A stretch of 45,000 nt of DNA. Origin: an uncultured Alphaproteobacteria bacterium (GTDB taxonomy: Bacteria; Pseudomonadota; Alphaproteobacteria; Rhodobacterales; Rhodobacteraceae). Both the position numbers and the translations under genes were made by a program. Below, in pieces: positions 1-45,000 of this stretch. The notes beneath the pieces are model-generated. The model did not search any database, was not told the origin of the DNA, and saw only the letters and a program-made list of their open reading frames with translations. Positions within the stretch are counted from its first letter, which is position 1. Each line of letters opens with the position of its first letter. The DNA lies in NCBI GenBank assembly GCA_902537415.1, contig CACBBC010000006.1, positions 1-45,000 of the forward strand, read 5' to 3'.

Positions 1-1
1 A

Positions 2-475
2 AAAAGAAAGGATCCAACTAATAGAAAACAAACTAAGACCGTTGATAACGATGACATGATCTCTGCTCTTATTCATTTCCAAAATGGGGTACATGGGCAT
101 ATCGGTGCCAGTCGCGTTACTTGGGGTAAAAAATGTGGACTTACATGGGAGGTACATGGAACCGAGGGCACCATAATATTTGATCAGGAAAGACTAAACG
201 AGATCAAACTATTTACACGACAAAAAAAGAAAAGCACCGATGGCTTTAGAACAATTTTAACGGGTCCTGATCATCCTTTTTATAAATCCTTTCTGCCTAA
301 TGGAGGTCACAGTTTAGGATTTATGGATGTCAAGATGTGTGAACTACAGATGCTCCTGTTCGCAATAGAGCACGATACTGAGACTTGGCCCAATTTTGAA
401 TCAGGATATGAAATAGAAAAAGTAATGGACGCTGTAGATAGATCAGCACTTAGTGGAAAGTGGATTAAGATTTAG
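2..475 (+). CDS. Gfo/Idh/MocA-family oxidoreductase, C-terminal part (5' end outside window)
   Basis: The reading frame is open from base 2, so the first ATG at 56 is only an internal methionine and the gene begins before the window. The visible 157 residues resemble the C-terminal beta-sheet domain of NAD(P)-dependent Gfo/Idh/MocA sugar or polyol dehydrogenases: a strand rich in glycine (GVHGHIGASRVTWGKK) followed by EVHGTEGTIIFDQERLNEI, the usual strand and turn in which the enzyme compares substrate fields. The NAD-binding Rossmann half and the catalytic EKP lysine would lie upstream and cannot be checked. It converges with a second family member on the opposite strand, 6 bp away, which supports a sugar or inositol catabolic locus. 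The substrate is unknown. Confidence 0.75.
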   Translation, partial: KRKDPTNRKQTKTVDNDDMISALIHFQNGVHGHIGASRVTWGKKCGLTWEVHGTEGTIIFDQERLNEIKLFTRQKKKSTDGFRTILTGPDHPFYKSFLPNGGHSLGFMDVKMCELQMLLFAIEHDTETWPNFESGYEIEKVMDAVDRSALSGKWIKI

Positions 476-481
476 TTAACA

Positions 482-1477
482 TCAGCTCAAATAAACTGTT
501 CTACCTGTTTTAGCAGATTTAAGAGCATTTTCGGCTAAGTACAGAGCGTAATAACCATCATAACTGTCAGGTTTAGGCATTGACCGTTTTTTTATACAGT
601 CAACAAAGTAGTCGATTTGATTTTTGTAAGCGTCTATGTACCTTGTCATAAAAAAGTGGTGCAACCTATCTTTAGTTGTTCCAGCTTCCTTTGCTAGTTC
701 TATTTCCGAGAGAGTGGGATTGTTAACTTTTAAACTTCCCATCGACCCATGAACCTCAACTCTTTGATCATAACCATATGTTGCCCTTCGTGAGTTAATT
801 ATTGAAATCTGCTTTCCAGAAATGGTTCTCATTAAAATAGTGGCAGTATCGTAATCACCGGCTTGCTCAATTTTTTTGCTTACAAAATTGGATCCTAAAG
901 CGGTGATAGAATGTATTTTCTCATCAGCTAAGAAGACAGCCATATCGAGATCATGGATAGCCATATCTTTAAATATACCACCAGATTGTTTAATATATTC
1001 AATTGTTGGCGGATTTGGGTCTCTTGATGTTATGGTGATTTGCTCAATAACCCCAATCTCTTTTTTGGTTAAATGTGCTTTCAATTTTGCGAAATGAGGG
1101 TCAAATCTTCTATTAAACCCGAGCATTACTTGAGATTTGGATTCGCTAACTAATTGAACGAGTTTCTTAACTTTTCTTAAATTTAGATCAAGAGGTTTTT
1201 CGCAGAACACAGCTTTTTTAGTATAAAGAAATCTTTTTATAAGATCGACATGTGTATCAGTGGGAGTGCAGATAAGAATACCCTTAATTTGATCATTATT
1301 AGTAATGTCATCAAGTGACATTTGTTGACACGAATACCTTTTTTGAAGTCTATTGATTTCATTATTTATTGGATCGTGTATAGCAGCAAGCTCAGCGTTG
1401 GAGTTTGCTTGAATTGTATCAGCGTGGACTTTACCAATTCTGCCCATTCCTAAAATTGCAAATTTTATTCGCTTCAT
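482..1477 (-). CDS. iolG: Gfo/Idh/MocA dehydrogenase, probably myo-inositol 2-dehydrogenase-like
   Basis: NAD-dependent oxidation of a cyclic polyol such as myo-inositol is the likely reaction. The 331 residues have the N-terminal Rossmann motif GMGRIG (10-15), the family EKP motif with Lys94, and GGIFKDMAIHDLDM, in which Asp171 and His175 have the D-x3-H spacing of the catalytic pair of Bacillus IolG (Lys97, Asp172, His176). Length matches the family. It lies 15 bp downstream of the phytanoyl-CoA dioxygenase-like gene on the same strand, so the two are probably cotranscribed. IolG-type enzymes vary in substrate (inositol, scyllo-inositol, other sugars), so the symbol is a family assignment. 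No other iol genes are seen. Confidence 0.7.
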   Translation of the reverse strand: MKRIKFAILGMGRIGKVHADTIQANSNAELAAIHDPINNEINRLQKRYSCQQMSLDDITNNDQIKGILICTPTDTHVDLIKRFLYTKKAVFCEKPLDLNLRKVKKLVQLVSESKSQVMLGFNRRFDPHFAKLKAHLTKKEIGVIEQITITSRDPNPPTIEYIKQSGGIFKDMAIHDLDMAVFLADEKIHSITALGSNFVSKKIEQAGDYDTATILMRTISGKQISIINSRRATYGYDQRVEVHGSMGSLKVNNPTLSEIELAKEAGTTKDRLHHFFMTRYIDAYKNQIDYFVDCIKKRSMPKPDSYDGYYALYLAENALKSAKTGRTVYLS

Positions 1478-1492
1478 ATTATCAAAATCTCT

Positions 1493-2677
1493 TTACGAAG
1501 ATTGTCGAATATCAAGTAAATTCAATTCTTCAAAGACAAAAGTTGATTCTTTTTCAGCTTTTAATGACTCAATGATAATCATAGCTTGGGTTTTTGGCGC
1601 CATTCCGTCTATGGGAGGATCCAGATCTAAATTCGTTGGAAATGAATAGCCCTCCGAACTTGCCCCCACAACATTTTCGATTAGCCTGAAAGGCATCTTT
1701 TTTTTCATAACTAATTCTAATAACCGAGGGTATAGTGTCTTAGCCATAGTTTTCCTATCAATGGTTTCCATTGCTCTTCCAAATGCTGATGATATTTGGA
1801 GTAGATTGGCCATTCTTTTTACTGATTTAGTTTTATTATTTCCTGCTCCATGCATAACAGCAGGATTAAAGAACACAGCATCTCCCTTTGTCATTTCAAT
1901 CTGAACAGCATTTTTATCGAAGAATTTTTGATACTTCTCATTAGAAAAGTCAATATAGCCCCTTCTATATAATTGGGAGTACGGTAGTAAGAGCGTAGGC
2001 CCACTTTCAATACTCATGTCGCAGTGCGCAATTGCGCCTTGAAGTGTAAGGTAAGGTGACATTGCATGTACATGTAGAGGCCAACTGGCAGATTGTTCAC
2101 CTGACATAAATCCTAAGTGATAGTCTCTATGAGCATTTTGAGCTTTTCCACCAGGATTCACTCTATTGACTTGTGCCGTTACTTGGTAATTGGGGCCAAG
2201 CCAAGCTTCTGAAGCTAACGCGATGGCTTCTGAGCAATAGTAATCTATAAAGTTTTGTGGGTCCTTCATGCAGTGCTTTTGGAGTGAATTCCATATTCTA
2301 TCGTTCGCTCCTGGTTTAGCAAAGTGATCGCCTACATTCCCATTTAATTTTTCAGAGTTGATTATTTCTTCAAAATTAGTCGTTGCTATGTCGACCACAG
2401 AAGTATTTTCAATAGCATTTGAAATCGCAATTATTCCCGCACCGCTTTCGAATACGCTAGACCACTCAGTTAGTAATTCCTGTTTTCTCTCAAATAAATT
2501 TGCACAGTCTCTGACTAACTGCCCAGAATAAATTGGAATATTATTCTTAATTTCTATAGCAAGCGGTGCATCAGCTTTTGTTGTTTCTCGGTTAACAATT
2601 TTTTCAAAAGTTTGAAAATTCTCATGTTCCTCATTGGAGGGAATTTTTTTTTCTAAATCAGTAATTCCATCTTTCAT
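1493..2677 (-). CDS. Phytanoyl-CoA dioxygenase (PhyH)-family Fe(II)/2-oxoglutarate oxygenase
   Basis: This is a probable non-haem iron, 2-oxoglutarate-dependent hydroxylase. The jelly-roll core shows an H-x-D pair (AHRDYHLGF, His183 and Asp185), a distal histidine (VMHGAGNN, His276) and a following arginine (KRMANLLQ, Arg288) that would hold 2-oxoglutarate. The N-terminal 120 residues carry no motif I recognise. The ATG is preceded by GGAG nine bases away. It is first in a two-gene minus-strand unit with the inositol dehydrogenase-like gene. Members of this family in marine bacteria act on many small molecules, so the substrate cannot be read from sequence. Catabolism of a sugar- or inositol-linked compound is an inference from the neighbour. 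Confidence 0.75.
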   Translation of the reverse strand: MKDGITDLEKKIPSNEEHENFQTFEKIVNRETTKADAPLAIEIKNNIPIYSGQLVRDCANLFERKQELLTEWSSVFESGAGIIAISNAIENTSVVDIATTNFEEIINSEKLNGNVGDHFAKPGANDRIWNSLQKHCMKDPQNFIDYYCSEAIALASEAWLGPNYQVTAQVNRVNPGGKAQNAHRDYHLGFMSGEQSASWPLHVHAMSPYLTLQGAIAHCDMSIESGPTLLLPYSQLYRRGYIDFSNEKYQKFFDKNAVQIEMTKGDAVFFNPAVMHGAGNNKTKSVKRMANLLQISSAFGRAMETIDRKTMAKTLYPRLLELVMKKKMPFRLIENVVGASSEGYSFPTNLDLDPPIDGMAPKTQAMIIIESLKAEKESTFVFEELNLLDIRQSS

Positions 2678-2796
2678 GTCTTAATCTCCAAGTGCTAATG
2701 TATCCAATTTTAATCTTTTTTTTGAGAACGAAAACTAAATTTTTAATCAGATAGGAAGATTAATAATTCTCAAAACATTAACCAGCTAAGCCGTTG

Positions 2797-4026
2797 TCAA
2801 ATCGCTCCGGAGTCCCTAAGTGCCTCTATTTGTTCATTATTCAATCTAAGCATTTCTTTTAAAATAGCTATATTATCTTCTCCAAGCTTTGGTGCTCTTC
2901 TAATTTCGGTTTCGGCCATATTCGAAAGCTTTATTGGATTGCCAAAGACTTTAACAACCTCGTTTAGTACAGGCATATCAAGAATCATTTTGCGGTCTAT
3001 TAATTGAGGATCAGAAACAACTTCACCAATTCCCTTGATTGGGCTTAACGGAACTTTATCGGCAAGCATAGTTTCAAGCTCGGCCTTAGTGTATCTGGAA
3101 AACCATCCATTAATGAGAGGCTTTATGCGTCTGTCATACACTTCCTTATTGAAACGCTTGTGCATTGTATCAATTTCAGGATCCGACGCCAAATCGTCAC
3201 AATTAAAAACTTTGAGCGTTTCTCGCCACTGTTTATCATTATATCCCCCAAAAAATACGAGCCCATCCTTACAGGAAAATTGTTCGTATGGTCGTACAAA
3301 AGCGTGATCATTTCCTGTAGGGGTGGCCTCTACACCATCGACAGAATAACGAAGAAGCGCGCTTTCGGTTAAACATAGAGTGGAGTCAACCTGAGCTACA
3401 TCAACTAATTGCCCTATTCCTGTTTTTTCTGCCTCTCTAAGCGCCACAATAGTCCCTATTGTGCCAAAAAAACAGGCTGCCAAATCTCCAATGATGGTGC
3501 CCACTCTTACCGGCGGCCTGTCAGGATAACCATTCATAGACCAAAGACCACTTTCAGCCTGTCCAGTGTTATCAAAACTTGGTCTTGACGACTTTGGTCC
3601 CGTCTGACCAAAACCACTTATTGAAGTATATACAAGTGCGGGGTTTTCTTTCTTAAGATCTTCATACCCCAACCCTAGACCATTCATTGCTCCAGGGCGA
3701 AAATTCTCAATTAAAATATCTGCCTTTTTTACCAATTGCTTTAAGGTTTTTTTGCCCTCTACAGTTTTTAGATTCAAGGTCATGCCCAACTTATTTCTAT
3801 TATACTGAGCAAAGAATGCACTTTCTTTATCTGTTTTTGTGAAAGGCGGAAAGTTTCGCGTGTAATCAGGGTCTCCTGGGTTTTCAATTTTAATAACCGT
3901 AGCTCCCAAATCTGCTAGGATCATGGCGCTGTAGGGACCAGCGACTACTCGAGTTATATCGAGTACAACTACACCTTCTAGAGGTAGTCGAGTATTATCA
4001 GATTTTTTGTCCCTACTTGCTGCCAT
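2797..4026 (-). CDS. CaiB/BaiF (class III) CoA-transferase
   Basis: Transfers CoA between carboxylic acids, as in formyl-CoA:oxalate, carnitine or succinyl-CoA-dependent activation. The protein opens with the family signature LEGVVVLDITRVVAGPYSAM (about 16-35), then ADLGATVIKIENPGDPDYTR, and has NRNKLGMTLNLKT and ENFRPGAMNGLGLG. Asp181, in RVGTIIGDLAACFF, sits where the family carries the catalytic aspartate that forms the acyl anhydride. The 409-residue length is normal. The gene stands alone, with 119 bp to the dioxygenase gene downstream and 28 bp from the membrane-protein gene upstream, so it may share a transcript with the latter. The acid substrate cannot be deduced. Confidence 0.85.
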   Translation of the reverse strand: MAASRDKKSDNTRLPLEGVVVLDITRVVAGPYSAMILADLGATVIKIENPGDPDYTRNFPPFTKTDKESAFFAQYNRNKLGMTLNLKTVEGKKTLKQLVKKADILIENFRPGAMNGLGLGYEDLKKENPALVYTSISGFGQTGPKSSRPSFDNTGQAESGLWSMNGYPDRPPVRVGTIIGDLAACFFGTIGTIVALREAEKTGIGQLVDVAQVDSTLCLTESALLRYSVDGVEATPTGNDHAFVRPYEQFSCKDGLVFFGGYNDKQWRETLKVFNCDDLASDPEIDTMHKRFNKEVYDRRIKPLINGWFSRYTKAELETMLADKVPLSPIKGIGEVVSDPQLIDRKMILDMPVLNEVVKVFGNPIKLSNMAETEIRRAPKLGEDNIAILKEMLRLNNEQIEALRDSGAI

Positions 4027-4054
4027 AAATAAAATTTTTCAATTGAATTAAATT

Positions 4055-4474
4055 TTATGCATAGATCTTATCACTTAATCCATATATCAGAATAGCATTC
4101 AGTATGGTGAAGCCAGCAGGTGCGATATATCCTTCAGCCGTATATTTAACACCATCCATTTTAGCAGCTTCAGAAAACTTTACCGTAACATAACCGAAGT
4201 ATGTAAAAATCAAACTTTGTAAAAAACCAAAGACAAAGATGGGCCATGTTCCCTGAGGACCATTTTCCCGAAATAATATATATATTGAAACAAGAACTAG
4301 GGCAGCTATTAAAGAGCCTGCCAGTCTAAGTGGTAATATTGCGGAATGGTGTATACCATATTGGTCACAAAACTTTTCAGATGTAAACAGCGCCTGGTAT
4401 GCGTAATATGCGCCCCCTAATAAGTTGATAATAAAAAGAATTAAGAATATTGGTCCATTGAATGCATCTATCAT
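4055..4474 (-). CDS. Small four-helix membrane protein, unknown function
   Basis: I do not recognise this family with confidence. The product is about 139 residues and strongly hydrophobic, with four likely membrane segments: near the N-terminus (FLILFIINLLGGAYYAY), around LRLAGSLIAALVLVSIYILF, FVFGFLQSLIFTYFGYV, and a C-terminal FTILNAILIYGL. A TTG twelve bases upstream keeps the frame open, but the ATG at 4474 is preceded by GGAGG at good spacing and is the better start. It lies 28 bp upstream of the CoA-transferase gene on the same strand and is probably the first gene of that transcript. A role in the neighbouring catabolism is possible but unsupported. Confidence 0.6.
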   Translation of the reverse strand: MIDAFNGPIFLILFIINLLGGAYYAYQALFTSEKFCDQYGIHHSAILPLRLAGSLIAALVLVSIYILFRENGPQGTWPIFVFGFLQSLIFTYFGYVTVKFSEAAKMDGVKYTAEGYIAPAGFTILNAILIYGLSDKIYA

Positions 4475-4648
4475 TTTTTCCTCCAAATTTACTGATATGA
4501 GCGTAACATGATTAGTTCAAAAATGCTACGACAGTAGCAAAAGATTGAGCCTAGAATGCGTAAAAAATTAATTCTATTGACTTTAAAATACAATATACTT
4601 GGATTAATATCATTGGATTACTGGATGTAAACACAGAGCCTAACGGGC

Positions 4649-5086
4649 TTGATCAAATTTACAGTGGAGCAACCAAAAGTGTTTGATACAAAAATAGCCA
4701 TAGTACTTCTATCATCTCTTAAGACTTGGCAAAAACTCAATGTGACGTCATTCTTGACAAGCGGTATCATCGGTCAAACGAGCTCTTTGATTGGTGAAAA
4801 ATATATTGATAAATCAAACTATGAGTATCTTGCACTAAATATACAACCAGTGGTTGTTTTGGAAGCTGATTTATCAGTTTTAAAAAAAATCCATAACAGA
4901 ATTTTGGGAAGATCTCTAATCTGTTCCATCTATATAGAGGACATGTTTTCGACAGGGCATGATGAGGCTAATCGGGGTACAGTTAAAAATTACTCTAGTG
5001 AAGATCTTCCATTAGTGGGCCTAGCTCTTAGAGAAGAGAAAAAAATAGTCGACAAAGTTACAAAGGGTGCGAAGCTACATTCGTAA
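4649..5086 (+). CDS. DUF2000-family protein
   Basis: Matches my knowledge of the DUF2000 family: KIAIVLLSSLKTWQKLNVTS near residues 15-34, then GHDEANRG (103-110) and a C-terminal DKVTKGAKLHS. The family has a compact alpha/beta fold related to peptidyl-tRNA hydrolase 2, and its cellular role is not established. The start is uncertain. The frame is closed by TAA at 4628, the first usable codon is TTG at 4649, and GTG at 4664 is an alternative; neither has a clear Shine-Dalgarno sequence. It is divergent from the membrane protein at 4055-4474, with about 175 bp of AT-rich DNA between them. Confidence 0.7.
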   Translation: MIKFTVEQPKVFDTKIAIVLLSSLKTWQKLNVTSFLTSGIIGQTSSLIGEKYIDKSNYEYLALNIQPVVVLEADLSVLKKIHNRILGRSLICSIYIEDMFSTGHDEANRGTVKNYSSEDLPLVGLALREEKKIVDKVTKGAKLHS

Positions 5087-5167
5087 TGAGTTAAGGATCA
5101 TTAAAATAACCGAATTTAACCGTAACTTAAGCAAACATCAGTCAAATGTTTTAAAGGAAAAAAACTT

Positions 5168-5368
5168 ATGCAGTGGGAATATTATGTGAAGGATTTTAAG
5201 TTTGATGAAAGTCAAATAGAGGATGGATTTCCAAATAAGTTGGAGCATGACGATTTGGCCCATCTGGGAAATGCTGGGTGGGAATTAATAAATATTGTTT
5301 CCTACCGATCGAGCGACAATGAACTCTGTTTAAGATATTATTACAAAAAAGCTAAAATGACGAATTAA
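5168..5368 (+). CDS. Small DUF4177-like protein
   Basis: A 66-residue soluble protein. It begins MQWEYYVKDFKF and contains LAHLGNAGWELINIVSYR followed by a short beta strand LCLRYYYKK. This pattern (a W-E-Y strand, then a helix ending in G-x-x-GWEL) is that of DUF4177-type small proteins of unknown role. AAAGGA lies ahead of the ATG at good spacing, which supports translation. It is 81 bp downstream of the DUF2000 gene, in the same direction. Nothing shows what it binds. Confidence 0.6.
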   Translation: MQWEYYVKDFKFDESQIEDGFPNKLEHDDLAHLGNAGWELINIVSYRSSDNELCLRYYYKKAKMTN

Positions 5369-5690
5369 ATAATAAAACGAAGGAATAGTTGTAATTAGCG
5401 TCTTTGACTTTTCTTTATTAGACGAAATATTTCTAATGGCACAGTCCACCATCTTTTTCATAAAAATTTTATCCTTGTCAAAGCAAAATAGAACCCTATT
5501 TAAAATTTATGATTTTATTTGTAACAACCCTGCTCACAATCACGCCTAATCTTGACTATGGATTCAGGAACCAAAAAAATCTAGGACGCGTGAGAATTAA
5601 TAAAAAAAAGAAGTCAAATTAAGACAAAAAATAACTTTTTTATGGGGTGGGCTACTTACTACTTATAAAACAGCGATTTTAGGGGATATC
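5369..5690. other. Intergenic AT-rich stretch without recognised gene
   Basis: About 320 bases between the DUF4177-like gene and the oxidase-subunit-like gene. I see no RNA gene, repeat copy or conserved short protein. The longest short frame starts at the ATG near 5437 and would give under 40 residues with no family resemblance and no ribosome binding site. The stretch presumably holds the promoter of the gene at 5691, but I cannot point to convincing -35 and -10 elements. Confidence 0.5.
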
Positions 5691-5903
5691 ATGGATGACA
5701 AAGACGTTAAAGAAGCCGCTTTAAAACAAGCGCAGGAGGCTTATGGAATGTTTTTAAGTTTCATGAAGTGGGTTGCCTATATTTTTATTGTTCTGGTAAT
5801 CATTTTGGCTTTCTTCAATTTTTTCGATGATCCAACAGGTAGCAAACATTTACCGGAAGAAATTTCGGACCAATATGATCCGAGTGGATTATCCAAGAAA
5901 TAA
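5691..5903 (+). CDS. Single-span membrane peptide, aa3-type cytochrome c oxidase subunit IV-like
   Basis: A 70-residue protein with a charged, helical N-terminus (KEAALKQAQEAYGMFLSFMKW), one membrane span (about residues 28-47, VAYIFIVLVIILAFFNFF) and a short acidic tail. The pattern Y-x-x-FLxxMKW leading into a single span resembles the small subunit IV of alphaproteobacterial aa3-type cytochrome c oxidase, a peptide that is often encoded away from the ctaCDE genes. The match is by pattern only, since such short proteins carry little signal. AGGGGATATC precedes the ATG. It could equally be an unrelated single-span peptide. Confidence 0.5.
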   Translation: MDDKDVKEAALKQAQEAYGMFLSFMKWVAYIFIVLVIILAFFNFFDDPTGSKHLPEEISDQYDPSGLSKK

Positions 5904-6031
5904 AAACTCACCCTTAGCTTGCCTCATTTAAAAAGTGGCGCGGGTGAAAAAAGTTGAAAAACGAATTACTATAAAGTTACTGATGGAGATAAGACTAAAT
6001 AGGCCTTATTTACTGTAAAGCAATTAGTGAA

Positions 6032-6469
6032 GTGGTTCTTTTCTTTGCAAAAAACTATATCAAAGAGATGGTAACGCTGTTTCAAATATTCATAATGATT
6101 TTTATGTTGGTTTCGATCGATGTTGGAGCTTCTCCCCAGTTATTAAATGTTGGTTCCAAAGCCTCTGATCACGGTACTCTTGTACTAGGTCGTTCCACTG
6201 GAATACCTGGCATGTTTGGCCGTTTCACAGTTGTTTTGAATGGTAAAGTTTTAGGGATGCTAGGAGAAAATCAGATAATCAAGAAAAGGTTAATCCCAGG
6301 TCGATACACGCTAACTATCAGGGACGATGTGGAATATCGTAAATTTCTGGGAACGAATATAAGATTTTCAATTAATTCTGGTCAGATTAAGTATTTAATA
6401 GTTAATTCTGAAAAAAAAGCATTTGATTCGCGATACAGAATTGTTGTCAAAAAGCTAAAAAGAGATTAG
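6032..6469 (+). CDS. Exported small beta-rich protein, unknown function
   Basis: Not recognised. A hydrophobic N-terminus ending VSIDVGASPQ looks like a signal peptide cleaved after GAS, followed by about 110 residues dominated by beta strands (FGRFTVVLNGKVLGML, IPGRYTLTIRDD, SGQIKYLIVNS) with a basic tail. The V-x-x-NGK and PGRYTLTI pattern recalls small secreted DUF2846-like proteins that decorate or sense the periplasm, but I would not assign it. The GTG at 6032 gives a long leader. The ATG at 6068 would place the signal peptide right at the N-terminus and is a reasonable alternative. It lies 24 bp upstream of the iron-sulfur cyclase fusion and may be in the same transcript. Confidence 0.55.
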   Translation: MVLFFAKNYIKEMVTLFQIFIMIFMLVSIDVGASPQLLNVGSKASDHGTLVLGRSTGIPGMFGRFTVVLNGKVLGMLGENQIIKKRLIPGRYTLTIRDDVEYRKFLGTNIRFSINSGQIKYLIVNSEKKAFDSRYRIVVKKLKRD

Positions 6470-6493
6470 GCAGGATCTTAGGATTGAGAAATT

Positions 6494-8275
6494 ATGAAAC
6501 TTAAACCCATACCTCATGATGTCGAGAAAGATAAAAGCTACTTTTGGTGTAGTTGTGGAAATAGTAAAAACCAGCCTTTCTGTGATGGCAGTCATGCGGG
6601 TAGTGAATTCATACCCTTAAAATATGTAGCGGAAAAAACAGAAACAAAATATTTCTGCACATGTAAAAGAACACAAAACAAACCATTCTGTGATGGCAGC
6701 CATGATAAATTAGAGACAATCCTTGATGATGCAAAACTCACGGAATTTAAACCTATATCTCATGACGTCGAGAAAGATAAAAGCTACTTTTGGTGTAGCT
6801 GCGGAAAGAGTAAAAACCAGCCTTTCTGTGATGGCAGTCATGCGGGTAGTGAATTCACACCCTTAAAATATGTAGCGGAAAAAACAGAAACAAAATATTT
6901 CTGCACATGTAAAAGAACACAAAACAAACCATTCTGTGATGGAAGTCACGATAAACCAGAAAAAAGTTATAATGATGGAGATCTCTTTTCTGCACTAGTA
7001 CAACCTGACAAGAAAAAAATAGAGGTAGGTGTAAATGAAACAATACTCACAGCATCAATAAGAAACAATATATCTCACTTAAGCGCTTGTGGAGGTACTG
7101 GAAAATGCTCAACTTGCAGAGTTGAAATTACAGAAGGATTAGAAAATTGTTCTACGAGGTCTGATGCTGAGAAAAAGCTATCGGATAAGCTTTCCTTTCC
7201 AGATAACATAAGACTTGCCTGCCAAACCACAATAAGTGGACCTGTTTCTTATAGAAGACTTCTCCTAGACAAGCGAGATTTGAGTAATTCAAATAAATTG
7301 TCCGATACGAAACTAGAGTCTGTTGGTACCATAAGAAATCTGACGGTAATGTTTTGCGATATCAAAGGTTTTACACCCTTTTCCGAAGCGCTTGCTGCTT
7401 ATGACGTGATTTTCATTTTAAATCGATACATCTCTATAATGCGCGAAATCATTATTAAAAATGGTGGAGAGATAAATAATTATATTGGTGATGCAATTTT
7501 GGCTATCTTTGGTCTCAAAGACTCAAGACAACAGACGCTTAGAGCAGCAAACACGGCATTAGAAATGCTACAAGCTATGGACGAATTTAAGGATTATCTG
7601 TCTCAAGCTTACGGTAGAGATTTTGATATACGAATAGGTGTTCATTATGGTGAAGCCATCCTAGGCTCTGTTGGTTTTGGTGAAGACAAGAAATTTACCA
7701 TAATTGGAGACACTGTAAATATTGCTAGTAGAATTGAAGCTATAAATAAAGAGGCGGGAACACGTTTTCTTATTTCCGATGTCGCTTATGAAAGAATTAA
7801 AGATGCTGTTGATGTAAGAAATTTTGTGCGGTTAAAATTAAGGGGATCTAGTAACTTAATTACCTTGCATGAGGTTAGCGGTCTAAATAAAGGTAAGCTA
7901 GTTGATCACTCTGATATTAAAGTAAAAGAGATTGATGGCAATACTTGGATAAGGACTTTGCCTATTAGTGAGCTTGATGTCGGAGAAAAGAAAAAGTTTG
8001 AATATGATGGAAAAGAATTTCTTCTTATAAATCAGGAAGGCATCTTTGCTATTGAGAATATATGCCCCCATATGAATTTACCATTGGACATAGGTCAGAT
8101 TACAGATGAAGGAACTATCTTATGTCCTTATCATAATAGTGAGTTTTGTTTTAGATCAGGTGAAGTGAGAAAATGGGTTGGACTACAACCCAAACAAGTA
8201 GAAAAAGATTGTGAGCCACTTACGGTTATTCCTACACGGGAAGATGATAGCTATATCTGGATTCAGAAACCTTAA
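6494..8275 (+). CDS. Four-CDGSH / 2Fe-2S ferredoxin / class III nucleotide cyclase / Rieske fusion protein
   Basis: A 593-residue fusion, probably a cytosolic redox or iron-sulfur-status sensor making a cyclic nucleotide. In order: four CDGSH modules (C-x-C-x8-CDGSH) with ligands C19/C21/C30/H34, C55/C57/C66/H70, C101/C103/C112/H116 and C137/C139/C148/H152; a plant- or adrenodoxin-type 2Fe-2S domain with C199, C205, C208 and C243; a class III cyclase domain (about 278-462) with metal aspartates Asp289 (CDIKGFT) and Asp333 (GDAILAIFG) and transition-state Asn409 and Arg413 (IIGDTVNIASR); and a C-terminal Rieske domain with C524-x-H526 and C544-x2-H547. Thr402 fits the class IIIb purine pocket, but the usual lysine four residues before Asp333 is Asn329, so activity and ATP versus GTP use are uncertain. 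No membrane span or signal peptide is seen. It is followed after 14 bp by a methyltransferase gene. The domain calls are firm; the sensing role is inference. Confidence 0.9.
   Translation: MKLKPIPHDVEKDKSYFWCSCGNSKNQPFCDGSHAGSEFIPLKYVAEKTETKYFCTCKRTQNKPFCDGSHDKLETILDDAKLTEFKPISHDVEKDKSYFWCSCGKSKNQPFCDGSHAGSEFTPLKYVAEKTETKYFCTCKRTQNKPFCDGSHDKPEKSYNDGDLFSALVQPDKKKIEVGVNETILTASIRNNISHLSACGGTGKCSTCRVEITEGLENCSTRSDAEKKLSDKLSFPDNIRLACQTTISGPVSYRRLLLDKRDLSNSNKLSDTKLESVGTIRNLTVMFCDIKGFTPFSEALAAYDVIFILNRYISIMREIIIKNGGEINNYIGDAILAIFGLKDSRQQTLRAANTALEMLQAMDEFKDYLSQAYGRDFDIRIGVHYGEAILGSVGFGEDKKFTIIGDTVNIASRIEAINKEAGTRFLISDVAYERIKDAVDVRNFVRLKLRGSSNLITLHEVSGLNKGKLVDHSDIKVKEIDGNTWIRTLPISELDVGEKKKFEYDGKEFLLINQEGIFAIENICPHMNLPLDIGQITDEGTILCPYHNSEFCFRSGEVRKWVGLQPKQVEKDCEPLTVIPTREDDSYIWIQKP
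6503..6715 (+). repeat. Intragenic tandem duplication, copy 1 (two CDGSH modules)
   Basis: Encodes residues 4-74 of the cyclase fusion. The second copy lies exactly 246 bases downstream. The encoded stretches differ at only four residues (Pro7/Ser, Asn23/Lys, Ile40/Thr, Leu73/Pro), and most of the DNA is identical, including third codon positions, so the duplication is recent or kept uniform by gene conversion. Confidence 0.9.
6749..6961 (+). repeat. Intragenic tandem duplication, copy 2 (two CDGSH modules)
   Basis: Encodes residues 86-156 of the cyclase fusion and pairs with the copy at 6503-6715. About eleven residues, starting TILDDAKLTEF, separate the two copies. Each copy itself contains two diverged CDGSH modules, as in the older double-CDGSH proteins, so the four-module array arose by doubling a pre-existing pair. 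Confidence 0.9.
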
Positions 8276-8289
8276 AAGCAGAGCACGAT

Positions 8290-9138
8290 ATGAAACACAA
8301 AATTATCAACGTAGAACAATCCGAATACTGGAATGAAAAATCTGGACCCAAGTGGGTCAAAAATGAGGATTCATTGAATGAGCGATTATCGATACTAACA
8401 AACGAACTTTTTACTAGAGCGAAGATAAAGGCATCGGATAAAGTTCTAGATATCGGGTGCGGAGGTGGTGATACAACTTTTCGAGTGTCAAAACTATTGG
8501 CTGATGGTGGACATGTCGTTGGAGCGGATATTTCGAAAACTTTGCTTGATCACGCAAAAAGTAAATTTTCAGATATTGATACAATGACATTTGTGCATTG
8601 TGATGCTCAGAATTATTCTTTTGATGAAAAGTACTTTGATAAAGTTATATCTCGATTTGGTGTAATGTTTTTTGAAAGTCCCTCAGAAGCCTTCAAAAAT
8701 ATTCATGGTTCTATGCGGACAAACGGTTCTCTAAATTTTGTGTGTTGGACAAATATGATGGAGAATGAGTTTATAGTTGAAGGTATGGATATTATAACTA
8801 AATATACTGAAAAATTTCTTCCAGAGGTAACAAAAGATCCGGGTCCCTTTGCATTCAGTGACCCTGAATATATTTACGAAGTCTTGGAATCAGCTGGATT
8901 TAAAAGTATAAATATAGATAAGGTTTATACATCTATCTCTACGAAAGACAGCGCCGAGAAAGATGCTGAACTACTGATGGGGATAGGTCCAAGAGCAAGA
9001 ATTTTATCAGAAGAAAATTTATCAAACGAAAAAATCTCAATGATAAAAGATGAAATCATTAAACTATGTGAACAACGACAAAATGAAAAAAAAATTACCT
9101 ATAAGGCATGCCTCAATTACGTATCGGCGAAGAAATAA
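8290..9138 (+). CDS. Class I SAM-dependent methyltransferase
   Basis: A 282-residue soluble protein with the Rossmann SAM-binding motif VLDIGCGGG (52-60), the acidic residue Asp80 at the end of strand 2 (VVGADIS), and a motif II/III region with CDAQNYSFDEKYFDKVISRFG. It begins with EYWNEKSGPKWV, a pattern common in ubiquinone- or small-molecule-methylating family members, but the substrate is not evident. The gene starts 14 bp after the cyclase fusion and reads the same way, so it is probably translated from the same transcript. That pairing suggests its product works with, or is controlled by, the iron-sulfur cyclase. It converges with the kinase-like gene at 9190. Confidence 0.85.
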   Translation: MKHKIINVEQSEYWNEKSGPKWVKNEDSLNERLSILTNELFTRAKIKASDKVLDIGCGGGDTTFRVSKLLADGGHVVGADISKTLLDHAKSKFSDIDTMTFVHCDAQNYSFDEKYFDKVISRFGVMFFESPSEAFKNIHGSMRTNGSLNFVCWTNMMENEFIVEGMDIITKYTEKFLPEVTKDPGPFAFSDPEYIYEVLESAGFKSINIDKVYTSISTKDSAEKDAELLMGIGPRARILSEENLSNEKISMIKDEIIKLCEQRQNEKKITYKACLNYVSAKK

Positions 9139-9189
9139 GTCAGTTGAATTTTGATATCATTTTTAATTTACAATGGAAAACATAATTGT

Positions 9190-10506
9190 CTATTTTTTCT
9201 TTCTGGCGTGATCTGAAACAAATAGTTCACCTCCATCAGTCTCCGCTATGCCAAAAAGCCGGAGCATATTATTTTCTTGCATTTCTTTAAGCCAAGAATA
9301 AAGCAAATTTGACCCCAAGCCCTTATTCTTGAAAATTGTTACCACTAGCCCTTGCTCAAGGCTCGAAGTGATTAAATCTGCGTTTGATTTAATTTTTAAA
9401 ACAGCGTCAGCCAGAAGGTCTATCAGTTCCAATCCTGTAGGAGAAGCTTTAGAAGAACGGGCTATATATCCTGATTTAGCTGTAGGGTGATCAACCCCAC
9501 GGAGCAGTGGGATTTCAGCATCATAAATATTTGCTAATAGTCCAGGAAATGCCACGATAGTATTTATTTCACAATCAAGCATCATAGCTCTAACACTCTT
9601 TTCATCTGTTGGAAGGTTAGAATGATGGAGATATGATTTGATAAAATCTCTTCTATATGCAAAGTCCGTAAACCTAGACCCTAGCCACATCATGTATGGC
9701 AATCCAAAATCCATCACTGCCGCTCCAACTTGAACCAGATCATAGTCTATTACCGTAAGCTCTTTGGATTCAGGATCATATAATATGTTGTCTGGCTTGA
9801 AATCATTGTGAACTACCACCTGCCGTCTTGCGGCTTCCGAAACAGGGTAAAAGGCCTCACAGTGAATAACTTTTTCATAAACTCCAGTTTTTACACCAAG
9901 GTCAAAAATTCTTTTTGCAATTCTCGGATCTGGGTTTCCTACTCCAAGTACTGGCATTTTTGTATCAATCCCGGACCATGGCAGACACCAAAATGGGGCG
10001 TGAGGTGGAACCGAATGTAATGCTGAAGACAAAAATTTATCTCCATCCAAAAATTTAGCTCTCAATTGATCATACCAGTTAGTTGGTGCTGAGTGCAATT
10101 TTGCTAAAACTTCAGCTATTTTATTGGGTGGCGCTAACTCTTCATTAAAATGGAAGAAATCCTGCATTACAGAAATTCCAGCTGAGCGCTCAATATGAAA
10201 GTCAGTTCCTTTTAACATAATTGGGGGAGCAAGTTTTTGGTATCTAAGAACTTCGGTAGCGAGCGACACTCTTTTTTGCGTTATTGGTTGTGAACTCATA
10301 ATACTTTTAGAACTACTAATTTTGACTATGCACTTTGGAACCTTGTTGAGGGAACAGATATAGGTTTTAGCACCGCTATTACCAGAAACATCTTTTACAT
10401 CTATGTTTTTTTTTGCTAAAGCATTTTGCCCAATTGCCCTTAATGCTAACTCTGCAATCTCGTCCAATGATGCATCTTCAAGTTTTAATTGTAAAAGCTC
10501 CGACAC
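9190..10506 (-). CDS. APH/choline-kinase-like phosphotransferase
   Basis: A 438-residue protein of the aminoglycoside phosphotransferase / choline kinase fold. The catalytic loop is VVHNDFKPDN (His233, Asp235, Asn240), close to the family HGDxxxxN with Asn in place of Gly, and the metal-binding motif is VIDYD (Asp254). Lys62 in KCIVKISSS may be the ATP-contacting lysine. Environmental members usually phosphorylate small metabolites such as choline, homoserine or sugars rather than antibiotics. The last 100 residues (after about 330) form an extra C-terminal region I do not recognise. The start is GTG with no clear Shine-Dalgarno sequence. It stands alone between convergent and same-strand neighbours. 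The substrate is unknown. Confidence 0.8.
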   Translation of the reverse strand: MSELLQLKLEDASLDEIAELALRAIGQNALAKKNIDVKDVSGNSGAKTYICSLNKVPKCIVKISSSKSIMSSQPITQKRVSLATEVLRYQKLAPPIMLKGTDFHIERSAGISVMQDFFHFNEELAPPNKIAEVLAKLHSAPTNWYDQLRAKFLDGDKFLSSALHSVPPHAPFWCLPWSGIDTKMPVLGVGNPDPRIAKRIFDLGVKTGVYEKVIHCEAFYPVSEAARRQVVVHNDFKPDNILYDPESKELTVIDYDLVQVGAAVMDFGLPYMMWLGSRFTDFAYRRDFIKSYLHHSNLPTDEKSVRAMMLDCEINTIVAFPGLLANIYDAEIPLLRGVDHPTAKSGYIARSSKASPTGLELIDLLADAVLKIKSNADLITSSLEQGLVVTIFKNKGLGSNLLYSWLKEMQENNMLRLFGIAETDGGELFVSDHARKKK

Positions 10507-10640
10507 TTTAGTTGGCCTATCAAATTATTGTAAATTTCTGATAACTTAGTATGGAATGATTTGCTGATAAATCAATATCTTCAAGATCTTTCGACCTAGT
10601 CTCATTAAACTATACTTCCTAGAAAGCTAGGTTTGCCTAA

Positions 10641-11810
10641 TTAGCTTTTTATTAATCTGTCTTCAACTACTTTGGCTAATACTGACGCTCCAATTGGAAG
10701 TATGCTCATATCGAGAGTAAAGTGAGGACTATGAAGAGGCGCTTTCCCAGAATGGCTAATGAAGCAATATGCACCCTTAACGTACCGTAGCATATCAGCA
10801 AAGTCTTCGGAGCCAGTAGATGGTAGCTGATTTCTCTTGATGTTTGCTTCGCCAACAATTTTTTCAGCAGCATTCATATAATAATCCGAAATTTCATCAT
10901 CGTTAACTAAAACATCAAAAAGCTTTTTAATTTTGAGCTGGATTTTAACGCCATTACTTAATTCTAAACCCTTACATATATTTTTAAAACGCTCTTCAAC
11001 CATCGCATAGACTTCATCTGAGAAATATCTAATAGTCCCAGCAATAACACAGTTACTTGGTATAACGTTAAAGGCAGATCCCGCGTGAATTTTTGTTACT
11101 GATAAAACTATTGTTTCTAAAGGAGGAACGTTGCGACTTAAAATGCTCTGAAGTTGGGTAATAAGTTCATGCGCGATAATGATAGGATCTTTTGATTGAT
11201 GAGGCATTGCAGCGTGACTACCTATCCCGTCAATATTAATATCAAATATGGCCGCGCCTGCCATAGCTTTACCCTTACAAATGCCTATCTCTCCATTTTT
11301 TCCATTAGGATCGTTATGTATGCCATATATCTCATCACATGGAAATTTTTTGAATAATCCATCATCGAGCATTTTTGTTGCTCCGCCCTGACCTTCCTCT
11401 GCTGGTTGGAATATTAAAATTGCTGTCCCACTAAAATTTCTGGTCTTAGCTAAATACTTTGCTGCTCCAAGAAGCATGGTTGTATGTGCATCGTGACCGC
11501 ATGCGTGCATTTTTCCATCAACTCTTGATGCATAGGAAAGTCCAGTATCTTCTTGAATTGGAAGAGCGTCCATATCAGCTCTTAAGCCTATTCTCCTATT
11601 TCCTCCACCATCATTACCTCTAATTATGCCAACTACACCGGTTTTCCCGATCTCCGTATGTATTTCGTCGACTCCGTATTCCTTCAATTTCTCTTGCACA
11701 ATTTTTGATGTTCTCTCTTCTTCGAAACCAAGCTCTGGATGAGAATGAAGATCTTTATAAATCTCCTCAAGGTAATTAGAACTTTCTCCAATGTCAGACA
11801 AAATATTCAT
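10641..11810 (-). CDS. M20D-family amidohydrolase (hippurate / N-acyl-amino-acid hydrolase type)
   Basis: A zinc-dependent amidohydrolase cleaving an N-acyl or N-carbamoyl amino acid. The 389 residues show LHSHPELGFEE (21-31), GLRADMDALPI (76-85), the metal motif HACGHDAHT with Cys104 and His106, the catalytic and metal glutamates in FQPAEEGQGG (Glu138, Glu139), and GSEDFADM near the C-terminus, the M20D order. Length is normal. AAAGGA precedes the ATG. It stands alone on the minus strand with about 230 bp upstream. It fits the amino-acid scavenging theme of this part of the window. The exact acyl group cannot be predicted. Confidence 0.88.
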   Translation of the reverse strand: MNILSDIGESSNYLEEIYKDLHSHPELGFEEERTSKIVQEKLKEYGVDEIHTEIGKTGVVGIIRGNDGGGNRRIGLRADMDALPIQEDTGLSYASRVDGKMHACGHDAHTTMLLGAAKYLAKTRNFSGTAILIFQPAEEGQGGATKMLDDGLFKKFPCDEIYGIHNDPNGKNGEIGICKGKAMAGAAIFDINIDGIGSHAAMPHQSKDPIIIAHELITQLQSILSRNVPPLETIVLSVTKIHAGSAFNVIPSNCVIAGTIRYFSDEVYAMVEERFKNICKGLELSNGVKIQLKIKKLFDVLVNDDEISDYYMNAAEKIVGEANIKRNQLPSTGSEDFADMLRYVKGAYCFISHSGKAPLHSPHFTLDMSILPIGASVLAKVVEDRLIKS

Positions 11811-12043
11811 CTGCTTTTTCCTTTCCGATTATAAACGCACTATTTAAACAAACAGAGGTGAAGATTCCTCTTTATCTTCCCAATGCCCATACTAATTAAT
11901 TATTGATGTAGATTATTCAAGAATAATTTTTCACCCGCAAGTGTTTTATATTTTACGCAACTATGTCTGGGAAGAAGGCTCTCTGTATTAAAATATTTTG
12001 TATACTTTGTTATTTTTGGTTTACATAAAAGGTCGGAGATTTT

Positions 12044-12460
12044 TTAGTCGATTTCTAATAATAATTTCCATTTTTCTTGTAATTCTTTTGGAGGCGGGGC
12101 CACCTTTCTGCTCACGTGGTCCATGAATGCTCCATTACTGACGATTGAAGCGCAAAGTTCCCGCCTTTCATTCATAATATCAGATTGACTAGACCACTTT
12201 TTGCAATCTTCTGACATTGAAGTAATTCTCGGATTTACAATAATCATTGAGTTCTCTCGAACCTCCCTTTTAAAAGATACTGTTGTTTGAAAGGTAATGG
12301 GACCAATCTCCAGTTCTTCGTAAAGCTTTGGAGTGCAGCCTTTATCTTCACAAAGTTTTCTTAACCCATTGACACCATAATAGTAATAACCAAATTCTGC
12401 TAGATGGCCATTAAAATCAATAAACGATTTTTCTACCTTATATTTATACTCTCTAGCCAA
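12044..12460 (-). CDS. Hotdog-fold acyl-CoA thioesterase (4HBT / YbgC-like)
   Basis: A 138-residue protein matching the 4-hydroxybenzoyl-CoA thioesterase family. The first strand and helix, VEKSFIDFNGHLAEFGYYYY, contain the D-x-N-G-H pattern (Asp15, Asn17, His19) with the catalytic Asp at the start of the central helix. TFQTTVSFKREVRENSMIIV and ELCASIVSNGAFMD supply the remaining hotdog strands. It would hydrolyse an acyl-CoA, chain length unknown, and would work as a dimer or tetramer. The gene is isolated. Its upstream region contains copy A of the 86-bp repeat. Confidence 0.75.
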   Translation of the reverse strand: MAREYKYKVEKSFIDFNGHLAEFGYYYYGVNGLRKLCEDKGCTPKLYEELEIGPITFQTTVSFKREVRENSMIIVNPRITSMSEDCKKWSSQSDIMNERRELCASIVSNGAFMDHVSRKVAPPPKELQEKWKLLLEID

Positions 12461-12530
12461 ATCACTTAAATAAAACGTTTGTTTTTTCTTCCACTCATAG
12501 AAAGAGCGGCTTTTGTATATTCTTGTATCA

Positions 12531-12616
12531 TGGCGGATAGGCCCTCTGTCACGTTCCTCTATAAGCCTATGTTATCACGTCTATATTTTACCAGATAATC
12601 TAGCCACCTACAAATC
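12531..12616. repeat. 86-bp dispersed repeat, copy A
   Basis: Aligns without gaps over 86 positions to copies at 14046-14131 and 22287-22372, all in the same orientation. Conserved blocks include CCCTCT, GTTATC and CAGATAATCT. It lies upstream of the thioesterase gene and downstream of the fasciclin terminator. One minus-strand frame reads DYLVKY followed by DN and GL but contains a stop, so it is not an intact coding sequence. Confidence 0.8.
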
Positions 12617-12648
12617 TTTAGACAAATTCAAATTGTTTTGTGAAAAGT

Positions 12649-12676
12649 GGCTTGATCAACCTAAGTTGATCAAGCC
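12649..12676 (-). terminator. Rho-independent terminator of the fasciclin gene
   Basis: A perfect 12-bp inverted repeat (GGCTTGATCAAC / GTTGATCAAGCC) around a four-base loop, beginning nine bases after the stop codon of the fasciclin gene and followed on the minus strand by ACTTTTC. The stem is strong, while the T run is short. Confidence 0.8.
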
Positions 12677-12684
12677 ATAAATGA

Positions 12685-13173
12685 CTATGGAAGCAAAACT
12701 GTATCAATAATGTGTATCACTCCATTGTCTGCATTGACATCTGGTACTACTACAGTGGCATCATTTATCATTACTTTTCCGCTCATTAACTTTATCGAGA
12801 GAGACTTGCCGTTTACTGTTGGCGCCTCCATATCGCCTTTTATATCAGACGACATAATCTTACCTGCTACAACATGATAAGTTAAAATTGCAATAAGCTT
12901 TTCCTTATTTTCTGGTTTTAATAGATCAGTCAGTGTTGCTGAGTCTATCTTTGCAAATGCCTCATCTGTTGGTGCAAACACTGTAAATGGACCTTTGCCT
13001 TTCAATGTCTCTACAAGACCAGCAGCCTCTACTGCAATTACCAAAGTTTTGAACTTTCCACCTTTTACAGCTGTTTCAACTAAATCAGGCAAATGCCCTC
13101 CTGCGTGTCCAATGCTGGTAAGGCCAGTAAATAATGACGCTACAAAAAATAAAACTATACTAAACTTTTTCAT
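12685..13173 (-). CDS. Secreted fasciclin (FAS1)-domain protein
   Basis: A 162-residue exported protein with one FAS1 domain. A signal peptide (MKKFSIVLFFVASLFTGLTS, cleaved near GHAGG) is followed by the FAS1 H1 motif GPFTVFAPTDEAFAKID (about 61-77), the central YHVVAGKI, and the H2-type ending VNADNGVIHIIDTVLLP. Such single-domain proteins are periplasmic or surface adhesion-type proteins; some act in exopolysaccharide or stress responses, but the ligand is usually unknown. AAAGGA precedes the ATG and a clear hairpin terminator follows, so the gene is a one-gene transcription unit and probably well expressed. Confidence 0.93.
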   Translation of the reverse strand: MKKFSIVLFFVASLFTGLTSIGHAGGHLPDLVETAVKGGKFKTLVIAVEAAGLVETLKGKGPFTVFAPTDEAFAKIDSATLTDLLKPENKEKLIAILTYHVVAGKIMSSDIKGDMEAPTVNGKSLSIKLMSGKVMINDATVVVPDVNADNGVIHIIDTVLLP

Positions 13174-13351
13174 TCAATTTCCTTTCAATTATCGAAGCCA
13201 AGAAATATTGTTAGTCTTACTGGTTTCAATTGAAAAAAATGCAGATTAGATATCTAAATAATGCGGAAAATTTGCGTCAAATTGTAACTTGAAAAAAATT
13301 ATTTTATCCTCTCGACCTAATCTGTCCAAATTATTTTAGAATTACTACTCT

Positions 13352-13957
13352 ATGACCCTATCACAACGCACATCGCTCTTTATATTAGTGATCAGCGCTA
13401 TTGAAATATCGTTACTTGTCTTGGGACCTAGCTATAGGCAAAGCGCTGTCTTTTATTTCTCATTCGCTCCATTGGATTTGACACGTCCATACAAAGAGGT
13501 ATTTTTTCTCCAAAAATATCTCATGTTTATTTCTTATGGATTTATTCATTCGAACGCAATCCACTTATTAATAAATGTTATAGCTCTGTTTTTGCTAGGA
13601 AAAATTCTGAGAAAGTTAGGAAAAGACAACCTAACATTTTTGATATTTTTGCTATCCAATCTTGGTGGGGCAACTTTTTACTATTTCCTCGAACCCACTA
13701 GTCCAGTGCCGTTGATAGGAGCTAACTGTGCATCTTTTGGTTTATTAGCGTTTGTTCTGAGTGAAGAATTGATAAAAAGATTAAGGAGGAAGCGTTCAGT
13801 TAATCAGATGATGTATGTTTTATTAATTTTTATCTTTGCGCATATTTTATATTTTTATGCGTTCTCTGCAATACTGCCTGTATCTATACTGTGGCAGGGA
13901 CACTTGGGTGCTTTTTTAGTTGGGACATTTATAGCCCTTGTATGCCAAAAAAACTGA
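13352..13957 (+). CDS. Rhomboid-family membrane protein lacking the catalytic serine
   Basis: A 201-residue protein with six likely membrane spans and the rhomboid layout: IHSNAIHLLINVIALFLLG with the His71 and Asn75 oxyanion and helix-2 residues, a glycine-rich helix-4 segment LIGANCASFGLL (121-132), and a final-helix histidine in WQGHLGAFLVG (His184). Active rhomboid proteases have G-x-S-G here, and this protein has Gly123-Ala-Asn125-Cys126, so the nucleophile is replaced by Asn while the dyad His is kept. Ser128 is three residues away and would not be in register. It is therefore probably a proteolytically inactive rhomboid-like protein that binds or escorts membrane proteins, unless Ser128 can substitute. 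The gene is monocistronic, followed by copy B of the 86-bp repeat. Confidence 0.75.
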   Translation: MTLSQRTSLFILVISAIEISLLVLGPSYRQSAVFYFSFAPLDLTRPYKEVFFLQKYLMFISYGFIHSNAIHLLINVIALFLLGKILRKLGKDNLTFLIFLLSNLGGATFYYFLEPTSPVPLIGANCASFGLLAFVLSEELIKRLRRKRSVNQMMYVLLIFIFAHILYFYAFSAILPVSILWQGHLGAFLVGTFIALVCQKN

Positions 13958-14045
13958 TAGAAATGATTTCTGCTATATCAAATCAGCACATTGAAAACAT
14001 TATTTATTTTATAACCGATTAAAGTCTTTACAGATAGCTTAACGG

Positions 14046-14131
14046 TTATGGATTGACCCTCTGCCATACTCTTCTGTAAACCATTGTTATCTTGAACATA
14101 TTTTACCAGATAATCTCTTTACCCACATATC
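14046..14131. repeat. 86-bp dispersed repeat, copy B
   Basis: Second copy of the repeat at 12531-12616, again gapless and in the same orientation, lying between the convergent rhomboid-like gene and the ABC ATPase gene. It is the copy most diverged at the left edge, where TTATGGATTG replaces TGGCGGATAG, but it keeps ACCCTCT, GTTATC and CAGATAATCT. Confidence 0.8.
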
Positions 14132-14179
14132 CTTTTTACCTCTTATTAAGCTCAAAAATCCTCTAAAAAATATTTGCGT

Positions 14180-15883
14180 TTAAAGTCGAAATAAATCCAT
14201 TCTGGGCATTAAGCCCAAAAGATGTTTGCTATATTCATGATTCGGGTGGTCAAATAGCGTATCTGTTTCTGCTATTTCACATATTCGACCATTTTGCATC
14301 ACGGCAACTCGATCACACATTTGTCTGATTACAGGTAAATCGTGCGAAATAAATAGCATTGTAAGACTTAATTCCTCTTGTAAATCTTTTAATAAATTTA
14401 ATATGTTAGCTTGCACTGAGACGTCTAATGCTGAGGTTGGCTCATCACAAATAAGGATTTCTGGTCTTGATGCAAGTGCTCTAGCGATTGAAATCCTTTG
14501 TCTCTGACCACCAGAAAACTCATGTGGGTATTTTCTAAGAGAGGTGCTTGGCATGCCAACAAAAGAGATCAAATCTCGTACAACTACGGCTGCTTCACTT
14601 TGATTTCTAGTTGATCGATGAAAACGAATTGGTTCAGATACTATATCTTCAACGGTCATCCTAGAATTTAGAGAAGAATATGGATCTTGAAAAATCATTT
14701 GCATTTTTCTCCTTATTAGAGAGGTTTTAGTTTTTTTGGTTTTCTGCAAAACGTTATGGCCGAATATATCAATATCACCTGATTTTGGTGTATATAATCC
14801 TGCAATTAGACGGGCGAGAGTGCTTTTTCCTGACCCGCTCTCTCCTACTAATCCAAAACTTTCACCTGTCTTTATCTCAATCGATACATCATCCACAGCT
14901 TTTAATGAAATACGATTTTTGCGAAATAAAGCCTTCCGAATAGAAAATTCAATTGATAAATTTTTTACGGAAACAGCTATATCATGGGTATTGGAGGGTT
15001 TATTTCTTGAAAGCCAGTGATCGCTTACATTTTCGAGAGTAACTTTTTCTGTTGATCCATCAATGTAGTCAACAACAGTAAACCGATGAAGCTTTTGATC
15101 TCCACTGGGTACTGCAGATATTAAACTTTTTGTATAGTCATGTTTTGGCTTTTGAAGAACCTGAGTTACTTCTCCCTGCTCAACAAGTTGTCCGTTATAC
15201 ATTACCGCGACCCGATCAGCGATCTCTGCTATAACTCCTATATCGTGAGTTACAATTATAACCCCTAAGTTGCGCTGCTTACACAGCGATTTCATTAGAT
15301 CCAAAATTTGTTTTTGGATCGATACATCTAACGCAGTAGTAGGTTCATCTGCAATTATTAAGTCAGGGTCACCTGCCAACGCAAGAGCAATAACAACTCG
15401 TTGCCGCATTCCGCCGGAAAATTGATGAGGGTAGGCGTTTAAACGTGGTTCAGGATCTGGGATGCCAACTGAGTCAAGTAGCTCAATTGATTTCTCTCGA
15501 GCGGATGCTCCAGAAATTTTCAAAGTTTCAATAAGTGTTTCTGATAACTGTTTGCCAATAGTCATGAGTGGGTTTAATGAAGTCTGAGGATCTTGAAAAA
15601 TAGTACCTATTTTTGTTCCTCTTAACTTTCTCATCTCCTCGTTAGATAATTGATCTATTCGTGTTCCATCAAAAATAATTTCACCTCCTGAAATAATACC
15701 GGGGGGTTCTAAAAGATTTATAACAGAATTGCCTACAGTTGACTTGCCAGCACCGCTTTCTCCTACCAAACCTAGGACCTCACCCTTAGCGACCGCAAGT
15801 GAGACCTTATTTACAGCTGAGACTTGCCCTCTGCGTGAAGGGAAATCTACACTGAGATTATTGATTTCAAGAAGATTGGTCAT
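14180..15883 (-). CDS. Peptide ABC transporter, fused double ATPase subunit (DppD-DppF type)
   Basis: Powers the importer encoded upstream. Two complete ATP-binding cassettes are joined: cassette 1 has Walker A GESGAGKST, signature FSGGMRQRV and Walker B LIIADEPTTALD; cassette 2 has GESGSGKST, FSGGQRQRI and ILICDEPTSALD. Each is followed by a family-specific tail, as in the GsiA or YejF style of fused oligopeptide or glutathione ATPases. The frame is open to 15985, but the ATG at 15883 starts cassette 1 directly (MTNLLEINNLSVDF) and overlaps the permease stop codon as ATGA, so I take that start (567 residues). It is the last gene of the operon. Confidence 0.9.
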   Translation of the reverse strand: MTNLLEINNLSVDFPSRRGQVSAVNKVSLAVAKGEVLGLVGESGAGKSTVGNSVINLLEPPGIISGGEIIFDGTRIDQLSNEEMRKLRGTKIGTIFQDPQTSLNPLMTIGKQLSETLIETLKISGASAREKSIELLDSVGIPDPEPRLNAYPHQFSGGMRQRVVIALALAGDPDLIIADEPTTALDVSIQKQILDLMKSLCKQRNLGVIIVTHDIGVIAEIADRVAVMYNGQLVEQGEVTQVLQKPKHDYTKSLISAVPSGDQKLHRFTVVDYIDGSTEKVTLENVSDHWLSRNKPSNTHDIAVSVKNLSIEFSIRKALFRKNRISLKAVDDVSIEIKTGESFGLVGESGSGKSTLARLIAGLYTPKSGDIDIFGHNVLQKTKKTKTSLIRRKMQMIFQDPYSSLNSRMTVEDIVSEPIRFHRSTRNQSEAAVVVRDLISFVGMPSTSLRKYPHEFSGGQRQRISIARALASRPEILICDEPTSALDVSVQANILNLLKDLQEELSLTMLFISHDLPVIRQMCDRVAVMQNGRICEIAETDTLFDHPNHEYSKHLLGLMPRMDLFRL

Positions 15884-16812
15884 CGTAATTTTGGATTGAG
15901 TGCATCTCGCATCCAGTCCCCTAATAAATTTACAGAAAAAACCAATATTATTAGAGCAATAGCTGGAAAAAGAGTAATCCACCAAAGTCCAGAGAAAAGG
16001 AATTCATTTCCTACCCTTATAAGGGTACCTAGCGATGGTGTAGTTGGTGGTATACCTTGGCCAAGAAAACTTAAAGTTGCCTCCGCAATAATCGCAAGTG
16101 CGAGACCGATAGTGGCGATAACGAGGACAGGGCGAAGTGTATTTGGTAAAATATGTCGCAGAATTATTGTAAATTTTGGCAATCCAATAAGCTTAGCTGC
16201 CTGAACATATTCTTTTTCAGCCTCCACAAGTGTAGCGCCTCGTGCAACTCTTGCAAACTGAGGCCAATCTGTAAGCCCAATAGCGACAATCACAACATAG
16301 ATTGCAAACTCCTCGCGTAATTCTAGAGGCAGGGCTGCTCTACCAATCCCATTAATGAGTATTGCAACTAAAATCCCTGGGATGGTAAGTTGCACATCCG
16401 CTATTCGCATAATAATTGTGTCTGTAAAGCCTCCAAAATATCCTGAAATCACCCCTAAGGTTACTCCTAGCAACATTCCTAAAAAAACAGCTGCTATGCC
16501 AACAAGAATTGAAATGCGTCCACCGTAAAGAATGGTCGAAAGCATGTCACGTCCTTGATTGTCCGTTCCAAGAAGGTATGCAGACGATCCTCCATCTGCC
16601 CAGGCTGGAGGAAGTTTCCCATCCCATAAAGAAATCTGTGCGGGATCAAACGGATTATATGGTGCAATTAAAGGTGCTGCAAAAGCAGCGGTAATCGCTA
16701 TAAAAGTGATGCATGCTGCAATTATAGCTCCTGGCGTAGTAAAAAAAGAATAGACAATATCATTGTCTAGAAATCGCTTCCAACGAGATTTTAATTGGTC
16801 TAATTTTTCCAA
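15880..16812 (-). CDS. Peptide ABC transporter permease, DppC type
   Basis: Inner-membrane permease of the Dpp/Opp importer. The 310 residues show an N-terminal span (AIIAACITFIAITAAFAAPLIA), a family loop with LGTDNQGRDMLSTILYGGR, and the cytoplasmic coupling (EAA) loop YVQAAKLIGLPKFTIILRHI with its conserved glycine, then further spans to the C-terminus. The start codon is TTG, with GGAGG eight bases upstream, inside the end of the preceding permease gene. There is one base between that gene's stop and this start, and a four-base ATGA overlap with the ATPase gene, indicating coupled translation. Confidence 0.9.
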   Translation of the reverse strand: MEKLDQLKSRWKRFLDNDIVYSFFTTPGAIIAACITFIAITAAFAAPLIAPYNPFDPAQISLWDGKLPPAWADGGSSAYLLGTDNQGRDMLSTILYGGRISILVGIAAVFLGMLLGVTLGVISGYFGGFTDTIIMRIADVQLTIPGILVAILINGIGRAALPLELREEFAIYVVIVAIGLTDWPQFARVARGATLVEAEKEYVQAAKLIGLPKFTIILRHILPNTLRPVLVIATIGLALAIIAEATLSFLGQGIPPTTPSLGTLIRVGNEFLFSGLWWITLFPAIALIILVFSVNLLGDWMRDALNPKLR

Positions 16813-16813
16813 T

Positions 16814-17785
16814 TTATGATCCTCCGCGTCTTATCCGGGGGTCAACAATAAAGTAAAGAATGTCGACTATAAGATTTATCACAACAAAAAGCAAAGCAAC
16901 GAAAATTAAATAGGCTGCCATTATAGGCACGTCCACAAAATCTACTGCTTGGATAAACATCAAACCAGTTCCTGGCCACTGAAAAACCGTTTCCGTGATA
17001 ACGGAATAGGCTATAAGTCCCCCGATATTTAAGCCAATTATTGTTATTACAGGAACAAGTGTGTTACGCAGAGCATGCCCGAAATGAATAGCTCTGTTCG
17101 CTAACCCCCGAGCTCTCGCAAACTTTATATAATCTGATCTCATCACTTCCAGCATTTCTGCTCTAACAAGCCTCAAAATCATTGTGAGCTGGAAAAGCGA
17201 CAATGTGACTGCCGGTAAAATTATTGACCTCCATCCATCGACAGTGAGTAAGGATGTTTTCCACCCACCTAGTTCAATTACTCCCGCTCTACCAGAAGAA
17301 GGCAACCATCGTAGATACACCGCGAAAAGATAAATCAGACCTATACCGATGATGAAGGTCGGTAAGCTTACACCTATTAGACTAACGCTCATTATTATCT
17401 TACTTACCCAAGAATAACGTCGGATACCTGTATATACACCAAGAACGATCCCTATGAACACAGCGATGACGGCTGAAGCAAAAACCAACTCTAGTGTTGC
17501 TGGCAGCCTCTCTAATATTAATTGACTTACTGGCTGTTTAATTCGGTATGAAAGTCCAAAATCCCCTTTTACAACATTAAGCATAAACCTCTGATATTGT
17601 ACCAGAATTGGATCATCTAATCCAAGTTGTTGCCTAATTTCAATTCTTTGTTCTCTGGTTGCGTCTTGCCCAACCATATTATTAACGGGATCGCCAACAA
17701 AATTAAACAACGAAAAGCTGATGGCTGAAACAACTGCCATTACCAAAAGAGCCTGGGCTAACCGATTAAGAATAAAATAAAACAT
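16814..17785 (-). CDS. Peptide ABC transporter permease, DppB type
   Basis: Partner permease of the DppC-type protein. It starts MFYFILNRLAQALLVM, has the family NMVGQDATREQRIEIRQQLG periplasmic segment, and carries the coupling loop YIKFARARGLANRAIHFGHA, ending in VDILYFIVDPRIRRGGS. The frame is open to an ATG at 17812, but that ATG sits in the loop of the intercistronic hairpin. The ATG at 17785 is preceded by AAAGG with six bases spacing and begins exactly at the usual N-terminus, so I choose it (323 residues). It is transcribed after the binding protein gene. Confidence 0.9.
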   Translation of the reverse strand: MFYFILNRLAQALLVMAVVSAISFSLFNFVGDPVNNMVGQDATREQRIEIRQQLGLDDPILVQYQRFMLNVVKGDFGLSYRIKQPVSQLILERLPATLELVFASAVIAVFIGIVLGVYTGIRRYSWVSKIIMSVSLIGVSLPTFIIGIGLIYLFAVYLRWLPSSGRAGVIELGGWKTSLLTVDGWRSIILPAVTLSLFQLTMILRLVRAEMLEVMRSDYIKFARARGLANRAIHFGHALRNTLVPVITIIGLNIGGLIAYSVITETVFQWPGTGLMFIQAVDFVDVPIMAAYLIFVALLFVVINLIVDILYFIVDPRIRRGGS

Positions 17786-17802
17786 GAGACCTTTTAATAA
17801 AA

Positions 17803-17826
17803 GGGGTGCCATAAAAAGGGCACCCC
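17803..17826 (-). terminator. Intercistronic hairpin between binding protein and permease genes
   Basis: An eight-base perfect inverted repeat, GGGGTGCC / GGCACCCC, around an eight-base loop, 15 bases after the binding-protein stop codon and followed on the minus strand by TTTTATT. Such a hairpin in an Opp/Dpp operon commonly attenuates transcription or protects the 3' end of the binding-protein mRNA, so that the soluble protein is made in excess of the permeases. That role is inferred from position. Confidence 0.7.
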
Positions 17827-17840
17827 TAATATTGATAATT

Positions 17841-19403
17841 TTATTTGAAGACTACATAGCGTGGTCTTAAATGGTCGTCCGCAGCAATTGGCACATCAAC
17901 ATTATCTTTCATGCTCCAGCCAAGTACCTGGTGGTGAATAGGCAGATATGGCATCTCTTTTTTAATTATTTGCCAAGCTTCATCTATTAGAGCCGTACGC
18001 TTTGGAATATCAGTTTCTGTCTCAATCAGCTTGGTAATTTCATTTACTCTAGCATTATTGTAACCAATACCGTTCCATGATCCCTCTCCGTCAAACAGGT
18101 AGGAGAAAACGTAGTGGCTATCTAACGTGGACACACCCCATCCTAACATGTAAAAGTCAGAGGTTCTTTTTTGAATCTTTGGGAAGTGCTGTGCTTTTGG
18201 TATAGCGTCTAGGTTCACTTTAACTCCAATTTTCGCTAACATCGCAACAGCGGCTTGACAGATTTTTTCATCGTTATTATAGCGGTTATTTGGACAATCG
18301 AGCTGAATTTCAAACCCATCTGCATAACCTGCTTGTTCCATTAAGCTTTTAGCTTTGCCTAAATCGAAACCGTACTGCTTATCTAGTTCAGGGGTATTTC
18401 CTAACACACCTGGCGGTGTAATAATACCGGTAGGAAATGATAATCCGTCCATAACAACTCTCTGAATGGCATCTTTATCTATTGCAAGATTGAATGCTTC
18501 TCTAACTCTTATATCTCTAAACGGATTTTTTCCTTTGATGTTTGAACTTCGTAATTCATCGACGCCTTGGTCCATACCAAAGAAAATAGAACGAACTTGC
18601 GCAACAGTTTTTGTGGTTAGACCATCTGTAGCTTCAATTCGCTTTAAATCCTGTAAAGGAGCATCCAATACGAAATCTACTTCACCAGATAATAATGCAG
18701 CAACGCGGGTTGCAGCATTTTTAATCGGTCTGTACTCTATGCGATCAACATTTCCAGGAAACATAGAGTCTCCCCACCAATTTGAATTACGGGTAAGCAC
18801 GGAAAGCTCTTCTGGTGCTCTACTTGTAAGCATAAATGGTCCAGTTCCATTAGAATTTCGTACAGAAAACGTTTCTTCTTCTGCCGCAAAATCCTGTGGT
18901 TTTTCAACTCCATTAGCTTTTGCCCAACCACTATCCATAATGTATACATTTGTTAGTGTGTTGGGAAGAATTGGATTTGCTCCATCAGTAACGAGTTTCA
19001 CTGTAAAGTCATCAATCACTTCAATTTTAGCAACAGTTTTTACTTGCTCTTTATAATCAGAAGACTCTTCAAGCGCTCTATTGAATGAAAAAACAACGTC
19101 TTCTGCTGTAAAGTCAGCACCATCATGAAATTTCACTCCTTGACGTAGTTTGAAGGTCCACCCATCTGGTGAAGCTGTCCAGCTTTCTGCTAATTCTGGA
19201 ACAAGGTTCATTTCAATATCACGAGCAACTAGTGCCTCGTATATTTGTCCATTGAATGCAATTGTCGGACTCTCATTTTGGGAATGAGGGTCCATAGTCA
19301 ATGCGTCTCCTTGGCTTGTCCAACGAAGGACGTTTTCAGCATTTGCAGCCGTTGCCGCGATAAGGGCAACTGAAAACAGCTTTGCTAAATTAAAAAAGTT
19401 CAT
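17841..19403 (-). CDS. Extracellular solute-binding protein, family 5 (peptide-type)
   Basis: The periplasmic receptor of the importer. A Sec signal peptide (about 1-22, ending AATAANA) precedes a mature protein with the family-5 opening NVLRWTSQGDALTMDPHSQN, the YEALVARD and LAESWTASPDGWTFKLR motifs, and the FHDGADFTAEDVVFSFNRAL signature (about 110-130). The length of 520 is normal. Substrate could be di- or oligopeptides, glutathione or another small solute; the adjacent peptidases favour peptides. It is the first gene of the four-gene operon, with an excellent AGGAGG site before the ATG and a candidate promoter about 55 bases upstream. Confidence 0.92.
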   Translation of the reverse strand: MNFFNLAKLFSVALIAATAANAENVLRWTSQGDALTMDPHSQNESPTIAFNGQIYEALVARDIEMNLVPELAESWTASPDGWTFKLRQGVKFHDGADFTAEDVVFSFNRALEESSDYKEQVKTVAKIEVIDDFTVKLVTDGANPILPNTLTNVYIMDSGWAKANGVEKPQDFAAEEETFSVRNSNGTGPFMLTSRAPEELSVLTRNSNWWGDSMFPGNVDRIEYRPIKNAATRVAALLSGEVDFVLDAPLQDLKRIEATDGLTTKTVAQVRSIFFGMDQGVDELRSSNIKGKNPFRDIRVREAFNLAIDKDAIQRVVMDGLSFPTGIITPPGVLGNTPELDKQYGFDLGKAKSLMEQAGYADGFEIQLDCPNNRYNNDEKICQAAVAMLAKIGVKVNLDAIPKAQHFPKIQKRTSDFYMLGWGVSTLDSHYVFSYLFDGEGSWNGIGYNNARVNEITKLIETETDIPKRTALIDEAWQIIKKEMPYLPIHHQVLGWSMKDNVDVPIAADDHLRPRYVVFK

Positions 19404-19458
19404 ATTTACCTCCTAAAAATCATAATAATAAAAAGGCTAGGCTTGTTAGGTTTTAGTG

Positions 19459-19486
19459 TCTATAGTTTTTTTTTTAACTGTCGCAA
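19459..19486 (-). promoter_or_regulatory. Candidate sigma-70 promoter of the peptide transporter operon
   Basis: On the minus strand TTGCGA (19481-19486) and TATAGA (19459-19464) are separated by 16 bases that include a run of ten A. Each hexamer matches the consensus at four positions. It lies 56 bases upstream of the binding-protein ATG and is divergent from the M20 peptidase gene. Confidence 0.4.
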
Positions 19487-19525
19487 AGTTAACTTTAATA
19501 TGTCTGTATTTAACAAAGCTTTTTA

Positions 19526-19984
19526 ATGACTTTACTCGATCGAGCCCTAGAAAAATCTGAAAATTTATTCTCTGATGGTGAATTTATTACAAAGCTATCT
19601 AGCTTAGTAAGCCTCGTCACAGATAGTAAAAATTCTATGTCTAACGATGACTTGACGAATTACTACTCTAAAGGACTCTTAGGAATTTTGGTGGAGTTGG
19701 GTATCCAAACAAAAATTATTGATAACCCTATTAAAAATTGCCCACCGTTTTTAATTGGAACGAGAATAGAGTCACCTAAATTAAAAACAATACTTCTATA
19801 CGGACATGGGGATACAGTCCCGCTACAACAAGGGCAGTGGAATGATGGAATATGCCCGAATGAATTAAAAATCATTGGCGAAAAAATTTATGGCAGAGGC
19901 GTCGCCGATAACAAAGGTCAACACCTGATAAATTTACTAGCGCTGCGTTCTATTTTAAAAAACGCGCAAAAAACTTGGGTTTAA
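19526..19984 (+). pseudogene. M20-family peptidase, N-terminal fragment of a frameshifted gene
   Basis: Encodes the first half of a zinc M20 peptidase (ArgE/DapE type): YGHGDTVPL with ligand His94 and Asp96, and YGRGVADNKGQH with Asp128. The frame ends at TAA 19984, just after AQKTWV. Moving by one base at the run of six A (19968-19973) restores LGFNLKVIFEMGEEIGSPGL, which continues directly into the frame at 20004. One A fewer gives an uninterrupted gene. All metal and catalytic residues are present across both frames, so the break is either a recent mutation or a base-calling error in the A run. It is divergent from the peptide importer, which fits a role in hydrolysing imported peptides. 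Confidence 0.85.
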
Positions 19985-20003
19985 TCTAAAAGTTATTTTT
20001 GAA

Positions 20004-20906
20004 ATGGGTGAAGAAATTGGTTCGCCAGGGCTATTTGAACTTTGCGAGCAGCACAAAGACTATCTGAAATCTGATGTCTTAATTGCTTCAGATGGTCCTA
20101 GGGTCGCCATTGATGTGCCGACCTTGTTTCTGGGTTCAAGAGGAGCAATAAACTTTGAACTTGAAGTTAAATACCGCGAGGGTGCCCATCATTCAGGAAA
20201 TTGGGGGGGCGTTTTAAGAGATCCTGGCGTCAGGTTATCACATGCGTTGAGTGTTATTGCGGATAAAAATGGAAAAATTTTAATAGAGAATTGGAAACCA
20301 ACTTCTCTTACAGCAGAAGTGCGTGATCGTTTGAAATTGTTACCTTCCACTATTTCTGAAACCTTAGAAATTGATGAAAATTGGGGGGAACCTAAACTGT
20401 CTGCAAATGAAAAACTATTTGGATGGAACTCATTTTCTATTCTTGCTCTGGGTTCAGGCGATATTAATATACCCGTAAATGCAATTCAACCTTCGGCAAA
20501 CGCATTATGTCAGCTGAGATTTGTTGTCGGAACTGATGCAGACAAGATCATTTCCTCTCTACGAGATCATCTTGATCGACATGGTTTTGAAGATATAAAA
20601 ATTATTACGGATAACGCTATAAATTTCGAAGCAACAAGAACTAATTTGAATAATATTTGGTTGGAAAAAGTTGAGGGCATTTTAGAGGAATTTCACGGAG
20701 ATAAAATTCATGTGATCCCAAACCTAGCTGGCTCCCTTCCGAATAATTGCTTTACTGACGTTCTAAACGTTCCAACAATTTGGATACCACACTCATATAA
20801 GGAGTGTTCGCAACATGCTCCTAATGAACATTTACCAATCAAATTACTTAGAGATGCTCTTCTATTGATGACAAATCTATACTGGTATTTGGGTGACAAT
20901 GACTAA
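20004..20906 (+). pseudogene. M20-family peptidase, C-terminal fragment of the same frameshifted gene
   Basis: Continues the M20 peptidase. The open frame really runs from 19974, where the shifted reading begins, and the ATG at 20004 lies inside the catalytic motif EMGEEIGSPGL, which supplies the general-base and metal glutamates. Downstream are IASDGPRV with a metal aspartate, the lid or dimerisation domain (about 60-210), and the C-terminal metal histidine in IPHSYKECSQHAPNEH. Started at its own ATG, the product would lack half the active site. It ends 10 bp before the convergent M24 peptidase gene. Joined to 19526-19984 at the A run, the protein would be about 460 residues, normal for the family. 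Confidence 0.85.
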
Positions 20907-20916
20907 TAAATTTAAT

Positions 20917-22005
20917 TTATGAATGATTGATGACTTTTAATTGACGGGGAATTTTTGAAAGTATCTCTGGTCCATCATCGTGTAATATAACAACTTCTTC
21001 AAGCCTCACGCCAAATTTACCTGGCATATAAATGCCTGGTTCAATGGAGAAAACCATTCCTGGCTCTAAAATAGTTTCCGAAGATGATGTTATAAAGGGT
21101 GCCTCATGGATTTCAGTACCTAGTCCATGGCCAGTTCTATGAATAAAATATTTTCCAAAACCTTCTTTTTCAATAGCCTCTCGAGCTGCTTTGTCTATAT
21201 TTTTGGCAATTTCCCCAGGAATGGCCGCTTTCAAAGCTGCACAAATTGCGTCTTCAACAATTTGATGGACCAAAGCATAATCTTTGTGAGGATTCCCTAT
21301 GGTCGACATTCGAGTTATATCAGATGTATACCTTTCAAATCTTCCACCCAGATCAATAACGATTGCATCTCCCTCTTTTAATTTTCTAGATCCTGTTTGA
21401 TGATGAGGGAACGCACTATTTTCACCTGACGCAACGATAGAAAACTGTGGTGATGCTCCTTGATCGGAGAAACTATTTTGTATAGCTAAGGCTATATCTT
21501 CTTCGGAAAGTCCTGGCTTTATTATTTCCCAGGCCCTCTGCATAGCTAGATCGGCTTGATGCGCATTTATCCGCAAAATCTTCTGCTCACCAGTATCCTT
21601 TTGCATTCTTAAAACCCCAATAGTTGATGATGTAAATAACCTCTTTAGATTTTTCAGTTTATCTTGGATAATTGCTGCATGATCGGCACGCATAGTATCA
21701 TCAATAACAAAGGTTCTAAAAGAATGGCTTTTCATATCCGAAAGCACGCTATCAACTGCCGTTAATGGGCCAGATGCATCTGACCAATTATAAAATTCAA
21801 TATCAGTATGTTGTCTTGCACTTTTTGCCTCAAGTTCAGGCATTAAAAAAGCAGAATCGGAGAGGGTTAGAAAAAATAAAAGTGGGCGCTCATCCGCATG
21901 CGGGTTCACTCCAATGAGCCAATTGAGATTTGCACCCGGCGCTAAAACTATTAAATCGACCTCTTGTTCCTCCATTTTATCGCGTAATCTTTTGATTTTA
22001 TCCAT
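20917..22005 (-). CDS. M24-family Xaa-Pro peptidase
   Basis: A metallopeptidase that removes residues next to proline (aminopeptidase P or prolidase type). The N-terminal creatinase-like domain occupies about 1-145. The catalytic pita-bread domain carries all five metal ligands: Asp218 (VIDLGG), Asp229 (TSDITR), His293 (HRTGHGLG), Glu322 (SIEPGIY) and Glu336 (RLEEVV). The 362-residue length fits. GAAGGT precedes the ATG. It converges with the broken M20 peptidase and sits beside the peptide importer, so it probably degrades imported proline-containing peptides. A perfect 15-bp inverted repeat lies 16 bases upstream of the start. Confidence 0.92.
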   Translation of the reverse strand: MDKIKRLRDKMEEQEVDLIVLAPGANLNWLIGVNPHADERPLLFFLTLSDSAFLMPELEAKSARQHTDIEFYNWSDASGPLTAVDSVLSDMKSHSFRTFVIDDTMRADHAAIIQDKLKNLKRLFTSSTIGVLRMQKDTGEQKILRINAHQADLAMQRAWEIIKPGLSEEDIALAIQNSFSDQGASPQFSIVASGENSAFPHHQTGSRKLKEGDAIVIDLGGRFERYTSDITRMSTIGNPHKDYALVHQIVEDAICAALKAAIPGEIAKNIDKAAREAIEKEGFGKYFIHRTGHGLGTEIHEAPFITSSSETILEPGMVFSIEPGIYMPGKFGVRLEEVVILHDDGPEILSKIPRQLKVINHS

Positions 22006-22020
22006 GTTTACCTTCTACGT

Positions 22021-22065
22021 AAAAGTTATTTAAACTACAAGATCGCAATAGTTTAAATAACTTTT
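22021..22065. promoter_or_regulatory. Perfect 15-bp inverted repeat upstream of the M24 peptidase gene
   Basis: AAAAGTTATTTAAAC and its exact complement GTTTAAATAACTTTT flank a 15-base spacer. The left arm ends 16 bases from the ATG at 22005. It could be an operator bound by a dimer, a leader hairpin (the stem has only two GC pairs, so is weak as RNA), or a remnant of a small mobile element. The remaining DNA to 22286 shows nothing else I recognise, and 22287-22372 is a repeat copy. Confidence 0.55.
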
Positions 22066-22286
22066 CAAGCAAATGTAAGGAATTCAATTTAAAAATATTA
22101 CTTATGCATTTTTAAAAATTATGTGACCAAAATCAATTGCTCCAAGAAGGTCGAGAGGTTTGACCAACCCCTTTATCTAAGGTAAATATTATTTCTTTTT
22201 TGGTGTGAATTCATACCTATTTGGGGGGATAGATTAGTTCAAATAAACCTAAGCAATTGATTAAATTTAAAGTAAGTGGAATGTTG

Positions 22287-22372
22287 TGGCGGACAGGCCC
22301 TCTACCACACTCCTTCGTAAGCCTTTGTTATCTTAATTATATTTTATCAGATAATCTCTATACCCACAAATA
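22287..22372. repeat. 86-bp dispersed repeat, copy C
   Basis: Third copy of the repeat found at 12531 and 14046, in the same orientation, 10 bases downstream of the stop of the GFA-like gene. Its left edge, with the base before it, reads GTGGCGGACAGG, identical to the end of the tRNA-Ser gene (seen on the plus strand at 24874-24885). Confidence 0.8.
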
Positions 22373-22382
22373 GTCATACAAC

Positions 22383-22987
22383 TTATTTCCTAATAGGGGC
22401 TCCAGGTTCTAAATTGAGGACTTGGATATGACCAATTTGTTCCAGTATGTTGTACAAGCGTATTCCTTTACCTTTTCTGACTGAGGAAGGAGAAGCAGTC
22501 TTTTCTAGTAAGGTAGCGAATTCTTCCCACTGGTCTGGTTTATCTATATCACGAAATCGAGGCAGGTCATCTGGGATTTTCTCTTTAGTAACTTCAGGCA
22601 AATGATCCAAATATATTATAGCATTTGGTTCCAAGGACGTGTCTAGCGATGTAGAACAATGATTTTCGAAAAACATTAATCGCTCATTATTGTAGCCAGG
22701 GTGGTCAACCGCAAGTATTGAAAAGCATTCTTTGCAATATATTCTTGTGGATTTAACCCCCATTCTCAATTGGAAAGCTGCCATATTCTCCAAGCCAGAA
22801 AAGCTCTTTATGTCTGAATCGACATAAACTAGTTTTGGCAGGTCATGGGGCTTTACCCCCCCCCCTGTTTGTGGGCCCACTCCAGAGCTTGGCGACAGTC
22901 TTCGCATACACAGATGAGTGTTCTGTAAACCTTTTCTGTTTCTAAATTTATGGAGCATTTACCACAATGACATTTTATTTTGTTCAT
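22383..22987 (-). pseudogene. GFA/CENP-V-like zinc protein interrupted at a run of ten C
   Basis: The true N-terminus starts at ATG 22987 and reads MNKIKCHCGKCSINLE, then VCEDCRQALEW, before TAA at 22853. The downstream part lies in another frame (KPHDLPKLVYVDSD, then YCKECFSILAVDHPG) and ends at 22383. Together they form a GFA/CENP-V-type fold with zinc cysteines in CHCGKC, CEDC and CKEC. The frames are joined at ten consecutive G on the coding strand (22856-22865); one more G, or two fewer, would give an intact protein of about 200 residues. A frame starting at 22958 runs through the tract but reads the first half wrongly. The gene may be phase-variable, a fresh pseudogene, or miscalled at the homopolymer. 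Family members bind zinc and often glutathione adducts; the role here is unknown. Confidence 0.7.
22856..22865. repeat. Homopolymer tract C10 (G10 on the coding strand)
   Basis: Ten consecutive C inside the GFA-like gene, exceptional in this AT-rich window, at exactly the point where the reading frame breaks. Such tracts are prone to slipped-strand length change and to base-calling error. Confidence 0.9.
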
Positions 22988-23098
22988 AGATCTCTTATAA
23001 AAATAATCTTATATCGAAGTAATCTATCAGAAAAATTTTAAAAACTATAATTTTGCAGTAGATTATAATTCAAGGAGTATTTCCGTTTTTTTTAAAAG

Positions 23099-24745
23099 CT
23101 ATTTATAAAACCATACAGAATCTTTTCCTAGAAAAGCATTAATGGAAACCCTATCACCTACCCTAACTTTAATAGGCTCATCAAATAGATATATAGGTGT
23201 GCTCCAATGAGAGGAAACATCTCCAGGTATATTTTCGTATTGTATGTCTTCATAAAGCTTAACTGACATCCATTGAATTATTCCTACACAAGTTCCATTT
23301 TTATTTGCCTCAAACTCTAAGCTCTTTTTTTCATTCACAACTTTATTTGGATCACTAAGGCAAATGTCAAATGCATCTTTAGGATTGCTTAAAAAAGGTG
23401 CCTTGTTTTCAAGCTTTACATTGATTTTATTCGCGGTTATCGAATTAAATTTTGATAGGTCATATCCACAAACGCTAGCAACATTAGTAACATTCAAAAT
23501 TTCTAAACTATCTCCAATAAGGGCAACTCTGATCTTCCCACTCTCAGGAATAACTTTTCCACCATCTTTTAGCAATCTTGCATTTGCATCTGCCAAAGTA
23601 GTTCTAACTCCCTCACCTACAAATTCTGATGATAATATTTCTGATATTAAAATATCAGCTTTGCGAGGTAGGTCCTCACCCACTAGTAGCTCCGTTGATT
23701 TTTTATTTAATACGGTGATCTTTTCTTGGTAGCCATTTTCATGGATTATCTCTCTTGCTGTTTTAGAAATTGTCTCAATAGTTTCAGAGGTAATCACCTG
23801 CTTTGCACCACTATCTGCAGCCATCATCGATAATAATCCCGATCCTGTACCTATTTCTAAAACTAACATTTCTTCTTCGACTGCACGCTTTATAGCAGCG
23901 GAATATGCATCATTTCTTGCAGTGTCATTCATCATGGACAAATGCCATATTGGGACGGCCTTAGCTGAAACGTCATTTAGTTTCATCCTAGGTTCTACTA
24001 AATGAGGATCTAGCTCGATTGCCTTTTTTAAAGTAGTATAAGCCTCATAGTATCTACGTTCGCCTTTTAAAAAGTTACCCAGATTATTGAAAGCAAGTGC
24101 AAATTTAGGCTGTAATTCTACTACCTTTTTAAAATTTGCTTCTGCATCAGATTTTTTTCCTAGTTTCGCATAAATTATGCCAAGGTTGGTGTAAGCGTCG
24201 GCATACCTTGGCTTTAATTTAATTGCTTTTTTGTAACTCTCCTCAGCTTCATACATATTTCCAAGTTTCATTGAGATATTTCCGAGATTATATAGCGCCA
24301 ATGCAGAATCTGGGTTGAGTGAAAGTGTTTCAGTAAAACTGAGAGCCGCTTCTTCATCTTTTTTCAATTTTACAAGACATAGTCCCATGCCTAGGTGTGC
24401 CTCTGACAATGTTGGTTTTAACAGGATGGCTTTTCTGTAGCTTTCTGTTGCCTCTTCAATTTTATTTAGCTCACGCAATGTATTTCCCATGTTATTATGG
24501 GCTTGGGCTGAGTCAGGGAACAAAGAAACGGTCTTTCTATTGGTAGCTAAGGCGTCATTTAATCTGCCACTCTTTTTCAATGTAGATCCCAATATTTGGT
24601 ACAATTTTACATTGTCAGGAAATTTTTCGATCAGGGATAGAGCCAGTACTTCTGCCTTTTTGTAACTCCCATTTAGATATAGTTCGCCAAGATTTCGTAT
24701 CGAAGCCTCAGGAACACTGCTATTCTTAGAACTCTTTTTATTCAT
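23099..24745 (-). CDS. TPR-repeat protein fused to a protein arginine methyltransferase-like domain
   Basis: A 548-residue protein. Residues 10-255 are about seven tetratricopeptide repeats, with the typical A-x-x-NLG-x-x-x-x-x-G and A-x-x-x-Y-x-KAI-x-L-x-P pattern. The C-terminal half resembles eukaryotic PRMT7/PRMT9: WHLSMMNDTARNDAY (267-281), SAM motif I VLEIGTGSG (about 295-303), a double-E loop SEILSSEFVGEG with Glu369 and Glu374, and SHW (512-514) in place of the THW loop. It probably methylates arginine in proteins bound by the TPRs. ATG 24745, with AAGG six bases upstream, is preferred to ATG 24772. The gene stands between the GFA-like gene and tRNA-Ser. Confidence 0.82.
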   Translation of the reverse strand: MNKKSSKNSSVPEASIRNLGELYLNGSYKKAEVLALSLIEKFPDNVKLYQILGSTLKKSGRLNDALATNRKTVSLFPDSAQAHNNMGNTLRELNKIEEATESYRKAILLKPTLSEAHLGMGLCLVKLKKDEEAALSFTETLSLNPDSALALYNLGNISMKLGNMYEAEESYKKAIKLKPRYADAYTNLGIIYAKLGKKSDAEANFKKVVELQPKFALAFNNLGNFLKGERRYYEAYTTLKKAIELDPHLVEPRMKLNDVSAKAVPIWHLSMMNDTARNDAYSAAIKRAVEEEMLVLEIGTGSGLLSMMAADSGAKQVITSETIETISKTAREIIHENGYQEKITVLNKKSTELLVGEDLPRKADILISEILSSEFVGEGVRTTLADANARLLKDGGKVIPESGKIRVALIGDSLEILNVTNVASVCGYDLSKFNSITANKINVKLENKAPFLSNPKDAFDICLSDPNKVVNEKKSLEFEANKNGTCVGIIQWMSVKLYEDIQYENIPGDVSSHWSTPIYLFDEPIKVRVGDRVSINAFLGKDSVWFYK

Positions 24746-24874
24746 TTTTACCTTAAAGAAATGACAGGTCATATTATTTCAAGGCAAAGTTTAATTCAAC
24801 AATTGACTATTAGTTTGGCAATATAGGACTTTAATTCGAATGCTCAGTATTAATAAAAAATAGAGAGAATATCG

Positions 24875-24964
24875 TGGCGGACAGGATGGGATTCGAACCC
24901 ACGGAGGAGTTTCCCCCTCACTCCCTTAGCAGGGGAGCGCCTTAAACCACTCGGCCACCTGTCC
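24875..24964 (-). tRNA. tRNA-Ser (GCU)
   Basis: The minus strand reads GGACAGGTGGCCGAGTGG, then the anticodon stem-loop CTCCC-CTGCTAA-GGGAG (anticodon GCT, for AGC and AGU codons), a long variable arm typical of tRNA-Ser, the T arm GGGTTCGAATCCC, and the acceptor end CCTGTCC-G-CCA. The CCA is encoded. All stems pair. Confidence 0.97.
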
Positions 24965-25075
24965 ACGTAAAGGGTTACAATGCTATTCGTTTCTGTTCAA
25001 GGATAAAAAGCTTCTTTTCTGACATTTAATTTTTATTTGTGGCCTTTGTTACAGCTGCGCGTTATCAATATAGGA

Positions 25076-25543
25076 ATGTACAAAATTCTGCTGTTTTCAT
25101 TTGTTTTTCTAGCTTTAGACCAAGTGTCTAAATGGTTTGTAGTTTTCTATTTGGAATTAGAAAAAAAACTTTATCTAAACCTTAACAATCAGTTTATGAA
25201 TTTCTACATGGCCTGGAACAAGGGTATAAATTTTGGTCTTTTCGAGGGCGATAGTACTGGTCAAGCATACATTTTGACTGGGATTTCGATTGCTATCTCT
25301 GTAGTGTTTTTTATCTGGTTAAGAAATTCGACAAGTCTTCTAATTCAAATACTAGCGTCCTTAGTTATTGGAGGTGCCTTGGGTAATGCGATAGATAGAC
25401 TTCTATATGGAGCAGTTGCTGATTTCGTAAATGTTACCTGTTGTGGAATTAGAAACCCTTATTCTTTTAATTTAGCCGACGTATTTATATTTATTGGGCT
25501 AATAGGGCTATTAATTTTCAAGTACGACGAAAAACATAACTAG
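25076..25543 (+). CDS. lspA: Lipoprotein signal peptidase (signal peptidase II)
   Basis: An inner-membrane aspartic protease that removes the signal peptide of prolipoproteins after lipid attachment. It has four spans, with the family motifs DQVSKW, NKGINFGLF, GALGNAIDRL (catalytic Asp107) and FNLADVFI (catalytic Asp135). The ATG at 25076 gives 155 residues beginning MYKILLFSFVFLALDQ, the expected N-terminus. The frame is open upstream to a TTG at 25037, but the extra residues do not resemble the family. It is followed 80 bp later by mutL. Substrates in the window include the small lipoprotein at 28645. Confidence 0.93.
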   Translation: MYKILLFSFVFLALDQVSKWFVVFYLELEKKLYLNLNNQFMNFYMAWNKGINFGLFEGDSTGQAYILTGISIAISVVFFIWLRNSTSLLIQILASLVIGGALGNAIDRLLYGAVADFVNVTCCGIRNPYSFNLADVFIFIGLIGLLIFKYDEKHN

Positions 25544-25623
25544 ATTGGTTGCGGAATCTTCTTTGATGTACTAACAATAGTATGCTATTTTTAAAACATA
25601 CTAAATATTGTGGATAAAAACAT

Positions 25624-27459
25624 ATGAACCTAGAGAACCTCGGGTTATCTTCTAAAAGTTTACAGCCTAGTCGGATACGGCAACTCGATATTCATACCAG
25701 CAACCAAATCGCTGCTGGTGAAGTTATTGAAAGACCTAGTTCAGCTTTGAAAGAGTTAGTAGAAAACTCAATAGACGCGGGCGCAGACTTAATAGAAATA
25801 GTTTATTCAAATGGTGGAAAATCTTTTTTAAGCGTAAAAGATAATGGCTATGGAATTAATAAAGAGGACTTGTCATTAGCTGTATCAAGGCATGCAACCT
25901 CTAAAATACGTACGATTGGTGATCTGATAACCATAAATAGTCTGGGGTTCAGGGGAGAAGCGCTCGCCTCTATCGGGTCAGTCTCTGAGTTAACAATAAA
26001 ATCAAAGTTTATCAAAGCGAGTGAGACGTTTGAGATGTCCAGTAGATATGGAGAATTGAAACAGATTAAGCCCTCGCAGCATCTTGAAGGTACTCTCATA
26101 GAAATCAAAAACCTTTTTAAATCTATTCCGGCTCGATTAAAATTTTTGAAATCCGACAGAGCAGAAGGAATTTCCATTCTAGAGGTTGTGAAGAAATTAG
26201 CATTATCACACCCAGAGATTAGCTTTAGGCTTTTTGAAATTAAAGACGAAGGAAACCCAAGAGAAATTCTACGGTTGGAAAAATCCACTGGCTCTAATGG
26301 GTTGAGCAAAAGAATACAAGAGGTGCTTAAAAATTCATTCATGGAAAACTCCCAGCGAGTCGACTATGAAAGTAAAACTGTAAAAGTTACGGGCTATATC
26401 GGTTCTCCCACTTTTATCTCTGGAAAAGCTAATGGTTGCTATTTTTTTGTAAATGGGCGGTTTGTAAGAGACCGGTCCTTGCTTAGCTTTATAAGATTAG
26501 CGTATGGGGATCTATTGGAAAAGAGCGGTTTCCCCTCTGCGATACTTTTTCTCAATGTTCCGAGTGAAGAAATAGATGTAAATGTCCACCCTTCAAAAAT
26601 GGAAATCAAGTTTAAAAAACCCAATCTAATTAGAACATGTCTTAAATCTGCAGTACGCAACAGTCTGAATGTCGAGAGATTTAGTGCAAGAAGCCACTTA
26701 AGCAAACAGGCCTACTCTTATTTCAGAAAAGATTCGAGTTTTCAAAATCATCAGAGAATTGATTTTTCTAGCGACAGGAGAGAAAGCCTTGATCTTGGAG
26801 AAACACTGAATTTAGCTACCAGTTTTAATCCAGAAGATGATATTACTCACAAGATTAAACACGCGCAAAGCCGCGATAATAATAGACTAGGTACACCTAA
26901 AGCACATTTATTTAAGAATTTTATAGTTGCACAGAATGATAACGAGTTAGTTATAGTTGATCAGCATGCAGCACATGAAAGAATTCTGTACGAAAAACTC
27001 AAGGCACAGAAATACGATCAAGGGATAGCGATCCAAGAGTTATTGGTTCCTGAAATAGTAGAATTTACTAGTGTTGAAGTGGATGCCATTATTGAAAAAA
27101 AGAGCATTATGAAGCAATTAGGTTTAGAAATAGAGAGGTTTGGGCCAGCATCGATATGTATAAGAGGAATACCTGCAGTGTTGGGAGATATTTGCCCAAA
27201 AACACTGCTTATCGATCTTTTGGATGATTTGGAAAATTTTGATTCTCCTGAGAGTTTAGAGAACAAAATTGATAAAGTTTTTTCTAGTATGGCGTGTCAT
27301 GGGTCAGTAAGGTCTGGCAGAATACTTAATTACGAGGAAATGGATACTCTACTGAGAGAAATGGAGAAAACGCCGAATAGTGATCAATGTAACCATGGCA
27401 GACCTACTTATTTAAAATTGGACTTAGAGAAAATAAATAAGCTATTCGGGCGTACATAA
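25624..27459 (+). CDS. mutL: DNA mismatch repair protein MutL
   Basis: The 611-residue mismatch-repair ATPase. N-terminal GHKL motifs are complete: NQIAAGEVIERPSSALKEL, ELVENSIDAGAD, DNGYGI and GFRGEALASI. The C-terminal domain carries DQHAAHERILYEK, matching the DQHA-x2-E-x4-E metal motif of nicking-type MutL, plus CNHGRPTY at the end. It should therefore be an endonuclease-active MutL that nicks the new strand without MutH, as expected in alphaproteobacteria. The stop codon overlaps the rmuC ATG by one base (TAATG), so the two are probably translationally coupled. A short linker (about 345-420) separates the two halves. Confidence 0.97.
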   Translation: MNLENLGLSSKSLQPSRIRQLDIHTSNQIAAGEVIERPSSALKELVENSIDAGADLIEIVYSNGGKSFLSVKDNGYGINKEDLSLAVSRHATSKIRTIGDLITINSLGFRGEALASIGSVSELTIKSKFIKASETFEMSSRYGELKQIKPSQHLEGTLIEIKNLFKSIPARLKFLKSDRAEGISILEVVKKLALSHPEISFRLFEIKDEGNPREILRLEKSTGSNGLSKRIQEVLKNSFMENSQRVDYESKTVKVTGYIGSPTFISGKANGCYFFVNGRFVRDRSLLSFIRLAYGDLLEKSGFPSAILFLNVPSEEIDVNVHPSKMEIKFKKPNLIRTCLKSAVRNSLNVERFSARSHLSKQAYSYFRKDSSFQNHQRIDFSSDRRESLDLGETLNLATSFNPEDDITHKIKHAQSRDNNRLGTPKAHLFKNFIVAQNDNELVIVDQHAAHERILYEKLKAQKYDQGIAIQELLVPEIVEFTSVEVDAIIEKKSIMKQLGLEIERFGPASICIRGIPAVLGDICPKTLLIDLLDDLENFDSPESLENKIDKVFSSMACHGSVRSGRILNYEEMDTLLREMEKTPNSDQCNHGRPTYLKLDLEKINKLFGRT

Positions 27460-28625
27460 TGAGTAGTATTGACCCACTATTAGTTATTGTGTTAGCGAGC
27501 GCTCTATTTTTTTTAGCAGGTTTTTTAGTATTTAGGCAGTTTCGATCTTCAGATAAGGATGAGCTAGATAATAGTGAGGCCCTTAAAGAGGCTTTAAGAG
27601 ATTTATCGGTGAACCAACAGCAGATTGTAGGCAGTATAAAGGTAATCACAGATACACAAACCACTTCGCAGGCAGCTATTATTAAACACGTTGAGAGTAG
27701 ATTAGAGGAGATACAGAAATCAATTTCCTCTTCGTTGTCAGGAAGTTCTGTAAAAACTGCGCAGACATTAGGGGAGTTGCAGCAGAGACTGCAAACTATA
27801 GATAAAGCGCAAACAAATATAGAAAAATTGTCAGGAGAGGTGTTGGGTTTGCAGGAAATTTTGTCCAATAAGCAGGCCAGAGGTGTTTTTGGTGAAATCC
27901 AGCTTAAGGATATTGTGAGTAAAGCTCTTCCATCAGATGCTTATGATTTTCAATTTACTTTGTCTAACGGTAAACGGGCTGACTGCATTATTTTTCTCCC
28001 AGAGCCTCAAGGCAATATAGTCATTGATAGCAAGTTTCCTCTAGAGGCATATAATGGTATGATATCGAACACAAACGAAGTTGATAAAAGCAAAAATATT
28101 CAATTATTTCAGAACTCAATAAAAACTCATATAAAAGACATTTCTGAAAAATATATTATCGAGGGAGAGACTGCAGATGGAGCCATATTGTTTTTACCCT
28201 CTGAGGCAATTTATGCTGAGCTTCATGCAAATTTTTCAAATTTGGTAAATGAAGGATTTGAGTCACGTGTTTGGATTGTTTCACCTACCACTTTGATGGC
28301 AACATTAAATACTATGAGGGCTATCTTAAAAGATGAAAGATTGCGTCGTCACACCAGTCGCATTAGAGCAGAGTTAGACTTGCTGTATAAAGATATGCTG
28401 CGATTGGAGGGACGAATTATTAATTTGGATAAACATTTTACGCTTGCATCAAAAGATGTTGACGAAATAAAAATTTCAGCAAAAAAAGCATCTAAGCGGG
28501 TATTTAACATCGAGCGTTTTGAGTTTGAAGAATTATCGCAATCAGACACTAGAGATAAAACAGATTCGTCTGAGGTTGGAAAAATACTAGATAGCGAAGG
28601 CTCGAAAAAAATAAAATTAATTTAA
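27459..28625 (+). CDS. rmuC: DNA recombination protein RmuC homolog
   Basis: A 388-residue membrane-anchored protein. An N-terminal span (LLVIVLASALFFLAGFLVF, residues 7-25) is followed by a long coiled coil (about 40-130) and the RmuC nuclease-like domain containing RGVFGEIQLKDIV, DCIIFLPEPQGNIVIDSKFPL and ILFLPSEAIYAELHA. RmuC limits rearrangements at inverted repeats in Escherichia coli, and its fold relates to restriction endonucleases. Coupling to mutL by a one-base overlap makes a small DNA-maintenance unit. Confidence 0.93.
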   Translation: MSSIDPLLVIVLASALFFLAGFLVFRQFRSSDKDELDNSEALKEALRDLSVNQQQIVGSIKVITDTQTTSQAAIIKHVESRLEEIQKSISSSLSGSSVKTAQTLGELQQRLQTIDKAQTNIEKLSGEVLGLQEILSNKQARGVFGEIQLKDIVSKALPSDAYDFQFTLSNGKRADCIIFLPEPQGNIVIDSKFPLEAYNGMISNTNEVDKSKNIQLFQNSIKTHIKDISEKYIIEGETADGAILFLPSEAIYAELHANFSNLVNEGFESRVWIVSPTTLMATLNTMRAILKDERLRRHTSRIRAELDLLYKDMLRLEGRIINLDKHFTLASKDVDEIKISAKKASKRVFNIERFEFEELSQSDTRDKTDSSEVGKILDSEGSKKIKLI

Positions 28626-28644
28626 ACGAAAATGGGAGTAAATG

Positions 28645-28776
28645 ATGAAAAAACTAGTGTTATGTGGTTTGTTTTTTGCCATTCTATGTCTGCCTAGCTG
28701 CGGTACTGTTGGTGGAGCAATAAGCGGTTTGGGTGCTGACCTTGACATGGTCGGGGGCGCTATTGCAGGCTATTAA
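28645..28776 (+). CDS. Small glycine-rich lipoprotein
   Basis: A 43-residue protein not previously obvious because of its size. It has a basic start (MKKLVL), a hydrophobic core, a lipobox LPSC with Cys19, and a short glycine-rich tail GTVGGAISGLGADLDMVGGA. GGGAG lies six bases before the ATG at 28645; a second ATG three bases earlier is less well spaced. The length and composition resemble entericidin-type or other tiny outer-membrane lipoproteins of unknown role. It sits between rmuC and rpoH in the same direction. Confidence 0.75.
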   Translation: MKKLVLCGLFFAILCLPSCGTVGGAISGLGADLDMVGGAIAGY

Positions 28777-28851
28777 AGATCATGAAAAGTGACCGATATG
28801 CTAAAAACGCATGAATGATATGCATCTTGTGCTATTCAAAAACAGACAACT

Positions 28852-28880
28852 TACCCTTATGTTCACTTAATGAAAGGGTA
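28852..28880 (+). promoter_or_regulatory. Hairpin occluding the rpoH ribosome binding site (possible RNA thermometer)
   Basis: TACCCTT (28852-28858) pairs perfectly with AAGGGTA (28874-28880) across a 15-base loop. The right arm contains the only Shine-Dalgarno sequence (AAGGG) of rpoH, whose ATG is at 28886. A seven-pair stem of this strength could melt on heating and expose the site. Confidence 0.5.
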
Positions 28881-28885
28881 TTGAA

Positions 28886-29761
28886 ATGACTAGTTTGCAA
28901 AAAGGTTATCAATCATTAACTTCTACGGCGATGAAAGCTGAGATGCTAGAACCGGACGTAGAGCTTGAGTTGGCGCGAAAATGGCATCGAGAAGGTTGCG
29001 AGAAATCACTACATAGGCTTGTTAATGCATACATGAGATTAGCAGTCTCTATGGCATCAAAGTATGTAAAATACGGAGTAGATACTAACGAATTAATTCA
29101 AGAGGCTGGAATAGGTCTGATGAAAGCAGCTGAAAAATTTGATCCAGAGAGGGGTGTGCGCTTTTCTACATATGCTACTTGGTGGATTAAGGCTTCTATA
29201 CAAGACTTTGTACTCAGAAACTGGTCCTTAGTAAGGACGGGTTCAACAGCTTCTCAAAAATCTCTGTTTTTTAACTTAAAGCGTGTAAGGTCTCAAATAG
29301 AACGTGAATTTGATAGCACGGGAGCCTCGGTAGATTATGGTTCTCTGAATAAAATGGTTGCAGAAAAGATGGGAGTATCGCTCAGAGACGTAGAGATGAT
29401 GGACACAAGACTGTCAGGAGGTGACTTTTCTCTAAATTCACTCCAACAGGGCGAGGAAGGCAGAGAGTGGATTGAGACGATTGAAGACGAAAATTCATAT
29501 GGAGCTCATAGAGTTGAGAGAAATAAGGATGACGGAACAGTAAGATCCTGGATTGCGGAAGCAATAGAAACTTTAAACGACAGGGAAAAAACCATTGTCG
29601 TAGAACGTAAACTCCGTGATAAACCTAGGACGCTAGACTCGATCGGTGGTGAACTAGGAGTATCTAAAGAGAGAGTAAGACAATTGGAAGCTGAGGCTTT
29701 AAAGAAGCTGAGAAAGCACTTCGAAACACGCAAGGGTATTAGATCGGCATCAATTATTTAG
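28886..29761 (+). CDS. rpoH: RNA polymerase sigma factor RpoH (sigma-32)
   Basis: The heat-shock sigma factor. The 291 residues include region 2 (NELIQEAGIGLMKAAEKFDP, then GVRFSTYATWWIKASIQDFV), the RpoH box near TASQKSLFFNLKR, which contacts core polymerase and marks RpoH rather than RpoD, and region 4 with a helix-turn-helix ending GGELGVSKERVRQLEAEALKKLR. Length is normal. Its leader can fold a hairpin over the ribosome binding site. The clpB gene at the right end of the window is a typical target of this factor. The gene is monocistronic, with 67 bp before coaC. Confidence 0.97.
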   Translation: MTSLQKGYQSLTSTAMKAEMLEPDVELELARKWHREGCEKSLHRLVNAYMRLAVSMASKYVKYGVDTNELIQEAGIGLMKAAEKFDPERGVRFSTYATWWIKASIQDFVLRNWSLVRTGSTASQKSLFFNLKRVRSQIEREFDSTGASVDYGSLNKMVAEKMGVSLRDVEMMDTRLSGGDFSLNSLQQGEEGREWIETIEDENSYGAHRVERNKDDGTVRSWIAEAIETLNDREKTIVVERKLRDKPRTLDSIGGELGVSKERVRQLEAEALKKLRKHFETRKGIRSASII

Positions 29762-29827
29762 CCACAAAAGATTGAATACTAGACATTTTCCGCTTAACTT
29801 AGATCTAATATCTGGAAACGCGAGAAA

Positions 29828-30355
29828 ATGGATAAAATATTATTGGTAATATCAGGGGGAATAGCCGCCTATAAGTCTTTAGAATTGATACGGCTTTTTA
29901 AAAAGGCTGGTAAAGAGGTAAAATGTGTTGCTACTGATAGTGCCATGACGTTTATCACGTCTGCATCTGTAGAATATCTATCCGGCAACTCATTGAGAAC
30001 AAGTCTTGAGGATCGTGAACAAGAAATGAAAATGGGTCATATAGAATTAGCAAGATGGCCCGATTTAGTTTTGGTGGCTCCAGCAACCGCAAACATCATT
30101 TCGTCCGTCGCTAATGGACTTGCAGCTGATCTCGCACAAACACTCTTGATGGCAACCACAAAGCAGATAGTTTTTGCCCCCTCAATGAATGTAAAAATGT
30201 GGGAAAATAAATTATTTCAAAAAAATATTGATACTCTGTTATCAAATGGATACGAATTTTTAGGTCCTACTGAGGGTGAAATGGCATGTGGCGAGTTTGG
30301 TATGGGTCGAATGATGGAACCACAACAAATTTTTCAATCCTTAGTTACGAAGTAA
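29828..30355 (+). CDS. coaC: Phosphopantothenoylcysteine decarboxylase (separate CoaC)
   Basis: An FMN enzyme that decarboxylates 4'-phosphopantothenoylcysteine in coenzyme A synthesis. The 175 residues begin ILLVISGGIAAYKSLELIRL, carry the catalytic histidine in GHIELARWPDLVLVAPATAN, the PSMNVKMW substrate clamp and the flexible flap ACGEFGMGRM. In most proteobacteria this is the N-terminal half of a fused CoaBC protein of about 400 residues. Here the frame ends in TAA immediately after the complete domain, and the CoaB domain follows in a different frame with its own start five bases later. Confidence 0.93.
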   Translation: MDKILLVISGGIAAYKSLELIRLFKKAGKEVKCVATDSAMTFITSASVEYLSGNSLRTSLEDREQEMKMGHIELARWPDLVLVAPATANIISSVANGLAADLAQTLLMATTKQIVFAPSMNVKMWENKLFQKNIDTLLSNGYEFLGPTEGEMACGEFGMGRMMEPQQIFQSLVTK

Positions 30356-30360
30356 TGTAG

Positions 30361-31011
30361 GTGTTGAAGTCAAAAAAAATTCTAGTCACAGCTGGGCCGA
30401 CTCATGAATACTTAGATGATATAAGGTTCATTGGAAATAGAAGCTCTGGTAAACAGGGAGCCGAAATTGCAAAGTGTCTAGAGAAGCTTGAAGCGGATGT
30501 TACGTTGGTAATAGGTCCGGTAAATCTGGAGCTGACCAACTTAAGTAAGGTTATTAGAGTGGAAAGTGCAGTGCAGATGAATGACGCTGTTATTGAAACG
30601 GGCCCATTTGATATTGCAATATGTGCAGCAGCAGTTAGCGATTGGCGACCAAAAGAGAAGGCGAAAACAAAAATAAAGAAAAGCTCGATAGGTGAACCAC
30701 AATTTTTGGAATTAGTAGAGAATCCAGATATTTTAAAAAATATATGCGTTGCTGAAAATAGGCCCAATCTGGTTATTGGCTTCGCAGCTGAGACTAATGA
30801 TTTGTTAACTAATGCTAGATCGAAGTTGAAAAATAAAGGATGTGATTGGATTGTGGCTAATAAAGTATCTGCTGAAACTAATAATATGGGTGGTTGGGAG
30901 AATGAAGTGATTATAATAAAAAAAAACGAGGAAATTAAATTTGCGAAACAGAGTAAAGAAGGGATCGCAAAGCTAATTTGTAAAAAAATAGTTGAGGAAT
31001 TTTCAGGTTAG
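30361..31011 (+). CDS. coaB: Phosphopantothenate-cysteine ligase (separate CoaB)
   Basis: Joins cysteine to 4'-phosphopantothenate using CTP. The 216 residues open with KKILVTAGPTHEYLDDIRFI and GNRSSGKQGAEIA (nucleotide loop), then AAAVSDWRPKEKAKTKIKK (the lysine loop) and LVENPDIL, GFAAET and DWIVANKV. It normally forms the C-terminal half of CoaBC. A TAG lies in its own frame directly before the GTG at 30361, so it cannot be read from coaC without re-initiation, and the five-base gap suggests coupled translation. TTG at 30364 is an alternative start. Both domains are complete, so this looks like a true gene fission rather than a broken gene. Confidence 0.92.
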   Translation: MLKSKKILVTAGPTHEYLDDIRFIGNRSSGKQGAEIAKCLEKLEADVTLVIGPVNLELTNLSKVIRVESAVQMNDAVIETGPFDIAICAAAVSDWRPKEKAKTKIKKSSIGEPQFLELVENPDILKNICVAENRPNLVIGFAAETNDLLTNARSKLKNKGCDWIVANKVSAETNNMGGWENEVIIIKKNEEIKFAKQSKEGIAKLICKKIVEEFSG

Positions 31012-31093
31012 TATTTTTCATTTGTTATAGGTGAAATAAACTTTGTTATTTTTAGGCAAATTTATACACGGTTAAATTGTTGAGAATTTATAA

Positions 31094-31855
31094 ATGAATA
31101 GTCAAATAGATAATGAATATTTTGAACGCTATAAAAGGCATATTTTAGTAAAGAATATTGGTGGTCAAGGCCAGAAAAAATTGGGACAAGCTAAGGTACT
31201 TCTTATCGGTTTAGGGGGAATAGGCTCCACTGTTCTTCAACATTTAGCAGCTGCAGGAATTGGTAAAATTGGTTTAGTTGATCAAGATACTGTCGCACTA
31301 TCTAATTTACAGAGACAGACAATTTATAAATATGAAGATATCGGACGAAAAAAAGTTAGTGTTGCATCAAATTTTGTTAAAAAACTGAATAAAAATGTTG
31401 AAATAACTGAGTATAACTTTTTTTTCGGTGGAGACGACACTTCAAAAATAATTAGTGAATACGATGTAGTTTTGGATGGCACTGACAATTTTGAGACTAG
31501 AAAACTCGTAAATATGCACTGCGTTGAGGAATGTAAACCTCTTATATTCGGAGGGGTTTCTGGTTGGGAAGGTCTTGTAAGTTTGTTTGTTTATAAGAAT
31601 AGTGCGTGCTTTGACTGCGTCTTTACAAGTTCCGAAACAAGGTCTTCTTTTTTTGATTGCAGTTCAGAGGGTGTTCTGGGCGTAACTACCTCTTTAGTCG
31701 GAACCTTCATGGTAGCTGAGACAATTAAGCTCATATGCGAGACGGGGCAACTGCTAACAAATAAGCTTCTAATTTGTGATGCTCTAAACGGAGCGACTGA
31801 GGTTTTACACACAAAAAAAAGCGAAAAATGTAGCGCGTGTCAAAACATCGCTTAG
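31094..31855 (+). CDS. moeB: MoeB/ThiF-type adenylyltransferase
   Basis: Activates the C-terminal glycine of a ubiquitin-like sulfur carrier (MoaD or ThiS) by adenylation, for molybdopterin or thiazole synthesis. The 253 residues have the Rossmann motif GLGGIGS (39-45), Asp64 in DQDTVALSNLQRQ with the ATP-binding Arg74, DGTDNFETR (128-136), the conserved Cys189 in FFDCSSEGVLGV, and a structural zinc site CFDC (172-175) with CSAC (246-249). Length matches MoeB without the rhodanese extension. No moa or thi genes are nearby, so the partner carrier cannot be chosen. It converges directly on the dehydrogenase gene, with no bases between the stop codons. Confidence 0.88.
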   Translation: MNSQIDNEYFERYKRHILVKNIGGQGQKKLGQAKVLLIGLGGIGSTVLQHLAAAGIGKIGLVDQDTVALSNLQRQTIYKYEDIGRKKVSVASNFVKKLNKNVEITEYNFFFGGDDTSKIISEYDVVLDGTDNFETRKLVNMHCVEECKPLIFGGVSGWEGLVSLFVYKNSACFDCVFTSSETRSSFFDCSSEGVLGVTTSLVGTFMVAETIKLICETGQLLTNKLLICDALNGATEVLHTKKSEKCSACQNIA

Positions 31856-32836
31856 TTACAGCATACTTGGCACTATTTGATCGGGGGGGCGGTGACCATC
31901 CAAATATGTTTTTATATTAATTATGACTTTTTCTCCCATCTCGATCCTTCCTTCTAATGTAGAAGAACCCATGTGAGGCAAAAGGAAAACGTTTTTCAAA
32001 CTTTTAAAGTCAGAACCTATTACTTCTTCACTATCATACACATCAAGTCCAGCTCCTCCCAATCGCCCATCTTTCAGTTGTCTTACTAGAGCTTTCTGAT
32101 CTATGATCTCTCCTCTAGAAATATTTACTAAATATGCACTGCGCTTCATTTTCCCAAGACATTTTGCGTCTAGCAAATATAAAGAAGATGAATTTAGCGA
32201 GGCGCTAACAACTAAAATATCAACGGCTGAAAGCATTTCTTCTAAATTTTCCCAGTATGTTGCTGATAAGCTTTTTTCAATGTTTTTGTGTAGGCGTCTC
32301 CTGTTATGGTAGTTTATATTCAGATCAAAAGCTCTTGCTCTTTTTGCAATTGCCTGGCCGATTCTACCCATTCCTAGAATCCCCAGTTTTTTTCCTGTAA
32401 TCCTCATCCCAATCATCGCGGATGGGCTCCAGCCTTTCCAGTCACCAGACTGCATCTCTTCGTGACCTTCTCTTAACTTTCTAGGAATTGCCAAAATCAG
32501 CGCCATTGTCATATCAGCTGTGTCAGTGGTTAAAACACTAGGTGTGTTAGTAACAATGATACCTCTTTGTAAAGCAGTTTTAATATCAATATGATCATAG
32601 CCTGCTCCATAGTTTGCAATTAGCTTAAGTTTGGAACTTGCTACACTCAAAACACTAGCGTCTATTTTATCGCCGATAGTGGGTACAAGAATTTCGGCAT
32701 CTTTTACAGCTGATAATAGTTCTTGCTTACTTATGGGATATTCTGCACTCGAGAGATCAACATTGAATAGCTCTTTCATTCTCTTTTCGACCCGGTCTTG
32801 CAACCTCCTCGTAATTATCACTTTGGGTTTTTTCAT
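31856..32836 (-). CDS. D-isomer-specific 2-hydroxyacid dehydrogenase (glyoxylate/hydroxypyruvate reductase-like)
   Basis: An NAD(P)H-dependent reductase of glyoxylate or hydroxypyruvate, or the reverse D-glycerate dehydrogenase reaction. The 326 residues contain the nucleotide motif GILGMGRIGQA (152-162), followed by YHNRRR, whose arginines suggest NADPH preference, catalytic Arg241 (NISRGEII), a glutamate near 270 (DVYDSEE) and His288 (LPHMGSS). The N-terminal ITRRLQDRVEKRM is typical of the bacterial GyaR/GhrB group. The adjacent SH3 protein is a frequent neighbour of this enzyme in alphaproteobacteria as far as I recall. Confidence 0.87.
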   Translation of the reverse strand: MKKPKVIITRRLQDRVEKRMKELFNVDLSSAEYPISKQELLSAVKDAEILVPTIGDKIDASVLSVASSKLKLIANYGAGYDHIDIKTALQRGIIVTNTPSVLTTDTADMTMALILAIPRKLREGHEEMQSGDWKGWSPSAMIGMRITGKKLGILGMGRIGQAIAKRARAFDLNINYHNRRRLHKNIEKSLSATYWENLEEMLSAVDILVVSASLNSSSLYLLDAKCLGKMKRSAYLVNISRGEIIDQKALVRQLKDGRLGGAGLDVYDSEEVIGSDFKSLKNVFLLPHMGSSTLEGRIEMGEKVIINIKTYLDGHRPPDQIVPSML

Positions 32837-32876
32837 TGCTGTTGATTATGTGATCTATTTTGGTATTTTTTTTATT

Positions 32877-33419
32877 ATGTGCATAACAATTAATAGAGAT
32901 ATAATATCTAATATCAAAACGTTTTCAAAAATATTTCTTAAAATACTACTAATTAATTTATTTCTCATAGTCAACGCTAAGTCTGTAAGTAGTGCTTCTA
33001 TAATTAGCAAAAAAACAGGCCTTCCACTACCTAGGTTTGTATCTCTGAAAGGCAATAAAGTAAATTTGAGAAGAGGGCCCAGTTTAGATTATAAAATTGA
33101 TTGGGTTTACCAAAGAAAACACTTGCCAGTTAAAATTGTGAGTGAGTTCGGTCACTGGAGAAAAGTAACTGATTTTGAGGGCTACACAGGCTGGATATAT
33201 AAAGATCTACTTTCTGGATCAAGATATATTATCGTAAACAAAGAAGAAACTCTTTTAAGAAACAAAGCAGGTTTTGATTCTTTAGGTAAAGCAATTTTGA
33301 AGAGAGAGGTGATTGGAAAGTTAATTAAATGTGAGGGTTTATGGTGTTTCATTCGAATAAAAAATATGCGTGGGTATGTGCTTGCCGAGCACATTTGGGG
33401 AACCAGTAAAAGTAGATGA
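32877..33419 (+). CDS. Exported SH3-domain protein
   Basis: About 180 residues with an N-terminal hydrophobic signal (ILLINLFLIVNAKSVSSA) and two bacterial SH3-like units. The first contains VNLRRGPSLDYKIDWVYQRK, then GHWRKVTDFEGYTGWIYKDLL. The second is weaker, ending GLWCFIRIKNMRGYVLAEHIWG. Such proteins usually bind peptidoglycan or other periplasmic partners. The frame is open back to 32631, but that stretch is antisense to the dehydrogenase gene; ATG 32877 is the first sensible start, GTG 32850 another, and neither has a clear ribosome binding site. It is divergent from the dehydrogenase and converges with the response regulator. Confidence 0.8.
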   Translation: MCITINRDIISNIKTFSKIFLKILLINLFLIVNAKSVSSASIISKKTGLPLPRFVSLKGNKVNLRRGPSLDYKIDWVYQRKHLPVKIVSEFGHWRKVTDFEGYTGWIYKDLLSGSRYIIVNKEETLLRNKAGFDSLGKAILKREVIGKLIKCEGLWCFIRIKNMRGYVLAEHIWGTSKSR

Positions 33420-33426
33420 TACCGAT

Positions 33427-34128
33427 TTATGGAAGAAAGCGATAGCCTCTGCCTCTAATGGTCTTTAGATGCCTAGGGTTTGTTGGCTCTGGCTCTATTT
33501 TTTTGCGTAGTCTTGTAATTTGTACATCAACATTTCTTTCATTAAGGACTTGTTTTCCCTTACTAAGATCTAGGCCATTTATGACCATGTCCCTACTAAT
33601 TATTTTTTCAGGATTAAGCGCAAATAAATTTAATAGGCTAGCTTCAAGGTTTGTTAGCTTTATTAAATGGTTTTCGTGGTAGAGTTCTAATCTTTGCAAG
33701 TCAAATATTTTATTTCCAATCTCAATACTCTTACCAGATTTCTTAGAACCTTCCTTTTCATTTCTTATCAACAATCTTTCCATTCTAAGCAAGAGTTCTT
33801 TTGGCTCAAAAGGTTTCGACAGATAATCATCGGCACCTACTTCTAGACCAGAAATTTTGTCTTTGGACTCTCCTTTTGCCGATAGAAAAATAGCAGGGAC
33901 ACTTTTTTCTTTCCTAACGCTCTCCAACAAATCAAGGCCACTTTCTCCTGGCATCATTATGTCTATTACCAACAAATCAAATTCAAAATAATCTAAAAGA
34001 CACCTAGCCTCTGTAGAATTCCGTGCACTTGATATTAGAAACTCATTTTTGCTCAAGTAAGCACTGAGTAATGATAAAATACGTTTATCATCATCAACGA
34101 GCAATAAATGTGCTTTGTTTCGAGGCAG
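33427..34128 (-). CDS. OmpR/PhoB-family response regulator, PetR-like
   Basis: A two-component response regulator. The receiver domain has HLLLVDDDKRI with the acidic pocket, the phospho-acceptor aspartate in VIDIMMPGESG, a serine in FLSAKGESKDK and the lysine in YLSKPFEPKELLLRM. A winged-helix DNA-binding domain ends in VDVQITRLRKKIEPEP and IRGRGYRFLP. MMPGESGLDL plus the KGESKDKISGLEVG stretch resembles alphaproteobacterial PetR, and the neighbouring ilvE-type gene agrees. No sensor kinase is nearby. The frame is open to a GTG at 34149 that has no Shine-Dalgarno sequence. AAGGAGG (34135-34141) sits six bases before an in-frame CTG at 34128, so I place the start there with moderate confidence. 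Confidence 0.85.
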   Translation of the reverse strand: MPRNKAHLLLVDDDKRILSLLSAYLSKNEFLISSARNSTEARCLLDYFEFDLLVIDIMMPGESGLDLLESVRKEKSVPAIFLSAKGESKDKISGLEVGADDYLSKPFEPKELLLRMERLLIRNEKEGSKKSGKSIEIGNKIFDLQRLELYHENHLIKLTNLEASLLNLFALNPEKIISRDMVINGLDLSKGKQVLNERNVDVQITRLRKKIEPEPTNPRHLKTIRGRGYRFLP

Positions 34129-34291
34129 ATTAATCCTCCTTCGATTCACTTGGAGTGTCTTTATCTTTTTACCAATATCACTATAATATACTCAATGCAC
34201 AGAAAAGTTTATATGGTCCCGGAATCAAATTCTGGAAAAATTAAGAAAATTTAGGTATGCAGTATTAAGTATAATAGTGAGGTGACTTTTG

Positions 34292-35161
34292 ATGGTTGAT
34301 TCTTATGAAAATTTAAAGGGAAAAATTTGGATCGATGGGGAGCTAGTGGAATGGCAAGATGCGAGATTCCACTTGCTCACTCATGCCCTCCATTATGGTT
34401 CATCTGTATTTGAAGGTGAAAGAGCTTATGGGGGAAAAATATATAAAAGTTACGAGCATTCAGTTAGGTTAAGAAGGTCTGCAGAGTATGTTGATATGGA
34501 AGTCCCATACAGTGCTGATGAACTTGAAAGAGCCAAAAATCAAGTTCTTAACGCAAATCGACAAAAAGATGCTTATGTACGGGCTGTGGCATGGCGGGGG
34601 TCTGGTCCCGATATGGGCGTAGCATCCTCTAGAAACCCTGTCAGGGTCGCAGTTGCGTCATGGGAATGGGGAGCTTACTATGGAGACGCCAAAATGAAAG
34701 GTGCAAAGCTGGATATTTCAGATTGGAAAAGACCAAGTCCAGAGACAATACCTTGCTTCGCAAAAGCGTCTGGACTGTATATGATTTGTACTATGTCGAA
34801 GCATGCAGCGGAGGCTAAAGGGTGCTCTGACTCGTTAATGTTGGACTATAGGGGTTACGTTGCAGAAGCAACGGGCGCAAATATATTTTTTGTAAGAGAT
34901 AATAAAGTACACACTCCTAAGCCAGATTGCTTTTTAAATGGGATCACTAGACAAACAGTCATTGGAATTCTTGAAAAGGCTGGGGTGGAAGTTATTGAGA
35001 GACATATTGAGCTCTCTGAACTAGAGGGATTTGAGCAGTGCTGGTTAACCGGTACAGCAGCTGAGGTAACACCGGTTGGACAAATAGATCGATTTAATTT
35101 TGAGGTCGGCGAATTAGCCAAGCAAGTTGCTAATGAATATGAAAAAGAAGTAAGATCTTAG
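34292..35161 (+). CDS. ilvE: Branched-chain amino acid aminotransferase
   Basis: A class IV PLP aminotransferase interconverting valine, leucine and isoleucine with their 2-oxo acids. The 289 residues show HALHYGSSVFEGERAYGG (31-48), the PLP lysine Lys158 in IPCFAKASGLY, SLMLDYRGYVAEATGANIFF (181-200) and LTGTAAEVTPVGQID near the C-terminus. Length and order are normal for the short bacterial form. GAGG lies about nine bases before the ATG at 34292; an in-frame TTG directly before it is unlikely. It is divergent from the PetR-like regulator and 31 bp upstream of the nucleoside hydrolase, with which it may be cotranscribed. Confidence 0.93.
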   Translation: MVDSYENLKGKIWIDGELVEWQDARFHLLTHALHYGSSVFEGERAYGGKIYKSYEHSVRLRRSAEYVDMEVPYSADELERAKNQVLNANRQKDAYVRAVAWRGSGPDMGVASSRNPVRVAVASWEWGAYYGDAKMKGAKLDISDWKRPSPETIPCFAKASGLYMICTMSKHAAEAKGCSDSLMLDYRGYVAEATGANIFFVRDNKVHTPKPDCFLNGITRQTVIGILEKAGVEVIERHIELSELEGFEQCWLTGTAAEVTPVGQIDRFNFEVGELAKQVANEYEKEVRS

Positions 35162-35192
35162 GGAACAGTGGCTTCAGGCTGGAAAGATTGAT

Positions 35193-36134
35193 TTGAGAAA
35201 AATAATAATTGATACCGATCCTGGTCAAGATGACGCGTTAGCAATGATGACCGCTTTTGGTGCGAAGCAAGATTTAAATGTCTTGGGAGTTACGTGTGTG
35301 GCGGGAAATGTGCCCCTAGACTTGACTTCTGTAAATGCACTTAAAATATGCGAACTAAGCGGTCTTTTTAGTGTCCCTGTGTTTAGGGGTAGTCCAGCTC
35401 CACTCAAAAGAAAATTGATAACTGCTGAGCATGTGCATGGAAAAACAGGACTTGATGGGACCGATCTATCAGTTAAAAAAAAGAAACTTGAGCCGACAGA
35501 TGCAGTAGATTTTATAATAGAGTGCACAAAAAAATTTAAAGATGAAAAAATTACTATTTGTGCCCTTGGTCCGCTGACAAATGTCGCCAAAGCACTCAAA
35601 AAAGCTTCTGTATTGACCGAGTCCATAGAGGAGATTGTATTAATGGGAGGGGGCTTTTTTGAGGGTGGAAATATTACTCCTGCAGCAGAATTTAATATTT
35701 ACGTGGACCCTGAGGCAGCAAAAATAGTTTTGGAAAGTGGACTAAAGATAACAATACTTCCATTGGACGTTACACATAAAACACTGGTCCAAAGAGATTT
35801 TCTTGAGAAATTGCGTAAGTCGGGAAAGAATAGTGCCATCCAAGCCGCAAAGCTTTTAGATTTTTTTGAAAGATATGATATGGAAAAATATGGAAGTCAA
35901 GGTGGCCCTTTACACGATCCTAATGTCATAGTGTATTTATTGAATCCGGAAATATATAGTGGAAGGCTAGTTAATGTTGAGGTTGAGGTTGGTTCAGATT
36001 TAACAAGGGGCATGACGGTTGTGGATTGGTGGAATGTAACTGACCGTCCACCGAATGCATACTACATTAACGAAGTAAAGGAGAATAAATTCTTTGAAAC
36101 TGTATTGAATAATGTCCTTAATTTAGAAATATAA
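35193..36134 (+). CDS. Inosine-uridine-type nucleoside N-ribohydrolase
   Basis: Hydrolyses the glycosidic bond of ribonucleosides to free base and ribose. The 313 residues begin with the calcium-binding motif IIDTDPGQDDALAMM (Asp9, Asp13, Asp14), followed by VTCVAGNVPLDLTSVNALKI, HVHGKTGLDGTDL, the NIYVDPEAAKIVLES stretch and the C-terminal LHDPNVIVYLLNPEIY with a conserved aspartate. The start is TTG, with GGAAAG six bases upstream. The base preference (purine or pyrimidine) cannot be told. It lies between ilvE and rsfS in the same direction and probably serves nucleoside salvage. Confidence 0.92.
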   Translation: MRKIIIDTDPGQDDALAMMTAFGAKQDLNVLGVTCVAGNVPLDLTSVNALKICELSGLFSVPVFRGSPAPLKRKLITAEHVHGKTGLDGTDLSVKKKKLEPTDAVDFIIECTKKFKDEKITICALGPLTNVAKALKKASVLTESIEEIVLMGGGFFEGGNITPAAEFNIYVDPEAAKIVLESGLKITILPLDVTHKTLVQRDFLEKLRKSGKNSAIQAAKLLDFFERYDMEKYGSQGGPLHDPNVIVYLLNPEIYSGRLVNVEVEVGSDLTRGMTVVDWWNVTDRPPNAYYINEVKENKFFETVLNNVLNLEI

Positions 36135-36166
36135 TTTCGAAGACATAGAATCCAAAGGAGAAAACG

Positions 36167-36559
36167 CTGAAAAATAAAGAGAGAGAAAAAGCATTAAATC
36201 CCAAAATACATGATAAGGACTCTTATAAAGATCTACTTAGCTGTATAAAAAAAACTTTAAACCAAAACAAAGCAGTCGATATCACTGAAATTAAGGTAGA
36301 TCAAAGCTTTTCTGAATTTGAAAATATATTAATTGCTTCAGGATCTTCTAATAGACAAGTTATTGCTTTAGCCGAGAAGGTTCAAGAAGGTGTTAAAAAT
36401 TTGTTCCGCGTTAACTGCAAAGTAGAGGGAAAGGAGAACGCAGATTGGGTTTTGCTAGATTTTGGAGCAGTGATTGTTCATATCTTCAAACCAGAGGTGA
36501 GAGAGTATTACCAGATAGAAAAAATGTGGAAAGGGCATCTCACGCAGATCTCGAGTTAG
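36167..36559 (+). CDS. rsfS: Ribosomal silencing factor RsfS, with a CTG start
   Basis: Binds ribosomal protein L14 on the large subunit and blocks subunit joining in starvation. The 130 residues contain the family core: DITEIKVDQSFSEFENILIA, SGSSNRQVIALAEKV, ENADWVLLDFGAVIVHIF and REYYQIEKMW. The frame has no ATG, GTG or TTG before the conserved domain; TAG closes it at 36146. A strong Shine-Dalgarno sequence, AAGGAG, lies six bases before CTG at 36167, which I take as the start. ACG at 36164 is the only other near-cognate choice. It lies directly upstream of rlmH, as is usual. Standard ORF finding limited to ATG/GTG/TTG would miss or truncate it. Confidence 0.93.
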   Translation: MKNKEREKALNPKIHDKDSYKDLLSCIKKTLNQNKAVDITEIKVDQSFSEFENILIASGSSNRQVIALAEKVQEGVKNLFRVNCKVEGKENADWVLLDFGAVIVHIFKPEVREYYQIEKMWKGHLTQISS

Positions 36560-36569
36560 TTTTATATAA

Positions 36570-37028
36570 ATGAAAATAATTATAGTTGCACATGGTAAGA
36601 TAAAAAAAGGACCTGAACGTGAACTAATATCAGACTATGTGACACGGTTTAACAAGCAATTTAATAACGATTTTTTGACTTCTTTAGAGATATCAGAGTC
36701 AAATGAGTTCGAAGGAATATTTAACACAAAAGTTTCACAAATGTTGGACGGCAAGGAGACAATGGTGTTACTTGATAAAAGTGGCGAACACCTTGACTCA
36801 GGAGGGTTTGCAAAACTCTTAAATACATTTTCAGAGAAGGGTATTAATAAGATTTTTTTTATTGTTGGAGGATCGGAGGGATTTCCAAAACTGCTCACCT
36901 CAAAAGCTAGAAAGGTTTTGGCACTTTCCAAAATGATCTTTCCTCACAAAATTGCTCGACTGATCCTAGTTGAACAGCTTTACAGAGCTAAATGTATCAT
37001 AAATAGACACCCCTACCATAAGGCTTGA
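36570..37028 (+). CDS. rlmH: 23S rRNA pseudouridine-1915 N3-methyltransferase
   Basis: A SPOUT-fold enzyme that methylates pseudouridine 1915 in helix 69 of 23S rRNA, using SAM, on the assembled 70S ribosome. The 152 residues start MKIIIVAHGKIKKGPERELI, have the SAM-knot motif FFIVGGSEGF (around 93-102) and the typical end ILVEQLYRAKCIINRHPYHK. Length is standard. It is 10 bp after rsfS and 6 bp before gpmI, in one clear operon, and pairs two proteins that act on the large ribosomal subunit. Confidence 0.97.
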   Translation: MKIIIVAHGKIKKGPERELISDYVTRFNKQFNNDFLTSLEISESNEFEGIFNTKVSQMLDGKETMVLLDKSGEHLDSGGFAKLLNTFSEKGINKIFFIVGGSEGFPKLLTSKARKVLALSKMIFPHKIARLILVEQLYRAKCIINRHPYHKA

Positions 37029-37034
37029 GCTTCT

Positions 37035-38567
37035 ATGTGTAAGGAAAAAAAGAAATCTATTGTTTTGTGTATACTTGATGGGTTTGGATTAAGAGAAAAA
37101 AAAAGAGGGAATGCAGTATTTTTGGCAAGCACTCCAAATATAGACCGACTTCTCAGAAATTATCCCAACAGTACTTTAACAACATTTGGTAAAGAAGTTG
37201 GTCTGCCCGAAAATCAAATGGGAAATTCTGAGGTTGGTCACATGCATATAGGTGCGGGCAGAATAATTCAAAGCATGTTGCCAAGGATAGATGATGCGAT
37301 ATCCAGTGGGGCTTTAATTAACAATGATGACTTATTAGGAACACTATCGGATACAAAGTTAAGTGGAGGTGAAACTCATATTGCTGGACTGATCTCGGAT
37401 GGAGGCGTGCATGGACACGCTAGGCACCTTAAAAGTTTAATGAAGGTCGCCTCAAAAAAAAGTTCAAAGGTCAACTTGCATTTATTTTCAGACGGTAGAG
37501 ATGTTGAAACAAAAACTAGTCTTAACGACCTAAAAACCTTGATCTCCGAACTTCCCTCGAATGCAATCATTGCAACACTTATGGGACGATACTATTCAAT
37601 GGATAGAGATAAACGTTGGGATAGAACTAAGAAAGCCTATGAGGCGATTGCAAATGGTGTAGGCAAGAATTATAGAGATCCATTAAAAGCAATTAAGGAC
37701 TCTCATAACAAGGGAGTGACAGATGAATTTATAGAGCCAGCAATATTTAGCGAATACAATGGAATAAAAGGGATAGAGGATAGCCTGATTTTCTGTAATT
37801 TTAGAGCGGACCGAGCAAGACAAATCTTACACGCACTGACTGATAAGAATTTTATAAGTTTTTCACGTCCTAATGGAAAAATCTTTAATAAGGCGGTTGG
37901 TATGATTGAGTATGATACTGATTTCAAGCAAAAATTTAATGTGCTTTTTGAAAAACAAGAGATAAAAAATGGCCTTGGAGAGTGGGTAAGTCGAAATGGT
38001 CTCAAGCAATTTCGAGTAGCAGAGACAGAAAAATATCCACATGTCACGTATTTTTTAAATGGTGGAAGCGAATACGAATATGAGGGTGAAGAAAGATCTT
38101 TGGTACCAAGTCCTCAAGTTGAAGGCTATGAACAAAAACCACAAATGTCAGCAGAAGAAGTATGTAATAATCTAATATCTGCACTGGAAAGAAATTCTTT
38201 CGATTTGCTTATTGTGAATTTTGCCAACCCTGACATGGTAGGACATACAGGGAGTTTGAGTGCAGCAAGAGTAGCAGTTGAAACTGTGGACAAAATGTTG
38301 GGTAAAATATGTACTTGTTTAGATTCGGTTGGTGGGGAAGCATTGATAATATCTGATCATGGAAATTGCGAACAGATGTATATTGGAGACACAGAAAATC
38401 CGCATACCTACCATACACTAAATCCTGTTCCTTGCATTCTATATAGTGATAGGGAAAAAGTAAGTATAAGTTCAGGCTCGTTAATAGACATAGCTCCAAC
38501 AATCTTGGAGTTATTGGGCAAAGACAAGCCTAAGCAAATGACTGGTAAATCACTTCTTCAGTGGTAG
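37035..38567 (+). CDS. gpmI: 2,3-bisphosphoglycerate-independent phosphoglycerate mutase
   Basis: Interconverts 3- and 2-phosphoglycerate in glycolysis with two Mn ions and no bisphosphoglycerate cofactor. The 510 residues have Asp15 in ILDGFGLR, the phospho-serine Ser65 in MGNSEVGHMHIGAGR, LISDGGVHGHARHL, LFSDGRDV, FCNFRADRARQ, NFANPDMVGHTG and SDHGNCEQMY. Length is standard. It sits 6 bp after rlmH. In many alphaproteobacteria an M23-type peptidoglycan hydrolase gene lies between this position and ctpA; here ctpA follows after 98 bp with nothing between. Confidence 0.97.
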   Translation: MCKEKKKSIVLCILDGFGLREKKRGNAVFLASTPNIDRLLRNYPNSTLTTFGKEVGLPENQMGNSEVGHMHIGAGRIIQSMLPRIDDAISSGALINNDDLLGTLSDTKLSGGETHIAGLISDGGVHGHARHLKSLMKVASKKSSKVNLHLFSDGRDVETKTSLNDLKTLISELPSNAIIATLMGRYYSMDRDKRWDRTKKAYEAIANGVGKNYRDPLKAIKDSHNKGVTDEFIEPAIFSEYNGIKGIEDSLIFCNFRADRARQILHALTDKNFISFSRPNGKIFNKAVGMIEYDTDFKQKFNVLFEKQEIKNGLGEWVSRNGLKQFRVAETEKYPHVTYFLNGGSEYEYEGEERSLVPSPQVEGYEQKPQMSAEEVCNNLISALERNSFDLLIVNFANPDMVGHTGSLSAARVAVETVDKMLGKICTCLDSVGGEALIISDHGNCEQMYIGDTENPHTYHTLNPVPCILYSDREKVSISSGSLIDIAPTILELLGKDKPKQMTGKSLLQW

Positions 38568-38665
38568 ATTGATTATTTGATTTATCTAATTAACTCAAGT
38601 AAAACAACAATGCGAACTATTCTGAGTTCCTTTTATTAAATGATATAGAAAAGAGAAGATTAATA

Positions 38666-39970
38666 ATGTCAAATTCAATTAGTAAGTATCTAGTAATTAT
38701 TTTAATTTTTTTAAGCTTTTTCACTCTTAATCCCGCCCTCTCCAAAGAAAATAAAAAGGAGACCTATGAGCAACTAGATCTTTTTGGTCAAGTTTTCGAT
38801 CTAATAAAGTCCAAATATGTCGAAGAAGTAAAAAGCAAAGAATTAATAGAGGCAGCAATAAATGGAATGTTGTCTTCTCTGGACCCTCACTCAGGATTTT
38901 TAGCGCCAAAAAGTTACGATGATATGCAAGTTGATACCAAAGGATCTTTTGGAGGTTTAGGAATTGAAGTTACTCAACAAGATGGTTTTGTAAAAGTGGT
39001 ATCACCTATGGACGATACACCAGCCTTTAAAGCAGGAGTGTTAGCTGGTGACTTTATCACATTTGTGGATGACAAGCCTGTGCTCGGTCTAACCTTATCC
39101 GAGGCCGTGGATATAATGCGTGGGCCTGTCGGTTCATCTGTTAAGTTAACCATCGTTAGAGAAGGTTTAGAAGATCCAATTGAAGTTCTAGTAACAAGAG
39201 CCGTAATCAAACTTACAGCGGCAAAGGTAAGAACAGAGAAAGACATTGTAATTATGAGAGTAACTACCTTCAATGAACAAACTATTCCAAACCTTGAAGA
39301 GGGAATGAAAAAGACAGTTGAAAAATTAGGTGAAGCGGAACCAAAAGGGTTTGTACTAGATTTGAGAAATAATCCAGGAGGGTTGCTGTCTGAAGCTATA
39401 TCCGTTACAGATCTTTTTTTAGACCAAGGAGAGATTGTGTCAACGAGAGATAGAGAGGGTAAAGGAGAGCGTTATAAAGCTTCCAAAGGTGACATTGCAG
39501 AAGGAAAACCTCTTGTTATTCTTATAAATGCAGGCTCAGCGTCAGCATCAGAGATTGTTGCAGGAGCCCTTCAAGATCATCGCAGAGCTATTGTTTTGGG
39601 AACTAAGAGTTTTGGAAAGGGTTCAGTTCAGTCAGTGCTTCCAATGGGCCAAAGTGGTGGTATTAGACTTACTACGGCGAGATATTATACGCCATCAGGT
39701 AGGTCAATTCAGGCACTCGGAGTGACGCCCGATGTTTTCTTAGAGTTCAAAAGAGTTGAGAAGAGTGAAGAGGAAAATAGAAAAACGTTTTCGGAAGCTG
39801 ACTTGGAGGGCGCTCTAAGTAATGATAGCTTAACGGAAGCTGAAAAAGAAATGCTGAGAAAAGAGGAGATGAGTTTTCAAGAAACAACCAAGAGAAGAGA
39901 TAAGGATAACCAATTAGCTCATGCTATTGATTTGATAGAAGGCCTAACAGTCTATTCCTTAAAAGAATGA
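38666..39970 (+). CDS. ctpA: Carboxy-terminal processing protease (S41)
   Basis: An exported serine protease that trims or degrades proteins from their C-terminus. A signal peptide (MSNSISKYLVIILIFLSFFT) is followed by a PDZ domain (about 85-165, GSFGGLGIEV and LAGDFITFVDDKPV) and the S41 catalytic core with NAGSASASEIVAGAL (catalytic serine in 291-295) and GTKSFGKGSVQ (catalytic Lys318). The 434 residues fit. The last four bases overlap the start of rppH (ATGA). Likely substrates are periplasmic or peptidoglycan-remodelling proteins, but none is identified. Confidence 0.96.
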   Translation: MSNSISKYLVIILIFLSFFTLNPALSKENKKETYEQLDLFGQVFDLIKSKYVEEVKSKELIEAAINGMLSSLDPHSGFLAPKSYDDMQVDTKGSFGGLGIEVTQQDGFVKVVSPMDDTPAFKAGVLAGDFITFVDDKPVLGLTLSEAVDIMRGPVGSSVKLTIVREGLEDPIEVLVTRAVIKLTAAKVRTEKDIVIMRVTTFNEQTIPNLEEGMKKTVEKLGEAEPKGFVLDLRNNPGGLLSEAISVTDLFLDQGEIVSTRDREGKGERYKASKGDIAEGKPLVILINAGSASASEIVAGALQDHRRAIVLGTKSFGKGSVQSVLPMGQSGGIRLTTARYYTPSGRSIQALGVTPDVFLEFKRVEKSEEENRKTFSEADLEGALSNDSLTEAEKEMLRKEEMSFQETTKRRDKDNQLAHAIDLIEGLTVYSLKE

Positions 39971-40440
39971 TTAATACACTTCCATACCGTTTAGGCGTTG
40001 GTTTAGTGATTATAAATGATCAATTAAAAATTTTCACGGGTCGACGTTTAGATAGCACTAAGGCATGGCAAATGCCGCAAGGAGGTATTGACGATAATGA
40101 AATTCCTTTAGAAGCGGCCTATCGAGAAATGTTTGAGGAGACAGGTATAGAAAAGTGCAAAGTGTCTCTTCTTAAACAATCTAAGATTTGGCATCGCTAT
40201 GACCTACCTAAAGAAATACAAGGTAAGTTTTGGGGAGGAAAATTCAGAGGCCAAAGTCAGAAGTGGTTCTTATTTCGATTTAATGGATCTGATAAAGACA
40301 TAAACATACATACAAAATACCAGGAGTTTTCAGATTGGAAATGGTCAAAAAAAACTGATATGCTTGAATCCATAGTACCCTTTAAAAAGTCTCTTTATCA
40401 CTCTGTTCTTAAAGATTTCGAACTAGATTTTAAAAATTAA
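39967..40440 (+). CDS. rppH: RNA pyrophosphohydrolase (Nudix)
   Basis: Removes pyrophosphate from 5'-triphosphate RNA, starting mRNA decay. The 157 residues contain YRLGVGLVIIN, AWQMPQGGIDDNE, the rest of the Nudix box LEAAYREMFEETGI (matching G-x5-E-x7-RE-x2-EE-x-G), WHRYDLPKEIQ and QKWFLFRF, all typical of RppH. It is coupled to ctpA by a four-base overlap and converges on the DUF1285 gene, also with a four-base overlap of ends. Confidence 0.96.
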   Translation: MINTLPYRLGVGLVIINDQLKIFTGRRLDSTKAWQMPQGGIDDNEIPLEAAYREMFEETGIEKCKVSLLKQSKIWHRYDLPKEIQGKFWGGKFRGQSQKWFLFRFNGSDKDINIHTKYQEFSDWKWSKKTDMLESIVPFKKSLYHSVLKDFELDFKN

Positions 40441-41003
40441 TACAGTTGTTGGGACTTTATTAGAGGAAAAAATATATTATTAGAATGAAACCCAAGCCAA
40501 TTTTCGCCCCTGTAGGAAGTCTCGGTACAAAAATCAATTAGCCGGTAAAAGCTTTTTCTGTCAATTTTAGCAAATAGGTTGGTTCTCACATTTACGTATG
40601 GTTGAGGCTCATTATTGGACTCTTTGAATAAAATTTTGAACTGATTATTCTCCTCTAAATAGGTAAAGTCTCCTATGTTAGTTGTAAATTTAAAAAGCGC
40701 TATTTTTCCTTTGTTAATTATATCAATATCTGTAGCGATAAATGGTACATCTTCAACTGTAATTCCAACTTTCTCAACTGGTGTTACCAAGTAATATTTA
40801 TCTTTTTCTTTTTTTAAAATATTTGCGAAAAGCTTAATAAGTCTTTCTCGTTTTATCTCTGACTTTTGATAATACCAACGTCCATTTGAGTCAACGTGAA
40901 TTGCGAGGTTTCCACAAAAAGGTGGATTCCATAGGTGAACTGGTGCCGGTTTGCTTCCCTTTATGTGTTTCGCTACGTTCTTTTCAAAGTCACTCGGTTG
41001 CAT
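40437..41003 (-). CDS. DUF1285-family protein
   Basis: A 188-residue protein matching the alphaproteobacterial DUF1285 pattern: PVHLWNPPFCGNLAIHVDSN, RWYYQKSEIKRERLIKLFANIL, KYYLVTPVEKVGITVEDVPF and the later CTETSYRGENWLGFHS. The fold is a two-domain, possibly nucleotide- or lipid-binding one; the role is not established. It lies 3 bp downstream of the 2-hydroxyacid oxidase gene, so the two are in one operon. Confidence 0.83.
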   Translation of the reverse strand: MQPSDFEKNVAKHIKGSKPAPVHLWNPPFCGNLAIHVDSNGRWYYQKSEIKRERLIKLFANILKKEKDKYYLVTPVEKVGITVEDVPFIATDIDIINKGKIALFKFTTNIGDFTYLEENNQFKILFKESNNEPQPYVNVRTNLFAKIDRKSFYRLIDFCTETSYRGENWLGFHSNNIFFPLIKSQQLY

Positions 41004-41006
41004 ATA

Positions 41007-42155
41007 TCAATAGAAGTTTAAATTTCCTCTTGAAAGTTGATCGATACGTGTGACTCCCATAAGTTTCATGTCTCTTTCTATCTCGTTTCGAAGATTAGAT
41101 AGTGCTTTTTCCACACCCTTTTGTCCAGCAGCTGCCAGCGCATATAAATATAGTCGACCTCCAGCGCAAGCTTTCGCTCCTAAGGATAAAGCTTTGAGCA
41201 CATGTGTCCCTCTTTGAATACCTCCCTCACAGATAACGTCGGTTTTATCGCCAACAGCGTCAACAATTCTTGCCAACTGATCGAATGGAGATACAGCCCC
41301 ATCCAATTGTCTTCCACCATGATTCGATACTATAACTCCATCGCATCCTATATCCACGGCTTTCTTTGCATCCTCAACACTAACGATTCCTTTAAGAGCA
41401 AAAGGCCCATCCCAATTTGATCTCAGCTGTTCGGCATCTTTCCAACTCATCGTCTGGTCTAGCATGTTTGAAAAATAAGAGCCAATAGATGTTACGGCAC
41501 TAGTTCCTTCGTCAACATGGTTCTGAAGGTGTGGCAGTTCAAATGCTGGGGAGGTGAGAAAATTGAATAACCATGAAGGCTTTATTGCGAAGCTAAGCAT
41601 GCTGTTAAAGTTAAGTTTTGGAGGAATAGTGAATCCTGTTTTCAAGTCTCTTTCTCTATTCCCTCCTGTAATTGTATCAACAGTCAATGCTAATACATCG
41701 AATTTAGCTTTTTTTGCTCTTTCAAGCATATATTTGTTTAAACCACGGTCCTTATGAAAATAAAACTGAAACATTTTTGGGCATTCTGATATTGATGATA
41801 TTTCATCAACACTTACCGTGCTTAAAGAGGACACGCCAAACATTGTATTAAGTTTATTTGCAGCTTTTGCAACTGCCCTTTCCCCTTTGTAATGAAAAAG
41901 TCTCTGAACAGCTGTTGGAGAGCAATATACTGGCATAGAAATTTTCTTGCCAAATATCGTCGTGGACATATCAACATCTTTCACAGACCTTAATACGCTC
42001 GGTATTAAAGAAACTGAGTTGAAACTCTCAGTATTTCTTGCATATGTGAGTTCATCATCTGCGGCGCCATCGATATAATCGAAAATAGGTCTCGGCAACT
42101 TTCTTTTGGCGAGCTCTCTAAAGTCTTTGAAGTTGTTACAATTATTCAGGTTCAT
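41007..42155 (-). CDS. lldD: FMN-dependent alpha-hydroxy acid oxidase / L-lactate dehydrogenase
   Basis: Oxidises an L-2-hydroxy acid such as L-lactate, using FMN in a TIM barrel. The 382 residues include LPRPIFDYIDGAADDELTY, PVYCSPTAVQRLFHYKGE, FQFYFHKDRG, ALTVDTITGGNRERDLK and the catalytic SNHGGRQLDGAVSPFD with the base histidine and substrate arginine. Length fits LldD. The membrane-bound LldD segment is not obvious, so glycolate- or lactate-oxidase activity is also possible. It lies 17 bp after rpmJ and 3 bp before the DUF1285 gene. Confidence 0.9.
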   Translation of the reverse strand: MNLNNCNNFKDFRELAKRKLPRPIFDYIDGAADDELTYARNTESFNSVSLIPSVLRSVKDVDMSTTIFGKKISMPVYCSPTAVQRLFHYKGERAVAKAANKLNTMFGVSSLSTVSVDEISSISECPKMFQFYFHKDRGLNKYMLERAKKAKFDVLALTVDTITGGNRERDLKTGFTIPPKLNFNSMLSFAIKPSWLFNFLTSPAFELPHLQNHVDEGTSAVTSIGSYFSNMLDQTMSWKDAEQLRSNWDGPFALKGIVSVEDAKKAVDIGCDGVIVSNHGGRQLDGAVSPFDQLARIVDAVGDKTDVICEGGIQRGTHVLKALSLGAKACAGGRLYLYALAAAGQKGVEKALSNLRNEIERDMKLMGVTRIDQLSRGNLNFY

Positions 42156-42172
42156 CTATTGAAATCTTGTAG

Positions 42173-42298
42173 TCAGCCTTGTCGAGCCTTAAACCTGCGT
42201 TGCACTTTGTTGATCACATAAACCTTGCCTCGTCTCTTTACCACTCGGCAGTTTCTATGGCGTTGCTTCAATGATCTCAATGAGTTTCTTATTTTCAT
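42173..42298 (-). CDS. rpmJ: 50S ribosomal protein L36, type without zinc ligands
   Basis: A 41-residue ribosomal protein too short for most ORF screens. It reads [16 protein letters not shown], then [15 protein letters not shown] and RRFKARQG at the end, which matches the alphaproteobacterial bL36 form. It lacks the cysteine and histidine set of the zinc-binding L36, so it should work without zinc. The gene lies 57 bp after tRNA-Val on the same strand and 17 bp before the hydroxyacid oxidase gene. Confidence 0.95.
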
Positions 42299-42355
42299 AT
42301 TTCTCTCCGAAATTGATCTTCTAAAGATAATTTACAAAAAAACAACATTTTTTTT

Positions 42356-42430
42356 TGGTGGGCGTAACTGGGATTGAACCAGTGACCCCTTCGATGTCAA
42401 CGAAGTGCTCTCCCGCTGAGCTATACGCCC
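42356..42430 (-). tRNA. tRNA-Val (GAC)
   Basis: The minus strand reads GGGCGTATAGCTCAGCGGG, then the anticodon stem-loop CTTCG-TTGACAT-CGAAG (anticodon GAC), the T arm CTGGTTCAATCCCAG, and the acceptor end TACGCCC-A-CCA with an encoded CCA. All stems pair. Confidence 0.97.
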
Positions 42431-42508
42431 CTATTGTTTTTTCTATATAAAAAGTCTAAGAAGGGTCAAGGTTTAAATTAATCAAACCAGATCTTTTTTG
42501 TTCATGAT

Positions 42509-43336
42509 ATGAAGCCATATAAACTCTCATTACCTCTAAATCAAACAAATTGCGTACTATTCAACTCACCTCATAGTGGTAGTATTTACACCGATAAATT
42601 TATGCGACTGACTGATTTATCATTACGTACTTTAAGATCATCTGAGGATCTGTTTGTGGATCAGCTTTTTTCTCCAGTGGTCGGCTTAGGGTCACTATTG
42701 CTTTCAGCAAAATTTCCAAGGTCATTTATCGATCTAAATAGAGATTGTGAAGAGTTGGATCCATTATTAATCGAAGATCTTTTATCATATAAAGATACAC
42801 TTAAGGTATCGGCAGGTCTAGGAGTGATACCACGTGTCGTTGCGGATCAAAGGCCAATTTACAATCACAGACTTTCAATAGACGATGCCATTCAAAGACT
42901 TCAAGGTTTTTACTTCCCATATCATGACAAGCTAAAATCACTGATAAAACAAACAGAGGCCTCATTTAAAAAAGTTATACTTTTAGATTGTCACTCAATG
43001 CCTCTGAGCTCAATAAATTTAGCTAGTAAAAAAGATCCAGTAGAGGTTGTCCTTGGCGATTGTTTTGGCCGCTCTTGTGAACATGAAATTGTAGTTGAGT
43101 TGAAGACTTTATTAACAGAGGTGGGATTTAAAGTTAGCCTAAACAATCCCTTCTCTGGGGGTTTTATCACTAAAAATTATGCAAGTCCCCGAAACAATAT
43201 ACATGTTGTGCAGATTGAGATTTTGCGATCACTTTACAGTCATGAAAAACAGCAAATAAAGAACAGTGAATTTGCAAAGATCCAAAAAAGACTGATAAAT
43301 GCAATAGAAGAGTTTATTAAGCGTTTTGCGGATTAG
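42509..43336 (+). CDS. N-formylglutamate amidohydrolase
   Basis: Releases glutamate from N-formylglutamate (last step of one histidine degradation route) or acts on related acyl amino acids. The 275 residues start with CVLFNSPHSGSIY, have DLFVDQLFSPVVGLGS, RSFIDLNRDCEELDP (about 72-86), KVILLDCHSMPLSS with the metal and catalytic Cys/His region, and DCFGRSCEH. These match the family. No hut genes are nearby, so the physiological substrate is not proved. It converges with pyrF, overlapping by four bases. Confidence 0.9.
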   Translation: MKPYKLSLPLNQTNCVLFNSPHSGSIYTDKFMRLTDLSLRTLRSSEDLFVDQLFSPVVGLGSLLLSAKFPRSFIDLNRDCEELDPLLIEDLLSYKDTLKVSAGLGVIPRVVADQRPIYNHRLSIDDAIQRLQGFYFPYHDKLKSLIKQTEASFKKVILLDCHSMPLSSINLASKKDPVEVVLGDCFGRSCEHEIVVELKTLLTEVGFKVSLNNPFSGGFITKNYASPRNNIHVVQIEILRSLYSHEKQQIKNSEFAKIQKRLINAIEEFIKRFAD

Positions 43337-44028
43337 TTATTCAAGATCTGTATCTTTATTTCCTCATACGCAGCAATGGGATCCTTTGCCTTATAGATAG
43401 GTCTTCCAATAACAAGATGTGAAGCTCCCATGTTAAGGGCATCATAAGGAGTCGCGACACGTTTCTGATCATCGACAGCGGAGTTGGTTGGTCTTATACC
43501 TGGGGTAACAATAATCTTTTGCATACAAACAGGATTTTCCCTGATTATTGACAATTCCTGAGGTGAAGCAATTACCCCGTCTGCTCCTGCTAAGATTGCT
43601 TTTTCAGCTCTACTACAAACTAGAGTCTGAATCTCTCCAGGTATGATTAAATTTTGATCTAAATCTTTCCTATTTAGACTTGTAAGAAATGTAACCGCGA
43701 GTATTTTGGTAATACTTGCTCCTCGGCCTTCCACAGCGGCTTTGATAACTTGAGGATCACCTTGAACCGTTAAAAAATCAAATTTAGCCTCACATAGTCC
43801 ACTCACTGCGTTTTTGATAGTATTTGAGATATCGAATAATTTTAAATCCAAAAAAACATGAAGGCCTCTTCTTTTTAACTCACAAGCAAGCTCTAAGCCG
43901 CCCCTACCAATCAAACCTAATCCAATTTTGAAGAAATTTGCGTATCCATCTAAGCTTTCAACAAGTGCCAGAGCCTTATCGCAACTTTCGAAATCTAAAG
44001 CTACAATTATTTTATCTTTGTTACCCAT
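43333..44028 (-). CDS. pyrF: Orotidine 5'-phosphate decarboxylase
   Basis: Final step of UMP synthesis. The product, 231 residues from ATG 44028, begins MGNKDKIIVALDFESCDKAL, has the catalytic DLKLFDISNTIK (Asp-x-Lys-x-x-Asp array), TVQGDPQVIKAAVE, VTPGIRPTNSAVDDQKR and the phosphate-binding end LVIGRPIYKAKDP. The frame is open to ATG 44076, but the extra 16 residues ([16 protein letters not shown]) are not family-like. It is divergent from clpB, with 82 bases between the start codons. Confidence 0.95.
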   Translation of the reverse strand: MGNKDKIIVALDFESCDKALALVESLDGYANFFKIGLGLIGRGGLELACELKRRGLHVFLDLKLFDISNTIKNAVSGLCEAKFDFLTVQGDPQVIKAAVEGRGASITKILAVTFLTSLNRKDLDQNLIIPGEIQTLVCSRAEKAILAGADGVIASPQELSIIRENPVCMQKIIVTPGIRPTNSAVDDQKRVATPYDALNMGASHLVIGRPIYKAKDPIAAYEEIKIQILNN

Positions 44029-44110
44029 TCTTTGAAAAATATCAATCTTACGGTTGTATATCAAGAATAAGACCACATCTATAAGTGGTATGGAAAGGAA
44101 TTTTAGTCGT

Positions 44111-45000
44111 ATGGAATTGGAACAATATACTGATAAAGCGAAAGAAACAATGGTTGAGGCGATGGAAAGTGCAAGAGCACTAGACCATCAGACGATTACC
44201 ACAGCTCATGTAATGAAAGCTATTCTACTAAATAATAAAAAGAGGTTTAGAAAGCTAATTGAATTAGTAGGTGGAAATTATTATTGGGTCTTACAAGAGA
44301 CTGATAAAATATTAATTTCTCTCCCCAGAGTTGAAGGACATAAGAACCTTTTTATAGATGCAAATTTGTCTGAATCAATTAAGAATGCAGAGATTTATGC
44401 ACAAAGGTTTGGTGACAAGTTTATTGGTTTAGAGGCCTTATTTTTAGGAATTGTTTTGGGTAAAAGTGAAATCTCCAAAAAACTAGTCAACAAAATGAAA
44501 AATATTAATCAGCTAGAGGAGTTAGTAACTACAGAAAGAAGAGGGAATAAGATTGAAAGCCAGGGTCACCAAGAAGGTGATAATATTCTAGATGATTACA
44601 CCGTAAATTTAACGAACAGAGCCTCTGAGGGGAGTATTGACCCTATTATTGGCAGAGATGAAGAGATCCGTAGGACTATTCAAGTTTTGAGTAGAAGGAC
44701 CAAAAATAACCCAATTTTAATTGGTTTTCCCGGAGTTGGGAAAACTGCAATCGCTGAAGGGCTCGCACTTCGAATAGTTAGAGAAGATGTTCCAGAAGTC
44801 TTATTGGACAAAAAACTTCTTTCCCTTGACATGGGGTCTTTAGTAGCTGGTGCAAAATATAGAGGAGAATTTGAAGAGCGATTAAAGAGTGTTCTTCAAG
44901 CCATTGAGAGCAGTAAAGGAGAAATTATACTCTTTATCGATGAAGTTCACCTTTTAGTGGGGGCAGGGAAGTCAGAAGGCTCGATGGACGCTTCAAACCT
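44111..45000 (+). CDS. clpB: ATP-dependent chaperone ClpB, N-terminal part (runs off the window)
   Basis: An AAA+ disaggregase that, with DnaK, pulls proteins out of heat-induced aggregates. The visible 296 codons start [20 protein letters not shown], carry the Clp N-domain ([22 protein letters not shown]), the linker [19 protein letters not shown] and [20 protein letters not shown], and the first ATPase domain with Walker A GFPGVGKT and Walker [16 protein letters not shown]. Walker A has Phe where ClpB usually has Glu (GEPGVGKT). The stretch between pyrF and clpB includes a CCACATCT element (44073-44080) resembling a heat-shock -10, but its -35 partner is poor, so I do not list a promoter. 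Confidence 0.95.

Follow-up and report, generated by a model that had tools for sequence, protein, structure and literature searches.

A single protein encoded in the window, the whole stretch of 45,000 nucleotides of alphaproteobacterial DNA analysed here, combines four CDGSH sites, a 2Fe-2S ferredoxin (Fer2) domain, a class III nucleotide cyclase domain and a C-terminal Rieske domain. Because three kinds of iron-sulfur domain are joined in it to a cyclase, the protein probably passes on redox or iron-sulfur state as a chemical signal. To judge from its homologies, the CDGSH-bearing form is a soluble, re-equipped relative of known Fer2-cyclases and not a wholly new kind of protein.

Gene and domain architecture

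The 593-residue frame opens with ATG and contains no internal stop (Table 1), which agrees with the earlier note on this DNA. All four domain families score above their curated Pfam cut-offs, with 126.2 bits for zf-CDGSH over four stretches, 89.9 bits for Guanylate_cyc, 54.5 bits for Rieske and 40.9 bits for Fer2; no named NCBIfam model comes close to its cut-off for this protein. The ligand positions, together with the Pfam match for each domain, bear out the six iron-sulfur sites and the spacings that the note had described, and with these ligand sites intact, [2Fe-2S] binding is predicted for the CDGSH, Fer2 and Rieske sites. At the threshold used, no hydrophobic stretch of 19 residues occurs in the window protein or in its relatives L033 and L037, and the window protein is thus most likely soluble and cytosolic, not membrane-anchored.

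In the one model of the whole protein (mean pLDDT 67.9, pTM 0.40) the cyclase is recognisable by its fold, which matches the known cyclases Cya2, CyaC and CyaB, but the modelled domain arrangement is not reliable at these values. The best 50 fold matches listed are all cyclases, and none among them confirms the fold of another domain.

Table 1. Features of the cyclase gene and its flanks, in positions of the window.
Feature	Position	Strand	Basis or remark
Upstream gene, weak DUF2846 match below cut-off	6032..6469	+	24 nt before ATG
Whole gene, CDGSH x4 - Fer2 - class III cyclase - Rieske	6494..8275	+	ATG, 593 aa; ORF, Pfam, orthologues
Tandem repeat unit 1 (CDGSH pair 1)	6482..6727	+	246-nt duplication
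CDGSH site 1, aa 19-34 (CSCGNSKNQPFCDGSH)	6548..6595	+	Ligand pattern
CDGSH site 2, aa 55-70 (CTCKRTQNKPFCDGSH)	6656..6703	+	Ligand pattern
Tandem repeat unit 2 (CDGSH pair 2)	6728..6973	+	89% identical to 6482-6727
CDGSH site 3, aa 101-116	6794..6841	+	Ligand pattern
CDGSH site 4, aa 137-152	6902..6949	+	Ligand pattern
Fer2 domain, aa 170-247, ligands C199 C205 C208 C243	7001..7234	+	Pfam, alignment
C219, fifth conserved Fer2 Cys	7148..7150	+	Alignment
Conserved Fer2-cyclase linker, aa 250-279	7241..7330	+	Alignment, dN/dS
Class III nucleotide cyclase domain, aa 280-453 (metal D289, D333; N409, R413)	7331..7852	+	Pfam, alignment, fold
N329, position of ATP-selecting Lys	7478..7480	+	Alignment
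Rieske domain, aa 485-561, ligands C524 H526 C544 H547	7946..8176	+	Pfam, alignment
Downstream SAM methyltransferase gene	8290..9138	+	Pfam; context, not proven part

Distribution of the fusion

A scan of genome_contigs returned 23 loci, 21 of which (L020-L040) are related to the window protein over most of its length; the other two, L041 and L042, have mainly the cyclase in common with it. The full order CDGSH-Fer2-cyclase-Rieske stands in one frame at 18 of the 23 loci, including L040 with an unread base at one Rieske ligand, so that the concern of the earlier note, that no other genome might have the fusion, does not apply. Two family members are cut by contig ends (L024, L029). In the SAR324 assembly L039, stops break up the N-terminal CDGSH part (L039:5983-6388) while the remaining frame is open, and this locus was used only from the open downstream frame (from 6388). 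The record titles name uncultured Alphaproteobacteria, Rhodobacteraceae, Rhodospirillaceae, SAR324, Deltaproteobacteria and one untyped bacterium (TMED198); many isolate names start with AG-, which we take to denote single-cell genomes, the titles being silent on this and some being marked MAG. A chimeric assembly of separate genes was considered and rejected: nothing was seen in its favour, and the fusion recurs in many separate assemblies, and in divergent lineages at 58-69% identity, which leaves that explanation next to no probability. The fusion is sufficiently conserved to be functional.

Within the genus of the window, 13 of the 22 genomes have the gene, counting G010 and G018, whose matches end near a contig end; these genomes overlap the genome_contigs loci and add no further independent cases. 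The only two that are at least 90% complete, G002 (90%) and G007 (91%), are without it. Wider sampling covered 198 genomes of the family, 390 of the order, 385 of the class and 398 of the phylum, with members in common (E limit 1e-80 for family, order and class, 1e-70 for phylum). In these samples the CDGSH form turned up in just two genomes, that of the window and G799, and in the family of G799 it occurs in two of ten genomes, G799 included. Given this patchy presence in the genus and rarity beyond it, the gene is accessory and belongs to some lineages only, which the record titles place in two groups far apart, Alphaproteobacteria and SAR324. An empty-site search in six gene-less genomes of the genus did not yield a clean insertion point; the flanking probe gene was also missing in four of them, including the two most complete, and G004 has the methyltransferase without the cyclase. 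No relative was seen in viral_contigs by pattern scan or in phage records with a one-pair protein as query, and of 164 matching plasmid records none matched over more than 80% of the query.

The counts given below refer to 22 rows of the CDGSH clade, 39 Fer2-bearing rows, 36 soluble rows and three CyaC-type rows. Alignments A1 and A2 leave out L024, L029, L039 and L040, which are truncated, interrupted or contain unread bases, as well as the redundant L025, L028 and L036.

CDGSH pairs and their duplication

The CDGSH (CISD) ligand motif, C-x-C-x2-(S/T)-x3-P-x-C-D-G-(S/A/T)-H, is matched at all four sites of the window protein; the sites of a few relatives deviate at the G or S of the motif (L020, L040). 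The four CDGSH modules that had been reported are present, but they consist of one pair duplicated, and four copies were rejected as a defining trait. Four sites are present in ten of the 22 clade rows and two sites in another ten, the remaining rows being L029, which is truncated by a contig end, and the broken L039. The pattern demands the ligands and hence counts only whole sites, and some counts of two may be underestimates, as short-read assembly can merge near-identical repeats of 246 nt. With a single pair in 10/22 rows, it is one CDGSH pair, and not four copies, that forms the shared core.

The two pairs are 87-97% identical in amino acids in the window protein and five near relatives, with a repeat step of 82 residues; in L026, of the same genus, the figures are 98% and 100 residues, and in L033 and L040, of SAR324 type, 62-65% and 81 residues (L024 was left out of this comparison). 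The four-site forms in these three settings look like separate duplications of the CDGSH pair, or older ones blurred by gene conversion.

The pair itself has counterparts in Class II double-CDGSH proteins, among them human CISD3 (PDB 6avj, E 5e-17) and 3tbn (E 4e-22), whose chains, unlike the fusion, count 92 and 87 residues. Known bacterial CDGSH fusion partners include Fer4_19, Glu_synthase, ferritin-like and Rieske_2 domains, according to the available part of PMC5859297, in the main text of which the word "cyclase" has 0 occurrences. Within the searches made here we saw no other cyclase with CDGSH (NEET) domains. Elsewhere in the window's genome lies a separate CDGSH-like frame of 71 residues (L008, G000:C5:85503-85685), which fits the motif at its first site only.

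Fer2-cyclase core and Rieske domain

The Fer2 ligands follow the spacing C199-x5-C205-x2-C208-x34-C243 and are conserved in 39/39 Fer2-bearing rows; among solved structures the sequence of the domain comes nearest to NDH subunit B3 and [2Fe-2S] ferredoxins. A fifth cysteine, Cys219, is found in 22/22 CDGSH-clade rows and in 34 of the 36 soluble Fer2-cyclase rows (the exceptions being L067 and L068) as opposed to none of the three CyaC-type rows, and possibly acts as a thiol switch or additional ligand. At the other end of the protein both Rieske ligand pairs are complete, C524-x-H526 and C544-x2-H547, and the best sequence matches, to ferredoxin subunits of oxygenases, indicate a Rieske domain of ferredoxin type.

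By its residues the catalytic domain qualifies as a class III nucleotide cyclase, with both metal-binding aspartates (D289, D333) and the transition-state pair N409/R413 in 22/22 clade rows. Its active site is nevertheless not standard. The lysine that marks an adenylate cyclase proper at the first base-selecting position is replaced by Asn329 in 22/22 rows (CyaB has Lys), with Thr402 as its partner at the second, and for this reason cAMP cannot be assumed as the product. Guanylate cyclases carry Glu at the first position and a variable residue, Thr included, at the second, according to the available part of PMC4215837; neither ATP nor GTP can therefore be assumed as substrate. With such a replacement, catalysis and product would not be assured, and the product may be cAMP or cGMP. 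Asn329 is fixed in the clade, yet not exclusive to it, since L043, L049 and L065, all outside the clade, share it; the position is Lys in L044, L045, L047, L067 and the three CyaC-type rows, Asp in L050, L062, L063, L064, L066 and L068, and Leu in L061. A pair of lysines, Lys399-Lys400, is present in 22/22 clade rows; none of the other rows compared has the pair. The nearest PDB sequence is the adenylyl cyclase CyaB, and the top fold match among the best 50 listed is the guanylyl cyclase Cya2, a rank that says little among close scores.

Selection was compared domain by domain in eleven sequence pairs, dropping dS-saturated pairs, pairs with the domain missing in one protein and cells with dS = 0. 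Usable dN/dS values were 0.13-0.18 for the first and 0.04-0.29 for the second CDGSH pair, 0.03-0.18 for Fer2, 0-0.11 for the linker, 0-0.16 for Rieske and 0-0.07, among the lowest of the domains, for the cyclase, so that every domain looks to be under purifying selection. Two of the dropped cells with dS = 0, for the first CDGSH pair in comparisons with L032, had a dN of 0.52 and rest on few codons, because L032 is without that extra pair.

Relation to CyaC and to soluble Fer2-cyclases

CyaC of Sinorhizobium is the closest studied kind of protein. Residues 171-451 of the window protein share 35.7% identity (E 5e-38) with the product of an S. meliloti pSymB gene annotated CyaC, in which a hydrophobic N-terminus is followed by Fer2 and then by the cyclase; the studied CyaC is SMc01818, and the compared gene may be SMc01818 or a paralogue. 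In the available part of PMC10463352, our source for Wissig 2019, CyaC is described with two hemes in a six-helix domain and with indications of a [2Fe-2S] cluster, and its cyclase as responding to the redox state of quinone. CyaC-type cyclases have Fer2 directly N-terminal of a class III cyclase, a core homologous to that of the window protein. The six-helix diheme membrane anchor is absent from the window protein, which instead has two CDGSH pairs and Rieske, as well as Asn329 and Cys219, neither of which occurs in the three CyaC-type rows; these rows contain four, four and seven hydrophobic stretches of 19 residues. A CyaC-like Fer2-cyclase whose N-terminus is hydrophobic (L002) is encoded in the window's genome as well, and L026, L028 and L030 have a CyaC-like gene some 1 kb upstream of the gene for the CDGSH form (L026:3286-4968; Pfam and hydrophobicity were applied to this one of the three). 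The system put forward as undescribed is thus new in part: no description of the CDGSH-Fer2-cyclase-Rieske architecture was found among the matches listed in the open-licence literature, but the core belongs, by homology to CyaC, to known Fer2-cyclases.

Among shorter soluble relatives are Fer2-cyclase-Rieske proteins (L043, L044, L045, L061, and L049 of Rhizobium etli), which have the same domain order, all above the Pfam cut-off, and Cys219, differ in being without CDGSH, and are 38-42% identical to the window protein (L061 40%). Three of them, L043, L044 and L045, come from within the window's own family; we found no studies of such proteins in the open-licence literature. Simpler still are soluble two-domain Fer2-cyclases (L047, L050, L062-L068), which share the Fer2 and cyclase core and show no Rieske or CDGSH pattern in frame, Pfam having been applied to L050 only.

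In a midpoint-rooted tree of the Fer2-cyclase core (25 rows, several long branches; without L022-L025, L028, L029, the CyaC-like genes that lie upstream in L028 and L030, and L061-L068), 16 CDGSH-clade rows group together (support 96/98). The clade is placed beside the soluble Fer2-cyclase-Rieske proteins, with L043 as its sister on a long branch (93/90, below the tool's star), and away from the CyaC-type membrane cyclases, whose three rows are set apart (100/100). This topology suggests a stepwise addition of domains, in which Rieske would have come first, a CDGSH pair next and the second pair last.

Genomic neighbourhood

No conserved operon partner was seen, and the neighbours, 20 of which were Pfam-scanned near family members, vary between lineages and within the genus. 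The DUF2846-like gene adjoins the cyclase gene solely in the window's near relatives and is presumably co-transcribed with it; we treat it as context, not as a proven part. The SAM methyltransferase gene adjoins it in part of the genus and is not required. An enoyl-CoA hydratase-type gene lies 3' of it in L020 (by Pfam) and L031 (by clustering). In L033 the next gene downstream codes for an intradiol-type dioxygenase (L033:7756-8370), and in L035 (L035:5596-5973) and, by clustering, L032 the gene directly upstream codes for a DCC1-like thiol-disulfide oxidoreductase. In the alphaproteobacterial records L037 (L037:4522-9068) and L038 (L038:1423-4904, by clustering) the cyclase gene is flanked by guaB (IMP dehydrogenase) and guaA (GMP synthase), all three on the same strand. 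A PhyH-type dioxygenase gene lies about 4 kb upstream in the window, on the opposite strand.

Of eight Fer2-cyclase loci read in other parts of the phylum, one shows parts of the fusion as adjacent genes: at L066:1495-3878 (-), a gene that codes for a CDGSH pair fused to a glutamate-synthase domain immediately precedes, on the same strand, a soluble Fer2-cyclase gene. The window's genome has three cNMP_binding matches above the cut-off, and these three proteins are possible receivers of the signal.

Proposed function and alternative explanations

We consider it reasonably likely that the protein is a cytosolic sensor cyclase in which the redox or cluster state of the [2Fe-2S] Fer2 domain sets the output of the class III cyclase. 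The best support goes to the idea that redox or cluster state is turned into a cyclic nucleotide, since the Fer2-cyclase core shares homology with that of the CyaC-annotated protein and CyaC is redox-regulated. As in CyaC-type proteins, Fer2 would govern the cyclase through the conserved linker at the start of the catalytic domain. The membrane anchor that delivers electrons in CyaC would be replaced by one or two N-terminal CDGSH pairs and the C-terminal Rieske domain, which may exchange electrons with soluble partners or report cluster loss. A change in Fer2 would then alter the linker and the cyclase dimer, and hence the output of cAMP or cGMP, to be read by cNMP-binding proteins. Throughout this scheme we infer cluster binding, dimerisation, electron flow, the direction of regulation, the product and the target. 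The adjacent CDGSH and Fer2-cyclase genes of L066 and the three cNMP_binding matches also speak for it. Against it, Asn stands in the place of the ATP-selecting lysine, the model leaves the domain arrangement unfixed, the neighbours differ by lineage, with no fixed partner, and the gene is accessory in the genus; the variable CDGSH copy number, in turn, would not suggest a fixed electron wire.

Two other explanations differ from this sensor in the cue or in the product. The cyclase may be redox-set and yet make cGMP, or be promiscuous, a somewhat unlikely option whose probability overlaps with that of the other readings as its content does; the Asn-Thr pair at the base-selecting positions, a second position that includes Thr in guanylate cyclases, the top fold match to Cya2 and the location between guaB and guaA in L037 and L038 all point this way, but guanylate cyclases have Glu at the first position (PMC4215837, part of the text), the nearest PDB sequence is an adenylyl cyclase, and a fold rank among close scores carries little weight. 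Alternatively, and rather improbably, the cyclase could be switched when the CDGSH or Fer2 clusters are lost, oxidised or nitrosylated under iron shortage, reactive oxygen species or NO, with no reversible wire. Cys219, the two or four CDGSH sites, as a tunable capacity might have, and the DCC1-like gene upstream in L035 and L032 are consistent with such a sensor of cluster integrity. In its favour, too, the human NEET CDGSH domain can transfer electrons or a whole cluster, according to the available part of PMC5859297. Fer2 and Rieske domains mostly serve as stable carriers of electrons, however, which argues against it. So does the response of the homologous CyaC to quinone redox state (PMC10463352, in the part available).

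Electron transfer to a monooxygenase or dioxygenase, with the cyclase domain dead or purely structural, would fit the likeness of the Rieske domain to oxygenase ferredoxin subunits and of Fer2 to NDH subunit B3 and ferredoxins, and there are dioxygenase genes in L033 and in the window, though neither is a Rieske oxygenase. Such genes are not neighbours across lineages, with 20 genes near family members Pfam-scanned, a minority of the neighbours, and the invariant catalytic Asp, Asn and Arg (22/22) and low cyclase dN/dS make this function very unlikely. More ambitiously, and with a probability that we regard as low, the protein could be a soluble integrator in which three chemically different [2Fe-2S] types, with six clusters in each chain and twelve in the dimer, together set a cyclase whose changed site (Asn329, Lys399-Lys400) makes cGMP or another product, and in which the CDGSH copy number, through duplications that apparently arose separately at least three times, sets the threshold.

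Implications

The membrane-bound relative, CyaC, is already known; the soluble design seems undescribed in the open-licence literature. The series from Fer2-cyclase through the addition of Rieske and of one CDGSH pair to that of two offers natural intermediates for separating the role of each cluster, and bears directly on the role of bacterial NEET domains. If the sensor cyclase that we favour is real, iron-sulfur state would be tied directly to a second messenger in bacteria that are, by their record titles, partly marine.
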